From contig NZ_VOBR01000017.1 in assembly GCF_007845675.1 (NCBI RefSeq), positions 62,001-126,000 on the forward strand: 64,000 nt of DNA, written 5' to 3'. The notes under the pieces were generated by a model. It was not told the DNA's origin. It saw only the letters and a program-made list of their open reading frames with translations, and did no database searches. The DNA is from Lentzea tibetensis. GTDB taxonomy: Bacteria > Actinomycetota > Actinomycetes > Mycobacteriales > Pseudonocardiaceae. Below, one piece after another: positions 1-64,000 of this stretch. Numbering within the stretch: position 1 is the stretch's first letter; every line of letters begins with the position of its first letter. The translations under genes were made by a program, and so were the position numbers.

Positions 1-1106
1 ACCTCTTTGACGTTCACGTTCTTGTTGACCGGCAGGCGCACGACCGGCTGAGGGTTGCCCTTCATGCCCGCCTTCTGCGCGTCCGCCGTGATCAGGTACT
101 CGGCGAGCTTCTTCTGGTCCAGCTGCTTCGGCGACCCGGCCATCAGGTAGACGTCCTCGCCCTCGCCCAGCACGGTCGAGCCGGCAGGACCCTTGGGGGA
201 CGCGATGACCTCGTACTTGTCCTTGCCGACCGACTTGTCGAAGCGGCCGATCATGTACGGGCCGGTCAGGTAGATACCGCTCTTGCCCGACTCGAACAGC
301 GGGTGCGCGTCGTTGGTGTTCAGCGTCAACGCGCCAGGCTGGATGACCTTCTTGTCGCAGAAGAGGCCCTTCAGGTACTCCACGGACTTCACCGACTCCG
401 CCGAGTCGATCGCCACGGAGAACTTGTCGCCCTCGGCCTTGAGGATGTCGCCGCCGCCCTGCCAGATGTAGTTGGCCGCCCACCAGCCGAGGTAGCCGCG
501 GTCGGTGGTGCCGGGCACGAGCATGCCGTAGGTGTCGGCCTGGCCGTTGCCGTCCGGGTCGTCCTTGGTGAACGCCACCGCGAGGTCGGTCAGCTCGTCC
601 CACGTCTTCGGCACGGGCTTGCCGAGCTTCTCCCGCCAGTCCTTGCGGATCATCGTGATCATCGCCTGGGTGGAGAACGGCACGGCGTAGTACTTGCCGT
701 CCGCGCCCTTCGCGTTGTTCCAGGCGCGTTCGATGACGTCGCCGTTGCCGGCGATGGAGTTCTTGTCGAGCTGGCCGACCCAGCCCTGCTTGATGAAGTT
801 GCCGAGCGAGCCGGTGTCGGTGATGACCACGTCCGGCAGGTCCTTCGACGCGGCGCGCTGCTGCACCTGCTTGTCGAAGTCGGTGAAGATCGGCTTGTAG
901 TCGACCTTCACGCCTGACTTGGCCTCGAAGTCGGAGAAGATCTGCTCGTAGACCTTGGCGGTCGCCTCGGTGGATCGCGTCCAGACCTCCAACGGCGCGT
1001 TGGGGTCCTGGTTCGTGACCTCGGCCGGTTTCGAACCCGATCCACACCCAGCCACGAGCGCGCTCACGGCGAGCGCGGCGACTGCGGAAGCAGACCAACG
1101 AGGCAT
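1..1106 (-). CDS. Extracellular sugar-binding lipoprotein of an ABC transporter (3' end cut by window)
   Basis: Reads leftwards from ATG at 1106 and runs off the left edge, so about 368 residues are visible and the C-terminus is missing. The N-terminus is a short basic stretch and hydrophobic segment ending in a lipobox (LVAGC, Cys21), so the protein should be lipid-anchored outside the membrane. The rest has the family-1 solute-binding layout of CUT1 sugar importers, for example VYEQIFSDFEAKSG, LPDVVITD and YYAVPFSTQ. It is divergent from the IclR and uronate-oxidation genes, so a uronate or oligo-uronide ligand is a reasonable inference. The permeases would lie off the window. Family call is firm; substrate is not shown. 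Confidence 0.9.
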   Translation of the reverse strand, partial: MPRWSASAVAALAVSALVAGCGSGSKPAEVTNQDPNAPLEVWTRSTEATAKVYEQIFSDFEAKSGVKVDYKPIFTDFDKQVQQRAASKDLPDVVITDTGSLGNFIKQGWVGQLDKNSIAGNGDVIERAWNNAKGADGKYYAVPFSTQAMITMIRKDWREKLGKPVPKTWDELTDLAVAFTKDDPDGNGQADTYGMLVPGTTDRGYLGWWAANYIWQGGGDILKAEGDKFSVAIDSAESVKSVEYLKGLFCDKKVIQPGALTLNTNDAHPLFESGKSGIYLTGPYMIGRFDKSVGKDKYEVIASPKGPAGSTVLGEGEDVYLMAGSPKQLDQKKLAEYLITADAQKAGMKGNPQPVVRLPVNKNVNVKE

Positions 1107-1122
1107 CTTGAGGACCTTCGCT

Positions 1123-1136
1123 TTCACGTATGTGAA
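1123..1136. promoter_or_regulatory. Inverted repeat, possible operator
   Basis: TTCAC-GTAT-GTGAA has perfect 5-bp arms and lies in the leader of the binding-protein gene, just downstream of its predicted promoter. A repressor bound here would block transcription. The adjacent IclR protein is the natural candidate, but this is inference. Confidence 0.3.
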
Positions 1137-1166
1137 CCGGGGTCGTACTTGTGAACCTGGTTCCGG

Positions 1167-1196
1167 ACTGTAAGAATCACCACAGCAACGTGTCAA
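1167..1196 (-). promoter_or_regulatory. Sigma-70-type promoter of the binding-protein gene
   Basis: On the minus strand a perfect TTGACA (1196-1191) is followed after 18 bases by TACAGT (1172-1167), which keeps the TAnnnT core. Transcription would start near 1160, leaving a leader of about 50 bases. The site lies in the shared 124-bp region facing the IclR gene. Confidence 0.55.
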
Positions 1197-1230
1197 GGGT
1201 GTGTTGCGAGTACGTTTCCCAGGAGGCCAG

Positions 1231-2004
1231 GTGACATCGCCAGCTCGTCCGGGCGCAGTAAAGTCCGCTGACCGAACGGTCGAACTGCTCGAGGTCCTCT
1301 CATCTTCGGACCGGCGGCTGACGCTCACCGAGTTGCATCGGGAGCTGAGCTACCCCAAGTCGAGCCTGTACATGCTCCTGCAGACGCTGGTCGCCCGCGG
1401 CTGGGTCGAGGTCGACTCCGAGCGCGGCACGTACGGCATCGGCGTGCGAGCACTCCTGGTCGGCACGTCCTACCTGGACCACGACCCCGTCGTGCGTGCG
1501 GCGATCAGGGTGATGGAGCAGGTCAGGCAGGACGTCAACGAGACCGTGCACCTCGCGCGGCTCGACGGACCGGACGTCGTCTACCTCGCCAGCCGCGAGT
1601 CCGAGCACCACCTGCGCGTGGTCTCCCGCGTCGGCCGCAGGCTCCCCGCGCACTCGACGTCGCTGGGGAAGGCCCTGCTCGCCACGCGCACTCGCGAGGA
1701 GGTCGAGCAGATCCTCCCCGAGGAGCTGGTCCCGCTGACGCCGAACACCGTGATCGAGCGCAACGCCCTGCACGAGCAGCTCGCGGGCTTCCGAAATGTC
1801 GGATATGCCCACGAACGCGAAGAGAACACGCCCGGTCTCGGGTGCTTCGCAGTCGCACTGCCGTACCGCAATCCCGTGATGGACGCTATGAGTTGCTCGG
1901 TTCCGTTGGGCAGACTGGACCCCGACCACGAACGTCAGGTCATCAGTGCCCTGCTGGACGCCGCCAGAACGATTACCGAGCTTCTCCGCCAGTTCGGTCG
2001 CTGA
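1231..2004 (+). CDS. IclR-family transcriptional regulator
   Basis: An N-terminal winged helix-turn-helix covers about residues 14-70 (LTLTELHRELSYPKSSLYML). It is followed by the IclR effector-binding domain, with the family block around LPAHSTSLGKALLA. I chose GTG 1231 because AGGAGG sits at 1221-1226, although the 4-base spacing is short; an in-frame GTG at 1201 is possible but has no such site. The protein would be 257 residues, normal for IclR. It lies 45 bp upstream of the uronate dehydrogenase gene and divergent from the sugar-binding lipoprotein, so it most likely controls this uronate locus. Confidence 0.9.
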   Translation: MTSPARPGAVKSADRTVELLEVLSSSDRRLTLTELHRELSYPKSSLYMLLQTLVARGWVEVDSERGTYGIGVRALLVGTSYLDHDPVVRAAIRVMEQVRQDVNETVHLARLDGPDVVYLASRESEHHLRVVSRVGRRLPAHSTSLGKALLATRTREEVEQILPEELVPLTPNTVIERNALHEQLAGFRNVGYAHEREENTPGLGCFAVALPYRNPVMDAMSCSVPLGRLDPDHERQVISALLDAARTITELLRQFGR

Positions 2005-2049
2005 AAAGGTTTACCGGACAGACCATCCAACACGGAGGGGTACCAACCC

Positions 2050-2874
2050 GTGACCGCACGCATCCTGATCACCGGCGCCGCGGGCGTGGTGGGAACGCTC
2101 ATGCGTCCCCGTCTCGCCGCGGAGAACCGCGTCCTGCGCCTGCTGGACATCGCCGAGCTACCGGCGGCGCGGGAAGGCGAGAACGTCGAGCTCGTCCAGG
2201 CTTCGGTGACCGACATGTCCGCCATGGAGTCGGCCATGAAGGACGTGGACGCCGTGATCCACCTAGGCGGGCACAGCCTCGAGAACCCGTGGGAGCAGAT
2301 CCTCCAGGTCAACATCGACGGCACGCACAACGTGCTGGAGGCCGCTCGTCGTCAGGGCATCAAGCGCGTGATCCTCGCGTCGTCCAACCACGCCGTCGGC
2401 TACGTCGAGCGCGCGACCGGTGAGGCGGGCGACTACCTGTTCCCGCGCCCGGACACGTACTACGGCGTCAGCAAGGTCGCGCTCGAGGCGCTCGGCAGCA
2501 TGTACGCCGACCGCTACGGCCTCGACGTGATCGCCGTCCGGATCGGATCGTGCTTCGAGAAGCCGCGCGACGTCCGGATGCTCTCGACGTGGCTCTCCCC
2601 CGACGACGGCGCCCGCCTGCTCGAGGCGTGCCTCGCCGTGCCGTCGCCCGGTTTCCGGATCATCTGGGGTGTGTCGGACAACGACCGCCGCTGGTTCTCG
2701 CTCGACGAGGCCAAGGCGCTGGGCTACGTGTCCAAGGACAACTCCGAGGCGTACGCGGCGGAGGTGCTCGCCGCGCAGGGTGACATCGACCCCGAGTCGT
2801 ACGCGCTGAAGTACCTGGGCGGCGTCTGGTGCGGCCCCGATTTCGACACCGCAGTCAAGGAGGCAGGACGTTGA
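2050..2874 (+). CDS. udh: Uronate dehydrogenase-like NAD-dependent SDR
   Basis: A 274-residue extended short-chain dehydrogenase. The NAD motif TGAAGVVG (G9, G12, G15) opens the Rossmann fold, Ser111/112 lie in LASSNHAVGY, and the catalytic pair is Tyr138-Lys142 in YYGVSK. The block SSNHAVGY and the size fit uronate dehydrogenases, which oxidise glucuronate or galacturonate to the aldarolactone. Start is GTG 2050 with GGAGGGG upstream. The next gene starts inside its stop codon (TTGA), so the two should be co-translated. Family call is strong; exact uronate preference is unknown. Confidence 0.82.
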   Translation: MTARILITGAAGVVGTLMRPRLAAENRVLRLLDIAELPAAREGENVELVQASVTDMSAMESAMKDVDAVIHLGGHSLENPWEQILQVNIDGTHNVLEAARRQGIKRVILASSNHAVGYVERATGEAGDYLFPRPDTYYGVSKVALEALGSMYADRYGLDVIAVRIGSCFEKPRDVRMLSTWLSPDDGARLLEACLAVPSPGFRIIWGVSDNDRRWFSLDEAKALGYVSKDNSEAYAAEVLAAQGDIDPESYALKYLGGVWCGPDFDTAVKEAGR

Positions 2875-4370
2875 GCGTTGTTCAGGGCTTCAACCCGCGC
2901 ACCGGTGAGCCGTTCGGTGAGGGGGTCCCGAAGACCTCGGACAGCGAGGTCGACCGGATCGCTTCACTGGCCGCCACCGCGTTCGACTCGTGGTCGGCCG
3001 TGTCCGCCGCTCAGCGCGCCGTCGTACTGGACGCGCTGGCCGACGCGCTGGACGCCGAGTCCGAGGTGCTGATCTCCACCGCCGACACCGAGACCGCGCT
3101 CGGCGTGCCGCGGCTGACCGTCGAGCTCAAGCGCACCACCAACCAGCTGCGGCTGTTCGGCGAGGTGCTGCGCGAGGGCAGCTACGTCGAGGCGACGCTC
3201 GACACGGCGAACCCGGACATCATCCCGCCGCGGCCGGTGCTGCGGCGCGTGCTCCGTCCACTCGGGCCGGTCGCGGTGTTCTCCGCGTCGAACTTCCCGT
3301 TCGCGTTCTCGGTCGCCGGTGGTGACACGGCTTCCGCTCTGGCGTCCGGGTGCCCGGTCGTCGTGAAGTCGCACTCCGCGCACCCGCGCACCTCGGTGGA
3401 GACGGCGCGTGTCGTGTCCGCGGCTCTCGCCGCGGCCGGTGCGCCCGAAGGCGTCTTCGGGATCGTCTACGGCACCGAGTCCGGTCGTGCGCTGGTGCAG
3501 CATCCGGCGATCAAGGCGGCCGGCTTCACCGGGTCGACCGGTGGCGGGCGCGCGTTGTTCGACCTGGCGCAGGGCCGTCCCGACCCGATCCCGTTCTACG
3601 GCGAGCTCGGCAGCGTCAACCCGACGGTGATCCTGCCCGGTGCGGCCACTCCGGACATCGCCGCGGGTTTCGCGCAGTCGCTGACGATGGGCGTCGGCCA
3701 GTTCTGCACCAACCCCGGCCTGGTGTTCGCGCCGGCGTCGATCGTGTCCGCGCTCGGTGAGGCCGTCGCGGCGACCGGTGGTGGCGCGATGCTGAACGAG
3801 CGCATGTGCGAGTCCTACCGCGCGTCCACGGATGCCTTGGCCGCCAGCGACCTCGTGTCGGTCGTGTCGACCGGCACGAAGCCGGACGAGGCGTGGGCGG
3901 TGGAGCCGCGGCTGTTCACCGTGCCGGTGAAGGTGTTCGCGGAGAACCTGGAGAAGCTGACCGAGGAGCACTTCGGCCCGGCCGCGATCGTCGTGACGTA
4001 CGCGGACCCGGACGAGCTGCTGCCCGTGCTGGCGAAGCTGCCCGGCACGCTGACCGGCACCGTGCACGCTGCCGAGTCCGACCACGCCGCGGCGTCGCGG
4101 ATCGCGGAGGTGCTGCGGGGCGTCGCGGGCAGGCTGATCTTCAACGCGTGGCCGACCGGTGTCGCCGTCGCGTGGGGCCAGCACCACGGTGGACCGTGGC
4201 CGTCGACGACGAACCCGCTGCACACGTCCGTTGGTGCCACGGCGATCCGGCGGTGGATCGCGCCGGTGACCTACCAGTCGTGGCCGGACGCGCTGCTGCC
4301 GGTCGAGCTCCAGGACGCCAACCCGCTCGGCATCCCGCGCCGCGTCGACGGCGTGCTCGGAGTGCACTGA
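2871..4370 (+). CDS. Aldehyde dehydrogenase, 2,5-dioxovalerate (ketoglutarate semialdehyde) type
   Basis: A 499-residue aldehyde dehydrogenase. Asn141 is in SASNFPF, the catalytic Glu is probably E245 (YGELGSVNP), and the nucleophile is Cys279 in GQFCTNPG. GELGSVNP with FCTNPG is the pattern of alpha-ketoglutarate semialdehyde dehydrogenases, which end the oxidative uronate and pentose pathways at 2-oxoglutarate. I moved the start to TTG 2871: AAGGAGG lies at 2857-2863, and the TTG overlaps the udh stop. The intermediate lactonase and dehydratase steps are not encoded next to it in this window. Confidence 0.85.
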   Translation: MSVVQGFNPRTGEPFGEGVPKTSDSEVDRIASLAATAFDSWSAVSAAQRAVVLDALADALDAESEVLISTADTETALGVPRLTVELKRTTNQLRLFGEVLREGSYVEATLDTANPDIIPPRPVLRRVLRPLGPVAVFSASNFPFAFSVAGGDTASALASGCPVVVKSHSAHPRTSVETARVVSAALAAAGAPEGVFGIVYGTESGRALVQHPAIKAAGFTGSTGGGRALFDLAQGRPDPIPFYGELGSVNPTVILPGAATPDIAAGFAQSLTMGVGQFCTNPGLVFAPASIVSALGEAVAATGGGAMLNERMCESYRASTDALAASDLVSVVSTGTKPDEAWAVEPRLFTVPVKVFAENLEKLTEEHFGPAAIVVTYADPDELLPVLAKLPGTLTGTVHAAESDHAAASRIAEVLRGVAGRLIFNAWPTGVAVAWGQHHGGPWPSTTNPLHTSVGATAIRRWIAPVTYQSWPDALLPVELQDANPLGIPRRVDGVLGVH

Positions 4371-4378
4371 TTCGGTGC

Positions 4379-4422
4379 GGTCTGACCATGCCCCCTTGAG
4401 ATCATGGGGGCAGGGTCAGACC
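4379..4422. terminator. Long hairpin after the uronate operon
   Basis: GGTCTGACC (4379-4387) pairs with GGTCAGACC (4414-4422), and TGCCCCC (4389-4395) pairs with GGGGGCA (4406-4412), leaving one mismatch and a 10-base loop. It begins 8 bases after the dehydrogenase stop. No U-tract follows, as is common in actinobacteria. Confidence 0.75.
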
Positions 4423-4513
4423 CGACGCACCGCGGTTCGAGCTCGCCCACGCCGAGCGCTGGCACCGCGTCGGGCAGCGGCGGCTGACGCTGCTGTTCCT
4501 GACGTGGATCGCC

Positions 4514-5014
4514 GTGTTCGTCATCGCGCTCGTCGCGGGCGACTTCTCGTCCATGGCCTACGTCGCCGTGGTCGCCACGCCTCTCCTGCTGCTGACGCGG
4601 CCATGGCTGGGTTGTCTGGCCGGACTCGGTTCCGGAGGCTGGCTGGCCTCGTCCTACTCGTCCGAGCCGCTGCTCGTGCGGATCGCCTTCGCGTTGTACG
4701 CACTGTTGTGCCTGTGGGCTCTGGTCAGGTTCGTGCGCCAGGTCCGTGCGCAGCGCGCGATCGTCGCCGAGGTCGCCCGCGTGGTGCCGATCGACCTGCC
4801 CGCCACCCTCCGCAACTCGTCCCAGCCGCGGATCCGTCCGTTCGTCGTCGGCGGGGTGGTCGCGATCGCGTCGGTGGGCGGAATCGCCGCGGACGACGCC
4901 GCGTGGTGGTTGCTCCTGGGGATCTTCGCCGCCGTCCACGCCGCGCGCGAGGTGGGCCGCTGGTTCCCGCGACCGTCGTCGGCGGCCTCCGCGCCGGCGG
5001 CTGGGTCGCCGTGA
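4514..5014 (+). CDS. Small multi-pass membrane protein, start uncertain
   Basis: A hypothetical protein with about four hydrophobic segments, a basic cytoplasmic stretch (RFVRQVRAQRAIV) and a proline/alanine-rich tail; no family recognised. The first standard start is GTG 4514. However, coding-like codons in the same frame continue back to about 4420 (APRFELAHAERWHRVGQRR leads directly into the first membrane helix). No ATG, GTG or TTG occurs between the in-frame TGA at 4397 and 4514. The real start may be non-standard, or a one-base shift may separate it from ATG 4404. Confidence 0.55.
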   Translation: MFVIALVAGDFSSMAYVAVVATPLLLLTRPWLGCLAGLGSGGWLASSYSSEPLLVRIAFALYALLCLWALVRFVRQVRAQRAIVAEVARVVPIDLPATLRNSSQPRIRPFVVGGVVAIASVGGIAADDAAWWLLLGIFAAVHAAREVGRWFPRPSSAASAPAAGSP

Positions 5015-5136
5015 TCACCGACAACTGCGTGCTGCTGCCGAGCGGTCCGTTGCGCGACAGGTGGACGCCGCCCGCGGTGACCGTTCCACCGACCCTTGTG
5101 GACGGACGCAGGTGGTCCGGCCTTCAGTCCAATTGA
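5011..5136 (+). CDS. Short hypothetical ORF (41 codons)
   Basis: GTG 5011 overlaps the previous stop as GTGA, an arrangement usual for coupled genes here. Codons are mostly G/C-ending over the first two thirds. The product (starts VITDNCVLLPSG) has no recognised domain. Its TGA at 5134 is in the same frame as the gene at 5182, with no other stop between them, so it could also be the front of an interrupted longer gene. Confidence 0.35.
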   Translation: MITDNCVLLPSGPLRDRWTPPAVTVPPTLVDGRRWSGLQSN

Positions 5137-5181
5137 GACACACACTGCGAAGTCGGGCTCGCACTGGTATTCCTGTGCGCC

Positions 5182-5799
5182 GTGTCGATCAACGTCTGGC
5201 TCGATCGCAGCGACCAGCTCGTCGCGGGCGCCGAGATCTTCCGCTCACACCGCAAGTTCCAGTGGTGGGACTACACACCCAGCCACAACCAGCTGCTGCT
5301 GCGCTGCGACGGCGGTTCCGTCTGGACACGCGTGGACGTGCACTTCAAAGCCGTGTCGGTGATGAAGCTGCAGAGCAACTACAACGGGCTGCACATCCGG
5401 TGCGCGACACCGTCCGAACGCGACCGGATCCAGAGCGAGACACCGGGGATCACCTACTTCGACCCGGAGTCCAGCGAGTTCGACCTCGGCTGCCGCTACT
5501 TCATCCTCGACGACGGCAGCGGCGGTATCGACTACGTCGTCGCGCAGGCCATCGGGTGGCACGAGTACCACGACCGCGGCCAGCCCGGTTGCGTCACCAC
5601 CCAGGCCGCGCCCATGCCCGCCGAGGACCGCATCCGCTACCGGCACATCTACGTCGTGCTCGGCCTCGCGTTCGGGCCGGAGCCGCACGTGTACGGGACG
5701 TTCCTCACCCGCGGCGAGGCCGAGCACACCCGCAAGCTGCTCGCCGACCGCTACCCCGACGGGACGTTCACCATCGACGAGACCCCGGTCCGCGTCTGA
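5182..5799 (+). CDS. Hypothetical protein, 205 residues
   Basis: No family recognised. The product is soluble-looking, with several tryptophans and histidines in the first half (FQWWDYTPSHNQ), a central acidic block ending FILDDGSGG, and a C-terminal segment YGTFLTRGEAEHTRKLLADRY that resembles a small alpha/beta module. GTG 5182 has no clear ribosome-binding site. Upstream in-frame codons encode a hydrophobic run (VGLALVFLCAV) back to a TGA at 5134. Its stop lies 4 bases before the -35 of the MerR promoter. Confidence 0.6.
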   Translation: MSINVWLDRSDQLVAGAEIFRSHRKFQWWDYTPSHNQLLLRCDGGSVWTRVDVHFKAVSVMKLQSNYNGLHIRCATPSERDRIQSETPGITYFDPESSEFDLGCRYFILDDGSGGIDYVVAQAIGWHEYHDRGQPGCVTTQAAPMPAEDRIRYRHIYVVLGLAFGPEPHVYGTFLTRGEAEHTRKLLADRYPDGTFTIDETPVRV

Positions 5800-5802
5800 G
5801 GC

Positions 5803-5834
5803 TTGACCTTGGAGTGCGGTCCAAGGTTTAGCGT
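5803..5834 (+). promoter_or_regulatory. MerR-type promoter with operator dyad
   Basis: TTGACC (5803-5808) and TAGCGT (5829-5834) are separated by 20 bases, the stretched spacing typical of MerR-controlled promoters. The spacer carries a perfect dyad: CCTTGGA (5807-5813), six bases, then TCCAAGG (5820-5826). It lies directly before the merR-like gene, so autoregulation is likely. Confidence 0.75.
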
Positions 5835-5841
5835 GGACCGC

Positions 5842-6246
5842 ATGAGAGTCGCCGAGCTCGCCGAACGGGCCGGGGTGCGGCCGGACACCGTGCGCTACTA
5901 CGAGCGCACCGGGCTGCTCGCCCCGCCGCCGCGCACGCCGTCCGGGTACCGCCAGTACTCCGAGGACGCCGCCGACCGCATCCGGTTCATCCAGGGCTGT
6001 CAGCGCCTCGGGCTGAAGCTGCGCGAGATCGCCGAGCTGCTCGCCGTGCGCGACACCGGCGTGTGCCCGTGCGAGCCCGCGGAAGTGTTGCTGCACAGGC
6101 ACATCACCGAGCTCGACTCGGAGATCGCGCGGCTCACCGTTCTGCGCGCGGAGCTGGTGCGGATGGTCGGGGCACTGCCAGGGGGTCAGTGCCCGGACAT
6201 CGCGCCGGGCGTGTGGTGCCCGGAGGGAGGTGATCAGGATGGGTGA
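5842..6246 (+). CDS. MerR-family regulator, metal-sensor type
   Basis: A 134-residue protein starting at ATG 5842. The N-terminal winged helix (VAELAERAGVRPDTVRYYERTGLL) is a textbook MerR domain, followed by the long dimerisation helix (LLHRHITELDSEIARL). The C-terminal half carries CPC at the start of that helix and two more cysteines in QCPDIAPGVWCP, suggesting a thiol metal site. The promoter in front has the MerR dyad. A Cys-rich micro-ORF overlaps the 3' end. The metal cannot be read from the sequence. Confidence 0.9.
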   Translation: MRVAELAERAGVRPDTVRYYERTGLLAPPPRTPSGYRQYSEDAADRIRFIQGCQRLGLKLREIAELLAVRDTGVCPCEPAEVLLHRHITELDSEIARLTVLRAELVRMVGALPGGQCPDIAPGVWCPEGGDQDG

Positions 6247-6274
6247 CGAGTGCTGCGACTGCGGCTGTTGCTAG
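6239..6274 (+). CDS. 11-residue cysteine-rich micro-ORF overlapping merR
   Basis: ATG 6239 encodes MGDECCDCGCC and stops at TAG 6272-6274, overlapping the last eight bases of the MerR gene in another frame. Upstream, GGAGGTGATC (6226-6235) matches ten bases complementary to the 3' end of 16S rRNA, with ideal spacing. Five of eleven residues are cysteines. It could be a tiny metal-binding peptide, a translated leader, or a tail joined to MerR by frameshifting. I recognise no named family. Confidence 0.5.
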   Translation: MGDECCDCGCC

Positions 6275-6296
6275 TCGGCTGCTGCTAGTCGGCTGA
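6269..6296. repeat. 14-bp tandem duplication
   Basis: TGCTAGTCGGCTGC is followed directly by TGCTAGTCGGCTGA (one difference in the last base). The first copy contains the stop of the Cys-rich micro-ORF. It looks like a slippage product. The remaining sequence to 6528 holds no gene that I can support and becomes AT-rich after about 6400, probably the promoter region of the radical SAM gene. Confidence 0.7.
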
Positions 6297-6528
6297 ACCG
6301 GACGGTGAGGCGCCCGCCGACCGGCTGAGCCGGTGTCGAACAACCACATCTGCCCGAACTCGTCGCCGTCGAGCAACGGCCGCGAAACTCGCGCTTCATC
6401 GCAGGTGTCGAATCGAGAACATGTCATTGATCCAACATCAACGCCGACGAAATGCAAAAACGTCAACCCCTTCTAATACCATCCGTAGCAGAATGGCTAC
6501 CGCGTGGCGACGTCAAGGGGAGCGCGAC

Positions 6529-7314
6529 ATGACGGATCTCGAATTCGCCTGGCTGGAGATCACCGGAAAGTGCCAGCTGACCTGCGCACACTGCTACGCG
6601 GAGTCCGGTCCCGGCGGCACGCACGGCACAATGCGGACCGCCGAATGGTTATGCGTCATCGACCAGATCGCCGATCTCGGCGGAAGCGGAGTGCAGTTCA
6701 TCGGCGGCGAACCGACATTGCACCGGGATTTGCCTTCACTGATGGAGCACGCACTCGCCCGGCAACTGCACGTCGAGGTGTTCAGCAATCTCGTGCACGT
6801 CTCCCGGAAACTGTGGGAGACGTTCGAACAGCCCGGCGTCCGGCTCGCGACGAGCTACTACTCCGACAGCGCCCGCGAACACGACGCCATCACCGGCGGC
6901 CGCGGCAGCCACGCCCGCACCAAGGCCAACATCGTCGAGGCACTGGACCGCGCCATCCCGTTGCGCGTCGGCGTCGTCGACGTCTCCTCGCAGCGCACGC
7001 AGGCCGCGCGCATCGAGCTCCGTTCGCTCGGGGTCAGGCAGATCGGATCCGACTCGATGCGCGGCGTCGGGCGCGGCGCGTCGTCGGCGACTCCGGCGCC
7101 CGACCAGTTGTGCGGGCGGTGCGGACACGGTGCCGTCGCGGTGTCGCCCACCGGTGACGTGTGGCCGTGCGTGTTCGCCCGATGGACGTCGCTGGGCAAC
7201 GTCAGACAGACACCATTGGGTGACATCCTGCGCAGCACGGCGATCGCGTCGACAGGGCGCGGTCCCTCGTGCTGGCCGCAGGGCGCGGGTCCCTGCGCAC
7301 CGAACGACCGCTAG
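6529..7314 (+). CDS. Radical SAM protein with SPASM-like C-terminal cysteines
   Basis: A 261-residue protein starting at ATG 6529 (AAGGGGA seven bases upstream). Cys15, Cys19 and Cys22 (CQLTCAHC) form the CxxxCxxC site for the SAM-binding 4Fe-4S cluster, and FIGGEPTLH is the radical SAM GGEP motif. Cys195, Cys198, Cys214, Cys248 and Cys256 suggest an auxiliary cluster as in SPASM/twitch peptide maturases. A TTA codon at 6649-6651 is rare in such genomes and could make translation depend on the developmental Leu-tRNA. No obvious substrate peptide lies beside it. The stop shares CTAG with the convergent TetR gene. Confidence 0.85.
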   Translation: MTDLEFAWLEITGKCQLTCAHCYAESGPGGTHGTMRTAEWLCVIDQIADLGGSGVQFIGGEPTLHRDLPSLMEHALARQLHVEVFSNLVHVSRKLWETFEQPGVRLATSYYSDSAREHDAITGGRGSHARTKANIVEALDRAIPLRVGVVDVSSQRTQAARIELRSLGVRQIGSDSMRGVGRGASSATPAPDQLCGRCGHGAVAVSPTGDVWPCVFARWTSLGNVRQTPLGDILRSTAIASTGRGPSCWPQGAGPCAPNDR

Positions 7315-8069
7315 CCGGGCTCCTCGCACGTCGACAACGGCGTCACCGGGCGGTCTTCCGCCTCGATGAACGAGGCGATCCCGTCCAGCACCCTCGCCAG
7401 CCCGAACTCGAACTCGTCCAGCGGGTCCTCGAACCCGCCGCTCAGGTACACGTGCGTCATCATCGGGAACCGGTCCGGCGTGAGGTTCTCCCACACCGCG
7501 GCCCGCTTGGACCACCACACCTCTTCGGTGACGCCGGTGTCGCGCTCCTCTCGGACCCGCTCGGCCATCTTCCGCGCGACGCCGTCGACGTACTGCCCGA
7601 CCAGGGTGACGACCGCCGACATCTCCGCGCCGGACAGCCCGAGCTCGGACACGACGGCCAGCGCGGCCTCGAACGTCGCCAGCGTGTTGGGTCCGGGCGT
7701 GCGCCGGGTCCCGGACAGCTGCACCGTCCACGGGTGCGCCCGGTACACGTCCCAGCTCTGCCGCGCGTAGAGCTCCAGCCCCTGCCGCCACGGTCCGCTG
7801 GTCAGCTCCATCTCACCAGCGGCGGCGTCGAGCATGAGGTCGAGCAGCTCGGCCTTGCCGGGGACGTACCGGTAGAGCGACATCGTCGTGAAGCCGAGGT
7901 GCTCGGCGACCCGGCGCATGGTGAGCGCGTCGAGCCCCTCCTCGTCCGCGACCTCGATGCCGGCCGCGACGACGCGGGCGAGGCTGAGCGCCGGCTTGGG
8001 TCCCCGTGACGGCTCCGACGGCGCATCCCACAACAACCGGACGCCGCGCTCCGGATCCTCCTGCTTCAC
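7311..8069 (-). CDS. TetR-family repressor of the adjacent exporter
   Basis: A 252-residue protein. The helix-turn-helix is around residues 28-75 (LDALTMRRVAEHLGFTTMSLYRYV), followed by a TetR_C-type ligand domain (WRQGLELYARQSWDVYRAHPW). It is divergent from the DrrA/DrrB-type exporter, and the 80-bp gap between them contains nested palindromes. It should therefore repress both itself and the exporter until a ligand, probably the exported compound, binds. It ends convergently with the radical SAM gene, the two stops overlapping within CTAG. Confidence 0.9.
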   Translation of the reverse strand: MKQEDPERGVRLLWDAPSEPSRGPKPALSLARVVAAGIEVADEEGLDALTMRRVAEHLGFTTMSLYRYVPGKAELLDLMLDAAAGEMELTSGPWRQGLELYARQSWDVYRAHPWTVQLSGTRRTPGPNTLATFEAALAVVSELGLSGAEMSAVVTLVGQYVDGVARKMAERVREERDTGVTEEVWWSKRAAVWENLTPDRFPMMTHVYLSGGFEDPLDEFEFGLARVLDGIASFIEAEDRPVTPLSTCEEPG

Positions 8070-8105
8070 ACCGCTCCCCTCGAAACCTCTTGCCTCCGAA
8101 TCCTA

Positions 8106-8149
8106 GAACTGTGTATGAAGTACACCTGAGTATATGACGTACACAGTTC
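8106..8149. promoter_or_regulatory. Nested palindromic operator between tetR and exporter
   Basis: GAACTGTGTA (8106-8115) and TACACAGTTC (8140-8149) are perfect inverted arms. Inside are two smaller related dyads: GTGTA-TGAAG-TACAC (8111-8125) and GTATA-TGACG-TACAC (8130-8144), 19 bp centre to centre, fitting a pair of TetR dimers. TATATG at 8131-8136 may be a -10, which would place the transcript start close to ATG 8150. Confidence 0.7.
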
Positions 8150-8161
8150 ATGGGGGTGGAC

Positions 8162-9091
8162 ATGGGCCACGCGGTGCTCGCAGAAGGCCTTCGCAAGAGC
8201 TTCGCCAAGAAACCCGCGCTCGACGGGATCGACCTGGCCGTGCCGGCGGGCACGGTGTGCGGCCTGCTCGGCCCGAACGGCGCGGGCAAGACGACGGCCG
8301 TCCGCATCCTCTCGACGCTCCTCAAACTCGACGGCGGCCGCGCCGAGGTCGCCGGCTTCGACGTCGTCCGCGACGCCGTGCAGGTGCGGCACCGGGTCGG
8401 CCTGAACGGTCAACAGTCGACAGTTGACGATGTCCTCACCGGCCGGGAGAACCTGGTGATGTGGGGCAGGCTCTACCACCTGAGCCGGAAGGTCGCGGAG
8501 CAGCGCGCGGACGAGCTGCTGGCGCAGTTCGGCCTCACCGACGCCGCCGACAAGCGCGCCAAGGCGTACTCCGGCGGCATGCGCAGACGCCTGGACCTGG
8601 CGTCGAGCTTCATCATGGCGCCGCAGGTGATGTTCCTGGACGAGCCGACGACCGGCCTGGACCCGCGCAACCGCGGCGAGGTGTGGCGCGAGGTGAAACG
8701 CCTGGTCGCGGCAGGGACGACGGTCCTGCTCACCACCCAGTACCTCGACGAGGCCGACCAGCTCGCCGACCAGATCGTCGTGCTCGACACCGGCAAGGTC
8801 GTCGCCGACGGCCCGCCCGACCAGCTGAAGTCGAAACTCGGCGGCGACCGGATCGAGGTCGTCGTGCGCGACGCCGACGACCTCCCCACCACCGCCCGCC
8901 TGCTCGGCCCGGCCGCCGAGGTCGATCCCGACAACTACCGCGTCAGCGTCGCCGTCGACGACCGCGTCGCCGCACTCACCCGAGTGACCCGCGCACTCGC
9001 CGACGCCGGCGTCGAGGCCGAGGACATCGCCCTGCGCAGACCCACGCTCGACGAGGTGTTCCTCGCACTCACCGGCCACCGGGCGGCGTGA
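8162..9091 (+). CDS. ABC exporter ATPase, DrrA (daunorubicin-resistance) type
   Basis: A 309-residue ATPase. Walker A is GPNGAGKTT (residues 37-45), the signature YSGGM lies near 136-140, and Walker B VMFLDEPTTGLD starts near 156. The C-terminal extension is typical of DrrA. It should power the permease encoded at 9864. ATG 8162 follows a G-rich site; ATG 8150 abuts the operator and would fit a leaderless transcript. The segment QQSTVDD near residue 84 uses atypical codons that spell the dispersed CAACAGTCGACAGTTGAC motif. Confidence 0.92.
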   Translation: MGHAVLAEGLRKSFAKKPALDGIDLAVPAGTVCGLLGPNGAGKTTAVRILSTLLKLDGGRAEVAGFDVVRDAVQVRHRVGLNGQQSTVDDVLTGRENLVMWGRLYHLSRKVAEQRADELLAQFGLTDAADKRAKAYSGGMRRRLDLASSFIMAPQVMFLDEPTTGLDPRNRGEVWREVKRLVAAGTTVLLTTQYLDEADQLADQIVVLDTGKVVADGPPDQLKSKLGGDRIEVVVRDADDLPTTARLLGPAAEVDPDNYRVSVAVDDRVAALTRVTRALADAGVEAEDIALRRPTLDEVFLALTGHRAA

Positions 9092-9867
9092 TGACCACCC
9101 GCGCACTCGCCGACGACTTCGTCGCCGCACGGGCGACCCGCGAACGGGCCGTTCACGCGCTCCCCCACACCGACGTCGTCGTCGTCGCACCCACACGAGC
9201 CACCCGCGACCTCACGACCCGACGAGTCACAACCGCCGACGACGACGTCGTCGAAGTCGTCGTCGCACAGCCGGCCGACGACTTCGTCGCCGCACGTGAA
9301 CGGGCCGTTCACGCCCACCCTCGCACCGACGACCTCGTCGCACACACATTCGACGGCGCCACCGACGAAGTCGTCGCAGAGCCGGCCGACGACCTTGTCG
9401 CCGCAAGCGAACGGGCCGTTCACGCTCACTCCCGCACCGACGAAGTCGTCGCGCACACATCCGACGGCATCGCCGACGAAGTCGTCGCGAACACGACCGG
9501 CGAGGTCGTCACCGCTACTACCGACGACCTCGTCGCGCGCATCTCAGGCGGTGTCGCCGACGAAGTCGTCGCACACACCGCCGACGACTTCGTCGCCGCA
9601 CGTGAACGGGCCGTTCACGCCCATCCCACACCGACGACCCCGTCGCACACATCCGACGGCATCGCCGACGCAGTCATCGCGAACACGACCGACGACGTCG
9701 TCACCGCTGCCACCGACGACGTCGTCGCACTCGGGCGAGCCGCCCACGACCTGACACCCCACATGCCCACCAACGCCGACGAAGTCGTCGCGCACCCAGC
9801 CGACGACCTCGTCACGACACCCACACGGGTGACCCTCGACCCCACCAGCCTCAAGGCGGCGCCATGA
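9091..9867 (+). CDS. Repeat-built Asp/Val/Ala/Thr-rich ORF inside the exporter operon
   Basis: ATG 9091 overlaps the ATPase stop (TGATGA), and the TGA at 9865 overlaps the permease ATG, so 258 codons sit between coupled genes. The product has no known domain. It is made of variants of ADDFVAARERAVHAH, TDEVVAHTSDGIADEVVA and TTDDVVTA, with no cysteine or tryptophan and almost no lysine. Its first codons repeat the ATPase 3' coding sequence (19 identical bases at 8987-9005 and 9097-9115). An exporter subunit, a decaying spacer or a repeat expansion that happens to stay open are all possible. Confidence 0.5.
   Translation: MTTRALADDFVAARATRERAVHALPHTDVVVVAPTRATRDLTTRRVTTADDDVVEVVVAQPADDFVAARERAVHAHPRTDDLVAHTFDGATDEVVAEPADDLVAASERAVHAHSRTDEVVAHTSDGIADEVVANTTGEVVTATTDDLVARISGGVADEVVAHTADDFVAARERAVHAHPTPTTPSHTSDGIADAVIANTTDDVVTAATDDVVALGRAAHDLTPHMPTNADEVVAHPADDLVTTPTRVTLDPTSLKAAP
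9112..9816. repeat. Array of interspersed palindromic repeats
   Basis: About 17 copies of (A/G)CCGACGAnnTCGTC variants occur at irregular spacing; the AC/CT centre versions and the AAG centre versions are reverse complements, so they can fold on each other. Four copies of a C(G/C)(T/C)GAACGGGCCGTTCACG-like palindrome lie at 9141, 9295, 9407 and 9601. A 44-bp block is perfectly duplicated at 9274-9317 and 9580-9623, and an 80-bp degenerate block recurs at about 9457 and 9648. Confidence 0.9.
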
Positions 9868-10646
9868 CCACCTACACGTTCGTCGACACGTACGTGGTCG
9901 CCAAGCGCGACCTCATCCACTGGGTCCGCCAACCGGTCAGAGTCCTGTCCGGCCTCCTCTACCCGATCGTGTCAGTGCTGATCTTCGCGTTCGTCTTCGG
10001 CAGCGCGATGAGCGTGTACGGCGGAGGCGACTACCGGGAGTTCCTGCTGCCCGGCATGCTCGGCCAGGCCGTCGCGTTCGGCACCGCCGCCACGCTGATG
10101 GTGGTGTCGCTCGACGCGGACCGCGGCGTCACGGACCGGTTCCGCGCGTCGCCGATGTCGCAGACCGGGGTGGTCGCCGGGCGCAGCATCGCGGACCTCG
10201 TCAACTCGTTCATCGAGATCGTCGTGCTGGTGCTGTGCGGGCTGGCGATCGGCTGGCGCTGGCACACCGGCGTCGGCGGGCTGCTGGCCGCGGTCGGGTT
10301 GCTGCTGTGGCTGCGGTTCGCGTTGATCTGGGTCGGCATCTACTTCGGGCTCGCGCTCAAGCCCGAGGCGGCGCAGGCGTCGTGGATGTTGTTGTTCCCG
10401 CTGACGATGTTCGCGAACACGTTCGTCTCGCCCGAGCTGATGCCGGGCTGGCTGCGGATCGTGGCGGAGTGGAACCCGCTGTCGTCGACGGTAGCGGCAT
10501 GCCGGGAGTTGTTCGGCAACCCCGGTGTCGGCGGCGACTCGTGGGCCGCGCAACACGCGCTGCTGCTCGCCGTCGCGTGGCCGCTGCTGCTGATCGCGGT
10601 TTTCTGGCCGTTGTCCGTGCGGGCCTACCGCGACCTCAGCCGTTGA
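9864..10646 (+). CDS. ABC-2 permease, DrrB type
   Basis: A 260-residue integral membrane protein with about six hydrophobic helices. It contains the ABC-2 layout of DrrB permeases (DLIHWVRQPVRVLSGLLYPI near the N-terminus, then FREFLLPG-like YREFLLPGMLGQ). With the ATPase at 8162 it should form an exporter for an antibiotic-like small molecule. ATG 9864 overlaps the stop of the repeat ORF as ATGA. The 3' end overlaps the convergent hydrolase gene by 11 bp. Confidence 0.92.
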   Translation: MTTYTFVDTYVVAKRDLIHWVRQPVRVLSGLLYPIVSVLIFAFVFGSAMSVYGGGDYREFLLPGMLGQAVAFGTAATLMVVSLDADRGVTDRFRASPMSQTGVVAGRSIADLVNSFIEIVVLVLCGLAIGWRWHTGVGGLLAAVGLLLWLRFALIWVGIYFGLALKPEAAQASWMLLFPLTMFANTFVSPELMPGWLRIVAEWNPLSSTVAACRELFGNPGVGGDSWAAQHALLLAVAWPLLLIAVFWPLSVRAYRDLSR

Positions 10647-11607
10647 GCCAGTCGCGCACCACGGCCTGAACCTGCTCCGCGTCGAGGTGCAGGTTCAGGT
10701 TGTGGCCGACACCCCGCCGCAGGTGCAGCCGCACGTCCGGCGACGACACGAAGTACGGGCGCTCCAGCGAGAACAGTGCCTCCTGCGACGTGCAACCGTT
10801 GCCGCAGAACAACGTGTCCTCGCCTCCCGCGACCACCAGCACGGGAACGGTGATCGCCGCCGAGTACGGGGCGATGATCCCGAGCGCCATGCCGTCGGCC
10901 ATCTCGGCCGCCGAGAACACGTCCTTGGTCTGCTCGTCGAGCGACACCACGTGCGGGTCGTACGAGCCGGGGAAGTAGAACATCTCCGCGCGGTGCCCCG
11001 GCCGCGTCGACAAATAGCCAGGGTCGTAGCCGGGGAACTTCGGGTCGAGCGGAGCCGGGTACGAGTGCCGCCGGAAACCGTCCGCGACGTTCGCCACGTC
11101 CAGCTGGTGCGTGAAACCGGTCAGCACCACGCCGTCGACGTCGTGGTACGTGCCCGCCTCGAAGATCGCGTCGACCGAGCCCATCGAGTGACCGACCAGC
11201 ACGACGCGGCGGTACCCCTTGTCCCGCAACGACTGCACGACCTCGTGCAGAACGGCGGCCTGTCGCGTCGACGTGACCGTGACACCCAGCGGGACGCTGC
11301 TGCGGCCGGTGCCGAGACGGTCGAACGTCACCGTGGCGAAGCCGGAGCGGTTCATCGCGCGCTGGAACGAGTACTTCTCGGGCTGGTACGGGAAGTCCCA
11401 GTAGGTCGAGTTGTACCCGGCGCCGGGCACCAGCACGAGCACCGTCGGCGAGCCGGACGTGCACAGCTCGGACCGGGTGCCCGCGACGTCCATGTCCTCA
11501 CAGGCAAGCGCAGTCGCCGAGGCAGGTGGTGCGAGGAGCAGAGCCACCAGCAGGGTGACGACCGCGCCGACGGTGGAGGCGCGGTCGTCCCGGCCGGCGG
11601 CGAGCAT
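10636..11607 (-). CDS. Secreted alpha/beta hydrolase
   Basis: About 323 residues with an N-terminal signal sequence (hydrophobic run VVTLLVALLLAPPASATA). The fold shows the oxyanion region VPGAGYNSTYWDF, the nucleophile elbow GHSMGS, an acid in VVAGGEDTLF and a histidine in GVGHNLNLH. Cysteine pairs near ACEDMD/ELCTSG and FCGNGC may be disulfides. ATG 11607 or GTG 11616 are both possible starts; neither has a clear Shine-Dalgarno. Substrate unknown. Confidence 0.8.
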   Translation of the reverse strand: MLAAGRDDRASTVGAVVTLLVALLLAPPASATALACEDMDVAGTRSELCTSGSPTVLVLVPGAGYNSTYWDFPYQPEKYSFQRAMNRSGFATVTFDRLGTGRSSVPLGVTVTSTRQAAVLHEVVQSLRDKGYRRVVLVGHSMGSVDAIFEAGTYHDVDGVVLTGFTHQLDVANVADGFRRHSYPAPLDPKFPGYDPGYLSTRPGHRAEMFYFPGSYDPHVVSLDEQTKDVFSAAEMADGMALGIIAPYSAAITVPVLVVAGGEDTLFCGNGCTSQEALFSLERPYFVSSPDVRLHLRRGVGHNLNLHLDAEQVQAVVRDWLNG

Positions 11608-11653
11608 GCGAGTCACGTGACCGACTATGGCACGTGAGTGGGAGCGGTCCCTC

Positions 11654-13015
11654 CTATCGAGCCGGTTGAGACGGCGCTTCGCCACTTTGGATTCGGCGGG
11701 CGCCTGCGCGTCGTTCGGCGGCGAGCTGGCTCTGGTAGTCGAAGAAGTCGACCTCGATCGTGTGCCGCTTCGACGTCACGTACCGAGCGTGCAAACCCTT
11801 GCGGTAGCTGGTGATCTCGGCGTCCATGTCCGCGCGCGACGGCAGCGCGGCGCGACCCGAGACGAGGTCGGCGATCCACTCCGCCTGCGCCTCCGCGAGC
11901 GGCATGATCGCGCCGAGCGGCTGGATGAGTCCGAGGAAGTACAGGCCGCGGTGGGCCGGGTCGACGACCCGCCGGTACAGCGAGACCTCGTTGTCCCGCA
12001 CGGAGACGACCGAGTCCGGCAGGAACGGCAGGTCGATCTTGTAGCCGGTGCAGTAGATGACGACGTCGACCTGCTCGGTGCTGCCATCGGTGAAGTGCAC
12101 GGTGTCGCCGTCGAAGCGCTCGATGTTCGGCTTCACGGTGATGTCGCCGTGGCCGAGCCTGGTCAGCAGGTCGTCGGACACGGTCGGGTGCGCGTGCAGC
12201 ACCTTGTGGTCCGGCCGCGGCAGGCCGTAGTCGGTGACCTTGCCGCGCGCGAGCCGCAGCATGAGCTGGAAGCTGAGGCGCTGGAACCAGAACGGCGTCT
12301 TCGACGCGAGCCACGACGTCGTCAGCTGGTCGGTCGGCATGCCGAACAGGTACTTGGGCACGATGTGCGCGCCCCGGCGCATCGCGAGGAACGTGCGATC
12401 GGAGACACGGGAGGTCTCGACCGCGAGGTCGCACGCCGAGTTGCCGATGCCGAGCACCAGCACCCGCTTGCCCTCGAACCCCTCGGGCGTCTTGTAGTCG
12501 TGCGCGTGCACCTGCGTTCCGGTGAACGAACCGGGGAACGCGGGCTCGGGCATCCGCGGCGACCAGTGGTGGCCGTTGGCGACGATCACGTGCCCGTACA
12601 CGGCGTCCGTTTCGGCGCCGGTGTCCATTTCCCTCGTGGTGACGCGGAAGCCCTCATCCAGCGGCTCGACCTTCGTCACCTCGGTGCGGAACGCGATGCG
12701 GTCGCGGAAACCGTGGTGCTTCACGAAGTCGTCGAAGTACTCGGCGATCTGGAAGTGACTCGGGTATGCCGGGAGGCTCTCCGGCATCGGGAACGACTTG
12801 TACTCCATGAGCTGCCGCGACGTGTTGATGTGCAGCGACCGATACGCCGACGACATGCCGTTGTCGTTGAGGTAACGCCAGTTACCGCCGATTTCGGAAC
12901 CCGTCTCGAAGCAGTCGAAGCCGATTCCTCGTGCGGACAGCACCTGACATGCGGCGATACCCGACGAGCCTGCCCCGATCACGCACACGCGGTCCATGAG
13001 ACGAAGGATTCTCAC
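11654..13015 (-). CDS. Flavin-containing monooxygenase
   Basis: A 453-residue flavoprotein. GAGSSG (residues 14-19) binds FAD, the FMO fingerprint FTGTQVHAHDY (FxGxxxHxxxY) is complete, and GIGNSACD is the NADP site. It should oxygenate a soft nucleophile or ketone at the cost of NADPH. GTG 13015 is preceded by GGAGGG at five bases, which favours it over ATG 12997. TTGACA at 13033-13028 could be its -35, though a -10 is weak. Divergent from the subtilase gene. Confidence 0.9.
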   Translation of the reverse strand: MRILRLMDRVCVIGAGSSGIAACQVLSARGIGFDCFETGSEIGGNWRYLNDNGMSSAYRSLHINTSRQLMEYKSFPMPESLPAYPSHFQIAEYFDDFVKHHGFRDRIAFRTEVTKVEPLDEGFRVTTREMDTGAETDAVYGHVIVANGHHWSPRMPEPAFPGSFTGTQVHAHDYKTPEGFEGKRVLVLGIGNSACDLAVETSRVSDRTFLAMRRGAHIVPKYLFGMPTDQLTTSWLASKTPFWFQRLSFQLMLRLARGKVTDYGLPRPDHKVLHAHPTVSDDLLTRLGHGDITVKPNIERFDGDTVHFTDGSTEQVDVVIYCTGYKIDLPFLPDSVVSVRDNEVSLYRRVVDPAHRGLYFLGLIQPLGAIMPLAEAQAEWIADLVSGRAALPSRADMDAEITSYRKGLHARYVTSKRHTIEVDFFDYQSQLAAERRAGARRIQSGEAPSQPAR

Positions 13016-13089
13016 GTTTACCCTCCGTGTCAACCGACGATAAGGTCATCGTTGCCGCCGCTGTATCTCCTTCTGCGAATAGAGGATGC

Positions 13090-16000
13090 ATGCGTCGGCG
13101 AACGGTTGCCAGCGCTGTCGTGCTGGCACTGGTCGTGGGGTTCTGCGCTGTCGCGCAGGCCGCGCCAGCAGCCAAGCCTGAACCAGGCGGGCAGGTCGTC
13201 ACACTCGTCACCGGCGACCGGGTCGTGCTCGGCGACCATCCGCGCATCGTCCCAGGTCAGGGTCGCGCGGACATCACGTTCCACACCTCGCGGGTGGCAG
13301 GCGAGCTCACCGTGGTCCCGTCGGACGCGGCGCCGCTGCTCACGTCCGGACGACTCGACCCGCGGCTGTTCAACGTCACCGCGCTCGCCCGCGATGGCTT
13401 CGATGACTCCCGCCCCGACCTGCCGCTCATCGTCACCGGCGCGGTCACGGCCTCGGTGGTGCGGGAACTGCCGGTTCTGGGCGGAAGTTCCGTTCTGGCG
13501 CGGAAGTCCGACCTCACCGGACTGTGGAAAACGCGTCAGTTCTCGCGGATCTGGCTCAACGGCAAAGCACATCTTGTCGACGACGTCAGCAACGCGCAGA
13601 TCGGCGCACCCGCCGCCTGGCAGGCCGGGTTCACCGGCAAGGGCGTGACGGTCGCCGACCTCGACGGCGGCTACGACGCGACGCACCCGGACCTCGCGAA
13701 CGTGGCCGGGGCCAAGGACTTCACCGGCACGACCACGACCGACGAGAACGGTCACGGGACGCACACAGCGTCCACGATCGCCGGCACGGGCACCGCGTCG
13801 GCGGGCAGGTACGCCGGTGTCGCCCCGGACGCCCGGCTGCTGATCGGCAAGGTCTGCACCGACGGCGACTGCCAGGAGGACGCGATCATCGCCGGCATGC
13901 AGTGGGCCGCGGACCAGGGCGCGACCGTCGTCAACCTGAGCCTCGGCGGCGGCCCCACCGACGGCAGGGACCCGCTCTCCCTGGCGCTCAACCGGATCAG
14001 CGCCGCGTCCGGCACCCTGTTCGTCGTCGCCGCGGGCAACTCGGGCGCGGCGCGCAAGGTCGGCAACCCGGCCTCGGCGGACCTCGCGCTCGCCGTCGGC
14101 AGCGTCACGAAGCGGGACGAGCTGTCCCGGTTCTCCAGCCAGGGCCCCAGGCTCGGCGACGACGCGCTCAAACCGGACATCACCGCGCCTGGCTCGGACA
14201 TCATCGCCGCACGCGCGGCGGGCACGTCGATGGGCACTCCGGTGGACGCTCGCTACACCAGCGCCAACGGCACGTCGATGGCCACACCGCACGTGACCGG
14301 AGCGGCCGCTCTGCTCGCACAACAGCACCCGACCTGGAAGGCGTCCGAGCTGAAGGCCGCGCTGATGAACGCGGCCACGCCGTTGCGCGATCTCACCGTC
14401 TACCAGCAAGGCGCGGGGCGCCTCGACATCGGCCGCGCGGTCGCCCAGCAGGTCCGCGCGACGGCGGGCTCGGTGAGCTTCGGCCGCTTTCCGTGGCCGC
14501 GCAACGGAAAACCGGTCACCAGGAAGGTCTCCTTCGCGAACTCCGGCACGGAACCGATGACCCTGAACCTGACCGCTCCGGACGTGATCGCCTTGTCCGG
14601 CAGGACACTCACCGTGCCGGCCGGTGGATCCGCCTCGGTGGACCTCACGTTCACGCCGCGCGTGGACGGGTTGTTCAGCGGCTGGCTGACGGCGACGTCC
14701 GGCACCACCACGACACGGGTCGCACTGGGCGCGTCCGTCGAACCGGAGAGCTACGACGTGACCGTGCGCAGGGTGCTGCGCGGCGAGGACGACGAGAGCT
14801 GGTTCGGCGGGCTCGTGAACGTCACGACCGGCACTTACCACCGGTTGAAGTTCCTCGACGGCGACACTGAGGTGCTGCGCCTGCCCAAGGGCCGCTACGA
14901 CCTCGTCGGGTTCAGCGAGTCGTCCACGGACGGCAAGCGGTACGCGTCCGCCATCGCGAAGCCGAACATCACCGTGTCGTCGCCGGTGACCGTCGTCGCG
15001 GACGAGAAGGCCGCCAAGGCGGTGTCCGCGAAGGCGGGCAAGGCGAAGCTGAACGCCTACCAGGCGAGCCTGGTGTTCGGCACGGAGTCGCTGACCTACC
15101 TCGCCTCGGCGGGCACCGCGCTCTACGCGACACCGACGTCCGCGCAGTCCGGCCGGGTGTTCGGGTTCTCCTACCGGCCGGTGCTCACCGACGGTGCCTC
15201 GGTCTACAACCTCGTTTTCGCGCAACGGGATCGCGTGCCGTCGACGCTCGCGTTCGAGGCACGCGACCTCGCCTCGGTGCGCGCGTCGTACTACGTGCAG
15301 GGCGCGCCGGCGTCGGCGACGCGGTCGGACAGCGCCGCGCTGCCGTGGGACGACACGGCGCTCGGGTTCACCGAGCTGCCGGTGCCGGTGCCGGGCACGC
15401 GCACCGAGTACTTCACCTCCGGCGCGGACGTGACGTGGCGGCAGTCGCTGGCGCTCACCGACGGCACGTCCAACGAGTACGTGCAGCACGTGCGCTCGTT
15501 CCCGCGCGGCGGCTCGTTCACCGACGAGTGGAACCGCGCGCCGATCGGCCCGGTGCCGAACCCGGTGGTGTGGCACGGCGACACCGTCGACCTCGGCGTC
15601 GCGCTGTTCGCCCCCGGAGACGCGTCGTCCGCGGGCGAGTCGGACGGGGTCAGCTCGGGCCGCATCACCGGCACGTCGACGTTGTCCCGCGACGGCGTGG
15701 TCATCGGGCGGTCCGACGAGCCGGGCGGCGGCACGTTCACGGCCACACCCGGCCCGCTGACGCTGTCGACCACGGCCGTCCGGTCGCAGGGGTTCTCGGT
15801 GCTGGGCACGCGCGTGGACGCCACGTGGACGTTCGACGGGCAGCGGCTGCTGTGCGTGCGCACGTCCGGCAAGGTCGACTCGCGCGGCCGGGCGCCGGAG
15901 GGCCCGTTCGACCTCGCGGTGCGCGTCGACGGGAACGCGGGTGCGGTGACCGCGCTCGAGCTGTCCGCGTCGTTCGACGACGGCAGGACGTGGACGAGCG

Positions 16001-16137
16001 TCCCGGTGTCGGAGGACAAGGCGCGGATCGTGCACCCGGCGGGTGACGGGTTCGTGTCGCTGCGCGGCACGGCGCGTGACGCCTCGGGCAACACCGTCGA
16101 CCAGACGGTGATCCGCGCCTACCAGTACGGACGGTGA
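13090..16137 (+). CDS. Secreted S8 (subtilisin-like) serine protease
   Basis: A 1015-residue protein from ATG 13090 with a signal peptide (VASAVVLALVVGFCAVAQA) and an N-terminal prodomain. The triad is Asp192 (VADLDGG), His222 (NGHGTHTA) and Ser396 (NGTSMATPHV). Note DGG instead of the usual DTG or DSG after the aspartate. About 600 residues of beta-rich C-terminal domains follow, as in large actinobacterial extracellular subtilases. It should act outside the cell on proteins. It is divergent from the monooxygenase gene. Confidence 0.92.
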   Translation: MRRRTVASAVVLALVVGFCAVAQAAPAAKPEPGGQVVTLVTGDRVVLGDHPRIVPGQGRADITFHTSRVAGELTVVPSDAAPLLTSGRLDPRLFNVTALARDGFDDSRPDLPLIVTGAVTASVVRELPVLGGSSVLARKSDLTGLWKTRQFSRIWLNGKAHLVDDVSNAQIGAPAAWQAGFTGKGVTVADLDGGYDATHPDLANVAGAKDFTGTTTTDENGHGTHTASTIAGTGTASAGRYAGVAPDARLLIGKVCTDGDCQEDAIIAGMQWAADQGATVVNLSLGGGPTDGRDPLSLALNRISAASGTLFVVAAGNSGAARKVGNPASADLALAVGSVTKRDELSRFSSQGPRLGDDALKPDITAPGSDIIAARAAGTSMGTPVDARYTSANGTSMATPHVTGAAALLAQQHPTWKASELKAALMNAATPLRDLTVYQQGAGRLDIGRAVAQQVRATAGSVSFGRFPWPRNGKPVTRKVSFANSGTEPMTLNLTAPDVIALSGRTLTVPAGGSASVDLTFTPRVDGLFSGWLTATSGTTTTRVALGASVEPESYDVTVRRVLRGEDDESWFGGLVNVTTGTYHRLKFLDGDTEVLRLPKGRYDLVGFSESSTDGKRYASAIAKPNITVSSPVTVVADEKAAKAVSAKAGKAKLNAYQASLVFGTESLTYLASAGTALYATPTSAQSGRVFGFSYRPVLTDGASVYNLVFAQRDRVPSTLAFEARDLASVRASYYVQGAPASATRSDSAALPWDDTALGFTELPVPVPGTRTEYFTSGADVTWRQSLALTDGTSNEYVQHVRSFPRGGSFTDEWNRAPIGPVPNPVVWHGDTVDLGVALFAPGDASSAGESDGVSSGRITGTSTLSRDGVVIGRSDEPGGGTFTATPGPLTLSTTAVRSQGFSVLGTRVDATWTFDGQRLLCVRTSGKVDSRGRAPEGPFDLAVRVDGNAGAVTALELSASFDDGRTWTSVPVSEDKARIVHPAGDGFVSLRGTARDASGNTVDQTVIRAYQYGR

Positions 16138-16187
16138 GCCCGATGGCCGGAACGAGTGATCGACAGTCGACCGAGGAGCCCAATACG

Positions 16188-16883
16188 TTGAGCCGCATGA
16201 CCAAGCGCCTAGCCGTGCTGACCACCGCGCTGACCCTCGTGATCGGCGCGGGTGGCGCCACCGCCGCAGCGGCCCCGCAGCCCGCACCGGAGATCTTCGC
16301 GACCAACAACACCTCGGTCATCACCGACCCGGACGACCCGAGGCTGAAGAACAGGCTGATCCGGTTCGACGCCGAGGTGCGCGGCATCGTCGCCACCCAC
16401 GGCGGCCACACCACCGGCAGCACGCTGCTCGACGGCGTCTTCTGGTCGAGCAGCCTCCAGCAGACCACCTACGAGCGCTCCCGCAAGTTCGACGTCCGCG
16501 GGCTGGGCACGGCAGGCCTGCGGCACACCGCGGACACCGTCCGCAAGCGCTTCAACCAGGAATCCGTTCTCACGTTCGAGTTCCTGCCGCGCACCTCGCC
16601 CAGGGCCGACGCCGTGCAGGCGGAGATCCCCGGCGTCACCGCGCAGCAACTGCGCACCGGGCTGGCGAACGACCCGGAAGCGCGCGAAAAGCTCGGCGGC
16701 GGGTCGGTGACGCTGCACGACAAGCTCATCCTGGTGGCCGACGAGAACGACCTGGCGCTCGTGCGCCGATTCGTCGAGAAGATCGGCGGCGACTGGGAGG
16801 AGGCAGAAGTGCGGACCGGCGCGTGGGAGTTCGTCTCCGCCGAGAGTTCCCAGAAGAGTCCACAGTGGAGCGAAGCCGCATAA
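16188..16883 (+). CDS. Secreted hypothetical protein
   Basis: A signal peptide (LAVLTTALTLVIGAGGATAAAA) is followed by about 200 mostly hydrophilic residues with no domain that I recognise. The central part (RRFVEKIGGDWEEAEVR and FLPRTSPRADAVQAEIPGV) looks folded. TTG 16188 is spaced about ten bases from GAGGAG; ATG 16197 is three codons later and equally plausible by frame. It starts 50 bp after the subtilase, so it may be co-expressed. Confidence 0.7.
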   Translation: MSRMTKRLAVLTTALTLVIGAGGATAAAAPQPAPEIFATNNTSVITDPDDPRLKNRLIRFDAEVRGIVATHGGHTTGSTLLDGVFWSSSLQQTTYERSRKFDVRGLGTAGLRHTADTVRKRFNQESVLTFEFLPRTSPRADAVQAEIPGVTAQQLRTGLANDPEAREKLGGGSVTLHDKLILVADENDLALVRRFVEKIGGDWEEAEVRTGAWEFVSAESSQKSPQWSEAA

Positions 16884-16923
16884 TCCATTCGCGGCCCTGA
16901 CCTGCGCGACCTAGCCTGGACGC

Positions 16924-18102
16924 ATGGCAGCAACGACCGTCCGCGGACAGAACGTGGACATCCGCATGTGGACTCGACCGGACGAGGTCGAGCCGTTCGC
17001 CATGCAGCAGCTCCAGAACATCTCCGCGCTGCCGTGGGCCGTGAAGCACATCGCCGTGATGCCGGACGTGCATTACGGCAAGGGCGCGACGGTGGGGTCG
17101 GTGATCGCGTTGCGCGACGCCGTCTCCCCCGCCGCGGTGGGTGTGGACATCGGCTGCGGCATGGCCGCCGTGCGCACGTCGCTCACCGCGAGCGACCTGC
17201 CCGCGACGCTGCGGGGCCTCCGCAGCCGCATGGAGTCCGTCGTGCCCGTCGGGTTCGGCCAGCACCGGCAGCCCGCGTTCACCGACCGTGACGCGAGCGA
17301 CTGGCCCGCGTTCTGGAAGGCGTTCGACGACCTCACGCCCGCCGTCAAGGCGCGGGCGGAGAAGGCGCTGCACCAGATGGGCACGCTCGGTGGCGGCAAC
17401 CACTTCCTCGAGGTCTGCCTGGACGAGTCGCAGCAGGTGTGGATCATGCTGCACTCGGGTTCGCGCGGGATCGGCAACGAGCTCGCGCAGCACCACATCG
17501 CGACCGCTCGGGGCCTCGCGCACAACGCCGAGCTCCCGGACCCGGACCTCGCGGTGTTCCTCGCGGGCACCTCGGAGATGGCCGAGTACCGGCACGACCT
17601 GTACTGGGCGCAGGACTACGCGCGCCGCAACCGCGGCGTGATGCTGCGCCTGGTGTGCGACGTGCTGCGCGCCGAGTTCCCGCACGTGCTGTTCGACGAC
17701 ACCATTTCCTGTCACCACAACTACGTTTCCGAGGAGCACCACTTCGGCGAGGACGTCCTGGTGACCCGCAAGGGCGCGATCCGCGCCGGTCTCGGTGAGC
17801 TCGGGATCATCCCGGGCTCGATGGGCACCGGCAGCTACATCGTGCGCGGGCTGGGCAACCCGGAGTCGTTCGAGTCGGCGAGCCACGGCGCGGGACGCAG
17901 GATGTCCCGCAACAAGGCGCGCAAGACGTTCACGACCGCGGATCTGCGTTCCCAGACAGCCGGTGTGGAGTGCCGCAAGGACTCGGGTGTGGTCGACGAG
18001 ATCCCTGGGGCCTACAAGGACATCGACACCGTCATCGCGGACCAGTCCGACCTCGTCGAGGTGGTCGCGAAGCTGAAGCAGGTAATCTGCGTCAAGGGAT
18101 GA
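16924..18102 (+). CDS. rtcB: RtcB-type RNA ligase
   Basis: A 392-residue protein that covers the RtcB family. MPDVHYGKGATVGSV is the N-terminal family block, DIGCGM carries the metal-binding Cys78, GGGNHF follows, and HGAGRRMSR holds the histidine that becomes guanylylated. RtcB joins RNA ends bearing 2',3'-cyclic phosphate or 3'-phosphate to 5'-OH using GTP and Mn2+, in RNA repair or tRNA splicing. No archease or RtcA gene is next to it. Start ATG 16924. Confidence 0.93.
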   Translation: MAATTVRGQNVDIRMWTRPDEVEPFAMQQLQNISALPWAVKHIAVMPDVHYGKGATVGSVIALRDAVSPAAVGVDIGCGMAAVRTSLTASDLPATLRGLRSRMESVVPVGFGQHRQPAFTDRDASDWPAFWKAFDDLTPAVKARAEKALHQMGTLGGGNHFLEVCLDESQQVWIMLHSGSRGIGNELAQHHIATARGLAHNAELPDPDLAVFLAGTSEMAEYRHDLYWAQDYARRNRGVMLRLVCDVLRAEFPHVLFDDTISCHHNYVSEEHHFGEDVLVTRKGAIRAGLGELGIIPGSMGTGSYIVRGLGNPESFESASHGAGRRMSRNKARKTFTTADLRSQTAGVECRKDSGVVDEIPGAYKDIDTVIADQSDLVEVVAKLKQVICVKG

Positions 18103-18168
18103 CGTTTGTGCGTCGTCAACTACGGGAAGCCCACCGACATCAGTCTCCTTGCCAACAGGAGGTTTTCG

Positions 18169-18726
18169 ATGTCAACCGGCAGCGTCATCATCCTGTTGGT
18201 CGCGGTGCTGGTCGTACTCGTCTTGGTCGCTATCGCAGCCAAGGTGTTCATGCAGCGCAAGCGGCTGCGTGACCGGTTCGGTCCGGAGTACGACCGCACC
18301 GTGGCCGACAGCGACAACCGGACCGCCGCGGAGAAGGAACTCGCCGCGCGCGAGAAGAAGCACACCGAGTTCGAGCTGAAGCCCCTGACCCCCACCGCCG
18401 CCGACAGCTACGCGCGGCACTGGGCCGCGCTGCAGGAGCAGTTCGTCGACTCGCCGGCCAAGGCCGTCACGGACGCGGACCGACTGGTCACCGATCTGAT
18501 GGCCGAGCGCGGCTACCCCACCGAGGGCTACGAGGCCCAGCTGAGCGTGCTGTCCGTGGAGCACGCGAAGACGCTGGAGCACTACCGTGCGGCGCACGAC
18601 ATCTCCGAACGCGAGGAGATCGGTGAAGCCGGCACGGAGGACCTGAGGACCGCGATGGTCCACTACCGCACACTGTTCGAGGACCTGCTCCACACCGGCG
18701 TCCGCAGGGAGAAGACCGATGTCTGA
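18169..18726 (+). CDS. Membrane-anchored hypothetical protein (paralogue 1)
   Basis: A 185-residue protein with one strong N-terminal membrane helix (SVIILLVAVLVVLVLVAIAA), a charged linker, and a helical C-terminal domain containing WAALQEQFVDSPAKAVTDAD and DLRTAMVHYRTLFEDLL. AGGAGG lies six bases before ATG 18169. The C-terminal domain is clearly similar to that of the next gene, so the pair arose by duplication. Function unknown. Confidence 0.8.
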   Translation: MSTGSVIILLVAVLVVLVLVAIAAKVFMQRKRLRDRFGPEYDRTVADSDNRTAAEKELAAREKKHTEFELKPLTPTAADSYARHWAALQEQFVDSPAKAVTDADRLVTDLMAERGYPTEGYEAQLSVLSVEHAKTLEHYRAAHDISEREEIGEAGTEDLRTAMVHYRTLFEDLLHTGVRREKTDV

Positions 18727-19267
18727 GCGTCACGCCGTCACGACCGAGGACCTGGCGAACCAGGAGTTCACCCCGGAACACCGGCGGTCGGACGAACCCA
18801 TGACCGACGAGTTCCCGGAACAGCACCAGCCTGATCACGACCGGGCGCCGGACGACCTGCGGCCCGAGGCCGACGACTTCCGGCCAGAGGCCGACGAGCC
18901 GATGGCCGAGGAGCAAGTGGCCGACGAGCCGGTAGCCGACGAGCCGGTCGCGGAGACGCCGCCCGCAGTGGTGGACACGCCGAAAACCACTGAGCCGCAA
19001 CGGACTCCGCTGTTCGAGAACGACGACATCGACCGGTTCCGCACCGACTGGCGTTCGCTGCAGTCCGATTTCGTCGACGACCCGCGCGCGGCCGTCCAGC
19101 AGGCCGACGAGCTCGTCGCCGAGGTGATGCAGGCGATGGCGACCACGTTCGCGGAGCACAAGCGGACGCTCGAGCAGCAGTGGTCGCAGGGTGAGGCGCA
19201 GACCGAGGACCTGAGGATCGCTCTGCAGCAGTACCGCGTGTTCTTCCAGCAGTTGCTGGCCGTCTAG
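18719..19267 (+). CDS. Acidic soluble hypothetical protein (paralogue 2)
   Basis: A 182-residue protein overlapping the previous gene by eight bases. The first half is very acidic and low-complexity (repeated ADEP/VADEPVAD units). The second half (WRSLQSDFVDDPRAAVQQAD and DLRIALQQYRVFFQQLL) parallels the C-terminal domain of the upstream membrane protein but lacks the membrane helix. The two may form a membrane-tethered heteromer. Function unknown. Confidence 0.8.
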   Translation: MSERHAVTTEDLANQEFTPEHRRSDEPMTDEFPEQHQPDHDRAPDDLRPEADDFRPEADEPMAEEQVADEPVADEPVAETPPAVVDTPKTTEPQRTPLFENDDIDRFRTDWRSLQSDFVDDPRAAVQQADELVAEVMQAMATTFAEHKRTLEQQWSQGEAQTEDLRIALQQYRVFFQQLLAV

Positions 19268-19268
19268 T

Positions 19269-19320
19269 CACAACGAGTGCCCTGGCGCCATGGCCGTAAC
19301 AGGTCATGGCGCCAGTTGTG
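19269..19320. terminator. Hairpin terminator before the 14-bp array
   Basis: CTGGCGCCATG (19282-19292) pairs perfectly with CATGGCGCCAG (19305-19315) around a 12-base loop, and CACAAC (19269-19274) can pair with GTTGTG (19315-19320) across a bulge. It lies just after the stop at 19267, and its last bases merge into the first unit of the repeat array. Confidence 0.7.
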
Positions 19321-19456
19321 TCCGATCAACTGTGTCCGATCAACTGTGTCCGATCAACTGTGTCCGATCAACTGTGTCCGATCAACTGTGTCCGATCAAC
19401 TGTGTCCGATCAACTGTGTCCGATCAACTGTGTCCGATCAACTGTGTCCGATCAAC
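19317..19456. repeat. Ten perfect tandem copies of a 14-bp unit
   Basis: The unit TGTGTCCGATCAAC is repeated exactly ten times with no substitutions, which implies recent expansion or continuing homogenisation. Fourteen is not a multiple of three, so it is not a protein repeat. It lies between two convergent genes, and the last copy supplies the stop codon of the minus-strand gene. The unit junction CAACTGTG resembles part of the dispersed CAACTGT motif seen elsewhere in the window. Confidence 0.97.
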
Positions 19457-19793
19457 TGGGGAGCTCGCGGATCTCCATCTCCAGCACGTCGATCTCGTCG
19501 CTGATGGCCTCGTCGAGCATGTCGTCGAGCAGCTTGCGGCAGTCGGCCGCACCGCACTTGGTCCGTCCGGAGCCGAACCGGGGAACCTGCTCCCACCAGA
19601 CCGCCGGGTTGTTCCAGAACGAACCCGAGCCCTGGTCGACCCCCTCCAGGCAGCGCAGGCGCTTGTCGTGGTCGGGCATCGCCCGCACGAACTCGATGAA
19701 GAACGCCAGCGCGTCGGGGTTGCTCACCGGAACGGCGCCATAGCCGCGCAGGCAGTCCTCGAGTTCAGCGAGGAACTCGGCCTTGAAGGTCAC
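19452..19793 (-). CDS. Hypothetical protein with cysteines, 113 residues
   Basis: GTG 19793 opens a small acidic protein (VTFKAEFLAELEDCL) with a middle segment rich in tryptophan and asparagine (FWNNPAVWWEQVPRF) and a pair CGAADC near the C-terminus. No family recognised. Its last codons and TGA lie inside the final 14-bp array unit, so array expansion would alter what follows its stop. Confidence 0.6.
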   Translation of the reverse strand: MTFKAEFLAELEDCLRGYGAVPVSNPDALAFFIEFVRAMPDHDKRLRCLEGVDQGSGSFWNNPAVWWEQVPRFGSGRTKCGAADCRKLLDDMLDEAISDEIDVLEMEIRELPS

Positions 19794-19923
19794 GGCACAC
19801 CCCGCTCCCTCCGCACCGTTGCGGTCTCCGGGTAGTCCCACAACAGTACCTCCGCAACTTGAGTCACAAACGAGTGCGAACGGGCGGTTCCTCCGCGCGT
19901 CCATCAGGATTCTGGTGACCCGC

Positions 19924-19950
19924 TGTCGATTTCGATGTGGCCGCTGCGTC
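19924..19950 (+). promoter_or_regulatory. ECF42-type promoter
   Basis: TGTCGA (19924-19929) and CGTC (19947-19950) are 17 bases apart, 37 bp before the YCII gene. ECF42 sigma factors are known to recognise a TGTCGA/-10 CGTC-like promoter in front of DGPF-protein genes, and the sigma factor here is encoded directly downstream. Positive autoregulation is the natural reading. Confidence 0.65.
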
Positions 19951-19986
19951 ATGGATGTAGCCGGATCGGAGCCTGAGGAGGATGCC

Positions 19987-20337
19987 ATGCAATACGCACT
20001 GCTCATCTACCAAGTCGACAAGCACTGGGCGGAGGCCGACGAGGCCGAGCGGGCACGCATGTACGCGGAGCACGGCAAGTTCGTCGAGCTGCTCAACGCG
20101 CACGACGCGATGCGGGGTGGCGCGGAGCTCGCGCTGTCCGCCAACGCGACGACCGTGCGCAGGAACAACGGTGAGGCGCTGCTGACGGACGGCCCGTACG
20201 CGGAGACGACCGAGCAGATCGGCGGCTACTACATCGTCGAGGCCAAGGATCTGGACCAGGCGCTCGAGTTCGCGAAGGCCTGCCCCGCGGACATCGTCGA
20301 GGTGCGGCCTTTCGCACCTGCTTCGGAGCCCGGCTAG
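19987..20337 (+). CDS. YCII-family DGPF-type protein
   Basis: A 116-residue ferredoxin-like fold protein (MQYALLIY at the start; DGPYAETTEQIGGYYIVEA carries the DGP[FY] signature). Members are routinely encoded beside ECF42 sigma factors and are thought to work in the same response, though their chemistry is unclear. GAGGAGG precedes ATG 19987. The sigma gene begins four bases after its stop. Confidence 0.88.
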   Translation: MQYALLIYQVDKHWAEADEAERARMYAEHGKFVELLNAHDAMRGGAELALSANATTVRRNNGEALLTDGPYAETTEQIGGYYIVEAKDLDQALEFAKACPADIVEVRPFAPASEPG

Positions 20338-20341
20338 CCAC

Positions 20342-21553
20342 ATGATCCAAAATCGGGTCGAGCAGGCGTACCGCGAACACTGGGCACGCCTGCTCGCCCT
20401 GCTCACCGGCCAGTTCCGGGACATGGACCTGGCCGAGGACGCGCTGCAGGACGCGTTCGCCGACGCGGTGCGCACGTGGCGGAACGACGGTGTGCCAAGC
20501 AATCCGGCCGCCTGGCTGCTGACCACCGCGCGGCGGCGCGCCCTCGACCGCATGCGCAGGGAAGCGAGCAACGCTCGCAGAATGCCGCTGCTCGTGGTGG
20601 ACGGAGGTGAGCCCGAGATGGCTGACATGTCAGCGATACCCGACGAACGGCTGCGGCTCATCTTCACCTGCTGCCACCCGGCGCTCGCGCAGGAGTCGCG
20701 GGTGGCGTTGACGTTGCGGTGCGTCGGCGGCCTGACGACACCGGAGATCGCGCGGCTGTTCCTGGTGTCGGAGACAACGTTGGCAGCCCGCATCGGCCGG
20801 GCCAAGAAGAAGATCGCGATGGCGGGCATCCCCTACCGGGTACCGGAATCGGGCGACCTGGCCACGCGGCTCGACGGCGTGCTCGCGGTCGTCTACCTCA
20901 TCTTCACCCAGGGCTACGCGAACCGGGCCGAGCTGGCACCCGAGGCGGTGCGGCTGGGTCGCGTGCTGGCCGAGCTGCTGCCGCGCGAGCCGGAGGTGCT
21001 GGGGCTGCTGGCGTTGATGATGTTGCAGCACGCGCGCAGGCTGGCCAGGTTCGACGACGGCGGCGCGCTGGTGCTGCTGGCGGACCAGGACCGCGAGCTG
21101 TGGCGGTGGAACGAGATCGCGGACGGGCTCGCGGTGCTCAACCGCGCGCTGGCGGCCAATTCCCTTGGCACGTACGCGATCCAGGCGTCGATCGCGGCGC
21201 ACCACGCGACCGCGCGACAGGCCGCGGACACCGATTGGGAGCGCATCGCCGTGCTCTACGCGGAGCTGGAACGCCTGACCGGGTCGCCCGTCGTGCGGCT
21301 CAACCGCGCCGCCGCGGTCGCCGAGTGGCAGGGGCCGGGCGCGGCGCTGAACCTGTTGGCGGGCTTGGACGAACTGCTCCCCCGCCACCACCGCCTGCCC
21401 GCGACGCGCGCGGAGCTGCTGTCCCGGCTCGGCCGCGACACCGAGGCCGTCGAGCAGTACGACCGGGCGCTGGAGCTGGTCGGCGACAACTCCGAGCGGG
21501 CGTTCCTCTGTGGACGGCGCGACGTCAGCGCTCGGCGTGCAGCCGGGCGATGA
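20342..21553 (+). CDS. ECF42-group RNA polymerase sigma factor
   Basis: A 403-residue sigma factor. Sigma-2 (residues ~5-75, DMDLAEDALQDAFADAV) and sigma-4 (around TTPEIARLFLVSETTLAARIGRAKKKI) are followed by a long C-terminal extension with TPR-like helices (GYANRAELAPEAVRLGRVLAELLP). This extension marks ECF42 proteins, which use it instead of an anti-sigma factor. It is co-transcribed with the DGPF gene from a matching promoter. Its 3' end overlaps the convergent GntR gene by 29 bp. Confidence 0.9.
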   Translation: MIQNRVEQAYREHWARLLALLTGQFRDMDLAEDALQDAFADAVRTWRNDGVPSNPAAWLLTTARRRALDRMRREASNARRMPLLVVDGGEPEMADMSAIPDERLRLIFTCCHPALAQESRVALTLRCVGGLTTPEIARLFLVSETTLAARIGRAKKKIAMAGIPYRVPESGDLATRLDGVLAVVYLIFTQGYANRAELAPEAVRLGRVLAELLPREPEVLGLLALMMLQHARRLARFDDGGALVLLADQDRELWRWNEIADGLAVLNRALAANSLGTYAIQASIAAHHATARQAADTDWERIAVLYAELERLTGSPVVRLNRAAAVAEWQGPGAALNLLAGLDELLPRHHRLPATRAELLSRLGRDTEAVEQYDRALELVGDNSERAFLCGRRDVSARRAAGR

Positions 21554-22292
21554 AGCTGAACCGGTCGCCCCGGTAGAGCGAGCGGGCGCGTTCGATCGGG
21601 TGCCCGTCCGTGTCGAAGGAAACGCGGTGCAGCAACAGCATCGGCAGCGCCGGGTTCGTGCCGATGAGCAACGCCTCGCGCGGCGTGGCGAGCACGGTCT
21701 CGATGCGCTCCTCGGCGTCCAGGAACTCGACGCCGAGCTTCTCGGTGAGGCACGCGTAGAGCGACGTCGTCGGGTCCAGCACGTCGAGCAGGCGCGGGAA
21801 GCGGATGGCCGAAAGATACGTCGACTCCAGGCCGATGCGCTCGTCGTCGGCGATGAGCACGCGTTCGAGGTGGAAGACCGGGTCTCCCGCTTCGAGCAGC
21901 AGGTCGCGCGCCAGCTGCTCGTCGGCGGTCACGCGTTCGCACGTGATCACGTTGCGGCTGGGCTCGACGCCCTGGCGCCGCATGCCCTCGGTGTAGCTGA
22001 CGAGCGACAGCGGCTGCACGAGCTTCGGCGGCGCGACGAACGTGCCGCTGCCCTGGCGGCGGATGAGCTTGCCCTCCAGCACCAGCTCGCTCACTGCCTG
22101 CCGCAGCGTCACCCTGGAGACGGAGAACCGTTCCGCCAGCTCGCGCTCCGACGGCAGGACCGTGCCCTCACCGAGTGTCTCGACGAGGTCGAAGAGCTCC
22201 GTCTTCACCGCGTAGTAGCGGGGGACCCTGCCGTGGTCGGGTACACCGGCACGGACCGGGCGGTCGGCGCGGTGCGATGTAACGCGGTTCAC
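21525..22292 (-). CDS. GntR-family regulator, HutC/FadR-like with UTRA domain
   Basis: About 255 residues from GTG 22292. The winged helix (VLPSERELAERFSVSRVTLRQAV) is followed by a UTRA ligand-binding domain with the usual elements FHLERVLIADDERIGLESTYL and MLLLHRVSFDTDGHPIERARSLYRGDRF. It probably senses a sugar or amino-sugar phosphate. A GTGA-7-TCAC dyad lies just upstream of its start. The amino-acid-binding lipoprotein gene ends 65 bp upstream on the same strand. Confidence 0.88.
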   Translation of the reverse strand: MNRVTSHRADRPVRAGVPDHGRVPRYYAVKTELFDLVETLGEGTVLPSERELAERFSVSRVTLRQAVSELVLEGKLIRRQGSGTFVAPPKLVQPLSLVSYTEGMRRQGVEPSRNVITCERVTADEQLARDLLLEAGDPVFHLERVLIADDERIGLESTYLSAIRFPRLLDVLDPTTSLYACLTEKLGVEFLDAEERIETVLATPREALLIGTNPALPMLLLHRVSFDTDGHPIERARSLYRGDRFSFIARLHAER

Positions 22293-22328
22293 GTTTTGTG
22301 AGCATACGTCACGGAACGTGCGGCGGTT

Positions 22329-22346
22329 CAGTGCTCTTCGGCACTG
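22329..22346 (-). terminator. Small hairpin after the binding-protein gene
   Basis: CAGTGC and GCACTG are perfect six-base arms around a six-base loop, 11 bp beyond the stop of the lipoprotein gene at 22357. The stem is short and no U-run follows, so it may only pause transcription. Confidence 0.35.
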
Positions 22347-22356
22347 TTCAAAGGAT

Positions 22357-23190
22357 TCAGTCCTTGAGCTGGGGCGGCTCGGGGATCTTGTAGCCGGAGG
22401 ATCCGATGTTGTCCTCGAGCGACTTGCGCCAGGCACCGGAGTCGATCATCTTGCGGACCGCCGCGACGATCTTGGCCTTGCTGCTGGGGTCGTTGCGGTG
22501 GATGCCGATGCCGTACTCCTCCTTGCTGAACGGGTCACCGACGACCCGGAGCAGCTCGGGGTTCTGCGCGGCGTAACCGGCCAGCAGGACGTCGTCCGTG
22601 GTGACCGCGTCGACGTTGTCCGCGAGCAGCGCCGTGACGCAGTCGCTGAACTTCGCGTACTCGACCATCCGCACATCCTTCGCGAACTGGTCGCGGACGT
22701 AGGCGGCGGACGTCGAACCGGCCGTGGAGCAGAGGCGCAGCGTGCTGTTGAGCGACTTGGGGCCCTCGATGCGGCTCTCGTTCATCCGCACGAGGAGGTC
22801 CTGGCCGGCGACGAAGTACGGGCCGACGAAGTCGACGAGCTCCTTGCGCTTCTCGGTGATCGAGTAGGTCGAGACGACCATGTCGACCTCACCGGTCGTC
22901 AGTAGCGTCTCGCGCGAACCGGTCTGCGCTTCTTTCCAGACGATGTTGGTCTCGGACACGCCCAGCTCGTTGGCGACGTACTTGGCGACGTCGATGTCGA
23001 AGCCCTTGTACGAGTTGTCGAGACGACGCACCGACATGCCCGGCTGGTCGAAGGAGACGGCGATGGTGAGCTTGTTGGTAGCGCTCGCCTTGCCGACGAT
23101 GGTCGTCTGGTCGCTGCTGCCGCACGAGGCGAGAACGAGCAGAGCCGCGCATGTGCCGGCCACCAGGCGAAGAACCGCTGCGGGCGTCAT
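22357..23190 (-). CDS. Amino-acid ABC transporter substrate-binding lipoprotein (glutamate type)
   Basis: A 277-residue protein with lipobox LVLASC near residue 23. It has the bacterial extracellular family-3 pattern: SYKGFDIDVAKYVANELG, TLLTTGEVDMVVSTYSIT and KEEYGIGIHRND. It should deliver a polar amino acid such as glutamate or glutamine to a permease, but no permease or ATPase is adjacent, so it is either orphan or shared. GAGGGAGA precedes ATG 23190. The 185 bp upstream holds no gene and is presumably its promoter region. Confidence 0.88.
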   Translation of the reverse strand: MTPAAVLRLVAGTCAALLVLASCGSSDQTTIVGKASATNKLTIAVSFDQPGMSVRRLDNSYKGFDIDVAKYVANELGVSETNIVWKEAQTGSRETLLTTGEVDMVVSTYSITEKRKELVDFVGPYFVAGQDLLVRMNESRIEGPKSLNSTLRLCSTAGSTSAAYVRDQFAKDVRMVEYAKFSDCVTALLADNVDAVTTDDVLLAGYAAQNPELLRVVGDPFSKEEYGIGIHRNDPSSKAKIVAAVRKMIDSGAWRKSLEDNIGSSGYKIPEPPQLKD

Positions 23191-23375
23191 TCTCTCCCTC
23201 TTCGACTTGCTTGTGTGGGCGTGCGCCGACGCGAGTACGCGGACGTCCTCGTCCAGCGGTCCAGCGGTCGGCGATGCCGGAAACCTAGGCGGCCGATGGA
23301 CGCATGTCCATACCCGGTCTCGAATAGAGACAACGGAATCGAGGCAACCTGAGTTCAGTTCAGATTTACCACAAC

Positions 23376-26024
23376 TCAACGCAGGCGTCGCGGGCCGACG
23401 TCGTGCAGCGACTGCCGCGACCCCACGGTGATCTGCGCGCTGCTGACGTACGCCCCGGCGGCGGAGGCCATCACCGGCTCCAGGGTCAGGCACCGCACCT
23501 CCGGAAGGTCCTCGGCCAGCGCGGCCGAACGGAGTACCAGATCCTGCAAAGCGTCCAGGTCAGCGGGTTCGTCACCGCGGTAGCCGGCGAGCAGCGGGGC
23601 GGCCTTGGGCGCGCGGACCAGTGACGCGGCATCGGTGTCGGTCAGGGGTACCGCCCGGTAGGCCCGGTCGCCGAGGAGGTCGCTGACGAGTCCCGACAAG
23701 CCAAATGAGACGAGTGCGCCGAACGAGGGATCGTCCTGGAGGCCGAGCGTGCACGAGATTCCCTTGGGGGCCATGCGCTGCACGTAGACACCGTCCAGTT
23801 CGGAGAGCTCGACGAGGTCCGCGTAGGCGGCGCGGACGGACTCCGCGCCGGACACGTCCAGGCGCACGCCGACCAGGTCGGTGCGGTGGCGCAGGCGTTC
23901 GCTGGTGGATTTCATCGCGACCGGGAAACCGAGTTCCACGGCGGCTTCGACGGCCTCCGCGGCCGAGTGCACGATCCGGAACGGGACGACGTCGATGCCG
24001 TAGCAGGCGAGCAGGCGCACGGCGGTCTCGTCGTCGACGCGCACGTCGCCGTCGCCGAACTCGGCGAGCACCGCGTCCACAATGGAGCGGGCCTTCGCCG
24101 TGTCGATGCCGTCGGGCCGGATGAAGTGCCCCTGGGGCCTGGATCGCCAACTGGCGTACCTGGTGGCGCGGGCGAGCGCGAGCACGGCGCGTTCAGGACT
24201 CGGGTAGCTCGGGATGGAACCGCGTCCCGTGCCGGGAACCGCGAGCTCGTCCGGGATGCCCTCGACGGCGAGGAACGTCGACACGATCGGCTTCGTCTGC
24301 CCCGACACGGCTTCCCTGAGCGCGCGGGCGTAAGCCGTACCGGGAACGGCGAGCGGCGGGACGAAGACGACGACGAGCGAGTCGGTGTCCGGCCGGTCCA
24401 GTGCCTCCTGCACGGCCTTGGCGAACTCGATCGGGTCGGCCTGCGCGCCGACGTCGACCGGGCCCCAGGCGAGTTCGAGACCCTGCGCGAGGAGCGTGTC
24501 GGCGGCGAGGACGCCGATGGCGGTGGAGTTGCCGACGACCGCGACCTTCGAGCCCTTCGGCAACGGCTGGTGCGCGAGCAGGAGCGCGGTGTCGAACATC
24601 TGGGCCAGCGACTCGACCCTGATCACGCCCGCCTGTTCGAACAGGGCCTGCACGCTTGCTTCGTCAACCGGCACACCGGTGGCGGCGAGCGCGGGCGAGA
24701 CGGCGTGGCGGCCGGACTTGACCGCGACGATCGGCTTGGTGCGGCCGAGCCTGCGGGCGAGGCGGGCGAACTTGCGCGGGTTGCCGAACGACTCGAGGTA
24801 GAGCAGGACGACGTCGGTCGCCGGGTCGGTCTCCCAGTACTGGAGGAGGTCGTTGCCGGAGACGTCGGCGCGGTTACCCGCGGAGACGAAAGTGGACAGT
24901 CCGAGCCCGCGTGACGCGGCGTTGGCGAGGATCGCGGTGCCGAGCGCGCCGGACTGGCAGAAGAAGCCTGCGCGGCCGCGGTTCGGGAACTTCGGTGCGA
25001 GGGTCGCGTTGAGGCGGACCTTGGGGTCGTTGTTCAGCACACCGAGCGCGTTCGGGCCGACGACGCGCATGCCGTGCGCGCGGGCCTCGGCGGCGAGCCT
25101 GCGTTCGGCGCTCAGGCCGTGCGGTCCTGTTTCGCCGAATCCGGAACTCACGACGACGAGTGCCTTCACGCCCTTGGCGAGACAGGCGTCCATGACCTCG
25201 TCGACGCTCGCGGCGGGGACGGCGACGACGGCGAGGTCGACGTCGTCGGGGATGTCGAGCACCGACGGGTACGCCCGCACGCCGCGCACGCTCCGGCGTT
25301 CCGCGTTGACCGGGTAGACGGGGCCTTCGAAGTCGGCGGACAGCAGGTTCGTGAGCACGGCGTACCCGACCTTGGTCGGGTCGGTCGACGCGCCGATGAC
25401 GGCGACGGACCTCGGGTGCAGCAGGTTGTGCACGCTGCGCGCCTCGGCGGCCTGTTCGCGGGCGCGGGCGACGGCGACGGACTCGTCGGTGGGGTCGATG
25501 GCGAACTCGAGGTGCAGGACGCCCTCGTCGAACTCGCGACTGACCTGGTAGCCGGCGTCGCGGAAGACGCGGACCATCTGGCCGTTCTCGGCGAGCACCT
25601 CGGCCTCGAACTTGCTCAGCCCGACCTCGCGAGCGGCGGCGGCGAGGTGTTCGAGGAGGATCGAGCCCAGTCCCCTGCCCTGGTGGCCGTCCTCGACGAC
25701 GAACGCGACCTCGGCCGAGTCGCCGTTGTCGTCCTTGTTGAGCCGGTCGAACCGGCCGACGGCGACGATGTCGTCGCCGAGGAGCGCGATGATGGCGACC
25801 CGGTCCTGGTGATCAACGGTACTGAATCGTTCCAGGTCGCGTTGCGGGATGCGCGGGTACGGGCCGAAGTAGCGGAAGTACCGGGTCCGCTCGGAGAGCC
25901 GCCCGTGGAACTCGAGCAGCTCCTCGCCGTCGTCGGGCGTGATCGGTCTGAGGTGGACGGTGCCACCGTCGGACAGGACGACGTCGGCTTCCCAGTGCCT
26001 CGGGTAGTCGTACGGGTCGGACAC
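23376..26024 (-). CDS. GNAT acetyltransferase fused to an acyl-CoA synthetase (NDP-forming) domain, Pat type
   Basis: An 882-residue fusion. The N-terminal GNAT domain (RPITPDDGEELLEFHGRL to a QGRGLGSILLEHLA CoA loop) precedes a CoA-binding Rossmann domain (RSVAVIGASTDPTKVGY), a succinyl-CoA-synthetase-like ligase region and an ATP-grasp end. This order is that of protein lysine acetyltransferases that modify acetyl-CoA synthetase. GTG 26024 follows GAGGGA and lies two bases after the deacetylase stop. The two genes form an acetylation/deacetylation pair. Confidence 0.88.
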   Translation of the reverse strand: MSDPYDYPRHWEADVVLSDGGTVHLRPITPDDGEELLEFHGRLSERTRYFRYFGPYPRIPQRDLERFSTVDHQDRVAIIALLGDDIVAVGRFDRLNKDDNGDSAEVAFVVEDGHQGRGLGSILLEHLAAAAREVGLSKFEAEVLAENGQMVRVFRDAGYQVSREFDEGVLHLEFAIDPTDESVAVARAREQAAEARSVHNLLHPRSVAVIGASTDPTKVGYAVLTNLLSADFEGPVYPVNAERRSVRGVRAYPSVLDIPDDVDLAVVAVPAASVDEVMDACLAKGVKALVVVSSGFGETGPHGLSAERRLAAEARAHGMRVVGPNALGVLNNDPKVRLNATLAPKFPNRGRAGFFCQSGALGTAILANAASRGLGLSTFVSAGNRADVSGNDLLQYWETDPATDVVLLYLESFGNPRKFARLARRLGRTKPIVAVKSGRHAVSPALAATGVPVDEASVQALFEQAGVIRVESLAQMFDTALLLAHQPLPKGSKVAVVGNSTAIGVLAADTLLAQGLELAWGPVDVGAQADPIEFAKAVQEALDRPDTDSLVVVFVPPLAVPGTAYARALREAVSGQTKPIVSTFLAVEGIPDELAVPGTGRGSIPSYPSPERAVLALARATRYASWRSRPQGHFIRPDGIDTAKARSIVDAVLAEFGDGDVRVDDETAVRLLACYGIDVVPFRIVHSAAEAVEAAVELGFPVAMKSTSERLRHRTDLVGVRLDVSGAESVRAAYADLVELSELDGVYVQRMAPKGISCTLGLQDDPSFGALVSFGLSGLVSDLLGDRAYRAVPLTDTDAASLVRAPKAAPLLAGYRGDEPADLDALQDLVLRSAALAEDLPEVRCLTLEPVMASAAGAYVSSAQITVGSRQSLHDVGPRRLR

Positions 26025-26026
26025 TG

Positions 26027-27199
26027 TCAGTCCCTCGGGTCGTCGGGGTCCAGTCCGTGCAGCGGGAAGACCGCGCGTCGCGTGTCGCGGATGGCCTTGT
26101 CGACGGCGTCGTCGCCGTCTCCGCCCCACGGCTGGTGCACAGGGTCGCACCCATCGGTCATCGACGCAGGCAACGGCCAGTTGGGCGCGATGCGCGTCGC
26201 GTGCGCGACCCAGTCGGCGGGCAGCGGCAGGTCGGGGTCGAGATCGCGGTCGAGGACGGTGGCGAGCAGGTGCGTCCAGCTGCGCGGCACGACCCTGAGC
26301 AGTTCGTACCCGCCGCCACCCAGCGCGAGCCACTTGGCGTCGTGCCTGGTCACCAGCTCGCGCAACGCGAGGTAGATCGCCCGATGCCCGTCGACCGACA
26401 GGTGCAGGTCGGCGAGCGGGTCCTCCTTGTGGGTGTCGGCTCCGCACTGGGTGACGATCACCTGCGGCTGGAACGCGTTGATCAGCGCGGGCACCGTCGC
26501 GTGGAACGCCCGCAGCCAGGCGCCGTCCTTCGTGCCCGGCGGCAGCGCGACGTTGACGGCGGTGCCCTCGGCTCCCTCGCCGCCGACCTCGCGCGCCCAC
26601 CCGGTGCCCGGCCACAGACTCATCGGGTTCTGGTGCAGCGACACGGTCAAGACTCGCGGGTCGTCCCAGAAGGCGGTCTGCACCCCGTCGCCGTGGTGGA
26701 CGTCGACGTCGACGTACGCGATCCGGTCGAACCCGTTGCGCAGCAGCCACGCGATCGCGACGGAGCAGTCGTTGTAGACGCAGAACCCGGCGGCGTGGTC
26801 GGGCATGGCGTGGTGCAGGCCGCCCGCGATGTTGACGGCCCGGTCGGCCTCGCCGCTCGCGATCGCACGCGCCGCGGTGAGCGAACCTCCGACGACCAGC
26901 GCCGACGCCTCGTGCATGTGGTCGAAGACGGGGTTGTCGGCGGTGCCGAGCCCGTGTCCGACGTCCCACCCGGCGGTCGGCGCCGCTTGGACGGCGCTCA
27001 GGTAGCCGGGCCGGTGGACCAGTTCGATCTCGTCGTCGGTGGCGGTGACGGGGCTGACGACGTCGACGCCGTCGAGCACACCGAGCCCGGTGGCGAGCCG
27101 CACGGTCAGGTCGAGGCGGACGGGGTTGAGCGGGTGGTCGCCGCCCAGGTCGTAGCCGAGGAAGGACCGATCCCAGACGACGGTGACTGGCTTACCCAT
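26027..27199 (-). CDS. acuC: AcuC-type histone-deacetylase-fold protein
   Basis: A 390-residue class I/II deacetylase fold. Zinc and catalytic residues appear in GGLHHAMPDHAAGFCVYND, YVDVDVHHGDGVQ and the GGGGY loop near the C-terminus. AcuC removes acetyl groups from acetyl-CoA synthetase to reactivate acetate use. It is the first gene of a two-gene unit with the Pat-like fusion, so writer and eraser are co-expressed. Start ATG 27199. Confidence 0.9.
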   Translation of the reverse strand: MGKPVTVVWDRSFLGYDLGGDHPLNPVRLDLTVRLATGLGVLDGVDVVSPVTATDDEIELVHRPGYLSAVQAAPTAGWDVGHGLGTADNPVFDHMHEASALVVGGSLTAARAIASGEADRAVNIAGGLHHAMPDHAAGFCVYNDCSVAIAWLLRNGFDRIAYVDVDVHHGDGVQTAFWDDPRVLTVSLHQNPMSLWPGTGWAREVGGEGAEGTAVNVALPPGTKDGAWLRAFHATVPALINAFQPQVIVTQCGADTHKEDPLADLHLSVDGHRAIYLALRELVTRHDAKWLALGGGGYELLRVVPRSWTHLLATVLDRDLDPDLPLPADWVAHATRIAPNWPLPASMTDGCDPVHQPWGGDGDDAVDKAIRDTRRAVFPLHGLDPDDPRD

Positions 27200-27343
27200 G
27201 ACCGCAACCTACCGACCAATCGGCCTATCGGGTGATCACAGCTTGGTCGCCGACGAGCAATCCCCCGGTTTGGCGACTTACAGTGACCGCGCTCGGTCGG
27301 GGATCAGGGGAACCGAATTGTCTTGACAGGGGTCTGACAACAC

Positions 27344-27934
27344 ATGCAATCGCGACTCGCCTCCGCACTCATCGTGCTGACGCTGGCCATCGGCGTGACC
27401 GGATGCGCCCAGCGCATCGGCGGTACGGCCCTGGCGGGCGCAGACGCCAAGAAGGCCTCTGAGACCACGTCGAAGAAGCCCCCGACGTCCTCGTCGAAGT
27501 CGACGAAGACCTCCGCCCCGCCGACGTCGACGAAGTCGAGCTCGGGCGACGTGAAGATCAAGGTCGCCAAGAAGACCGAAGGCTACGAGGACTGCGACAT
27601 CCTCAAGCCGGCCGACATCGCCACCGCCGTCGGCGGCAAGGCCGGTGAGGGCGGCTGCGTCCAGAGCACCGAGAACCCGTACGCCGTCATCACCCAGATG
27701 GTGACGTTCGCCGACGCCGACGGCGAGAAGAAGCCCATCGAGGTCGGGGGCAACACCGCGTGGGAGGTCGTCGACAAGGAAGGCGACTGCTCCATCGTCG
27801 TCATGCTCACCGACGACCCCAAGGCCATCACCCCCGCGTGGGTCGTGAAGGTCCTCGAGGTCGACGACATCGACTCCTGCGGCATCGCGCTCAAGCTCGC
27901 GACGCTCGGCTTCGAACGCCTCCCGAACGCCTGA
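27344..27934 (+). CDS. DUF3558-like lipoprotein
   Basis: A 196-residue protein with lipobox IGVTGC (Cys near residue 21), then a Ser/Thr/Lys/Pro-rich linker (about residues 35-68), then a small folded domain beginning EDCDILKPADIATAVGG. The last block and the cysteine pattern resemble DUF3558, a family of actinobacterial cell-surface lipoproteins of unknown role. ATG 27344 with a weak AGGGG site 13 bases upstream. Confidence 0.78.
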   Translation: MQSRLASALIVLTLAIGVTGCAQRIGGTALAGADAKKASETTSKKPPTSSSKSTKTSAPPTSTKSSSGDVKIKVAKKTEGYEDCDILKPADIATAVGGKAGEGGCVQSTENPYAVITQMVTFADADGEKKPIEVGGNTAWEVVDKEGDCSIVVMLTDDPKAITPAWVVKVLEVDDIDSCGIALKLATLGFERLPNA

Positions 27935-27989
27935 GTCCGCGCGGACCTCGACGACGCCGTCGTACGGGTCGGCGAGGTCCGCCGCAGGT

Positions 27990-28835
27990 TCAGCCGGTAG
28001 CGACCTCACGGTCCTCGGCGCACCAGTTCGACCACGACCCCGCGTAGAGGGTCGCCGGGTTCTCCCTGCTCGTGATGCCCGCCACCTCGAGCGCGAGCAC
28101 CACCGACGATGCCGTCACACCGGACCCGCAGTACGCGCCGACCGGCTCGCCGGGCTTCACGCCGATCTTCTCGAAGCGCTCGTCGAGCTCGTCGGACGAC
28201 AACCAGCGGCCGCCGTCGCCGAGGTGCCCGGCCGACGGCGCGTTCAGCGCGCCGGGGATGTGCCCGGCCTTCGGGTCGATCGGCTCCGTCTCGCCCAGGT
28301 ACCGCTGCGGCGCCCGCGCGTCGAGCAGCGCACCGTCGCGGGCCAGCGCGGCGGCGCCGTCGGCGTCGACGACCGGCATCTGACCAGGCCGGACGACGAA
28401 GTCGCCGGGGATCTGGTCGTGGACGTGATCGGTCACCTTGAAGCCCGCGGCCTGCCACGCGGCGAAGCCGCCGTCCATCACCGCGACCTCCCGGCATCCG
28501 GCCCACCGCAGCAGCCACCAGGCGCGCGCCGCGACGGACCCGTCGCCCGCGTCGTAGACGACGACCTGCCCGCCCTCGCGGACGCCGACCCGGCGCAGCA
28601 CCTCCTGCAAGCGCTCCGGATCAGGCAGCGGATGCCTGCCCGCGGGCCCAGGCGGCGACGACAGCTCGGTGTCGAGATCGACGAACAACGCGCTCGGGAT
28701 GTGCGCGGCCTCGTAGTCTTGACGTCCGGGTGGTCCGCCGAGGCGCCACCGCACGTCGAGCAGGGCGAAGCCCGCTCCCCACTTCATCGCCTCGGCGACC
28801 GTTTCGGGAGTGATCAAGGGGTCCACACGCCCCAT
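27990..28835 (-). CDS. Thiosulfate/3-mercaptopyruvate sulfurtransferase (two rhodanese domains)
   Basis: A 281-residue tandem rhodanese. The N-terminal domain is inactive-like (LLDVRWRLGG to VVYDAGDGSVAARAWW). The C-terminal domain has the active cysteine in AYCGSGVTAS, matching the CxSGVT loop of mercaptopyruvate or thiosulfate sulfurtransferases. Start ATG 28835, divergent from ideR with 79 bp between them. Confidence 0.9.
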   Translation of the reverse strand: MGRVDPLITPETVAEAMKWGAGFALLDVRWRLGGPPGRQDYEAAHIPSALFVDLDTELSSPPGPAGRHPLPDPERLQEVLRRVGVREGGQVVVYDAGDGSVAARAWWLLRWAGCREVAVMDGGFAAWQAAGFKVTDHVHDQIPGDFVVRPGQMPVVDADGAAALARDGALLDARAPQRYLGETEPIDPKAGHIPGALNAPSAGHLGDGGRWLSSDELDERFEKIGVKPGEPVGAYCGSGVTASSVVLALEVAGITSRENPATLYAGSWSNWCAEDREVATG

Positions 28836-28914
28836 CCTGCCGAACCGGGACGACCTTGTCCCAGGCAAGACCACCTATGCGACTAACATTGACACCATAC
28901 GAAGGGGAGCGGGT

Positions 28915-29603
28915 GTGAACGACCTCATCGACACAACGGAGATGTATCTCCGCACGATCTACGAGCTCGAAGAAGAGGGCGTGGTACCTCTGCGCGCCCG
29001 CATCGCCGAGCGACTCGGCCAGAGCGGACCGACGGTGAGCCAGACCGTGGGGCGGATGGAGCGTGACGGCCTGGTGGTCGTCGCCGACGACCGCCACCTC
29101 GAGCTGACCGAGCAGGGCCGCAACCTGGCCATCGCCGTGATGCGCAAGCACCGCCTTGCCGAGCGCCTGCTGGTCGACATCATCGGGCTCGAGTGGGAGC
29201 ACGTCCACAGCGAGGCGTGCCGCTGGGAGCACGTGATGAGCGAGGCCGTCGAGCGCAAGCTCGTCAAGCTGCTCGGCAACCCCACGACGTCGCCCTACGG
29301 CAACCCGATCCCCGGCCTCGACAAGCTCGGCGACGGCGAGCCCGCCCCGCCCGCCGAGGCGGACCTCATCCGGGTGGACGAGGTGGCCCGCCGCGGAGGC
29401 GGCCGAGTCGAGGTGCGCCGGATCGCGGAGCACGTCCAGCTCGACCCCGACCTGATGGCCGAGCTCCGGCAGGCCGGCGTAGTGCCGGGCGGCACGGTCG
29501 AGATCGACTCGCTCGGTTCAGGCAAGGTCGTCCAGGTCCGCGGCAACGGCAACACCGCCGAGCTCGACCCCGCGGTCGCGCACGCCGTCCTGGTGCTGGC
29601 CCG

Positions 29604-29607
<4 letters not shown>
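28915..29607 (+). CDS. ideR: DtxR/IdeR-family iron-dependent regulator
   Basis: A 230-residue protein. An N-terminal winged helix (LRARIAERLGQSGPTVSQTVGRM) is followed by the metal-binding dimer domain (HRLAERLLVDIIGLEWEHVHSEACRWEHVMSEAVE, with the conserved Cys, His and Glu ligands) and a C-terminal SH3-like domain. It should repress iron-uptake genes when Fe2+ is bound. GTG 28915 has GAAGGGGA upstream. It overlaps galK by GTGA. Confidence 0.92.
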
Positions 29608-30776
<1,169 letters not shown>

Positions 30777-30800
30777 CTGACTAGGAATGCGAGGAACGCG

Positions 30801-31763
30801 GTGAAGCTGCTCGTGACGGGTGGTGCCGGATACGTCGGCAGCGTGTGTGCGGCTCGGTTGCTGGAAGCCGGGCACGAGGTCGTCGTGCTCGACGACCTCT
30901 CCACCGGCCACGCGGACGCGGTCCCTGCCGGCGCCCGATTCGTCCAGGGCGACATCGCCGACGTGATCGGTGAAGTTCTCGCCGAGGGCTTCGACGGTGT
31001 GTTGCACTTCGCGGCGAAGTCCCTCGTCGGCGAGTCCATGCAGGACCCCGGCAAGTACTGGACGGGCAACGTCCTGACGGCGATTCGCCTGCTGGACGCG
31101 ATGAAGGAGCACGGCACGCCGAAGCTCGTCTTCTCCTCCACTGCCGCGACTTACGGCGAGCCTCGGGAAGTTCCGATCCCGGAGACGGCGCCAACCCACC
31201 CGACGAACACCTACGGCGCGACCAAGCTCGCGATCGACCATGCGATCACGTCGTACGCGCAGGCGTTCGGCATCGCCGCGACGAGCCTGCGGTACTTCAA
31301 CGTCGCCGGCGCCTACGGGCACATCGGGGAGCGGCACGCGGTCGAGACGCACCTCATCCCACTGGTGCTGCAGGTGGCACTCGGCCAGCGGGAGCACATC
31401 CAGATCTTCGGCGAGGACTGGCCCACCGAGGACGGCACCTGCGTCCGCGACTACATCCACGTCACGGACCTCGCCGACGCCCACCTGCTGGCCGTCGAGA
31501 CCTCCGTCGCGGGCGAGCACCGGATCTACAACCTCGGCAACGGCACCGGGTTCTCGGTCAAGCAGGTCATCGACACCTGCCGCGAGGTCACCGGCCACCC
31601 GATCCCGGCCGTCGTCGCTCCCCGCCGTGCCGGCGACCCGGCCGTCCTCGTCGCGTCCGCCGAGCGCGCCCGCACCGAGCTGGGCTGGAAGCCCGAACGC
31701 GCCGACATCGCGGGCATCGTCCGCGACGCGTGGGAGTTCACCAAGACCAGGCAGGGGGCCTGA
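30801..31763 (+). CDS. galE: UDP-glucose 4-epimerase
   Basis: A 320-residue extended [11 protein letters not shown] binds NAD near the N-terminus, SSTAATYG holds the catalytic serine/threonine, and Tyr-Lys are in NTYGATK. It interconverts UDP-galactose and UDP-glucose, supporting the adjacent galactokinase. GTG 30801 start. The peptidase gene begins directly after its stop. Confidence 0.94.
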
Positions 31764-33755
31764 GTGACGGACTTCGCCTCGCTCGACAGCTACAACGCCA
31801 CACCCCGCGTCTCGTCGCTCGCCGTGTCGCCGGACGGCACCCGGCTCGTCACGGTGGTGTCGTCGCTCGCCGCCGACGGCAAGACCTGGCAGGGCGCCCT
31901 GTGGGAGATCGACCCGCTCGGTGCCGCTCCCGCCAGGCGGCTGACCCGGTCGTCCAAGAGCGACTCCAGCCCGGTCTTCACCCCGGACGGCGCCCTGCTG
32001 TTCCTGTCGAGCAGGCCCGACCCGACCGCCAAGCCTGGCGACGCCACCGACAAGACCGCCCTCTGGCAACTGCCGGTCTCGGGCGAGGCCGCTGAGGTCT
32101 TCCGCCCCGGCGGTGGCGTCGGCCAGGTGCTCGTCGCCCGCGACGCGGGGACCGTGCTGCTCTCGGCGTCCGCGCACCGCCTGGTGGACTTCGGCGCCGC
32201 GGACGACGTCAAGCGCAAGGCCCGCGAGGATTCCGGGGTCACCGCGATCCTGCACGAGTCCTACCCGATCAGGCATTGGGACGCCGACCTCGGGCCCGCT
32301 CACCCGCGCCTGCTGACGGCTCCGGCCGTCCCGTTCGACGAGCCGGTAGAGCTCACCCCGGACGCCGACGGTCGCATCGCGGAGGACGTGGCGATCAGCC
32401 CGGACGGCCAGTGGGTGCTGTACGGGGAGGAGGTCGAGGTCAGCGCCTCCTACGGCCGCCACACCGTGCTGCGCCTCGCCGCCGCGGACGGCAGCGGCTC
32501 GCGCGTGCTCGCCGACGTGGAGCATCACTCGTTCTACCAGCCGACGTTCACCCCGGACTCGTCCGCGGTGATCGCGGTGCAGGCCCGCGACTCGACGCAG
32601 TCCTCGCCCACCCGGCACTGGCTGGTCCGCATCGACATCGCCACAGGTGCCGTCGAGCAGCTCGCGCCGTCGTTCGCCGAGGAGCCCGAGTTCCCGGTCG
32701 TCAGTCCCGATGGCGGCTCGGTGTTCTTCATCAGCTCCCACCTGGGGCACCAGCCGGTCTGGAAGCTCGACCTCGCCTCCGGCGAGATCATCAAGCTGAC
32801 CGTGTCCGGTGCCTACACCGACGTCCGCGTCGCGCCCGACGGCTCCGCTGTCTACGCCCTGCGGAGCTCGGTCGACCACCCGCCGCAGCCGGTCCGGATC
32901 GACCCAGCTGTGGCGGACCAGGATCCCGTGCGGCTGCTGGCGCCGGGCGCTGTCACCTCGGTGCCGGGGACCCTGAGCGAGCTGTCCGTGAAGGTCTCCG
33001 ACGGACGCACCGTCCGCGCGTGGCTGGTGCTGCCGGAGTCCGACGCGCCAGCTCCGCTGCTGCTGTGGGTGCATGGTGGTCCTGTCATGAGCTGGAACGG
33101 ATGGAGCTGGCGCTGGAACCCGTGGCTGATGGCCGCGCGGGGCTATGCCGTGCTGCTGCCCGACCCGGCCCTGTCCACCGGCTACGGCCCGGACTTCATC
33201 GAGACCGGCTGGGGCCGCTGGGGCGGTGCCCCCTACACCGATCTGATGGCGATCACCGACGCGGCGGTGGAGCACCCGGCGATCGACTCCTCGCGCACCG
33301 CGGCGATGGGCGGCTCGTTCGGCGGCTACATGGCGAACTGGATCGCCACGCAGACGAGTCGCTTCAAGGCGATCGTCACGCACGCCTCGCTGTGGAACCT
33401 CGACGCCTTCACCGGTACCACCGACGAGTCGTTCTACTGGATCCGCGAGATGGGTGACCCGATCGCCCGCCCCGAGCAGGTCCTGGCCAACTCGCCGCAT
33501 CTGCGGGTCGCCGACATCAAGACGCCGATGCTGGTGATCCACGGCGACAAGGACTACCGGGTGCCCATCGGTGAGGGGCAGCGGCTGTACTTCGACCTCG
33601 TCCGGCACGGCGTGCCCGCGAAGTTCCTGTACTACCCCACCGAGAACCACTGGATCCTCACGCCGGGGAACGCGAAGGTCTGGTACGAGACGGTGTTCGC
33701 CTTCCTGGCCGAGCACGTGCTGGACCAGGGATGGGAACGGCCCGAGCTGCTCTGA
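31764..33755 (+). CDS. S9-family (prolyl oligopeptidase / acylaminoacyl) peptidase
   Basis: A 663-residue protein. The first ~400 residues form a WD40-like beta-propeller (repeated SPDGT, TPDGALLF, SPDGQWVL). The C-terminal alpha/beta hydrolase has Ser in MGGSFGGYM, Asp in VIHGDKDYRVP and His in TENHW. No signal peptide, so it is likely cytoplasmic and trims peptides. GTG 31764 abuts the galE stop; a large hairpin follows. Confidence 0.92.
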   Translation: MTDFASLDSYNATPRVSSLAVSPDGTRLVTVVSSLAADGKTWQGALWEIDPLGAAPARRLTRSSKSDSSPVFTPDGALLFLSSRPDPTAKPGDATDKTALWQLPVSGEAAEVFRPGGGVGQVLVARDAGTVLLSASAHRLVDFGAADDVKRKAREDSGVTAILHESYPIRHWDADLGPAHPRLLTAPAVPFDEPVELTPDADGRIAEDVAISPDGQWVLYGEEVEVSASYGRHTVLRLAAADGSGSRVLADVEHHSFYQPTFTPDSSAVIAVQARDSTQSSPTRHWLVRIDIATGAVEQLAPSFAEEPEFPVVSPDGGSVFFISSHLGHQPVWKLDLASGEIIKLTVSGAYTDVRVAPDGSAVYALRSSVDHPPQPVRIDPAVADQDPVRLLAPGAVTSVPGTLSELSVKVSDGRTVRAWLVLPESDAPAPLLLWVHGGPVMSWNGWSWRWNPWLMAARGYAVLLPDPALSTGYGPDFIETGWGRWGGAPYTDLMAITDAAVEHPAIDSSRTAAMGGSFGGYMANWIATQTSRFKAIVTHASLWNLDAFTGTTDESFYWIREMGDPIARPEQVLANSPHLRVADIKTPMLVIHGDKDYRVPIGEGQRLYFDLVRHGVPAKFLYYPTENHWILTPGNAKVWYETVFAFLAEHVLDQGWERPELL

Positions 33756-33765
33756 CCCGGTCGTC

Positions 33766-33807
33766 GCGGTCTGGCTGCCCGGACTCCGGTCCGAGCAGCC
33801 AGACCGC
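33766..33807. terminator. Bidirectional terminator
   Basis: GCGGTCTGGCTGC (33766-33778) and GCAGCCAGACCGC (33795-33807) form a perfect 13-bp stem; the 16-base loop contains a further GGAC/GTCC pairing. It lies between the convergent S9 peptidase and DUF4192 genes and can serve both. Confidence 0.88.
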
Positions 33808-33815
33808 ACCAGGGC

Positions 33816-34838
33816 TCATTGCTGAGCACCCGCCGCGAGGTGCCAGGCGGCCTCCTGCGCGGCACCTTGCGCCAGCGCCCGGATGCGTGCGGGAGCGAGG
33901 CCGCAGTCGAGCGCGTGGCGCAGCAGGCCGGCCAGACGATGCCCTGGGCACGCCGTCTCCGCGGCGTGCAACGCGACCGAGGCCAGCCCGCCGTCGCCGC
34001 GCAGGTACGCGGTGAAGGCGAGCAGCGTCGCCGGGTCAGCTCGCTCGGGCGCGGGACAGCCTCGCGTCATCTCCAGCCACAGGTGCTCGGCCGCGGCCGA
34101 CGTGGGTCCGATGGAGAACGAGAGGCTGGCGTCACGGACGCGGTCGTCGGACAGGGCCATGAGGAGACGCACGATCTCGTCGTCGGTGAGCGGGTTCGTC
34201 CGGCTGGGGAACTCGCCCACCGCGTCACGCACCAGGCGAATACCCGCCGCTGTCGCGATGCGCTGTTCCTCGACGGCTTCGTCGAGGAGAGCCGATCTGC
34301 GGGCCAGCACGTCGTCCGGCGCCGGGGCCACCAGCGCGGCCATCTCCGCCCGGTTGGAGAACGTGACGATGCCCGCCGCCGCGCTCGCCGCGGCGACCGG
34401 GGACGAGCTCGGGTCCGGCATCGTGCCGCCGCAGTCGATGTCGTCGTAGCAGTACCAAGGGGCGCCGGTCTGGCACGACTGCACCCACACGGCGTGGGCG
34501 ACGGCCACGCCGATCGAGTCCACGGCGTCGTCGAGCACGTCGATCAGCTTCTTGTGGGGCAGTTCTTCCGGTGGGTCGGCTGTGCCGACGCCGCCGAACA
34601 CGAGGAGCAGCACGCTGGTCGGCTGGTGCTCGCGTATCGGAATGAGCAGCTGTTCGGCCAGCGGCCGGCGGTGTCTGGCCAGTGGCAGGTCGACGCGCAT
34701 GGTGAACGTGAGGTTGTGCTCGTGCATGGCCATGACGACCAGCGAGTCGTCCGGGTGGAACCCGAGTATGTGCGGCACGGAGGCGATCAGGTCCTCGGGA
34801 GCCAGCACGCGGAGCGGGGGCAGGAGTGGGGTGGTCAT
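33816..34838 (-). CDS. DUF4192-family protein
   Basis: A 340-residue protein with the family's opening LRVLAPEDLIASVPHILGFHPDDSLVVMA and later ALVAPAPDDVLARR and TLLAFTAYLRGDGGLASVAL. DUF4192 proteins are common in actinobacteria and have no settled function. No membrane segment seen. ATG 34838. The 150 bp upstream hold two direct copies of GTGTGGACAGGT-like sequence and no gene. Confidence 0.88.
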   Translation of the reverse strand: MTTPLLPPLRVLAPEDLIASVPHILGFHPDDSLVVMAMHEHNLTFTMRVDLPLARHRRPLAEQLLIPIREHQPTSVLLLVFGGVGTADPPEELPHKKLIDVLDDAVDSIGVAVAHAVWVQSCQTGAPWYCYDDIDCGGTMPDPSSSPVAAASAAAGIVTFSNRAEMAALVAPAPDDVLARRSALLDEAVEEQRIATAAGIRLVRDAVGEFPSRTNPLTDDEIVRLLMALSDDRVRDASLSFSIGPTSAAAEHLWLEMTRGCPAPERADPATLLAFTAYLRGDGGLASVALHAAETACPGHRLAGLLRHALDCGLAPARIRALAQGAAQEAAWHLAAGAQQ

Positions 34839-34990
34839 GGCGCCACTCTGCTCCGTTTGGCGCATTCCGTCCTGCCCCTTGGTCCCGGTTGTGGACAGGT
34901 GCCTGGGTGTGGACAGGTCGGGATCTTGGACTGGCTGAGGGCGGGGGTTTGTCGGGGGTGGCGTCTAGGGTGCCGCGGGTTCACGGCAAC

Positions 34991-35022
34991 GGGGGCGTGA
35001 CCACGGTCGTGGTCACGCCCCC
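34991..35022. terminator. Terminator after the CocE-like peptidase gene
   Basis: GGGGGCGTGACCAC (34991-35004) and GTGGTCACGCCCCC (35009-35022) form a perfect 14-bp stem with a four-base loop, 18 bp beyond the stop of the minus-strand peptidase gene. It may also insulate the upstream region of the DUF4192 gene. Confidence 0.88.
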
Positions 35023-35039
35023 GCGTCAGTGCGAACCGA

Positions 35040-36845
35040 TCAGCCGAAGGAGTGGAACAGCGCACCCCAGCCGCCGACCACGGGCAGCTTGACCGTGGTG
35101 CGGGAGAGGTCCAGCGACAGACCAGCACCCGGCTTCGGGCGCAGGGTGTAGTCGTAGTCGCTGGAGATCAGCACGAACTCGAGCTTGTGGCCGGTCTTCA
35201 GGATGTAGTCGTCCGGCACGAGCTCGACCTCGACGTCGTAGGACTGACCAGGCGTGATCGGCTTCGTCCTCGACGGGCTGACCCGGTTCTGCGGATCGGT
35301 CCAGCCGCGGGTGATGACGTGCGACGTGCCGTTCGGCGCACGGTCGACCAGCAGGGTCGTCACGTTCGCCGCCGGCCGGTCGAACGCCAGCCGCAGGTCG
35401 GCGCGCGCGACACCGGAGAGCCGGATGTCCTTGCGCGTGGCGGGCGACGAGTACGACAGCCGGTTCGGCGACGACGGCAGGTCGATCAGCGACTCGGCGG
35501 TCTTGCTGGAGTCGTCGGTCAGCTTCTCGACCGCGCGGCCACCGGACCACAGGCCGATGCCGCCCTTCGCGGAACCGCCCGGCGTCAGCTTGAGCCGCAC
35601 GTCCGACGCGTTCGGCGACGGCCACTCGGCCTCGTCGACCCACGTCTTGTCCTCGCGCTGCAGCGTCGCCTTGGGCTCGCGGTCGACACCGTTGCGCTGG
35701 CCCCACAGGTACTGGGTGAACCAGCGGTTGAGCGTGCGCCGCCACTCGACGGACCGCAGCGTGTCCGCGTCGGTGTGCCCGGACTGGTGCAGCCAGATCT
35801 TGTGCGCCACACCGTTGCGCTTCAACGCCGAGTACCACTGCTCGACGTGCGTCATCTTGACGTTCCAGTCGTTCAGCCCGTGCACCGCGAGAACGGCAGC
35901 ACGCACCTTGCGGGCGTCGTTGACGTAGTTGCGCTCGTCCCAGAACTTGCTGTAGTCGCCGGTGATCCGGTCCTGCTCCTTGGCGATCTCGGCGATGACC
36001 GGCTTGCAGATCTCCCGGTCGGCGCGCGTGTAGACGTACTCGGCGAGCACGTCCTCGTCCTCGCCCTGGAACGTGCCGGGCGCGACGACGGCGCCGTCAG
36101 CGCGGTAGTAGTCGTACCAGCTGGAGATCGCCGCGATCGGGACGATCGCCTCCAGGCCCTTCACGCCAGTCGACGCGACCGCGTTGGGCAGGGTGCCGTT
36201 GTAGGAGACGCCCATCATGCCGGTCTTGCCGGTCGTCCACGTCGCCTTCACGGCGGCGCCCGCGGCGTCACGGGCCGACGTGCGGCCGTTCAGCCAGTCG
36301 ACGACGGACTTGGCGCCGACGGTCTCGTTGCGGCCGCCCGACGTGGGGCAGCCGGTGGACTTGCCGGTGCCGAGCGACTCCGCGTAGACGACGGCGTAGC
36401 CGCGCGAGATGAAGTAGTCCTGGTAGCGCGTCGAGATGATCGGCTGCGGACCCACGGCTGCGGCGACGCGCTCGTCGGCCGACGCCTTCGTCAGCTTGCC
36501 GGTGCGCTTGTCCGGCACGTACAGCTCGACGTCGACGTTGTGGTTCGCGACGTCGTTGCCGCCGGAGAAGTACGGGCTGACCATGTAGACCACCGGGACC
36601 TTGAGTCCGCGGTCGGTCACCTTGGGCCGGACCACCTCGGTGTAGACCTCGTCGTCCTTGCCGTCACGGTCGCTGTCGACCGGGGCTCGGACCCAGAGGC
36701 TCTCCTTGACGACGTCCTTCGGGTCGAAGACGGGTTGAGCCTCGCCGTCTTTGAACACCGGGCCTTCCTGCGCGAACGCGGTAGCCGGGCAGAACGGCAG
36801 TGCGAGCACGGCCGCGAGCATTGCGGCTCTTCGTGCACCCCTCAC
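35040..36845 (-). CDS. Secreted CocE/X-Pro dipeptidyl-peptidase-like hydrolase
   Basis: A 601-residue protein with a signal peptide (AAMLAAVLALPFCPATAFA). The peptidase S15 alpha/beta hydrolase region has the nucleophile in GVSYNGTLPNAVAS, an Asp in VHGLNDWNV and a His near HQSGHTDAD. A C-terminal jelly-roll (PepX_C) follows. It should release X-Pro dipeptides or hydrolyse acyl esters outside the cell. GTG 36845 has GGGGG seven to eight bases upstream. Confidence 0.88.
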   Translation of the reverse strand: MRGARRAAMLAAVLALPFCPATAFAQEGPVFKDGEAQPVFDPKDVVKESLWVRAPVDSDRDGKDDEVYTEVVRPKVTDRGLKVPVVYMVSPYFSGGNDVANHNVDVELYVPDKRTGKLTKASADERVAAAVGPQPIISTRYQDYFISRGYAVVYAESLGTGKSTGCPTSGGRNETVGAKSVVDWLNGRTSARDAAGAAVKATWTTGKTGMMGVSYNGTLPNAVASTGVKGLEAIVPIAAISSWYDYYRADGAVVAPGTFQGEDEDVLAEYVYTRADREICKPVIAEIAKEQDRITGDYSKFWDERNYVNDARKVRAAVLAVHGLNDWNVKMTHVEQWYSALKRNGVAHKIWLHQSGHTDADTLRSVEWRRTLNRWFTQYLWGQRNGVDREPKATLQREDKTWVDEAEWPSPNASDVRLKLTPGGSAKGGIGLWSGGRAVEKLTDDSSKTAESLIDLPSSPNRLSYSSPATRKDIRLSGVARADLRLAFDRPAANVTTLLVDRAPNGTSHVITRGWTDPQNRVSPSRTKPITPGQSYDVEVELVPDDYILKTGHKLEFVLISSDYDYTLRPKPGAGLSLDLSRTTVKLPVVGGWGALFHSFG

Positions 36846-36988
36846 GAGGGACCCCCAAGAAAGAATGGGTAATTGAACAGGGATAGAACGCACCCTCCAC
36901 CGCGTCCACAAGACATGTCAAGCGCACTTCTGGTCCACATAGGACAGAGATGGAAAACACCCGACGAACGACCCCTTGACCTGAGACC

Positions 36989-37996
36989 ATCAGGCGTGCT
37001 CTTTCGGACTTCGTCGCCGCGCTGCCCAAGGTCGAACTGCATCTGCACCTCGTGGGCGCGGCCTCGCTCGACACCGTGCTCACCCTGGCCGGAAACCATC
37101 CCGACGGTCCCGTTCCGACCGACGAAAACGAACTCAGGGAGTTCTACGCGTTCACCGACTTCCGCCATTTCATCGAGGTGTACGGGAAGGTCAACGATTT
37201 GGTGACGACCGGCGAGGACGTCACGACTTTGGTGGTCGGACTCGCGCGAGACGCCGCGCGGAGCAACGTGCGCTACGCCGAGGTGACGGTCAGCGCGACC
37301 AGTCACCTGCGCGTGGGCATCGCGCCCGACGAGCTCACCGAGGCACTCGAACGGGGTCGCGCCGCGGCGAAGGCCGACCACGGCGTCGAGCTCGCGTGGA
37401 TCTTCGACGTTCCCGGACTGTGCGATCAGGACTTCGGGCTCACGAGCGCGGACTACGCGACCAAGTACCGGCCGGACGGCACCGTCGGCTTCGGGCTCGG
37501 CGGGTTCGAGGCCGACGCACCGCGTGCGGCGTTCAAGGACGCGTTCGCTCGGGCGCGTGACGCCGGACTGCATTGCGTCCCCCACGCGGGTGAGACGACG
37601 CCGTCGTCGGAGATCTGGGCGGCGCTGACGCATCTCCACGCCGAACGCATCGGGCACGGCGTCAGCGCCGTCGACGACCCCGACCTCCTGAAGCACCTCG
37701 CGGACCACGGCATCCCGCTCGAGGTGTGCCCGACGTCGAACTTGCGTACAGGTGTCATCAGTCAACTGTCGACACATCCCCTGCCGCGACTGCTCGACGC
37801 CGGCGTCGCGGTGACGCTCAGCACCGACGACCCCGGCATGTTCCACACCGACCTCGACCACGAGTACGTGCTGTGCGCGGAGGAGTTCGGGCTCGGCACG
37901 AGCGACCTGGCCGCCATCGCCCTCGCCGGCGTGGACGCGTCGTTCGCGCCGGACGAAACCAAGAGCGCGATCCGGGCGGAGATTGCTACGTTGTAG
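36989..37996 (+). CDS. Adenosine deaminase-like protein 1, abnormal 5' end
   Basis: The body is an amidohydrolase of the adenosine deaminase family: metal-binding KVELHLHL, VPHAGE, a HGVSAVDDP block and STDDPGMF. An ATG at 36950 with an AGGA site reads MENTRRTTP and then hits an in-frame TGA at 36977; coding sequence continues in the same frame (PETIRRALSDFVAAL). The next standard start, GTG 37052, would delete the HxH metal ligands. I list ATC 36989 as a placeholder. A nonsense mutation, non-AUG start or recoding are the options. Confidence 0.65.
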   Translation: MRRALSDFVAALPKVELHLHLVGAASLDTVLTLAGNHPDGPVPTDENELREFYAFTDFRHFIEVYGKVNDLVTTGEDVTTLVVGLARDAARSNVRYAEVTVSATSHLRVGIAPDELTEALERGRAAAKADHGVELAWIFDVPGLCDQDFGLTSADYATKYRPDGTVGFGLGGFEADAPRAAFKDAFARARDAGLHCVPHAGETTPSSEIWAALTHLHAERIGHGVSAVDDPDLLKHLADHGIPLEVCPTSNLRTGVISQLSTHPLPRLLDAGVAVTLSTDDPGMFHTDLDHEYVLCAEEFGLGTSDLAAIALAGVDASFAPDETKSAIRAEIATL

Positions 37997-37998
37997 AC

Positions 37999-38064
37999 GT
38001 GTACGTCATGGTGCCGCTCCCCCTCTACGGGGAGGACCATGAGCGCGGCGACCTCGACTGGTGA
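37999..38064 (+). CDS. Possible 21-codon ORF between the deaminase paralogues
   Basis: GTG 37999 or ATG 38008 opens a short frame with almost only G/C-ending codons (reads VYVMVPLPLYG then EDHERGDLDW) ending at TGA 38062. That TGA overlaps an in-frame GTG (38061) of the next gene as GTGA. No ribosome-binding site is visible, and CTCCCC/GGGGAG inside it can form a hairpin. It may be a leader or chance. Confidence 0.2.
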   Translation: MYVMVPLPLYGEDHERGDLDW

Positions 38065-38111
38065 GTGACGGGCCCGATCCCGTCCACCCTCACCTGTTCG
38101 AAAGGTTCGTC

Positions 38112-39113
38112 ATGCACAAGTTCATCTTCGGGCTGCCCAAGGTCGAGCTACACGTTCACCTCGTCGGCGCGGCCAGTACCGACACCGTTCTCACGCTCGC
38201 GCGCAGGCACCCCGAGGTCGGAGTCCCCACGGACGAGACCGAGCTGAGGAAGTTCTACGAGTTCACCGACTTCGACCACTTCGTCGACGTCTACGTGAAG
38301 GTCAACAGCCTGATGCTCAGCGGCGAGGACGTCTCGACGCTCATCACGGGCCTCGCCGAGGACCTGGCGTTCAACAACGTCCGCTACGCCGAGGTGACGG
38401 TGAGCGCGGTCAGTCACATCCAGATGGGCGTCGCACCGGACGAACTCAAGGCGGCGCTGGAGACCAGCCGCGTGCGCGCGCTCGCCGAGCACGGCGTGCA
38501 CCTGGCGTGGATCTTCGACATCCCCGGCCTGCGGACACCGGGCGAGGAGCAGGCGACACTCGACTTCGCACTGCGTCAGCGACCCGGCGGCACCGTCGCG
38601 TTCGGGCTCGCCGGCCAGGAGGCCGGCCGGGACCGGGAGGGCTACCGCTGGGCGTTCGACATCGCACGTGACGCGGGACTGCACTGCGTCCCGCACGCCG
38701 GTGAGATGACCGGCCCGGCGACGATCTGGGCGGCGATCCGCGCGCTCCAGGCGGAGCGGATCGGTCACGGCATCAGCGCGGTGCGGGACCCGGCGCTGCT
38801 GAAGCACCTGGCGGACACCGGGATCCCGCTCGAGGTGTGCCCGATCTCGAACCTGCGCACCAACGTCGTGCGCTCGGCCCAGGAGCACCCTCTGCCGCAG
38901 CTGCTGGACGCCGGCGTCGTCGTCACCCTCAACACCGACGACCCCGGCATGTTCCACACCGACCTGAACAGCGAATACCTGTTCTGCCACCAGGAGTTCG
39001 GGCTCGGCCGGTCGGAGCTGGCCGACCTGGCGCGCAACAGCGTGCGCGCCTCGTTCGCTCCTGACGAGCTGAAGTCCCGGATCCTGAAGGAGATCTCAGA
39101 GCATGCCGGATAG
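38112..39113 (+). CDS. Adenosine deaminase-like protein 2
   Basis: A 333-residue amidohydrolase closely similar to the upstream paralogue. KVELHVHL holds the first metal ligands, VPHAGEM the substrate-binding region, HGISAV a catalytic His block, and NTDDPGMF the last metal aspartates. It deaminates adenosine or a related aminopurine. AAAGG precedes ATG 38112; an upstream GTG (38061) is possible. The 3' end overlaps the RNA methyltransferase gene by 18 bp. Confidence 0.88.
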   Translation: MHKFIFGLPKVELHVHLVGAASTDTVLTLARRHPEVGVPTDETELRKFYEFTDFDHFVDVYVKVNSLMLSGEDVSTLITGLAEDLAFNNVRYAEVTVSAVSHIQMGVAPDELKAALETSRVRALAEHGVHLAWIFDIPGLRTPGEEQATLDFALRQRPGGTVAFGLAGQEAGRDREGYRWAFDIARDAGLHCVPHAGEMTGPATIWAAIRALQAERIGHGISAVRDPALLKHLADTGIPLEVCPISNLRTNVVRSAQEHPLPQLLDAGVVVTLNTDDPGMFHTDLNSEYLFCHQEFGLGRSELADLARNSVRASFAPDELKSRILKEISEHAG

Positions 39114-39605
39114 CCGGTAGGCGACGAGGGAACCGGCCACGGCCACGTTGAGGCTGTGGCCGGTTCCGATCATCGGGATCTCGACGCATTGGTGCAGCAA
39201 CGGCAGGGCCTCCGCCGGGATGCCCGTCGCTTCGTGGCCGAGCACGACCACGGTTCGTTCTCTCGCGGACGGCAGGTCGGCGAGGCGGACGGCCTCGTCG
39301 GCCAGTTCGACGCCGATCACCCTGGCGGTCGCGCGCTGCTTTTCCAGCCACCCCAACGGGTCTCCTGTGCGGTGCACGCAGCTGGCTTTGCGGAGCGTGT
39401 TGCCGCGGGCGAGTGCCTCGTCGACCCAGCGGAACGGTGGGACGACGAGGCACGCGCCGACGGCGTCGCACGTGCGGAGGAGTGTGCCGAGGTTGTCGCC
39501 GTGCATCGGCCACAGGGCGGCGATCAGCAGGTGGTCCCAGCAGCGGTGGGAACGGGTGCGGCGTTGCTTGTCCAGCTCTGCGCGGGTGCGCACGTGCACT
39601 GCCAT
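39096..39605 (-). CDS. SpoU/TrmH-family RNA 2'-O-methyltransferase
   Basis: A 169-residue SPOUT methyltransferase. Motif 1 is HGDNLGTLLRTCDAVGA, motif 2 VVVLGHEATGIP, and motif 3 IPMIGTGHSLNVAVAGSLVAYR, all in family order at the trefoil knot. It lacks the N-terminal L30-like domain of rRNA enzymes, so a tRNA target is likely. ATG 39605. The 233 bp upstream contain only a long palindrome. Confidence 0.9.
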   Translation of the reverse strand: MAVHVRTRAELDKQRRTRSHRCWDHLLIAALWPMHGDNLGTLLRTCDAVGACLVVPPFRWVDEALARGNTLRKASCVHRTGDPLGWLEKQRATARVIGVELADEAVRLADLPSARERTVVVLGHEATGIPAEALPLLHQCVEIPMIGTGHSLNVAVAGSLVAYRLSGML

Positions 39606-39778
39606 GCGTGAGGGCGTTTCGCGGCACGCCCGGAGCCATCGACGACGAAGGTGTCCTCTCCAGCATAACTTCGACGCCCCGGATCGCCTCCACGGTTTGC
39701 CGCCACGCTCACGCAGGCGTCCCCGCCGGGGGTCCCCCAATTCTTACTCTGCCACGAAGCACCGACAGTTTTGGCGCC

Positions 39779-39813
39779 TCTGGTGCGGTGAACGGCCCGT
39801 TCACCGCACCAGA
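39779..39813. terminator. 35-bp palindrome downstream of helD
   Basis: Seventeen-base arms (39779-39795 and 39797-39813) are perfectly complementary around one base, with core GTGAACGGCCCGTTCAC. It lies 26 bp beyond the helD stop and should terminate it. The same core occurs four times in the repeat-built ORF at 9.1-9.9 kb, so it belongs to a dispersed palindrome family. Confidence 0.85.
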
Positions 39814-39838
39814 CAACGCTTCCGCCTGCTCTAGGCGG

Positions 39839-41869
39839 TCACTCCCAGCAGAGCCACGACGGCAGGGGCTCGGTGTGCAGCACACCCAGGCGCTGGGTCG
39901 CGCGCGTCAGCGCCACGTACAGCTCCCCCGGCGTCATCCGCTGCGGCTCCGTCACGATGACGACGTCGAACTCCAGGCCCTTCGCCTCGCGAGGTGTCAT
40001 GCCACCCGACCCGATCACCGCGATCGTCCCGGTGGTGTGCATCTCCAGCTCGACCCGCACGGCGTCGTCGAGGTCGAGGACGAACCGCGCCCACGGCCGG
40101 ATCCCGTTGCGCCGCACGGACATCGGCACGACCGCGAACGGGTCGACGAGCTCGAGCACGGGCGCGGCCACGTCCATGACCTCGCCCGGCGTGCGGTAGT
40201 TGATCTCCAGCCTGCGGTAGCCGTACCGCGAGTGCACCTCGTCCCAGCTCCGCACACCGGAAGCGGACTGGCGCTGCGCCAGGTCACCCACGATCGTCAT
40301 GGACTTGGCGGGACAACGGCGCATAAGCACCCGCCAGTCCATCGGGGACAGCTCCTGCGCCTCGTCCACCACGACGTGGCCGTACGTCCACAGCCGATCG
40401 GTCACGGCGCGTTCGGCGAGTGTCCGGTGGTCCCTGACCGTGTTGCGGGATGCCAGCGTCACCTCGTTCACCCAGTCGTCGGCGACCCCTCCCTCCTCGT
40501 ACTTGTCCTCGTACATGTCCGTGTCGATCTCGATCACGTCCAGCACACCCCGCGCGTAGGCCAGCGCCTCGCGTTCGGCGGCCGAAACGGCGCGTTCCTC
40601 GCTGCCGTCGGTACCCAGCAGCTCGGCCAGTTCGTCCAGCAGCGGCACGTCGGACACGGTCCACGCGGCGCCGTCGGACCGGTGCAGCCGGGAGAGCCCG
40701 ATCCGGAAGCACCGCGAGTGGTACAGGTCCGCCAGCAGCTGCTCCGGTGTCAGCAGCGGCCACAGCACGTCGACCGCACGCCGCAGGTCCGGGCTCCCGA
40801 GCAGCTCCCGGCGCACGTCCGCCTCGATCTCCGCCCAGTCGTACCCGATCAGCTCCACCGCGGGCAGCACCAGCTCCTCCGCCAGCGCGAGGAAGAAGTG
40901 CTTGCGCGCCGCGTTGTGCGGCAGGTCGAGCGACCGGGCCTTCTCCCGCGCGACGGCGGCGACGTAGGCGTCCAGCGGGACGACCACGTCCTCCAGCTCG
41001 ATCGGGATCGGCTCGACCGGGACCTGCTGCCGGTCGGCGACGGCCGCGCGCAGCGCGTCCAGCACATCCAGCGAACCCTTGAACCGCTGCAGCTCAGGGG
41101 TGTCATCCCGCGACGTCGACACGCCGGGGTAGAGGTCGCCCGGCGTCGCGAACACGACGTCGGTCTCGCCGAGTGAAGGCAGGACGTTCCCGATGTAGGT
41201 CAGGAAGCCCGCGTTCGGCCCGACGATCAGCACGCCCTTGCGGGACAGCCGCTCGCGCTGCGTGTAGAGCAGATACGCGACGCGGTGCAACGCGACCGCC
41301 GTCTTGCCCGTGCCCGGACCGCCCTCGATCACCAGCACGCCCTGGTGGGTTTCGCGGATGATCTCGTCCTGCTCCGCCTGGATGGTCGCCACGATGTCGC
41401 GCATCGTTTCCGACCGCGGTGCGTCCAATGCGGAACGCAATGCCCGCATGTCGGACAACAACTCGTCGTCGTAGAAGTCCCGCAGGTCACGGCCACGCGT
41501 GTGGAAATGACGTCGCAGGACGATTCCCTCCGGATTCGCGGCGGTCGCGGTGTAGAACGGCCGCGCCGCCGGAGCCCGCCAATCGGTCAGCAGTGGTTCG
41601 TAGTCGCAGTCGAACAGGCCCACCCTGCCGACGTAGGTCGATGTGCCGTCCTCACCGTCGATCCGGCCGAAGCACAGCCCCTCCTCGGCCGCTGTCAACC
41701 TGCTGACCTGCGCAGACCAGGTGGACACCGCCACCTCCCGCTCCCAGCCTCCGACCTTGCCGTCCCTCAGGGCCGAGTCGAGCTGTGCCGCCGCGGCGTC
41801 CCGTTCCGCGTCGAGCTTGGAGTAGAGAGAGGTGATTTTGGACCGTTCCGCTGAAAACCCTGCCAGCAC
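39839..41869 (-). CDS. helD: HelD-like RNA polymerase-associated UvrD-family ATPase
   Basis: A 676-residue superfamily-1 protein. A long N-terminal coiled arm (SKITSLYSKLDAERDAAAAQLDSAL) precedes Walker A IEGGPGTGKTAVALH, and Walker B is VVDEAQELSPMDW near the C-terminal half, followed by RLEINYRTPGEV and ALTRATQRLGVL. HelD proteins pull stalled RNA polymerase off DNA, and some protect against rifamycins. GTG 41869 has AGGGGG close upstream. An AT-rich folded element sits immediately 5'. Confidence 0.88.
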   Translation of the reverse strand: MLAGFSAERSKITSLYSKLDAERDAAAAQLDSALRDGKVGGWEREVAVSTWSAQVSRLTAAEEGLCFGRIDGEDGTSTYVGRVGLFDCDYEPLLTDWRAPAARPFYTATAANPEGIVLRRHFHTRGRDLRDFYDDELLSDMRALRSALDAPRSETMRDIVATIQAEQDEIIRETHQGVLVIEGGPGTGKTAVALHRVAYLLYTQRERLSRKGVLIVGPNAGFLTYIGNVLPSLGETDVVFATPGDLYPGVSTSRDDTPELQRFKGSLDVLDALRAAVADRQQVPVEPIPIELEDVVVPLDAYVAAVAREKARSLDLPHNAARKHFFLALAEELVLPAVELIGYDWAEIEADVRRELLGSPDLRRAVDVLWPLLTPEQLLADLYHSRCFRIGLSRLHRSDGAAWTVSDVPLLDELAELLGTDGSEERAVSAAEREALAYARGVLDVIEIDTDMYEDKYEEGGVADDWVNEVTLASRNTVRDHRTLAERAVTDRLWTYGHVVVDEAQELSPMDWRVLMRRCPAKSMTIVGDLAQRQSASGVRSWDEVHSRYGYRRLEINYRTPGEVMDVAAPVLELVDPFAVVPMSVRRNGIRPWARFVLDLDDAVRVELEMHTTGTIAVIGSGGMTPREAKGLEFDVVIVTEPQRMTPGELYVALTRATQRLGVLHTEPLPSWLCWE

Positions 41870-41879
41870 CTTGCCCCCT

Positions 41880-41946
41880 GTGATATAGTGAAGGCCGATT
41901 CCCAGGAAAAATGATTCCTGAAATTCCCAGCCCTCATTTATATCAC
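41880..41946 (-). promoter_or_regulatory. AT-rich structured element upstream of helD
   Basis: GTGATATA (41880-41887) and TATATCAC (41939-41946) are perfect outer arms enclosing 51 bp. Inside, CAGGAA (41903-41908) and TTCCTG (41915-41920) form a second dyad. The stretch is strikingly AT-rich for this DNA and lies between the sugar-permease stop and the helD ribosome-binding site. It could be a promoter with operator, an attenuator, or both. TATATC on the minus strand (41887-41882) could be a -10. Confidence 0.55.
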
Positions 41947-41949
41947 GGG

Positions 41950-42753
41950 TTATCCGCGCACGGCACCCTTCGCCAGATCCGCGATGAAGTTGCGTGCGCC
42001 GATCAGGAAGACGATCAGCAGCGGGATCACCGCGAGCACCGTCCCCGCCATCACCATGCTGTAGTCGGTGTCGTGCGTGCGGTTGAGCTGACCGAGCGCG
42101 ACCTGCAGCGTCAGCCGGTCCGGGTCGACGAGCACGACCAGCGGCCACAGGTAGTCGTTCCACACGCTGATGAACGTGTAGATACCCAGGAACCCGAGCG
42201 CGGGCCGCACCACCGGCAGGCCGACGTGCCAGTACTGGCGCAGGAACCCGCAGCCGTCCAGGCGCGCGGCCTCGAGCAGCTCGTCGTGCACGGCGCCCGC
42301 GATGTACTGGCGCATCCAGAAGATGCCGAACGCGTTGACGGTCGCCGGGATGATCAACGCCTTCAGCGAGCCCACCCAGCCGAACTGCGCCATCACCACG
42401 AACTGCGGGATGGCCGACAGCTGCGGCGGGATCATCATCGTCGCCAGCAGCAACACGAACAGGACCGTGCGGCCGGGGAAGTGGAACTTGGCGAACGTGA
42501 AAGCCGCCAGCGAGTCGAACAGCAGCACCAGCACGGTCGCGCCGGTCGCCGCGAGCACGGTGTTCAGCATCGACTCGAAGAAGTCGATCTCGGTGAACAC
42601 CTTGCTCACGTTGGCCATCAGCTCACCACCCGGCGTCACTGCGGGCGGGAACTTCAGGATCTCCTCGGTGCTGTTGGTCGCCATGACGACCATCCAGTAG
42701 AACGGGAACAGCGACAGCACCACGCCGAACCCCAGGACCAGGTGCCGCCTCAT
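41950..42753 (-). CDS. CUT1 ABC sugar permease (MalG type)
   Basis: A 267-residue membrane protein with about six helices and the permease EAA loop (DELLEAARLDGCGFLRQYWHVGLPVVRP), the contact site for an ATPase. It partners the permease encoded just upstream; their genes overlap by ATGA. No ATPase is encoded here, as usual for actinobacteria that use a shared MsiK-type ATPase. Last gene of the kinase-binding protein-permease operon. Confidence 0.92.
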   Translation of the reverse strand: MRRHLVLGFGVVLSLFPFYWMVVMATNSTEEILKFPPAVTPGGELMANVSKVFTEIDFFESMLNTVLAATGATVLVLLFDSLAAFTFAKFHFPGRTVLFVLLLATMMIPPQLSAIPQFVVMAQFGWVGSLKALIIPATVNAFGIFWMRQYIAGAVHDELLEAARLDGCGFLRQYWHVGLPVVRPALGFLGIYTFISVWNDYLWPLVVLVDPDRLTLQVALGQLNRTHDTDYSMVMAGTVLAVIPLLIVFLIGARNFIADLAKGAVRG

Positions 42754-43616
42754 GGCCTCTCCCCCCGCTGCACGAGCCGCCAGTTGATGACCGAGAACAA
42801 CAGCACCACCAGGAACAGGCCGACGCCGATCGCCGCGCCGTAGCCGAAGTCGTTGTGCTTGAACGCCTGCTGGTACAGGTAGAGCACCATCGTCATGCCC
42901 GCCTGGCCGGGCCCGCCCTCCTCGCCGACGAGGATCTGGGCCTCGGTGAACGTCTGCAGCCCGCCGATGGTCGACGCGATCACCGTGAACAGGATGACCG
43001 GCCTCATCATCGGGATCACGATGCGCCACAGGATCTGCCAGCGCGACGCACCGTCCACTGTGGCCGCGTCGAACACCTCGGACGGGATCGCCTGCAGACC
43101 GGCGAGGTAGATGATCGCGTTGTAGCCGGTCCACTGCCAGACGATCAGCGCGGAGATCGACACCTTGATGCCGAGCTCGCTGGTCAGCCACGGGACCTTG
43201 GCCGCGCCGATCCAGTCCAGCACCGCGTTGAGCAGGCCGAAGTTGCTCGAGAAGATCGACCCGAACACGATCGCCACCGCGACCAGCGACGTCACGCTCG
43301 GCACGAAGTACGCGATGCGGTAGAAGGTCGTGAACCGCACCGACGAGTGCAGCACGAACGCGATCACCAGGCCCAGGAACAGGGTGGGCGCGGTGGAGAG
43401 CACCCAGATCTGCAGGGTGTTCGACAGCGACAGCCAGAACGTGTCGTCGGTGACCAGGAACGCGAACTGGTCGAGCCCGACGAACTTCATCTCGCCGACG
43501 CCGTCCCAGTAGTGGAACGCCAGGTACAGCAGGAACACCATCGGGAACAGGCCGAAGATCCCGAACAACAGGAAGAACGGTGAGATCGCGAGGTACTGCG
43601 GCAGGTACTTCCTCAT
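42750..43616 (-). CDS. CUT1 ABC sugar permease (MalF type)
   Basis: A 288-residue membrane protein with about six helices and an EAA loop (SEVFDAATVDGASRWQILWRIVIPMMRP). It forms the import channel with the MalG-type subunit and receives sugar from the lipoprotein encoded upstream. ATG 43616 overlaps the binding-protein stop by four bases, and its own stop overlaps the next start in the same way. Confidence 0.92.
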   Translation of the reverse strand: MRKYLPQYLAISPFFLLFGIFGLFPMVFLLYLAFHYWDGVGEMKFVGLDQFAFLVTDDTFWLSLSNTLQIWVLSTAPTLFLGLVIAFVLHSSVRFTTFYRIAYFVPSVTSLVAVAIVFGSIFSSNFGLLNAVLDWIGAAKVPWLTSELGIKVSISALIVWQWTGYNAIIYLAGLQAIPSEVFDAATVDGASRWQILWRIVIPMMRPVILFTVIASTIGGLQTFTEAQILVGEEGGPGQAGMTMVLYLYQQAFKHNDFGYGAAIGVGLFLVVLLFSVINWRLVQRGERP

Positions 43617-44818
43617 GTCAGCCCCACGTGGTCGGCGATCCGGCGAGCCTTGTCCTGCGCGTCGCGCCAGGCTTCCTCTGGCGGCTTGCCGAGGGTCTCG
43701 ACGCTGCTCAGCTCGTCGTGGAACAGGATCGACAGGCGCACCTCGTACGGACTCAGGTAGGCGATCGGGACCTGCTTCGCGCTCTCCGCGAAGGTGTCGA
43801 CGATGACCTGGCCGCCGAAGAAGTCGTCCGGCTGCCGCAGCTCCGGCCGGGCGAACGTGTCCGGAGTGGACGGGAACAGGTTCAGGTCGAGGAAGCCCTG
43901 CGTCTGCCGGTCGGCGTTGAGCAGCCAGGTGATCACCTCGAACGCCTTGTCCGGCTCGCGGCAGTACTTGGTGATGCCGAGGAACGAGCCGCCGTAGTTC
44001 GCGGCGCCGCCCGGCGTCAGCGCGACCCGCCACGTGCCCGCGGAGTCAGGCGCGCCGGACTTCAGGTCGGCCGCCGCCCACGACGCGCCGATCATGCTCG
44101 GGACCTTGCCGGTGGTGAGCGCGGCGTTGACGTCGGGGCTGCCGTCCTGCATCGCGGCGTTGATGCCCAGTTGCTGAGCTTTGACGGCGAGGTCCCACGC
44201 GTGCCGGACGTGGTCCTGGTCGCCGATGAACCTGCCGCCCTCGTCGACCAGCTGCCGCTTCGACTGGGCCATCGCCATGATGAACACCATGCGCAGGTTG
44301 AGGATCATGAGCGCGTTGGGCTTGAGCTCGACGCCCGCGTCGAAGTAGTCCTCCCACGTGCGCAGGGAGTCGCCCTTGATGCCTCGCGTGTCGAACACGT
44401 CCTGCCGGTAGAACAGGCCGGTCGGGCCGGTGTCGATGGGGAAGCCGATCATCTTGCCCTCGGCGGTGCTGCCCTGCTGCCACTTCCAGTCGAGGTACTG
44501 CGGGCGCAGCCGTTCGGCGCCGAGGGACTTGAGGTCGACGAACTGGTCGGCGTTCGGGAAGAACGCGGAGATGTCCTCGCCCTTGAGGCCGGTGATGTCG
44601 GGCACGTGCGACCGGCCCGCGAGGTTCGTCATCAGCTTGGACTTGAACGCCGCGCCGACCTGCAGCGGCTTGAGGCCGGGGAACTGCCGCGACGCCTCCT
44701 CGAGGAGCTTCTCGCTCAGGCCACCCGACCACATCCACAACGTCAAGCCGTCGCGGTCCTCGGTCGCGCAGCCCGCGGCGACGAGTCCGGCGAGCGCCAG
44801 GAACGCCCTGCGGTTCAC
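43613..44818 (-). CDS. Sugar-binding lipoprotein of the CUT1 transporter
   Basis: A 401-residue family-1 solute-binding protein. The lipobox LVAAGC (Cys about residue 16) anchors it outside. The ligand-binding fold shows SRQFPGLKPLQV, DISAFFPNADQFVDL, IGFPIDTGPTGLFYR and WRVALTPGG. Its operon partners and the divergent GH38 and GH4 enzymes suggest that it collects mannose-containing or phospho-glycoside-forming oligosaccharides. GTG 44818 overlaps the kinase stop (GTGA). Confidence 0.9.
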   Translation of the reverse strand: MNRRAFLALAGLVAAGCATEDRDGLTLWMWSGGLSEKLLEEASRQFPGLKPLQVGAAFKSKLMTNLAGRSHVPDITGLKGEDISAFFPNADQFVDLKSLGAERLRPQYLDWKWQQGSTAEGKMIGFPIDTGPTGLFYRQDVFDTRGIKGDSLRTWEDYFDAGVELKPNALMILNLRMVFIMAMAQSKRQLVDEGGRFIGDQDHVRHAWDLAVKAQQLGINAAMQDGSPDVNAALTTGKVPSMIGASWAAADLKSGAPDSAGTWRVALTPGGAANYGGSFLGITKYCREPDKAFEVITWLLNADRQTQGFLDLNLFPSTPDTFARPELRQPDDFFGGQVIVDTFAESAKQVPIAYLSPYEVRLSILFHDELSSVETLGKPPEEAWRDAQDKARRIADHVGLT

Positions 44819-45663
44819 AGCTCCTCCAACCTGGGTGCCGCGAGCGCGCCGCCGACGCGCTGGACCGAGATCGACGCGGCGCGGTTGGCGAACCGCAGCC
44901 GGTCGGCGAGCGGCATGCCAGCGAGCGTCGCGTGGACGAACGCCGCGCCGAACACGTCGCCGGCGCCGGTGGTGTCGACGGCGACGACGTCGTCGCCGTT
45001 CACGGACGCCTGCTCGCCGGAGATGGCGTCGATCGCGACGGCGCCGTCGCGGCCGCGCGTGACGACGACGATCGGGACGATCTCGGCGAGGCGGGCTGCG
45101 GCGAGTTCGGGGGTGTCGGTGCGGGTGTAGGCCATGGCCTCGACTTCGTTGGGCATGAACGCGTGGCAGTGCTTCAGCTGGTCGAGCACGTCGGGACGCC
45201 ACTGCTGGGTGGGGTCCCAGCCGACGTCCGCGAACACCAGGCCGGGCAGGTCCAGGTCCGAGTCGGGGGCGATGTGGACGATCGACGCCGCCGTCGACGG
45301 CGGCGTCACCTCGAACGACGGCGGCGTCGCGCCGTGCGTGACGAGTGCGCGGTCGTCGTCGTAGGCGAGTGCGACGGTGACCGGTGTCGCCCAGCCGGCG
45401 AAGCGGCGCGAGCAGCTGAGATCGACGCCCTCGGCTTCGAGGACGTCCCAGCAGTGCCTGCCGTGGAGGTCGTCGCCGAACGCGGCGGAGAGCACCGGCC
45501 GCATGCCGAGCCGTGCGAGTGCGACGGCGAAGTTCGCGATGCCACCTGGGCCGCTGCCCATGTCAACTGTCCACACTTCTTCGCCCGGCGTCGGCGGCTT
45601 GGGCAGACCGGTGAAGACGAGGTCGTAGAAGAGCAGTCCGGACAGGTAGACATCGTTGTCCAC
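44815..45663 (-). CDS. PfkB-family sugar kinase
   Basis: A 282-residue ribokinase-fold enzyme. GSGPGGIANFAVALARLG is the N-terminal PfkB signature, and DTTGAGDVFGAAF the C-terminal one with the catalytic Asp of GAGD. As first gene of the importer operon, it should phosphorylate the imported or released monosaccharide. EVWTVDMG near residue 30 is encoded by a copy of the dispersed TGTCAACTGTC motif. GTG 45663 start. Confidence 0.9.
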   Translation of the reverse strand: MDNDVYLSGLLFYDLVFTGLPKPPTPGEEVWTVDMGSGPGGIANFAVALARLGMRPVLSAAFGDDLHGRHCWDVLEAEGVDLSCSRRFAGWATPVTVALAYDDDRALVTHGATPPSFEVTPPSTAASIVHIAPDSDLDLPGLVFADVGWDPTQQWRPDVLDQLKHCHAFMPNEVEAMAYTRTDTPELAAARLAEIVPIVVVTRGRDGAVAIDAISGEQASVNGDDVVAVDTTGAGDVFGAAFVHATLAGMPLADRLRFANRAASISVQRVGGALAAPRLEEL

Positions 45664-45730
45664 GCCTCAGCTCCCTTCGAAGATGCGCAAGAGACTGCAC
45701 AGGTTGTGCACGAGTTGGCAAGAGTTTGCT

Positions 45731-45747
45731 CAACTTTGCGCAAGTTG
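45731..45747. promoter_or_regulatory. Operator dyad in the divergent glycan-locus promoter
   Basis: CAACTT and AAGTTG flank TGCGC. Related TTTGC/GCAA half-sites and a TGCAC-5-GTGCA dyad (45696-45710) lie in the same 101-bp region between the kinase and DeoR genes. DeoR-family repressors bind such repeated sites, so the neighbouring regulator is the likely ligand. Confidence 0.5.
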
Positions 45748-45764
45748 GGTTGTAGGGTCGGGCC

Positions 45765-46520
45765 ATGCTTCCCCAGAGCAGGCGCGACCTGATCCTGCGC
45801 ACGCTGCGCGCGGACGGTCCGAGCGAGGTCCGCGCCCTCGCCGACAAGCTGGGCGTCAGCCAGGCGACGATCCGCCGCGACCTGGAGCACCTCGACACCG
45901 AAGGCCGTCTGACCAGGGTGTACGGCGGCGCGATGGTCGTCGACGACGACCACGACGACCCGTGGGCCGACGTCGCCGCCGAGCGCGTCGAAGACAAGGA
46001 CGCCGTCGCCCGCGCCTGCGCGGACATGATCAAGGACGGCGAGACGGTGCTGCTCGACATCGGCACCACCGCGCACCGGCTCGCGCGGCTGCTGCACGGA
46101 CGCGCGCTCACCGTGATCACCAGCAACCTGGCCGTCTTCGACGAGCTGCGCGACGACGAGAACGTCGAGCTCGTGCTGCTCGGCGGCGTCGTGCGCCGCG
46201 CCTACCACTCGCTCGTCGGCTACCTGACCGAGGACAACCTGCGGCAGGTGCACGCCAACCGGCTGTTCCTCGGCACGAGCGGCGTGCGCGGCGACGGCGC
46301 CGTCATGGACACGACCGTCGTCGAGGTGCCGGTGAAGCGGGCCATGATCAAGGCCGCCGACCAGGTCGTCCTGATGGCCGACGGCGGCAAGTTCCCCGGC
46401 GTCGGCATGGCTCGCGTGTGCGGGCCGGAGATCCTCAACGTCGTCGTCACCACCGCGTCGGCCGACCCGGCGACGCGGCGTGCGTTCACCGATGCCGGAG
46501 TGGAAGTGGTCGAAGCATGA
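45765..46520 (+). CDS. DeoR-family repressor of the glycan locus
   Basis: A 251-residue protein. The N-terminal helix-turn-helix (VRALADKLGVSQATIRRDLEHL) is the DeoR type, and the C-terminal sugar-phosphate isomerase-like sensor domain shows ADMIKDGETVLLDIGTT, GGVVRRAYHSLVG and LFLGTSGV. It probably responds to the phosphosugar made by the PfkB kinase. ATG 45765 lies close to a putative -10, so the leader is very short. The stop overlaps the GH4 start (ATGA). Confidence 0.92.
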   Translation: MLPQSRRDLILRTLRADGPSEVRALADKLGVSQATIRRDLEHLDTEGRLTRVYGGAMVVDDDHDDPWADVAAERVEDKDAVARACADMIKDGETVLLDIGTTAHRLARLLHGRALTVITSNLAVFDELRDDENVELVLLGGVVRRAYHSLVGYLTEDNLRQVHANRLFLGTSGVRGDGAVMDTTVVEVPVKRAMIKAADQVVLMADGGKFPGVGMARVCGPEILNVVVTTASADPATRRAFTDAGVEVVEA

Positions 46521-47812
46521 GGCTGGTCATTCTCGGCGGTGGCGGGTTCCGCGTGCCGCTCGTCTACCGGGCACTGCTCGCCGACCGCGAGCCCAGCCGG
46601 GTCACCGAGCTCGTCCTGTACGACCTCGACGCGGCACGCCTGACGGCGATCGCACGCGTCCTGCAGGATCTAGCATCCAATATATTGGATGCACCATCCA
46701 TCATGGTGACGACAGATCTCGACGAGGCGTTGCGCGACACCGACTTCGTCTTCTCCGCCATCCGCGTCGGCGGGCTCGATGGACGGGCCGTTGACGAGCG
46801 CGTCGCGGCCGACGCCGGCGTACTCGGCCAGGAGACCGTCGGAGCGGGCGGGATCGCGTACGGGTTGCGGACCGTCCCCGTCGCCGTCGAGATCGCGCAG
46901 AAGGTCGCCGTGCTCGCGCCGGAGGCGTGGGTCATCAACTTCACCAACCCCGCGGGGATGGTCACCGAGGCGATGTCGTCGTTCCTGGGCAACCGGGTGA
47001 TCGGCATCTGCGACTCCCCCGTCGGCCTCGGCAGGCGGGTCGCCCGCGCGCTCGGGGTCGACCCCGGCGAGGCGTGGCTGGACTACGCCGGGCTCAATCA
47101 CCTCGGCTGGTTGAACGGGTTCCGCGTCGAGGGCGTCGACCTGCTCCCCCGCCTGATCTCGGACTCCGCGCGGCTGGAGTCGTTCGAGGAGGGCAAGCTC
47201 TTCGGCGCGGAGTGGCTCGGGGCGCTCGGCGCCATCCCGAACGAGTACCTGCACTACTACTACTTCACGCGGGAAGCGGTCGCCGCGGGCGCGTCGCGCG
47301 GGGAGTTCCTGCTGCACCAGCAGGAGAAGTTCTACTCCGACCCGTCGCTGGAGAGCTGGGAGCGCACGCGGCTGGAGCGCGAGGCCACGTACATGGCCGA
47401 GACGCGCGACGACGAGCGCGACACGTGCGACCTCGACGGCGGCGGCTACGAGCAGGTCGCGCTGGCGTTGATGCACGCCATCGCGCACGACCGGCAGACG
47501 ACGCTGATCCTGAACGTCCCCAACGGGTCGACGCTGTCCGCTGTGGACTCGACGGCGATCATCGAGGTGCCGAGCCTGGTCAACGCCAACGGCGCGCGAC
47601 CGGTGTCGGTGTCGCAGCTGCCCGAGCACGGCGTCGGGCTGGTGACGACGCTGAAGACCGTCGAGCGCCTCACCATCGAGGCCGCGGTGTCCGGGTCGCG
47701 GTCGCACGCGTTGAAGGCGTTCGCACTGCACCCGTTGATCGACTCGGTCACCGTCGCCCGTCACATCCTCGACGCGCACCCCTACCTGTCTGGAGACTTC
47801 CGTGCACGATGA
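46517..47812 (+). CDS. GH4-family NAD-dependent glycosidase
   Basis: A 431-residue protein. GGGGFRVPLVYRAL is the NAD-binding start typical of GH4, NFTNPAGMVTEA and GICDSP hold the metal/substrate loop, and AGLNHLGW supplies the conserved His. GICDSP-type sequences are usual in enzymes acting on 6-phospho-glucosides, but a free-sugar substrate cannot be excluded. GH4 needs NAD+ and Mn2+. A 20-bp AT-rich palindrome sits near its 5' end. Confidence 0.9.
   Translation: MRLVILGGGGFRVPLVYRALLADREPSRVTELVLYDLDAARLTAIARVLQDLASNILDAPSIMVTTDLDEALRDTDFVFSAIRVGGLDGRAVDERVAADAGVLGQETVGAGGIAYGLRTVPVAVEIAQKVAVLAPEAWVINFTNPAGMVTEAMSSFLGNRVIGICDSPVGLGRRVARALGVDPGEAWLDYAGLNHLGWLNGFRVEGVDLLPRLISDSARLESFEEGKLFGAEWLGALGAIPNEYLHYYYFTREAVAAGASRGEFLLHQQEKFYSDPSLESWERTRLEREATYMAETRDDERDTCDLDGGGYEQVALALMHAIAHDRQTTLILNVPNGSTLSAVDSTAIIEVPSLVNANGARPVSVSQLPEHGVGLVTTLKTVERLTIEAAVSGSRSHALKAFALHPLIDSVTVARHILDAHPYLSGDFRAR
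46673..46692. repeat. Perfect 20-bp palindrome inside the GH4 gene
   Basis: GCATCCAATATATTGGATGC is fully self-complementary. It lies 156 bp into the GH4 frame and encodes ASNILDA with codons (GCA, AAT, ATA, TTG, GAT) that are out of keeping with the rest of the gene. It may be an internal operator for a LacI- or GntR-like repressor. Confidence 0.9.
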
Positions 47813-50771
47813 CCGGCGGCTGGTGGAGGATCGGCTCTCGCGCGCGCTGACGACCCGTGTGCAGCCAGCGCTGTATTCGGCCTCGGTGCCGTTCACCGTC
47901 GAGGCGTGGCGGGTGCCGGACGAGCCGATCCCGTTCGCGGAAGCGCTTGCTGACGCGGTGTTCGAGCCGTTCGCGATCGGCGACCGGTGGGGTGCGCCGT
48001 GGTCGACGACGTGGTTCCGCGTCCGCGGCACGGTGCCCGCGGAGTGGACCGGCCTGCACGTCGAGGCCGTCTTCGACCTCGGCTTCCAGGACGCGTGGCC
48101 CGGCAACCAGGCCGAGGCGCTGGTGTACCTGCCGGACGGGACGCCGGTGAAGGGCGTCGCGCCGCGCAACAAGCACGTGCCGATCTCCGATGCGACGGAG
48201 ATCGAGTTCTACGTCGAGGCGGCCGCCAACCCGGACATCCTCAAGCACGACTTCCAGCCGACACCGTTCGGCGACAAGAAGACCGCTCCCCCGGACCCGA
48301 TGTACCGGCTGGACAAAGCCGAGCTCGCGGTGCTCGACGAGGAAGTCTGGCACCTGGGTCTCGACCTCGAGGTGCTGCGCGACCTGATGCTGGAGCTGTC
48401 GCTCGACGACCCGCGCCGGTACGAGATCCTGCGCGCGCTGGAACGGTCGCTGGACGCGCTCGACCCGCACGCCGTGTCCGCCACCGCGAAGGCCGCGCGA
48501 GCCGAGCTCACCGATGTGCTGTCACGTCCGGCCCACGCGAGCGCGCACACGCTGTCCGCGGTGGGGCACGCGCACATCGACAGCGCGTGGCTGTGGCCGC
48601 TGCGGGAGACCGTGCGCAAGGCGTCGCGCAGCTTCGCGAACGTGACGTGGCTGGCGACGCAGTACCCGGAGTTCGTGTTCGCGTGCTCGCAGGCGCAGCA
48701 GTACGACTGGGTCAAGAAGAACCAGCCGAAGATCTACGAGCGGATCAAGGACGCGGTCCGGAGTGGACAGTGGCGGCCGGTCGGCGGCATGTGGGTCGAG
48801 TCCGACGCGAACCTGCCCGGCGGCGAGGCGCTCGCCCGGCAGCTGGTGCACGGCAAGCGGTTCTTCGCCGACGAGTTCGGCGTCGACTGCGAGGAGGTGT
48901 GGCTGCCGGACTCGTTCGGCTACACCGCGGCGTTCCCGCAGCTCGCGAAGCTGGCGGGCGCCAAGTGGTTCCTCACGCAGAAGCTGTCGTGGAACCAGAC
49001 GAACAAGCTGCCGCACCACACGTTCTGGTGGGAGGGCATCGACGGCAGCCGGGTGTTCACGCACTTCCCGCCGGTGGACACGTACAACGCGGAGGTGCTC
49101 GGCAAGGAGCTGAGCCACGCGGTGCGCAACTACGCCGAGAAGGGCCGCGGCACGAGGTCGTTGCTGCCGTTCGGTTTCGGCGACGGCGGTGGTGGTCCCA
49201 CCAGGGACATGGTCGAGCGCGCCCGGCGGCTGAGGAACCTGGAGGGCTCGCCGAAGGTCGAGATCGAGCCGCCGCACGAGTTCTTCCGCAAGGCGCAGGA
49301 GGAGTATCCGGACGCCCCGGTGTGGTCGGGTGAGCTGTACCTGGAGCTGCACCGCGCCACGTACACCACGCAGTCGCGCACCAAGGCCGGCAACCGGCGC
49401 AGCGAGCACCTGCTGCGCGAGGCGGAGCTGTGGGCGACGACGGCGCACGTGCGCAACGGCTTCGACTACCCGTACGACGAACTCGACGAGCTGTGGAAGA
49501 CCGTTCTGCTACACCAGTTCCACGACATCCTGCCGGGCAGCTCGATCGCGTGGGTGCATCAGGAGGCCGAGCAGACGTACGCGTCCGTCGCCGCCGAGCT
49601 GGAGAAGATCACCGCCGCGGCGCAGGAGTCGCTGGGCGGCGGTGTGTTCAACACCAGCCCGCGGGACCGCGCCGAGGTCGTCGACGTCGACGGCGAGCCG
49701 GTGTTCGTCACCGCTCCCGCGAACGGTGTCGGGTCAACAGTCGACTGTCGACAGCGTGTGACGGTCGAAGGCCTCGTCGTCGACAACGGGCTGGTGCGCG
49801 TCGAGTTCGACGAGAACGGCCTGATGACGTCGGTCGTCACCGACGGGCGCGAGGTGCTCGCCGGCCCCGGCAACCTGTTGCAGCTGCACCCGGACTTCCC
49901 GAACTACTGGGACGCGTGGGACATCGACGCGCACTACAAGCGCAAGCACGTCGACCTCGTGGAGGCGACGTCCGTCGAGTTCGAACAGCAGGGACCCCTG
50001 CGCGGTGCGGTCAAGGTCGTCCGCGAGTTCGGCCGCTCCAGGGTCACGCAGGTGATCACCGTGCGCGCCGGGTCGAAGCGCGTCGACGTCGAGACCGAGA
50101 TCGACTGGCACGAGTCGGAGAAGATCCTCAAGGCCGCGTTCCCGCTGGACGTCCACGCCGACCGCTCGGCTGCGGAGATCCAGTTCGGGCACGTGTTCCG
50201 CCCGACGCACACCAACACGAGCTGGGACGCCGCGCGCTTCGAGGTGTACGCGCACCGCTGGGTGCACGTCGCCGAGCCGGGTTTCGGCGTCGCGGTGATC
50301 AACGACTCGACGTACGGGCACGACATCAGCCGCTCCGGCCGCGCCACGGTCGTCCGGCTGAGCCTGGTGCGCGCGCCGCACATCCCGGACCCGCACGCGG
50401 ACCAGGGCCCGCACCGGTTCACGTACTCGCTGCTGCCGGGCGCGGACGTCGTCGACGCCGTCGCCGAGGGCTACGCGCTCAACCTGCCGCTGCGCGTGCT
50501 GCCCGGCGAGAGCGCGAGCGGCCAACTGTTGACAGTCGACAACTCTGCCGTGGCGATCGAGTCGGTCAAGCTGGCGGACGACCGGTCCGGCGACGTGATC
50601 GTCCGGCTGTACGAGTCGCTGGGCGGGCGAGCCGCGTTCACCATGACGCCGGGCTTCCCCACCACCGCGGCTCACGTGTGCGACCTGCTGGAAAACCCGG
50701 TTGACGAGACCTCGCTGGAGGCGATTCCGTTGAGGCCCTTCCAGGTCCTCACACTCCGACTCAGCAGGTAG
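47802..50771 (+). CDS. GH38 alpha-mannosidase
   Basis: A 989-residue glycosidase. The N-terminal catalytic domain shows AVGHAHIDSAWLWPLRET, then the nucleophile Asp in WLPDSFGY and HQFHDILPGSSI; an alpha-mannosidase middle domain and beta-rich C-terminal domains follow. No signal peptide, so it hydrolyses imported alpha-mannosides. GTG 47802 overlaps the GH4 stop by 11 bp. Two copies of the dispersed CAACTGT/GACAG motif occur in frame at 49734 and 50522. Confidence 0.93.
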   Translation: MHDDRRLVEDRLSRALTTRVQPALYSASVPFTVEAWRVPDEPIPFAEALADAVFEPFAIGDRWGAPWSTTWFRVRGTVPAEWTGLHVEAVFDLGFQDAWPGNQAEALVYLPDGTPVKGVAPRNKHVPISDATEIEFYVEAAANPDILKHDFQPTPFGDKKTAPPDPMYRLDKAELAVLDEEVWHLGLDLEVLRDLMLELSLDDPRRYEILRALERSLDALDPHAVSATAKAARAELTDVLSRPAHASAHTLSAVGHAHIDSAWLWPLRETVRKASRSFANVTWLATQYPEFVFACSQAQQYDWVKKNQPKIYERIKDAVRSGQWRPVGGMWVESDANLPGGEALARQLVHGKRFFADEFGVDCEEVWLPDSFGYTAAFPQLAKLAGAKWFLTQKLSWNQTNKLPHHTFWWEGIDGSRVFTHFPPVDTYNAEVLGKELSHAVRNYAEKGRGTRSLLPFGFGDGGGGPTRDMVERARRLRNLEGSPKVEIEPPHEFFRKAQEEYPDAPVWSGELYLELHRATYTTQSRTKAGNRRSEHLLREAELWATTAHVRNGFDYPYDELDELWKTVLLHQFHDILPGSSIAWVHQEAEQTYASVAAELEKITAAAQESLGGGVFNTSPRDRAEVVDVDGEPVFVTAPANGVGSTVDCRQRVTVEGLVVDNGLVRVEFDENGLMTSVVTDGREVLAGPGNLLQLHPDFPNYWDAWDIDAHYKRKHVDLVEATSVEFEQQGPLRGAVKVVREFGRSRVTQVITVRAGSKRVDVETEIDWHESEKILKAAFPLDVHADRSAAEIQFGHVFRPTHTNTSWDAARFEVYAHRWVHVAEPGFGVAVINDSTYGHDISRSGRATVVRLSLVRAPHIPDPHADQGPHRFTYSLLPGADVVDAVAEGYALNLPLRVLPGESASGQLLTVDNSAVAIESVKLADDRSGDVIVRLYESLGGRAAFTMTPGFPTTAAHVCDLLENPVDETSLEAIPLRPFQVLTLRLSR

Positions 50772-50775
50772 GTCA

Positions 50776-51213
50776 ATGCGGCACGAGCTGAACAACGACA
50801 TCTGGCACCCGTTCCGGAAGGCGTACGGCGCCTGCGACGCCCCGGCGTTCATGGCGCTGTACAGCCCGGACCTCATCCGCGCGGGCGGGCCGGCCAAGGA
50901 GATCGTCGGCTACGACGCGTACGCCGCGCAGATCGACGAGTGGTTCTCCGGTGTGCTCGAGCGCGGCAGCAGGATCGCGATCGAGTTCCGGTTCCACGAA
51001 CGGCTCGTCGGCGCCGACGTCGCGAGCGAGCGCGGCGTGTTCCGCATCGACACCCAGCGCGCCACGGGTGAGAGCCGGACGTTCTACGGCCGGTTCCACG
51101 TCTTCGCGCGCAAGTCCGGCGGGCGGTGGCGGATCGTCGCCGACCACGACACCGACGAGGGCGCCTCCGAGGAGACGTTCCTGGCCGGGACCGAGGTCGA
51201 CGACATCGGGTAG
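50776..51213 (+). CDS. SnoaL/NTF2-like protein
   Basis: A 145-residue cone-fold protein (FRKAYGACDAPAFMALYSPDLIRAGG; later GRFHVFARKSGGRWRIVADHD), matching SnoaL/DUF4440 domains. It follows the alpha-mannosidase by four bases and is presumably in the same transcript. Such domains are isomerases, hydrolases or mere binding modules, so no activity is assigned. Confidence 0.85.
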   Translation: MRHELNNDIWHPFRKAYGACDAPAFMALYSPDLIRAGGPAKEIVGYDAYAAQIDEWFSGVLERGSRIAIEFRFHERLVGADVASERGVFRIDTQRATGESRTFYGRFHVFARKSGGRWRIVADHDTDEGASEETFLAGTEVDDIG

Positions 51214-51228
51214 CTACGCTGACGCCCG

Positions 51229-51714
51229 ATGGACACCACACACGTTCGCCGCCTGCCGCTCGCACTGGGGATCGCGGCTGTTGTGCTCGTGCTCGACCAG
51301 GCCACGAAGTTCTGGGCCGAGCGCACGCTCACCGGCCGCGCGCCGATCCCCGTGCTGGGCGAGTTCCTGCAGTTCCGGCTGCTGTACAACCCCGGAGCCG
51401 CGTTCTCCATCGGCGCGGGCAACACGTGGGTCTTCACGATCGTCGCCGCCGTCGCGGTGGTGCTGCTGGTCCGGTACGCCGCCCAGCCCCAGCCGGCGAG
51501 CCGGGTCGTCGTGCTGGCGTTGCTGCTGGGCGGCGCGACGACGCACCTGCTCGACCGGCTGTTCCGCGCCCCCGGCTTCGCTCGGGGGCACGTCGTCGAC
51601 TTCATCGACTACAACGGCTGGTTCGTCGGGAACGTCGCGGACATCGCGCTCGTCTGCGGCGCCGTGCTGCTGGTCCTGTTCAGCTTCAAGAAACAGGACG
51701 CAAAAACGGCTTGA
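51229..51714 (+). CDS. lspA: Lipoprotein signal peptidase (SPase II)
   Basis: A 161-residue membrane protein with four helices. VLDQATKFW is the N-terminal family motif. The catalytic aspartates are in THLLDRLFR and GNVADIAL, with GHVVDFIDYNGW between. The first aspartate is usually preceded by Asn in GN-L-x-DR; here it is His (THLLDR), a departure worth noting. It cleaves lipoprotein signal peptides. The 3' end overlaps the convergent gene by 29 bp. Confidence 0.88.
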   Translation: MDTTHVRRLPLALGIAAVVLVLDQATKFWAERTLTGRAPIPVLGEFLQFRLLYNPGAAFSIGAGNTWVFTIVAAVAVVLLVRYAAQPQPASRVVVLALLLGGATTHLLDRLFRAPGFARGHVVDFIDYNGWFVGNVADIALVCGAVLLVLFSFKKQDAKTA

Positions 51715-52630
51715 GGTCGAGGCTGTCCGCGAACGGTGCGAGCTTCGCCGCGAGCTCGGGCGTCAGCGTCGTCATGTCGACCTCCAGCTTGGCGCGGTTC
51801 GTGCCGATGCGGATGTGGCTGTCCGGGTCCGGCAACACGGCTTTGAGCTGATCCCGCAACGCACGGTCGTCAGCGATGCTCAGATCGCCGCCGGCGGCAA
51901 CGACGCACAGGTTGCCCTGGTAGCGGCTTCGGAGCTCACGGGTCTCCTCCGCGAGGTCACCCCGGACCACGCCCACGACGTACACCTGCTCGGTCACGAA
52001 GCCAGGCACGGCGAACCGGTCGGGGTGCGCCTGGGTGACGTAGTTCATCAGGTCTGTCAGGTCCGCACCCTTGCCATCCGGCTTCCACCCGCCGGGCGGC
52101 GGCGCGCACGGCGCAGGCCTCCCGTCGGAGGGCGGCTGGAACACCTCACCTGGATCTGCCTGCTCGGTCACGGTCAGCACGCCGCCACGCCACACGCCGG
52201 TCAGCCGCGCCTCGCCGATGCGAACGTCGAAGGAGCGCCTCTGGGTGGTGAGGCGGTCGGCGTCGACGCCGACGACCGGCACACCGTCGTCGCAGCCCGG
52301 CCCCGTGAGCGGCCCCACCATCAGGTACGCGCTGCAGAACTCGGCCTTGCCGTCCGCCTGCACGTAGACCGTGCCGCTCGCCCGCACCGTGTCGCCCTCG
52401 TGCACCACGAGGCCGGCGTACTTTCCCGCCCCGATCGTGTCCGGTGGCGACGTGCCCGTCACTCCGTAGGTGATCCCGGCGGCCAGGAGCACGGCGGCAG
52501 CCGCGGCGGTCAACGGCATCCATCGCGCTCGATGGGTCCAGCGCGACGTGTTCACGTCGGGCGGCGGCGGCTGAGCGGCGCGCCAGCGTTCTCCGGCATC
52601 ACGCAGCAGTTCGTCGACGGGGTCGATCAC
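51686..52630 (-). CDS. Membrane-anchored protein paired with an ECF sigma factor
   Basis: A 314-residue protein. A short cytoplasmic N-terminus (VDELLRDAGERWRAAQPPPP) is followed by one membrane helix (LTAAAAAVLLAAGITYGV) and a ~250-residue outer domain with cysteines (FCSAYL, GPGCDDG, APCAPPP, NLCVV). The start overlaps the sigma-factor stop (ATGA), as usual for sigma/anti-sigma pairs. I do not see a clear zinc anti-sigma motif, so anti-sigma is a contextual guess. Confidence 0.7.
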   Translation of the reverse strand: MIDPVDELLRDAGERWRAAQPPPPDVNTSRWTHRARWMPLTAAAAAVLLAAGITYGVTGTSPPDTIGAGKYAGLVVHEGDTVRASGTVYVQADGKAEFCSAYLMVGPLTGPGCDDGVPVVGVDADRLTTQRRSFDVRIGEARLTGVWRGGVLTVTEQADPGEVFQPPSDGRPAPCAPPPGGWKPDGKGADLTDLMNYVTQAHPDRFAVPGFVTEQVYVVGVVRGDLAEETRELRSRYQGNLCVVAAGGDLSIADDRALRDQLKAVLPDPDSHIRIGTNRAKLEVDMTTLTPELAAKLAPFADSLDLKPFLRPVS

Positions 52631-53106
52631 GAGATCACCTCCAGCAGCACGCGCAACTTGGCGCGGGCATCGGACAAAGTGGACTTCACCGTGCCCTCGG
52701 CGCAGCGCATGACCGCGGCGGTCTCCGCGACGGACAAGCCGGCGAAGTAGACGCAGTCGACGGCGAGCCGCTGCCGGTCGGTCAGCTGGGCGAGTGCCCT
52801 GCGGAGGTCGACGCCGTCGTCGGAGACCGGGGCGGACTTGCCGCTGTCAACTGTCGACAGCAACCGCGACGACTTCGTCACGCGTGAGCGGGCCTTTCGC
52901 GCCTGGTCGGCGGTGATGGCCAGCAGCCACGCGGACGGTGAGCCGCGGCGGTCGTCGTACTGGTGGCGTTTGGTCCACGCGCGGACCAGCGCCTCCTGGA
53001 CGACGTCGTCGCGGTCGGCGTCCGGCGCGAGCCGCGCGGCCAGCCTGGCCATCGCGGGCAGGTGCGGGCTCACCCATGCGGCGAAGGCCTCGGGCACGGT
53101 GTTCAT
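52627..53106 (-). CDS. ECF RNA polymerase sigma factor (SigE/SigM-like)
   Basis: A 159-residue sigma factor. Region 2 is LAPDADRDDVVQEALVRAWTKRHQY and region 4 LAQLTDRQRLAVDCVYFAGLSVAETAAVMRCAEGTVKSTLSDARAKL. Short actinobacterial SigE-type factors of this size control envelope or stress genes with a membrane partner, encoded just downstream. RLLSTVDSG in the linker is encoded by a copy of the dispersed GTCAACTGTCGACAG motif. ATG 53106. Confidence 0.9.
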   Translation of the reverse strand: MNTVPEAFAAWVSPHLPAMARLAARLAPDADRDDVVQEALVRAWTKRHQYDDRRGSPSAWLLAITADQARKARSRVTKSSRLLSTVDSGKSAPVSDDGVDLRRALAQLTDRQRLAVDCVYFAGLSVAETAAVMRCAEGTVKSTLSDARAKLRVLLEVIS

Positions 53107-53123
53107 ACCGGGTCTACCCGCGG

Positions 53124-53789
53124 CTAGGGGTGTTCGGTTGGGTCCCGCAGCGAAAGTCGCGTGAGCTGGTCGGCCTGCCGGGTCGTCTCGGGCAGCCGGT
53201 AGCGGGGCGCGAGGCGCAGGACCTCGGCGCACGCGCGGTCGAGGTCGATCTTGTGGCCGACGGACACGAACACCGGCTTCACGCCGGACTGGGTGCGCAG
53301 CGCGCGGCCGACGACGTCGTCGTCCATCACCAGGTCCGTGTGCGACCCGCGCGCGTCGCCGGGCGGAGCGAAAGAGACCATTGGGCTCTTGGCGACGCCG
53401 ATGCTCGGGATGCCGGTCTCGACACCCAGGTGGCACGCGAGGCCGAAGCGGCGCGGGTGGGCGACGCCCTGACCGTCGCAGACGAGCAGGTCAGGGGTCA
53501 CGGCGAGCTTGCCGAGCGCGGTCATCAGCGACGGCATCTCGCGGAACGCGAACAGGCCGGGCACGTACGGGAAGTCGGTCGTGCCGTGGACGACGACCTC
53601 GTCGAGCGGTTCCAGCGTCGTCGCGTCGAGGACGACGACGACGGCGGCGAGCCGGTCGTCGGCGGCATAGCCGACGTCGAGACCGGCGACGACGCGGACG
53701 TCGAGGTCCGGATCGGTGGTGGTGACCACCAGATACCGGAGCTTCTCCTGGAGCGCGATGGCTTCGTCGACGGTCGTCGGCCAGGTCAT
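53124..53789 (-). CDS. nfi: Endonuclease V
   Basis: A 221-residue protein. VVAGLDVGYAADDRLAAVVVV holds the first catalytic Asp, LLVCDGQGVAHPRRFGLACHLGV the second, and IGVAKSPM plus VKPVFVSVGHKIDL complete the nfi pattern. It nicks DNA near deaminated bases such as inosine. It follows the P450 stop by nine bases, so it may be read through from the peptide/P450 transcript, but it is a housekeeping repair enzyme. Confidence 0.92.
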   Translation of the reverse strand: MTWPTTVDEAIALQEKLRYLVVTTTDPDLDVRVVAGLDVGYAADDRLAAVVVVLDATTLEPLDEVVVHGTTDFPYVPGLFAFREMPSLMTALGKLAVTPDLLVCDGQGVAHPRRFGLACHLGVETGIPSIGVAKSPMVSFAPPGDARGSHTDLVMDDDVVGRALRTQSGVKPVFVSVGHKIDLDRACAEVLRLAPRYRLPETTRQADQLTRLSLRDPTEHP

Positions 53790-53798
53790 GCGGCCAGC

Positions 53799-55031
53799 CT
53801 AGCCACGCGCTTCCAGCCGGAACCGCGCCCCGCGCGCCTGCAGGGCCAGCGCGGGCCGGACCGTCACGTCGCCCGCGGCGTGCAGCCGGAACCGGCGGCA
53901 GATCTCGGACACGGCGACCACGATCTCCGTCGTCGCGACGGCCCCGCCGATGCACGCGCGCGGCCCCAGCCCGAACGGGAAGTACGCGCCGCGCGCGGCG
54001 AGCCCGTCCTCCCAGCGGTCCGGACGGAACTCCGCCGCCCCGGCGAACCAGCGCTCGTCGCGATGGGTCACCCACTGGCACACCGTCACCGTGGTTCCGG
54101 CGGGCACGTGGTGCCCCTGGAACTCCACGTCCCGCGCCGCCTCCCGGCTGGTGATCCACGTCGTCGGGTACAGCCGGAGCACCTCGCGCACGACGCGGTC
54201 GGCGTACGAGGGGTCGGCGGCGACGCGGTCGGCGACGTCCGGATGCCCCGCCAGCAGGTGGCACGCCCAGGTGATCGCGTTCTTGCTCGTCTCGAACCCG
54301 GCGAGCAGCAGCGTCGCCAGCTCGTCCTGAACGTCCGAATCGGACAGTCCCGACCCGCGCAGCACCTCGAGCACGGGCGAGTCCGCCGGTGCGGTGCGCA
54401 TGATGCGGGTCAGCAGCTCGTCGATCTCCCGCAACGACCTGCGCAGCCGCAGACCGCGCGGGGTCGGGAACCACTGCGGCAGCATGATCTGCTGCTCGGA
54501 GAAGTCCATGATCACGGCGACGAGCCTGCCGATGGTGTCGATGTCGGCCTGCCCGATCGCGTCGCCGAACATCAGGCGGGTGATCGTGCGCAGTGTCAGC
54601 ACCGAGAGATCGTGGTCGGGCTCGACCGTCTGACCGCCGCGCCACGAGGCGAACGCACGGTCGGCTTCTTCGCGCGCGACGAGGGCCGCGGCATCGACCA
54701 TGCGACGGGTGAAGGCCGGGCTCAGCCTGCGGCGCTTGGCGTGCCAGTCCTCGCCGTCGCTGTTCATCATCGCGCCGGGGAAACCTTGCTTGCGCGTGTG
54801 CAGCAGGGTTTTGTTCGTCGTCTTGACGAACGCCGAGTCGCGGTCGACCAGCACCCGTTCGATGTCATCCGGGTGTGCCAGCAGAACGTTGTGCGAGCCG
54901 AGCATCACGACATCGCCGTAGGTGCGGACGCATTCGGTCAGGAACTCGAGCGGACTCGCCGAGAAATCGCCGAGATTGCCGATGAACCGATCGCCCGCAG
55001 GTCCGGGCGCGGTGAGAACCCCAGTCGTCAT
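53799..55031 (-). CDS. Cytochrome P450, putative RiPP cross-linking enzyme
   Basis: A 410-residue soluble P450. The I-helix is AGFETSKN (about 244-251), the K-helix ExxR is in VREVLRLYP (about 280), and the haem loop FPFGLGPRACIGG carries Cys360. ATG 55031. Directly upstream is a 27-codon ORF whose product ends in YMYY, so the likely job is oxidative aryl cross-linking of those tyrosines (inference from the cittilin and biarylitide systems). A hairpin separates the two genes. No methyltransferase or protease is next to it. Confidence 0.9.
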   Translation of the reverse strand: MTTGVLTAPGPAGDRFIGNLGDFSASPLEFLTECVRTYGDVVMLGSHNVLLAHPDDIERVLVDRDSAFVKTTNKTLLHTRKQGFPGAMMNSDGEDWHAKRRRLSPAFTRRMVDAAALVAREEADRAFASWRGGQTVEPDHDLSVLTLRTITRLMFGDAIGQADIDTIGRLVAVIMDFSEQQIMLPQWFPTPRGLRLRRSLREIDELLTRIMRTAPADSPVLEVLRGSGLSDSDVQDELATLLLAGFETSKNAITWACHLLAGHPDVADRVAADPSYADRVVREVLRLYPTTWITSREAARDVEFQGHHVPAGTTVTVCQWVTHRDERWFAGAAEFRPDRWEDGLAARGAYFPFGLGPRACIGGAVATTEIVVAVSEICRRFRLHAAGDVTVRPALALQARGARFRLEARG

Positions 55032-55052
55032 ACTGCCCCCCAGCAGGACGGC

Positions 55053-55071
55053 CGGGGGCACGAGGCCCCCG
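55053..55071 (-). terminator. Intercistronic hairpin between precursor and P450
   Basis: CGGGGGC and GCCCCCG are seven-base arms around a five-base loop (ACGAG), between the peptide stop (55085) and P450 start (55031). A partial terminator or stabiliser here would raise peptide mRNA relative to enzyme mRNA, as often seen in RiPP operons. Confidence 0.55.
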
Positions 55072-55084
55072 TCCGCATTGATCA

Positions 55085-55168
55085 TCAGTAGTACATGTAA
55101 GGCGCGGTCACCCGGTCGTTGCGAGCGAAACCGGACCACACAGCAAGCGTCAGAAGCGCCTTGCGCAT
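55085..55168 (-). CDS. 27-residue RiPP precursor peptide with C-terminal YMYY core
   Basis: ATG 55168 is preceded by AAGGAAGG at about nine bases, a good ribosome-binding site. The peptide begins MRKALL, has a basic/hydrophobic leader with one Trp (AVWSGFARNDR) and ends APYMYY. Three aromatic residues in the last four match the YIYY core and 27-residue size that I recall for the cittilin precursor, and a P450 gene follows at 54 bp. Expected product: a cross-linked YMYY tetrapeptide after leader removal. Too short for routine gene calling. Confidence 0.75.
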   Translation of the reverse strand: MRKALLTLAVWSGFARNDRVTAPYMYY

Positions 55169-55293
55169 AACACGAACCTTCCTTTCGCAAGCGCCAAGGG
55201 CACCACGAGACAGCCATCCCACGGCGATTTCCCCACGAGCCCCCAGAGCCGATGGTTGGACGTTTCCATCAGACCAGAAGTCTGCGAAGTTCG

Positions 55294-56232
55294 CTAGTGA
55301 TTCCCGACGCTTTCGAAGTGCGCGGCGAGGAGATCGTCGCCGAAGTCGCCGGAGTGCCTGCGCCACACGGTGTGGGCGTGGTTGGCCTCGTTCGCGGTGT
55401 TGTCGTACTCGATCAGCAGCTCGGGTCCCTGGATGCGGTAGTAGTGGCCCTCGCCGCGCCGGGTCGATCCCTCCCACGAGAAGTGCAGGCGCTCCGGGTC
55501 GATCCGCTGGAACTCCTCGTCGGCCAGCTCGTAGGCGAGCCGGTCGAGGTAGAAGCGGACGATGTCGACGAGCAGCTCGCCCGACGACTTGCCGAGCTGC
55601 GCCGGCGTCACGCCCACGGGCTCGAGGTCGCCGACGCGCGGCGAGTTGCCGGTGCGGATGTCGTGGGGCGCGGTGTCGGACACGATCGCCAGCCGCCGCG
55701 CGGTCGGGCCCATGCGGTCCAGCAGCTCGCGGGCCAGTTCCTCCTCCAGCCGCAGCGGTTGCCCGACGACGCGGCCCCGGTACGTCACGCGTGCCGGGTT
55801 CGCGCCGAGGAAGAACGGCGTCGCCGACACCTGGCCCTCGGCGACGACGACGTTCACCGACAGGTGATGTCCCTCGATGCGCCAGCCCCACGGGTCGTCG
55901 CCGGGCGTGCCGAACAGCACGGTCCAGAAGTCGCCGTTGTGCCGGTCGCGGTGGCCGCCCTCGCGGTGGTCGAGCACGTCCTCCAGCGCCATGACCGCCG
56001 CGGCCTGCGCGTAGGCGTGTTGACTGAGAACTGTTGACAGCATGCCGTGCACGGCCTTGCGCTGCGGCCTGCGCAGCTCGCCGAGCACGAGACCGGGCCG
56101 TTCACCGGGCGTGTAGGCCCACCGGTGCCGCAGGTCGTCGTCGGTGATGGCTTTGATCGCTGCCGCGCGCTGGTCTCCGTCGAGCTCGTCGAGGAACCGG
56201 CGCGTGGCAGCGGCGACGTCATGCAGCATCAT
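55294..56232 (-). CDS. DUF3500-family protein
   Basis: A 312-residue protein with DUF3500 features: RWAYTPGERPGLVLGELR, HNGDFWTVLFGTPGDDPWGWRIEGHHLSVNV, and a C-terminal HYYRIQGPELLIEYDN with HTVWRR. The family has no settled function. MLSTVLSQHAY is encoded by a copy of the dispersed GTTGACT/CTGTTGACAG sequence (56019-56040). ATG 56232 overlaps the lyase-like gene stop by four bases, so the two are co-transcribed. Confidence 0.88.
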   Translation of the reverse strand: MMLHDVAAATRRFLDELDGDQRAAAIKAITDDDLRHRWAYTPGERPGLVLGELRRPQRKAVHGMLSTVLSQHAYAQAAAVMALEDVLDHREGGHRDRHNGDFWTVLFGTPGDDPWGWRIEGHHLSVNVVVAEGQVSATPFFLGANPARVTYRGRVVGQPLRLEEELARELLDRMGPTARRLAIVSDTAPHDIRTGNSPRVGDLEPVGVTPAQLGKSSGELLVDIVRFYLDRLAYELADEEFQRIDPERLHFSWEGSTRRGEGHYYRIQGPELLIEYDNTANEANHAHTVWRRHSGDFGDDLLAAHFESVGNH

Positions 56233-56999
56233 TCGAACTTATAGGCCTTCAGGTTGCGCAGCAGCAGGTAGCAGTTCTGCAGCGAGCCGGACGAGTCGCC
56301 GAGCGACCGGTAGATGCCCCACTTGGGCCGCAGCCGGTCGCCGAGCCAGGTGTCGACACCTGTCTTCGTCGCGTCGAGCAGCGTGGTCGCGCCGTCGCGG
56401 ACGACCCAGCGGACGTGGCCGTTGCCGTTGCCCGCCTTGATCTCCACCTCGGTGTCGAACCACTTGTTGTGCAGCGGCGCGAGGTCGACGGTGCCGACCG
56501 TGAGGTCTCCCTCGAACACCTTGAGCTCGATCTTCTGCACGCTGCCGTAGCGGCGCAGCGACATCACCGTCACCGGCGCCGAGCCGAGTCCGGGCATCTT
56601 GGTCTGCATGATGTGCGAGAAGCTCGTCGTCGACTTCAGCGAGCTGGGGATGAACATGGAGTAGGTCCACTTCCACGTCTCGCCCTCGAAGATGTCGATG
56701 TTCTTCCCGCCCGCCTTCATGCCGCGGACCTCGTTGCGCTGCCGGTCGGTCGACGTGTCGCGGTCCCGCGTGTGCATGTCGAACCGGTAGTCGTTGCCCG
56801 ACACGTAGATGTGCTTCACGCCGGGGTGCGAGCCCGCGCGGTCGTCCTCGACGCCCTCGAACGCGCCGAGCCCGTCCTTCGCGGGGGCGGGGCTCCACTT
56901 GAGGTTCCAGGTGGCCGCCGAGGCGACTCCCCCTCCCGCCACCAGCAGCGGCACCGCCGCCGCGCCTCCGATCAACGCCGAACGACGAGTGATCTCCAC
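56229..56999 (-). CDS. Secreted polysaccharide-lyase-like protein (heparin-lyase fold)
   Basis: A 256-residue protein with a Tat-type signal (EITRRSALIGGAAAVPLL). The mature part has the jelly-roll pattern of heparin-lyase-like PF14099 proteins: RQRNEVRGM, ETWKWTYSMFIP, SHIMQTKMPG and KWGIYRSLGDSSG. It probably binds or cleaves an acidic polysaccharide outside the cell. It lies 4 kb from a PL6-like gene on the other strand. Substrate unknown. Confidence 0.78.
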   Translation of the reverse strand: MEITRRSALIGGAAAVPLLVAGGGVASAATWNLKWSPAPAKDGLGAFEGVEDDRAGSHPGVKHIYVSGNDYRFDMHTRDRDTSTDRQRNEVRGMKAGGKNIDIFEGETWKWTYSMFIPSSLKSTTSFSHIMQTKMPGLGSAPVTVMSLRRYGSVQKIELKVFEGDLTVGTVDLAPLHNKWFDTEVEIKAGNGNGHVRWVVRDGATTLLDATKTGVDTWLGDRLRPKWGIYRSLGDSSGSLQNCYLLLRNLKAYKFE

Positions 57000-57043
57000 G
57001 CCCGTCTCCTCCTGAGACCAGGGCGGCGGTTTCAGGGAAAGGT

Positions 57044-57466
57044 CTATGCGTTCCGGATCACATCACCGGCGGCCGATCGTGTCAACGGCAGCAGGGCCAG
57101 CGGCAGCAACACCGCCGCCGCCAGCGAGACCACGTTGCCGGCCTGGTCCGCGAACGGCATGTGCTCCAGGTGGTTGAGGTGGAACACGAAGTGCGGCACC
57201 GCGAACACCACGTACCCGGTCAGCACGGCCCTCGTCAGGGTCTTCTCCAGCGTGACCGCCGCGAAGACGAGCACCGCGCACAGCGCCAGGTTCAGCGCGC
57301 CGAAGTCGCGCATCAGGTGCTCGTTGTACGGCGGGAACATCGCCACCCAGTGCACTCCGGGGAACGGCCCGTCGTCGAAGAACGACCGGGGCGCGACCAG
57401 GGCCCAGCCGCCGACGGCGACCTGGGTGACGGCGAGGAGGGACAGTCCGGCTCGAAGCAGGTTCAT
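57044..57466 (-). CDS. Four-helix membrane protein
   Basis: A 140-residue protein with four hydrophobic segments (LRAGLSLLAVTQVAVGGWALV; LNLALCAVLVFAAVTL; AVLTGYVVFAVPHFVFHL; VVSLAAAVLLPLALLPL). Conserved-looking polar pieces FFDDGPFPGVHWVAMFPPYNEHLMRD and FHLNHLEHM lie between. I recognise a DoxX-like or DUF4345-like layout but cannot name it. ATG 57466, divergent from the secreted protein at 57552. Confidence 0.7.
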   Translation of the reverse strand: MNLLRAGLSLLAVTQVAVGGWALVAPRSFFDDGPFPGVHWVAMFPPYNEHLMRDFGALNLALCAVLVFAAVTLEKTLTRAVLTGYVVFAVPHFVFHLNHLEHMPFADQAGNVVSLAAAVLLPLALLPLTRSAAGDVIRNA

Positions 57467-57492
57467 GCCATGCAGACGAGGCCGGCACCCCA

Positions 57493-57532
57493 GGTGTGAC
57501 ACCCGAGGCGCGGGGCACGACACACCAGGTGT
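57493..57532. promoter_or_regulatory. Pair of short palindromes in a divergent promoter
   Basis: GGTGT-G-ACACC (57493-57503) and ACACC-A-GGTGT (57522-57532) are two 11-bp dyads 29 bp apart, both within the 85-bp gap between divergent genes. They share the CCAGGTGT core and could be paired repressor sites for both genes. Confidence 0.4.
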
Positions 57533-57551
57533 CCGACGATCTGGAGGCACC

Positions 57552-58118
57552 ATGCTCCACACGAGACGCTCAGCGGCGATCGCGCTGGCCACCACGCTGC
57601 TGGTCACCACGCAGGTCCAGGCGAAGCCACTGGAACACGTCCAGTTCCACAACGCGGGCAGCGACGTGATCGAGGACTTCTGCGGCGACCTGGAGGTCAG
57701 GTTCACCTTCGACGACCGGGGCACGTTCCTGTTCAACCAGCAGGGCCGCGACAGGCTCGCCCACAGCCACGTCAACCTCCACGGCACCGCGTCGTGGACC
57801 AACCTGGCGAACGGCAGGACGCTCACCCACGTCTACCACGTCACCGAGAAGGAACTGAAGGTCACCGACAACGGCGACGGCACCCTCACACTCCTGGTCC
57901 AGGCCTCGGGCTCGACCAAGTTCATCGGACCGGACGGGCAGGTGCTCAACGATCCAGGGCAGTTCCGGTTCGAGCTGCTGTTCGACCACAACGGCACGCC
58001 CGCGGACCCGAGCGACGACGAGTTCGTCGCGGACCTCGGCGTCGTCAAACCGAGCACCGGGCGCAACGACCTCGAAGGCCACGACCTCTGCACGGACGTG
58101 CACGAGCTCATCGGCTGA
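57552..58118 (+). CDS. Secreted hypothetical protein, 188 residues
   Basis: A cleavable signal peptide (AAIALATTLLVTTQVQA) is followed by a domain of likely beta structure: FHNAGSDVIEDFCGDLEVRF, HSHVNLHGTASWTNLANG and a C-terminal DFCG/DLCTDVHEL cysteine pair that may form a disulfide. Related secreted proteins occur widely in actinobacteria without known function. GGAGG precedes ATG 57552. It overlaps the convergent phosphatase gene by 11 bp. Confidence 0.75.
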   Translation: MLHTRRSAAIALATTLLVTTQVQAKPLEHVQFHNAGSDVIEDFCGDLEVRFTFDDRGTFLFNQQGRDRLAHSHVNLHGTASWTNLANGRTLTHVYHVTEKELKVTDNGDGTLTLLVQASGSTKFIGPDGQVLNDPGQFRFELLFDHNGTPADPSDDEFVADLGVVKPSTGRNDLEGHDLCTDVHELIG

Positions 58119-59229
58119 GCGCGAGGACGGCGGTGTCGTCGTCGAGTCCGTCGCCGAAGCCCTTCAGCAGGGTCTCGACGGCGACGACGGCGTCCGACGC
58201 CGTCGTCGGCGTCAGGCCGGTGGCGAACGTCAGCAGCGCGTCCTCGCCGAAGCGGTTGCGGCCGGCGTCGGTGCGCGCCTCGGTGATGCCGTCGGTGTAG
58301 AGCAGCAGCGTGTCGCCCGGCCCCAGCCGGACGGAGGCCGACGAGAACCGCGCGTCAGGCAGCACCCCGACGAGCTGGCCGCCGACGTCGACGTACTCGG
58401 CGACGCCGTCGTCGCGCAGCAGCAGCGGAGACGTGTGGCCGCCACCCGCCAGGGTGACGACGAAGTCGTCGGGGTCGAGCACGCCGAAGATGACGGTGCA
58501 GAACCGCGGGCCGTCCGAGTTGTGGCTGAGCACCCGGTTGAGGTTGGTCAGCACCGCGAGCGGGTCGGGGTCGTACACGGCCGCGGAGCGCAGCGTGTAC
58601 CTGGTCAGCGACGTCACCGCCGCCGCGGGCGCGCCCTTGCCGCACACGTCGCCGAGGAACAGGCCCCACCGGCCGTCGGCGAGCGGGAACAGGTCGTAGA
58701 AGTCGCCGCCGACCTCGTCGGGCGACGCGTGGTGGTAGTAGGCGGCGATGTCGAGGCCCGGCACCGACGGCAGCGTCGGCGGCAGCAGGGTGCGCTGCAA
58801 GGTCGTCGCCAGCCGTTCCGCCTCCTGCCGGGCGCGCAGCAGCTCGCGTTCGTAGGCGCGCCGGTCGCGGGCGTCGAAGACGGTGATGCGGATGAGCAGG
58901 GGCTCGCCGTCGGCGTCGGTCTTCACCGCGCTCGTCACCAGCACCGGCAGCCGCGTGCCGTCGACGGCGACGACATCGAGCGCGAGTCCACCGACCTCGC
59001 CCTGCATGCGCAGCAGCGGCGCGACGTGCGTCTCGTGGTAGATCCGGCTGCCAACTGTCAACAGTTCGGGGAAGCGCTTGCGGCCGACGACCTCGTCGCG
59101 GTCGTAGCCGAGCCACCCGAGCAGCGTCGCGTTGACCTTGACGATCGTGCCGTCCGGAAGTGTCGACAGGTAACCGCACGGAGCCTGCTCGTAGAGCTCG
59201 ACGAGGTCGTCGTCCAGCAGCGGGCTCAC
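58108..59229 (-). CDS. PAS-PP2C phosphatase, RsbP-like
   Basis: A 373-residue protein. An N-terminal PAS domain (LYEQAPCGYLSTLPDGTIVKVN to LLIRITVFDARDRRAYER), a coiled linker (LRARQEAERLATTLQRTLLPP) and a C-terminal SpoIIE-type PP2C domain (DEVGGDFYDLFP, LGDVCGKG, DGITEARTDAG, DDDTAVLAL). This is the RsbP layout, in which the phosphatase activates an anti-anti-sigma factor. GTG 59229 overlaps the RsbQ-like hydrolase stop. LLTVGS near the PAS end contains the dispersed CCAACTGTCAACAGTT motif. Confidence 0.88.
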   Translation of the reverse strand: MSPLLDDDLVELYEQAPCGYLSTLPDGTIVKVNATLLGWLGYDRDEVVGRKRFPELLTVGSRIYHETHVAPLLRMQGEVGGLALDVVAVDGTRLPVLVTSAVKTDADGEPLLIRITVFDARDRRAYERELLRARQEAERLATTLQRTLLPPTLPSVPGLDIAAYYHHASPDEVGGDFYDLFPLADGRWGLFLGDVCGKGAPAAAVTSLTRYTLRSAAVYDPDPLAVLTNLNRVLSHNSDGPRFCTVIFGVLDPDDFVVTLAGGGHTSPLLLRDDGVAEYVDVGGQLVGVLPDARFSSASVRLGPGDTLLLYTDGITEARTDAGRNRFGEDALLTFATGLTPTTASDAVVAVETLLKGFGDGLDDDTAVLALSR

Positions 59230-60026
59230 GCGACGGCGGCGAACTCGGCGATCGCCCGCGCGGTCGCCTCCGGGGCGCTCAGCTGCGGGCAGTGCCCGGT
59301 CGCGTCGAGCGTGACGAGCGCGCTGCCGGGCACGGAGGCGTGCACGTAGGCACCCACCTCGCGCGGCGCGATGGCGTCCTGGGTGCATTCGACGACGAGG
59401 GTCGGCGCGGTGACCAAGGCCAGGTCAGCCCGGTTGTCCGACAGGAACGTCGCGCGCGCGAACACGCGGGCGATCCGCGGATCGGTGCGGCAGAAGCTGT
59501 TGGTCAGCTCCTGCCCCAGCTCCGGCCGGTCCGGGTTGCCCATGATCACCGGCGCCATCGTCGCGGACCAGCCGAGGTAGTTCGACTCCAGCGACTCCAG
59601 CAGCTCGTCGATGTCCGCCCGGCTGAACCCGCCCCGGTAGTCGCCGTCGTCGAGGTAGCACGGCGAAGGTGTCAGCAGCACGAGCCCGCCGAACCGCGAG
59701 GGCGCGTCCGCGGCGGCGAGCACCCCGATCATCGCGCTCACCGAGTGCCCGACGAACACGACGTCCCGCAGGTCCAGCTCGTCGAGCAGCGCGACGACGT
59801 CGTCGGCGTAGCCGTTCAGCGACGAGTACCGCTCCTCCCGCCACGCCGTCATGTCCGACCGGCCGGCTCCGACGTGGTCGAACAGCACGACCTTGAACCG
59901 GGCCGCGAGCGCGGGCACCACGAGGCGCCAGATGTTCTGGTCGCAGCCGAAGCCGTGGGACAGCACGACGACGCGGCCGTCGGGCTGCCCGGTCACCGTC
60001 ACGTGGTTCCTGTGGAACACGTCCAT
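59226..60026 (-). CDS. RsbQ-like alpha/beta hydrolase
   Basis: A 266-residue hydrolase. Ser96 (GHSVSA), Asp217 (ECTQDAIAP) and His245 (GHCPQLS) form the triad, at almost the positions of Bacillus RsbQ. Conserved HGFGCDQNIWR and FDHVGAGRSD also match RsbQ/KAI2/D14-type proteins. It is translationally coupled to the RsbP-like phosphatase, so the pair should form a small-molecule-triggered stress switch. ATG 60026, divergent from ArsR. Confidence 0.88.
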   Translation of the reverse strand: MDVFHRNHVTVTGQPDGRVVVLSHGFGCDQNIWRLVVPALAARFKVVLFDHVGAGRSDMTAWREERYSSLNGYADDVVALLDELDLRDVVFVGHSVSAMIGVLAAADAPSRFGGLVLLTPSPCYLDDGDYRGGFSRADIDELLESLESNYLGWSATMAPVIMGNPDRPELGQELTNSFCRTDPRIARVFARATFLSDNRADLALVTAPTLVVECTQDAIAPREVGAYVHASVPGSALVTLDATGHCPQLSAPEATARAIAEFAAVA

Positions 60027-60062
60027 CCCGCCATCCTGTCACCGGTGACGAGCCGATCGACC

Positions 60063-60095
60063 TTCACCCGAAGGCACCATAGGTGATATAAACCT
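60063..60095 (+). promoter_or_regulatory. Promoter and operator of the arsR-like gene
   Basis: TTCACC (60063-60068) and TATAAA (60087-60092) are 18 bases apart, placing the transcript start at about ATG 60102, so a leaderless mRNA is likely. AGGT-7-ACCT (60081-60095) surrounds the -10 and would suit an ArsR repressor. Confidence 0.6.
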
Positions 60096-60101
60096 TACGT
60101 A

Positions 60102-60449
60102 ATGAAGATGACACATGATGACGACGCCGTCTGGAAGGCACTGGCGCACCCGCTGCGCCGGGCGATCCTCGACGTCCTCCGCACGGGGCCGCGCACCACG
60201 GGTGAGCTGGTCGACGAGCTGGAGACCGGGCGGCACGTCGTCATGCAGCACCTCGGCGTGCTGCGCGAGGCCGACCTGGTCCTCGTGGAGCCGCGGGGCC
60301 GGAAACGGGTCAACCACCTGAACCCCGTGCCCATCCAGCAGATCCACCAGCGGTGGGTCGCGCACTACGAGGAGAACTGGGTGGCCGCGCTCGTGAACCT
60401 GAAGCACTCAGCCGAGCGCCCCGAACAGGAGGGACAGGACGTTGGCTGA
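60102..60449 (+). CDS. ArsR-family regulator
   Basis: A 115-residue winged-helix protein (WKALAHPLRRAILDVLRTGPRTTGELVDEL; HVVMQHLGVLREADLVLVEPRGRKRVNHLN). No cysteine metal site is visible, so it belongs to the metal-independent type often paired with SRPBCC proteins. The downstream gene starts inside its stop region (eight-base overlap), so the two are one unit. Leaderless start likely. Confidence 0.9.
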   Translation: MKMTHDDDAVWKALAHPLRRAILDVLRTGPRTTGELVDELETGRHVVMQHLGVLREADLVLVEPRGRKRVNHLNPVPIQQIHQRWVAHYEENWVAALVNLKHSAERPEQEGQDVG

Positions 60450-60960
60450 CACGGAACTGCTGCACAGCATCACGATCGCCGCCCCGATCACCAAGGTCTG
60501 GGCGGAGCTCACCAGGCTCGACGGCAAGCAGCGCGCCATGATGGACGCCGTGCTGGAGTCCACTTTGGAGCCCGGTGCGCCGTTGTACTACAAGTCGCCG
60601 GACGGCAAACGGGTGTTCGTCGTCGGCCGCGTCGTCGAGGTCGACCCGCCGAACCGCCTGTCGCACACACAACGGCTCACGATGCGCGACGACCCGTGGA
60701 CCGTGGTCACGTGGGAGCTCGAGGAGATCGACGGCGGCACGCGCGTGACGCTGCGCAACTCCGGCTGGCCCGAGGGCGTCGAGCGGCTCGACAAGGTCGA
60801 CACCACGTGGAAGGGCATCCTGGCGGCGCTCAAGCAGGTCGTCGAGACCGGCGACGTCGGCACCGGCCTGAAGCTGCAGTACGCGATGATGCGCGCGTTC
60901 ATGTGGGCGATGCCGGCCGGCACGAAGACGGAGAACGTTCCGGAACCGCCTGCCGCGTAA
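60442..60960 (+). CDS. SRPBCC (AHSA1-like) protein
   Basis: A 172-residue START-fold protein (LHSITIAAPITKVWAELTRLDGKQRAMMD; GRVVEVDPPNRLSHTQRL; WELEEIDGGTRVTLRNSGW). TTG 60442 overlaps the ArsR stop. ArsR-SRPBCC pairs are common in actinobacteria; the SRPBCC cavity may bind a hydrophobic ligand or act as a co-chaperone-like module. Substrate unknown. Confidence 0.9.
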   Translation: MADTELLHSITIAAPITKVWAELTRLDGKQRAMMDAVLESTLEPGAPLYYKSPDGKRVFVVGRVVEVDPPNRLSHTQRLTMRDDPWTVVTWELEEIDGGTRVTLRNSGWPEGVERLDKVDTTWKGILAALKQVVETGDVGTGLKLQYAMMRAFMWAMPAGTKTENVPEPPAA

Positions 60961-61011
60961 TACGCTGCGAGCACGCTCCTTGACCGCCGCCACGCGGAAC
61001 AGGAGACCCAC

Positions 61012-62394
61012 ATGCACCGAACCAGCGTTCTGCTGGCGGCGAGCGTGCTCAGCGCGGCGTCCATCATCGGAATTCCAGCCCAGGCGGAACCCTCTTGCGC
61101 CAGAACGGTTCCCGTCGCGAACACCGCCGAGCTCCAGAAAGCGCTGACCGGGTCCAAACCCGGTGACTGCGTCGTCGCCGCGGACGGCAACTACTCCGCC
61201 GTCACGGTGACCGCGAAGGAAGTCACGATCAGCGCGCGCAACCTGGGCAAGGCGGTGTTCACGTCGGGTTCGTTGCAGCTCAAGCAATCCGTCGACACCA
61301 CGCTGTCCGGGTTCACCTGGACCAGTGGCGGCAACATCATGTTCACGGACTGCGTCGGTTGCCGCATCACGCGCTGGACGTTCCCGAAGCGGTCCGGCGG
61401 CGGCGAGCTGATCGACTTCGCCGGGTCGAAGAACGACCGCAACCGCATCGACCACTCGGACTTCGGGCCGCGCGGCCAGAAGGGCCGCTACATCTACGTC
61501 CGCGGCGGCAAGCCGACGCTCGCCACCCGGACCCAGATCGACCACAACCACTTCCACGACGTCGGATCAGGCCCGCAGGGCGGCGAGTGCATCGTGCTCG
61601 GCGGCGTCGGCGCGTGGGGCGACTACCAGAACACGTTCAGCGTCGTCGAGCACAACCTGTTCACCCGCTGCGACGGCGACGCCGAGGTCATCTCCACCAA
61701 GGCCTCCAGCAACATCATCCGGCACAACACCGTCCGCGACTCCAAGGGCCAGATCGTGCTGCGCGCGGGCAACAAGAACCAGGTGTACGGCAACGTGATC
61801 CTAGGCTGGAACAAGGAGGGCGCCGGCGGTATCCGCATCCACGAGGAAGATCACCTGATCTACAACAACTACGTGGAGACCAAGGACGCGCCGCTGATCG
61901 TCGGCGGCGGCACCCCGCGCGGACCCGGCTTCAGCCACGCGCAGGTGTTCCGGCCGAAGATCGTCAACAACACGTTCATCGGACGCGACGACGGCGTGCA
62001 CATCGGCCAGTCCGGACGGCTTCCCGTGGTGGACATGACGTTCGCGAACAACGTCGTGCGCGCGCACGCCGGCAAGGTCGTCAACGTCAAGACCACGCCC
62101 ACCCGGCCGATCTACGTGTCCAGCATCCTGCACCCGCAGGGCAGCGCGGCCGCGGGCATCACCGGGCCGGCATTCCTGGTGGCAGACCCCAAGTTCGCGC
62201 GCTCCGGTGAGCTGTTCAAGCTCGCCGACGGCAGCCCGGCGGTCGACAAGGGCTCGACGGCGTACGAGTTCGTCACCGTCGACGTCGACATGCAGGCTCG
62301 TGCGGCGCACGACATCGGCGCGGACGAGCGTTCCACCGCACCGGAGTCGTACCGTCCGCTCACCGCGGCCGACGTCGGACCGCTGGCTCCCTAA
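61012..62394 (+). CDS. Secreted PL6-like polysaccharide lyase
   Basis: A 460-residue protein with signal peptide (LLAASVLSAASIIGIPAQA) and a right-handed parallel beta-helix. NRIDHSDFGPRGQKGRYIYVRGG, TRTQIDHNHFHDVG, HNTVRDSKGQIVLRAGNKN and GGIRIHEEDHLIYNNY match PL6 (alginate or chondroitinase-B-like) lyases, which use Lys and Arg with Ca2+. It should depolymerise a uronate-containing polymer outside the cell. It ends CTAA-convergent with the next gene. Confidence 0.88.
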   Translation: MHRTSVLLAASVLSAASIIGIPAQAEPSCARTVPVANTAELQKALTGSKPGDCVVAADGNYSAVTVTAKEVTISARNLGKAVFTSGSLQLKQSVDTTLSGFTWTSGGNIMFTDCVGCRITRWTFPKRSGGGELIDFAGSKNDRNRIDHSDFGPRGQKGRYIYVRGGKPTLATRTQIDHNHFHDVGSGPQGGECIVLGGVGAWGDYQNTFSVVEHNLFTRCDGDAEVISTKASSNIIRHNTVRDSKGQIVLRAGNKNQVYGNVILGWNKEGAGGIRIHEEDHLIYNNYVETKDAPLIVGGGTPRGPGFSHAQVFRPKIVNNTFIGRDDGVHIGQSGRLPVVDMTFANNVVRAHAGKVVNVKTTPTRPIYVSSILHPQGSAAAGITGPAFLVADPKFARSGELFKLADGSPAVDKGSTAYEFVTVDVDMQARAAHDIGADERSTAPESYRPLTAADVGPLAP

Positions 62395-62996
62395 GGCCAG
62401 GGGCCGAGCTCGGGCAGGTCGCCGATCTTCGCGGTGACCTGCCCGGCGTACGCACGGCCGGCGAGCCACGCCGTCACATCCGTCGGATCTCCCAGCAGCA
62501 CAACGTCTTCCGGCACGCGCACCCGCAGGAACTCCTGCGTGTGCGCGTTGAACTCGGCCGGCCAGTCCGGCGCGGCGAGCGCGAGGTCGGCCGTGTGGAT
62601 CTCGATCTCGCGCCACAGGCAGTAGACCGTCGCGGTGACGTCCGACGAGCGGTAGGTGGTCGGACGCGTCCAGTCCTCTGTGGACGCCCAGGCGGCAGCG
62701 ACACGGGCGACCGCGGCGGTGATCGCGGCACGGTGCTCGTCCGCGTCACGCCCGGCCTGCGCCTCGATCGCCGCGTCACGCGCGGGACGGCCGCCGTCGT
62801 AGACCTCGGTCAGCGTGCCGGCGATCGCGTTCTCCGCCTGCCGCGCCATCGCGTCCGTGATGCCGGCGATGTGGGCGAGCACGTGCCCGCGCGTCCATCC
62901 CGGCAACGCCGACGGCGCGCGGACGTCGTCATCGGTCAGGTCGCGCACCAAGCGGGTCAGCCGGGTGCACGACGCCAGCACCTTCAGGCATAGCAA
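62391..62996 (-). CDS. Maleylpyruvate isomerase-family mycothiol-dependent enzyme
   Basis: A ~201-residue DinB-like helical protein. LPGWTRGHVLAHIAGITDAMARQAEN holds the metal-binding His block, and EIEIHTADLAL the second. This family uses mycothiol, the actinobacterial thiol. ATG 62996 is used; GTG 62981 is also possible. Its 5' end overlaps the upstream metallo-beta-lactamase gene by up to 68 bp in another frame. Confidence 0.82.
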   Translation of the reverse strand: MLCLKVLASCTRLTRLVRDLTDDDVRAPSALPGWTRGHVLAHIAGITDAMARQAENAIAGTLTEVYDGGRPARDAAIEAQAGRDADEHRAAITAAVARVAAAWASTEDWTRPTTYRSSDVTATVYCLWREIEIHTADLALAAPDWPAEFNAHTQEFLRVRVPEDVVLLGDPTDVTAWLAGRAYAGQVTAKIGDLPELGPWP

Positions 62997-63897
62997 TGGA
63001 TCGGTCCCCGTTGTAGTCGATCATGTCGCCCCACACCTTGATCGGTTCGAGACGCGTCTCGAGCGGGTTGCCGTCGAGCTCGCTGTACGCGCGGTGCAGG
63101 TTGCCGACGAGCCGCTCGCTCTCCTGCCAGCGGTCGAACCGCGTCTCCTTCTTGCCGCGCACGACTTCCAGCGGCGTGCGGCCGGCGGCGTGGCCTTCGC
63201 GCGCGAGCTCGTCGACGTGCCGCGCGTACGCCTCCAAGTCGTCGAGCAGCGCGGTGACCTCGTCGCCGCGGCGCACCGGACCGTGGCCCGGCACCAGCAC
63301 CTCGGGCTCCAGTGCGCGGATCCGCGCCAGCGCCTTGGGATAACCGGCGACGCTGCCCTCGGCGAGGAACGGCTGCCCGCCCGCGAACGCGATGTCGCCG
63401 GTGTACAGGACGCGCTGCTCCGGCAGCCACGCGACGACGTCGCTGCGCGTGTGCGCGGGGCCGACGTGGTGCAGCTCCAGCGCGCGCTCACCCAGGTGCA
63501 GCGTGAGCGAGTCCGTGAACGTGACGTCCGGCGGCCGCACCTCGATGTGCCCGTAGTCGGGCCCGGTGAGCACCTGCGCCGCCAGCAGGCCGGCTGCGAG
63601 CACGTCCTCGCGGCACTTCACGTGCCCGATGATCGGCGTCTGGGCGGGCATCAGCCAGTTGCCGTACGTGTGGTCGCCGTGGTGGTGGGTGTTCACCAGC
63701 GCACGCGGCCGCCGCGCCGTGACGCCCTCGACCGCGGCGAGCAACGCACGGTTGCGCGCCTCGGTCGAGGTCATGTCCACGAGCACGACGGACCCGTCGT
63801 CACCGACGACGAGCCCGGTGTTGTTGATCATCCAGGACCCGTCGGGCTGGATGTAGGCGTGGGCACCTGGTGCCACCTCGACGAGTTCGGGCTTCAC
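62929..63897 (-). CDS. Metallo-beta-lactamase-fold hydrolase
   Basis: A 322-residue MBL protein. NTHHHGDHTYGNW is the HxHxDH zinc motif, then GPAHTRSDVVAWL, LYTGDIAFAGGQPF and VPGHGPV complete the binuclear site. This is the general lactonase/glyoxalase II-type layout; substrate unknown. Coding sequence after DYNGDRS (about the last 25 residues) overlaps the next gene and may be a non-essential tail. ATG 63897. Confidence 0.88.
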   Translation of the reverse strand: MKPELVEVAPGAHAYIQPDGSWMINNTGLVVGDDGSVVLVDMTSTEARNRALLAAVEGVTARRPRALVNTHHHGDHTYGNWLMPAQTPIIGHVKCREDVLAAGLLAAQVLTGPDYGHIEVRPPDVTFTDSLTLHLGERALELHHVGPAHTRSDVVAWLPEQRVLYTGDIAFAGGQPFLAEGSVAGYPKALARIRALEPEVLVPGHGPVRRGDEVTALLDDLEAYARHVDELAREGHAAGRTPLEVVRGKKETRFDRWQESERLVGNLHRAYSELDGNPLETRLEPIKVWGDMIDYNGDRSIAMPEGAGVVHPADPLGARPDR

Positions 63898-63907
63898 CCG
63901 ATCAAGG

Positions 63908-64000
63908 TTAGCCAGTGATGTACGCCTGGAGCTGGTCCTGGTTCGTCTCCAGCTGGCTGATCCTGCTCTTGACCACGTCGCCGATGCTCACGATGCCGAC
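63908..64000 (-). CDS. C-terminal end of a CBS-domain protein (cut by window)
   Basis: The last 30 residues (VGIVSIGDVVKSRISQLETN then QDQLQAYITG) end at TAA 63910-63908; the rest lies beyond 64000. GIVSIGDVVKSRISELE is the usual end of paired CBS-domain proteins that bind adenosine nucleotides. The stop is 10 bp from the MBL start on the same strand. Confidence 0.8.
   Translation of the reverse strand, partial: VGIVSIGDVVKSRISQLETNQDQLQAYITG

Follow-up and report, generated by a model that had tools for sequence, protein, structure and literature searches.

A two-gene precursor-P450 cassette, probably of cittilin type, with a Tyr-Met-Tyr-Tyr core in Lentzea tibetensis

INTRODUCTION

Does a 27-codon open reading frame (ORF) lying directly upstream of a cytochrome P450 gene in the actinomycete Lentzea tibetensis encode a peptide substrate of that enzyme? 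The gene pair resides in a 64-kb stretch of the genome (hereafter the window), and an initial annotation had read it as an operon for a ribosomally synthesized and posttranslationally modified peptide (RiPP) of cittilin type. With precursors as short as this, minimal clusters are missed by routine annotation.

The cittilin precursor CitA ends in YIYY, that is, three Tyr residues and one Ile; a prolyl endopeptidase is involved in cittilin maturation, and RP-66453 represents the unmethylated cittilin scaffold. CitA is described as 27 residues long, and cittilin biosynthesis as a pathway in which such a precursor and one P450 give a biaryl- and aryl-ether-bridged tetrapeptide (PMC8708641), with O-methylation as the last step, which marks methylated cittilin A (PMC11285071). 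Shandoamide, the syrinamides, and citreamide (SanB, SyrB, and CreB) have been termed cittilin-type P450 RiPPs (PMC12352619), and cittilin-type RiPPs found by genome mining were expressed in Streptomyces albus J1074 (PMC12299652). RP-66453 is reported as a Streptomyces product (PMC8397687, PMC12542763) containing isomeric cycloisodityrosine (PMC8397687). The biarylitide precursor is given as five residues (PMC8708641, PMC13417212), the aminopyruvatide P450 ApyO as an enzyme that couples two Tyr residues in a YLY motif (PMC13192836), and macrocyclic peptides with keto acid ends are described together with three metalloenzymes (PMC11117315).

RESULTS

A 27-codon ORF and a P450 gene form a two-gene cassette

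The features of the locus are listed in Table 1. The minus-strand ribosome-binding site, the 27-codon ORF with its YMYY core, and the P450 gene that had been noted at first inspection were all confirmed in coordinates and reading frames, and 53 nt separate the stop codon of the precursor from the start of the P450 gene. In relatives, the 14 bases 5′ of the precursor start codon are likewise purine-rich. Within the entire window, the precursor ORF is the only frame in which YxYY is followed by a stop codon, and 100 order-2 Markov sequences of equal length yielded a mean of 0.0 such frames.

Table 1. Positions of the cassette, its parts, and its neighbors in the window, together with glycosyltransferase genes at two related loci (prefixed by locus)
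Feature	Coordinates	Strand	Remarks
Precursor gene	55168-55085	minus	27 codons plus stop, MRKALLTLAVWSGFARNDRVTAPYMYY; ATG at 55168, stop at 55087-55085
Ribosome-binding site, AAAGGAAGG	55185-55177	minus	8 nt 5′ of the ATG; direct sequence reading
Putative leader, residues 1-23	55168-55100	minus	last residue is Pro23
Putative core Tyr-Met-Tyr-Tyr, residues 24-27	55099-55088	minus	codons TAC ATG TAC TAC, then TGA
GC-rich hairpin, precursor/P450 spacer	55076-55048	minus	U-tract absent
Cytochrome P450, 410 aa	ATG 55031 to 53799	minus	proposed cross-linking enzyme; Pfam PF00067
DUF3500 gene	55294..56232	minus	outside the cassette, upstream edge
Endonuclease V gene	53124..53789	minus	outside the cassette, downstream edge
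Amycolatopsis EryCIII-like glycosyltransferase genes	L045:8220-9251, L040:9522-10637		59% identical

The flanks set the extent of the cassette. The DUF3500 and endonuclease V genes adjoin in 23 of 24 congeners, with 25 to 31 bases between matched residues, and in the window it is the precursor and P450 genes that occupy this junction. Since the flanking genes abut elsewhere, the cassette of the window consists of these two genes and nothing else; it holds neither a protease nor an exporter. The exceptional congener (G024, locus L107 on G024:C17), which is the closest by endonuclease V (80%), has the same junction filled with an unrelated secreted-lipase-like ORF (named by eye), which raises the possibility that insertions favor this junction. 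Gain of the cassette in the window lineage, rather than loss elsewhere, is the simpler reading. Farther along the window, a chondroitinase B-like beta-helix protein is encoded at 61012-62394 (Pfam PF14592, E = 7.1e-36).

The small ORF accompanies a single clade of P450 enzymes

A family-level protein search of 391 genomes (E up to 1e-60) returned three orthologues of the P450 besides that of the window, at 51 to 56% identity, and one same-genome paralogue at 37%; no congener was among the genomes with a P450 match in this search. Each of the three orthologues is preceded by a 27-residue ORF, ending with YIYY, YNYY, or YVYY. Two short peptide patterns were then derived from a four-P450 alignment and scanned against the named genomes of 84,980 species, a design by which more distant members will be missed. 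Fifty-seven stretches matched and 10 loci were returned, six of them close (46 to 54% identity), and the precursor ORF was found in all six: Amycolatopsis antarctica, Amycolatopsis dendrobii, Saccharothrix sp. S26, Streptomyces sp. NBC_00083, Allonocardiopsis opalescens, and Streptomonospora nanhaiensis. Three of these are the same genomes as those of the family-search orthologues. The four distant loci (26 to 28% identity) carry no YxYY-stop across the whole fetched stretch.

With an E-value ceiling of 1e-95, profile searches gave matches in 8 of 394 class-level genomes (the window's own included), in 5 of 323 Streptomyces genomes, and in 8 of 150 genomes from the family of G1051. After removal of repeats and of three duplicates of named genomes, 21 distinct loci were obtained, comprising the window, the six named loci, and 14 further ones. 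The cassette is rare, being present in 4 of the 323 Streptomyces genomes, the centre genome not counted. A DNA-level search of 61 relatives detected no orthologue and gave short matches only, the best of 80% over ca. 100 bases. In a plasmid collection, 110 records contain P450s, and all of the 20 that were listed fall below 35% identity.

At every one of the 21 loci, an upstream ORF carries Tyr24, Tyr26, and Tyr27, and at 20 of them it is exactly 27 codons long before the stop. The initial annotation had named loss of the small ORF beside orthologous P450s as an observation that would speak against a precursor; the ORF proved to be conserved throughout, versus 0 of 38 other P450 loci with a YxYY-stop on either strand in flanks of up to 1.5 kb. 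These control loci are 29 distant ones, namely, the matches of a phylum search of 396 genomes for which a locus was returned, and nine same-genome paralogues. We examined small ORFs upstream of the P450 genes of L078 (sister branch) and L088 (a paralogue) as candidate precursors and rejected them, as they show no ribosome-binding site by the pattern used and no aromatic end.

In a maximum-likelihood tree of 57 P450s, the 20 full-length members fall on one branch (support of 100/100, stem of 0.6). The tree excludes L134 and the distant L074, for which the script detected no heme motif in the main frame. The phylum search also returned 12 matches in 10 genomes that pass E 1e-95, at 320 to 400 bits; those that were fetched lie on other branches of the tree and lack the precursor ORF. 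P450s of the clade score at least 550 bits, except for L134, which scores 410 bits over part of the profile. Since outsiders also pass the E value, the boundary of the family was set by tree topology together with the score gap below 550 bits. At L134 (G1249:C6), the precursor is intact (YSYY) and the heme motif of the P450 lies in a frame different from that of the N-terminal part, indicative of either a frameshift or a sequencing error.

The clade divides into two halves, each with support of 100/99. One contains Pseudonocardiaceae and Streptomyces (nine rows) and has leaders of the MR[KR][ALM] type; the other (11 rows) contains Streptomonospora, Allonocardiopsis, and further genomes from their family and has leaders of the [KR][KR]xxYR type. 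The leader type therefore tracks the P450 subclade; that is, leader and enzyme covary.

The precursor is conserved over its length and evolves as coding DNA

Besides the three Tyr residues, Ala9 is invariant at the 21 loci, whereas Arg19, Leu20, Thr21, and Pro23 are each found in 20 of them, residue 23 being Ala in the remaining one. Core residue 25 is the variable one (Ile in nine, Val in four, Ser in three, Met in two, Asn in two, and Thr in one). Met as second core residue, together with the lack of an adjacent methyltransferase, had been taken to mark a new variant; the Met stands, but YMYY is not unique to the window, as a Streptomyces genome (G1339, locus L133) encodes it as well, in the precursor MRKLILTGALFARLTRKDRLTAPYMYY. 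At L137 (G1541:C1), no stop follows YTYY and the frame runs eight codons further, which would mean either that the gene has decayed or that its precursor carries a follower.

Third-position drift like that of noncoding DNA had also been put forward as a sign against the precursor. The four Pseudonocardiaceae precursors form six pairs, across which 36, 16, and 73 differences were counted at codon positions 1, 2, and 3, respectively, a bias as in coding DNA. One Streptomyces precursor pair gave a pS of 0.28 and a pN of 0.00. The pN/pS value pooled across all precursor pairs (0.70) is uninformative because it is saturated, and the signal comes from the close pairs. These substitution patterns show that the precursor ORF evolves like coding DNA.

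The neighboring enzyme is an intact P450 of unassigned reaction

The P450 frame of the window matches Pfam PF00067 with an E value of 1.8e-56. The motifs FGLGPRACIG, EVLR, and GFETS are all present, with the heme and ExxR motifs intact. Its best NCBIfam match is the ApyO model (NF050147) at 147.7 bits, yet the curated cut-off of this model is 525 bits. The predicted structure (mean pLDDT of 78.1) was assigned by Foldseek to the P450 fold, with CYP184A1 as the nearest solved structure at 28% identity; at the level of prediction, these results confirm the P450 fold only and are silent on peptide cross-linking. Since the ApyO match is far under its cut-off and CYP184A1 is only 28% identical, the reaction cannot be named from sequence alone. 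The ApyO P450 model is matched 69 times in the host genome (G000), which points to a rich set of P450s.

A bicyclic tetrapeptide is the favored product

The conservation of the ORF at all 21 loci and its tie to one P450 clade support the reading of the pair as a precursor-P450 operon of cittilin type. We propose that the ribosome makes the 27-residue peptide and that the P450 would recognize its 23-residue leader, oxidize the C-terminal Tyr-Met-Tyr-Tyr, and couple Tyr side chains. By analogy with the cittilins, the precursor is very probably cross-linked by the adjacent P450, whichever bonds are made. The number and positions of the bonds are carried over from cittilin: the likeliest would be a C-C biaryl bond between Tyr1 and Tyr3 of the core and an aryl ether between Tyr3 and Tyr4, with loss of four hydrogens. 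A host protease would then cut after Pro23 and release a bicyclic tetrapeptide. Position −1 is occupied by Pro in 20 of the 21 precursors, and the host genome has one match over cut-off to the S9 N-terminal domain (prolyl oligopeptidase type; 246.9 bits), on another contig. The predicted [M+H]+ values are 635.2170 for the bicycle, 637.2327 for a product with a single cross-link, 639.2483 for the linear peptide, and 651.2119 for the sulfoxide of the bicycle; methylation by the cassette is not expected.

The bicyclic form itself is likely, if less firmly so than cross-linking as such. In a variant of this same reading, the peptide would receive a single cross-link, be it a Tyr-x-Tyr ring or an ether, and one Tyr would stay unbound. 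ApyO, the best NCBIfam match, is described as forming one C-C bond in its YLY motif (PMC13192836), and engineered P450Blt is reported to yield Tyr-x-Tyr cross-links (PMC10929621). A single Tyr-x-Tyr bond, however, would leave the C-terminal Tyr superfluous, yet this residue, like the other two, is invariant across the clade, and the precursor length fits cittilin (27 aa) rather than the biarylitides (5 aa). Because all three Tyr residues are invariant, two bonds are likelier than one by analogy with cittilin, and we regard the single cross-link as unlikely.

Far less probable is a regulatory role, in which the small ORF would be a leader peptide whose Tyr codons stall the ribosome while the hairpin attenuates transcription of the P450 gene. 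The Tyr-rich end of the ORF, followed by a hairpin ahead of the P450 gene, fits such a device. The GC hairpin described in the initial annotation is indeed present, but in the window it folds no more strongly than shuffled sequences (z = −0.46), and it has no U-tract. In the named relatives, the spacer gave z values of −2.43, −3.22, −2.56, and −2.86 in four, −0.09 in one, and −2.13 in the sixth, for which the initial 140 nt were folded. Furthermore, conservation extends over the whole peptide, including Ala9, Arg19, Leu20, Thr21, and Pro23, and the P450 gene is no Tyr biosynthesis gene. In the precursor-P450 operon that we favor, the hairpin could control how much precursor is made relative to enzyme.

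That the ORF is a chance or decayed frame beside an ordinary biosynthetic P450, as the plentiful P450 genes of the host might suggest, has a next to negligible probability against its presence at every clade locus and at none of the controls, its third-position bias, and the single fully supported P450 clade.

Neighboring genes vary by lineage, and a methyltransferase is usually absent

When every ORF called at the 21 loci was clustered, the P450 proved to be the sole gene family shared by all loci; in this survey, simple composition-script calls miss genes, as exemplified by the glycosyltransferase of L040. A Pfam scan detected no CitC-like methyltransferase in the cassette or in eight nearby genes of the window, bearing out the earlier remark that no methyltransferase is adjacent. 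For other methyltransferase families, the Pfam scan covered 23 neighboring genes, drawn from the window and from the six named loci. One methyltransferase family recurs at 4 of the 21 loci (L044, L147, L148, and L149), all from one genus, that of S. nanhaiensis. It was identified by Pfam in L044 (at 8546-9337) and by BLAST clustering in the other three, and it lies on the opposite strand, 63 to 880 bases past the P450 gene. With this family absent from 17 of the 21 loci, lack of an adjacent methyltransferase looks to be the usual state for the clade. PMC8708641 gives such clusters outside myxobacteria as strictly without a methyltransferase; the four convergent methyltransferase loci are possibly an exception to this statement, if the gene belongs to the pathway.

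Other additions are likewise confined to lineages. Genes for oligopeptide ABC transporters flank the pair on both sides at four of the six Streptomyces loci (L042, L142, L143, and L146); Pfam support for them comes from L042, and in L146 the downstream set does not begin until ca. 6 kb away. A gene for an EryCIII-like glycosyltransferase follows the P450 gene in A. dendrobii, and a homologue (59% identity over 354 residues) is found in A. antarctica after an MFS transporter-like ORF (assigned by eye). The Amycolatopsis glycosyltransferases hint at glycosylated products of cittilin type.

DISCUSSION

The cassette is real and is best placed as a further member of a known family rather than as a new type of system, CitA and CitB being compared by description. 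This placement follows from the precursor length (exactly 27 residues at 20 of 21 loci) and the C-terminal Tyr-x-Tyr-Tyr core (all 21), together with the absence of the recurring methyltransferase from most loci. The cittilin system of Myxococcus xanthus (CitA/CitB/CitC) likewise pairs a 27-residue precursor with one P450, and the P450 gene adjacent to the precursor in the window is likened to CitB by description alone. It differs from the window in having Ile where the window core has Met, in its CitC methyltransferase, of which the cassette has no counterpart, and in its host, which in the present case is an actinobacterium. RP-66453 and the window share an actinomycete origin, and the window core is set apart by its Met. 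Shandoamide, the syrinamides, and citreamide are likened to the clade by description, and they may be identical with some of its members. The biarylitides (BytA/BytO) also derive from tiny P450 RiPP clusters; they couple Tyr and another aromatic residue, and their precursor is a pentapeptide, whereas that of the window has 27 residues and ends with YMYY. None of the literature matches listed contained cittilin-family wording or a YIYY/YxYY motif, in a collection whose coverage leaves out most of the relevant journals.

The lineage-specific additions, i.e., the glycosyltransferases of the two Amycolatopsis species, the methyltransferase of the S. nanhaiensis genus, and the oligopeptide ABC transporters at four of six Streptomyces loci, allow a broader and frankly speculative picture. 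The clade might be a natural scaffold library in which three Tyr residues give a rigid bicycle, residue 2 is swapped (Ile, Val, Ser, Met, Asn, or Thr), and tailoring and transport are added by lineage, the products being imported or exported for signaling or metal binding; the window would then be a Met-bearing member.

According to PMC8708641 and PMC13417212, neither cittilins nor biarylitides have a known biological role, and the transporter neighbors of the Streptomyces loci are one testable lead to it. As a two-gene cassette with a natural Met core, the L. tibetensis locus offers a simple test of the tolerance of cittilin-type P450s at core position 2, and the core Met provides a handle for chemical labeling.
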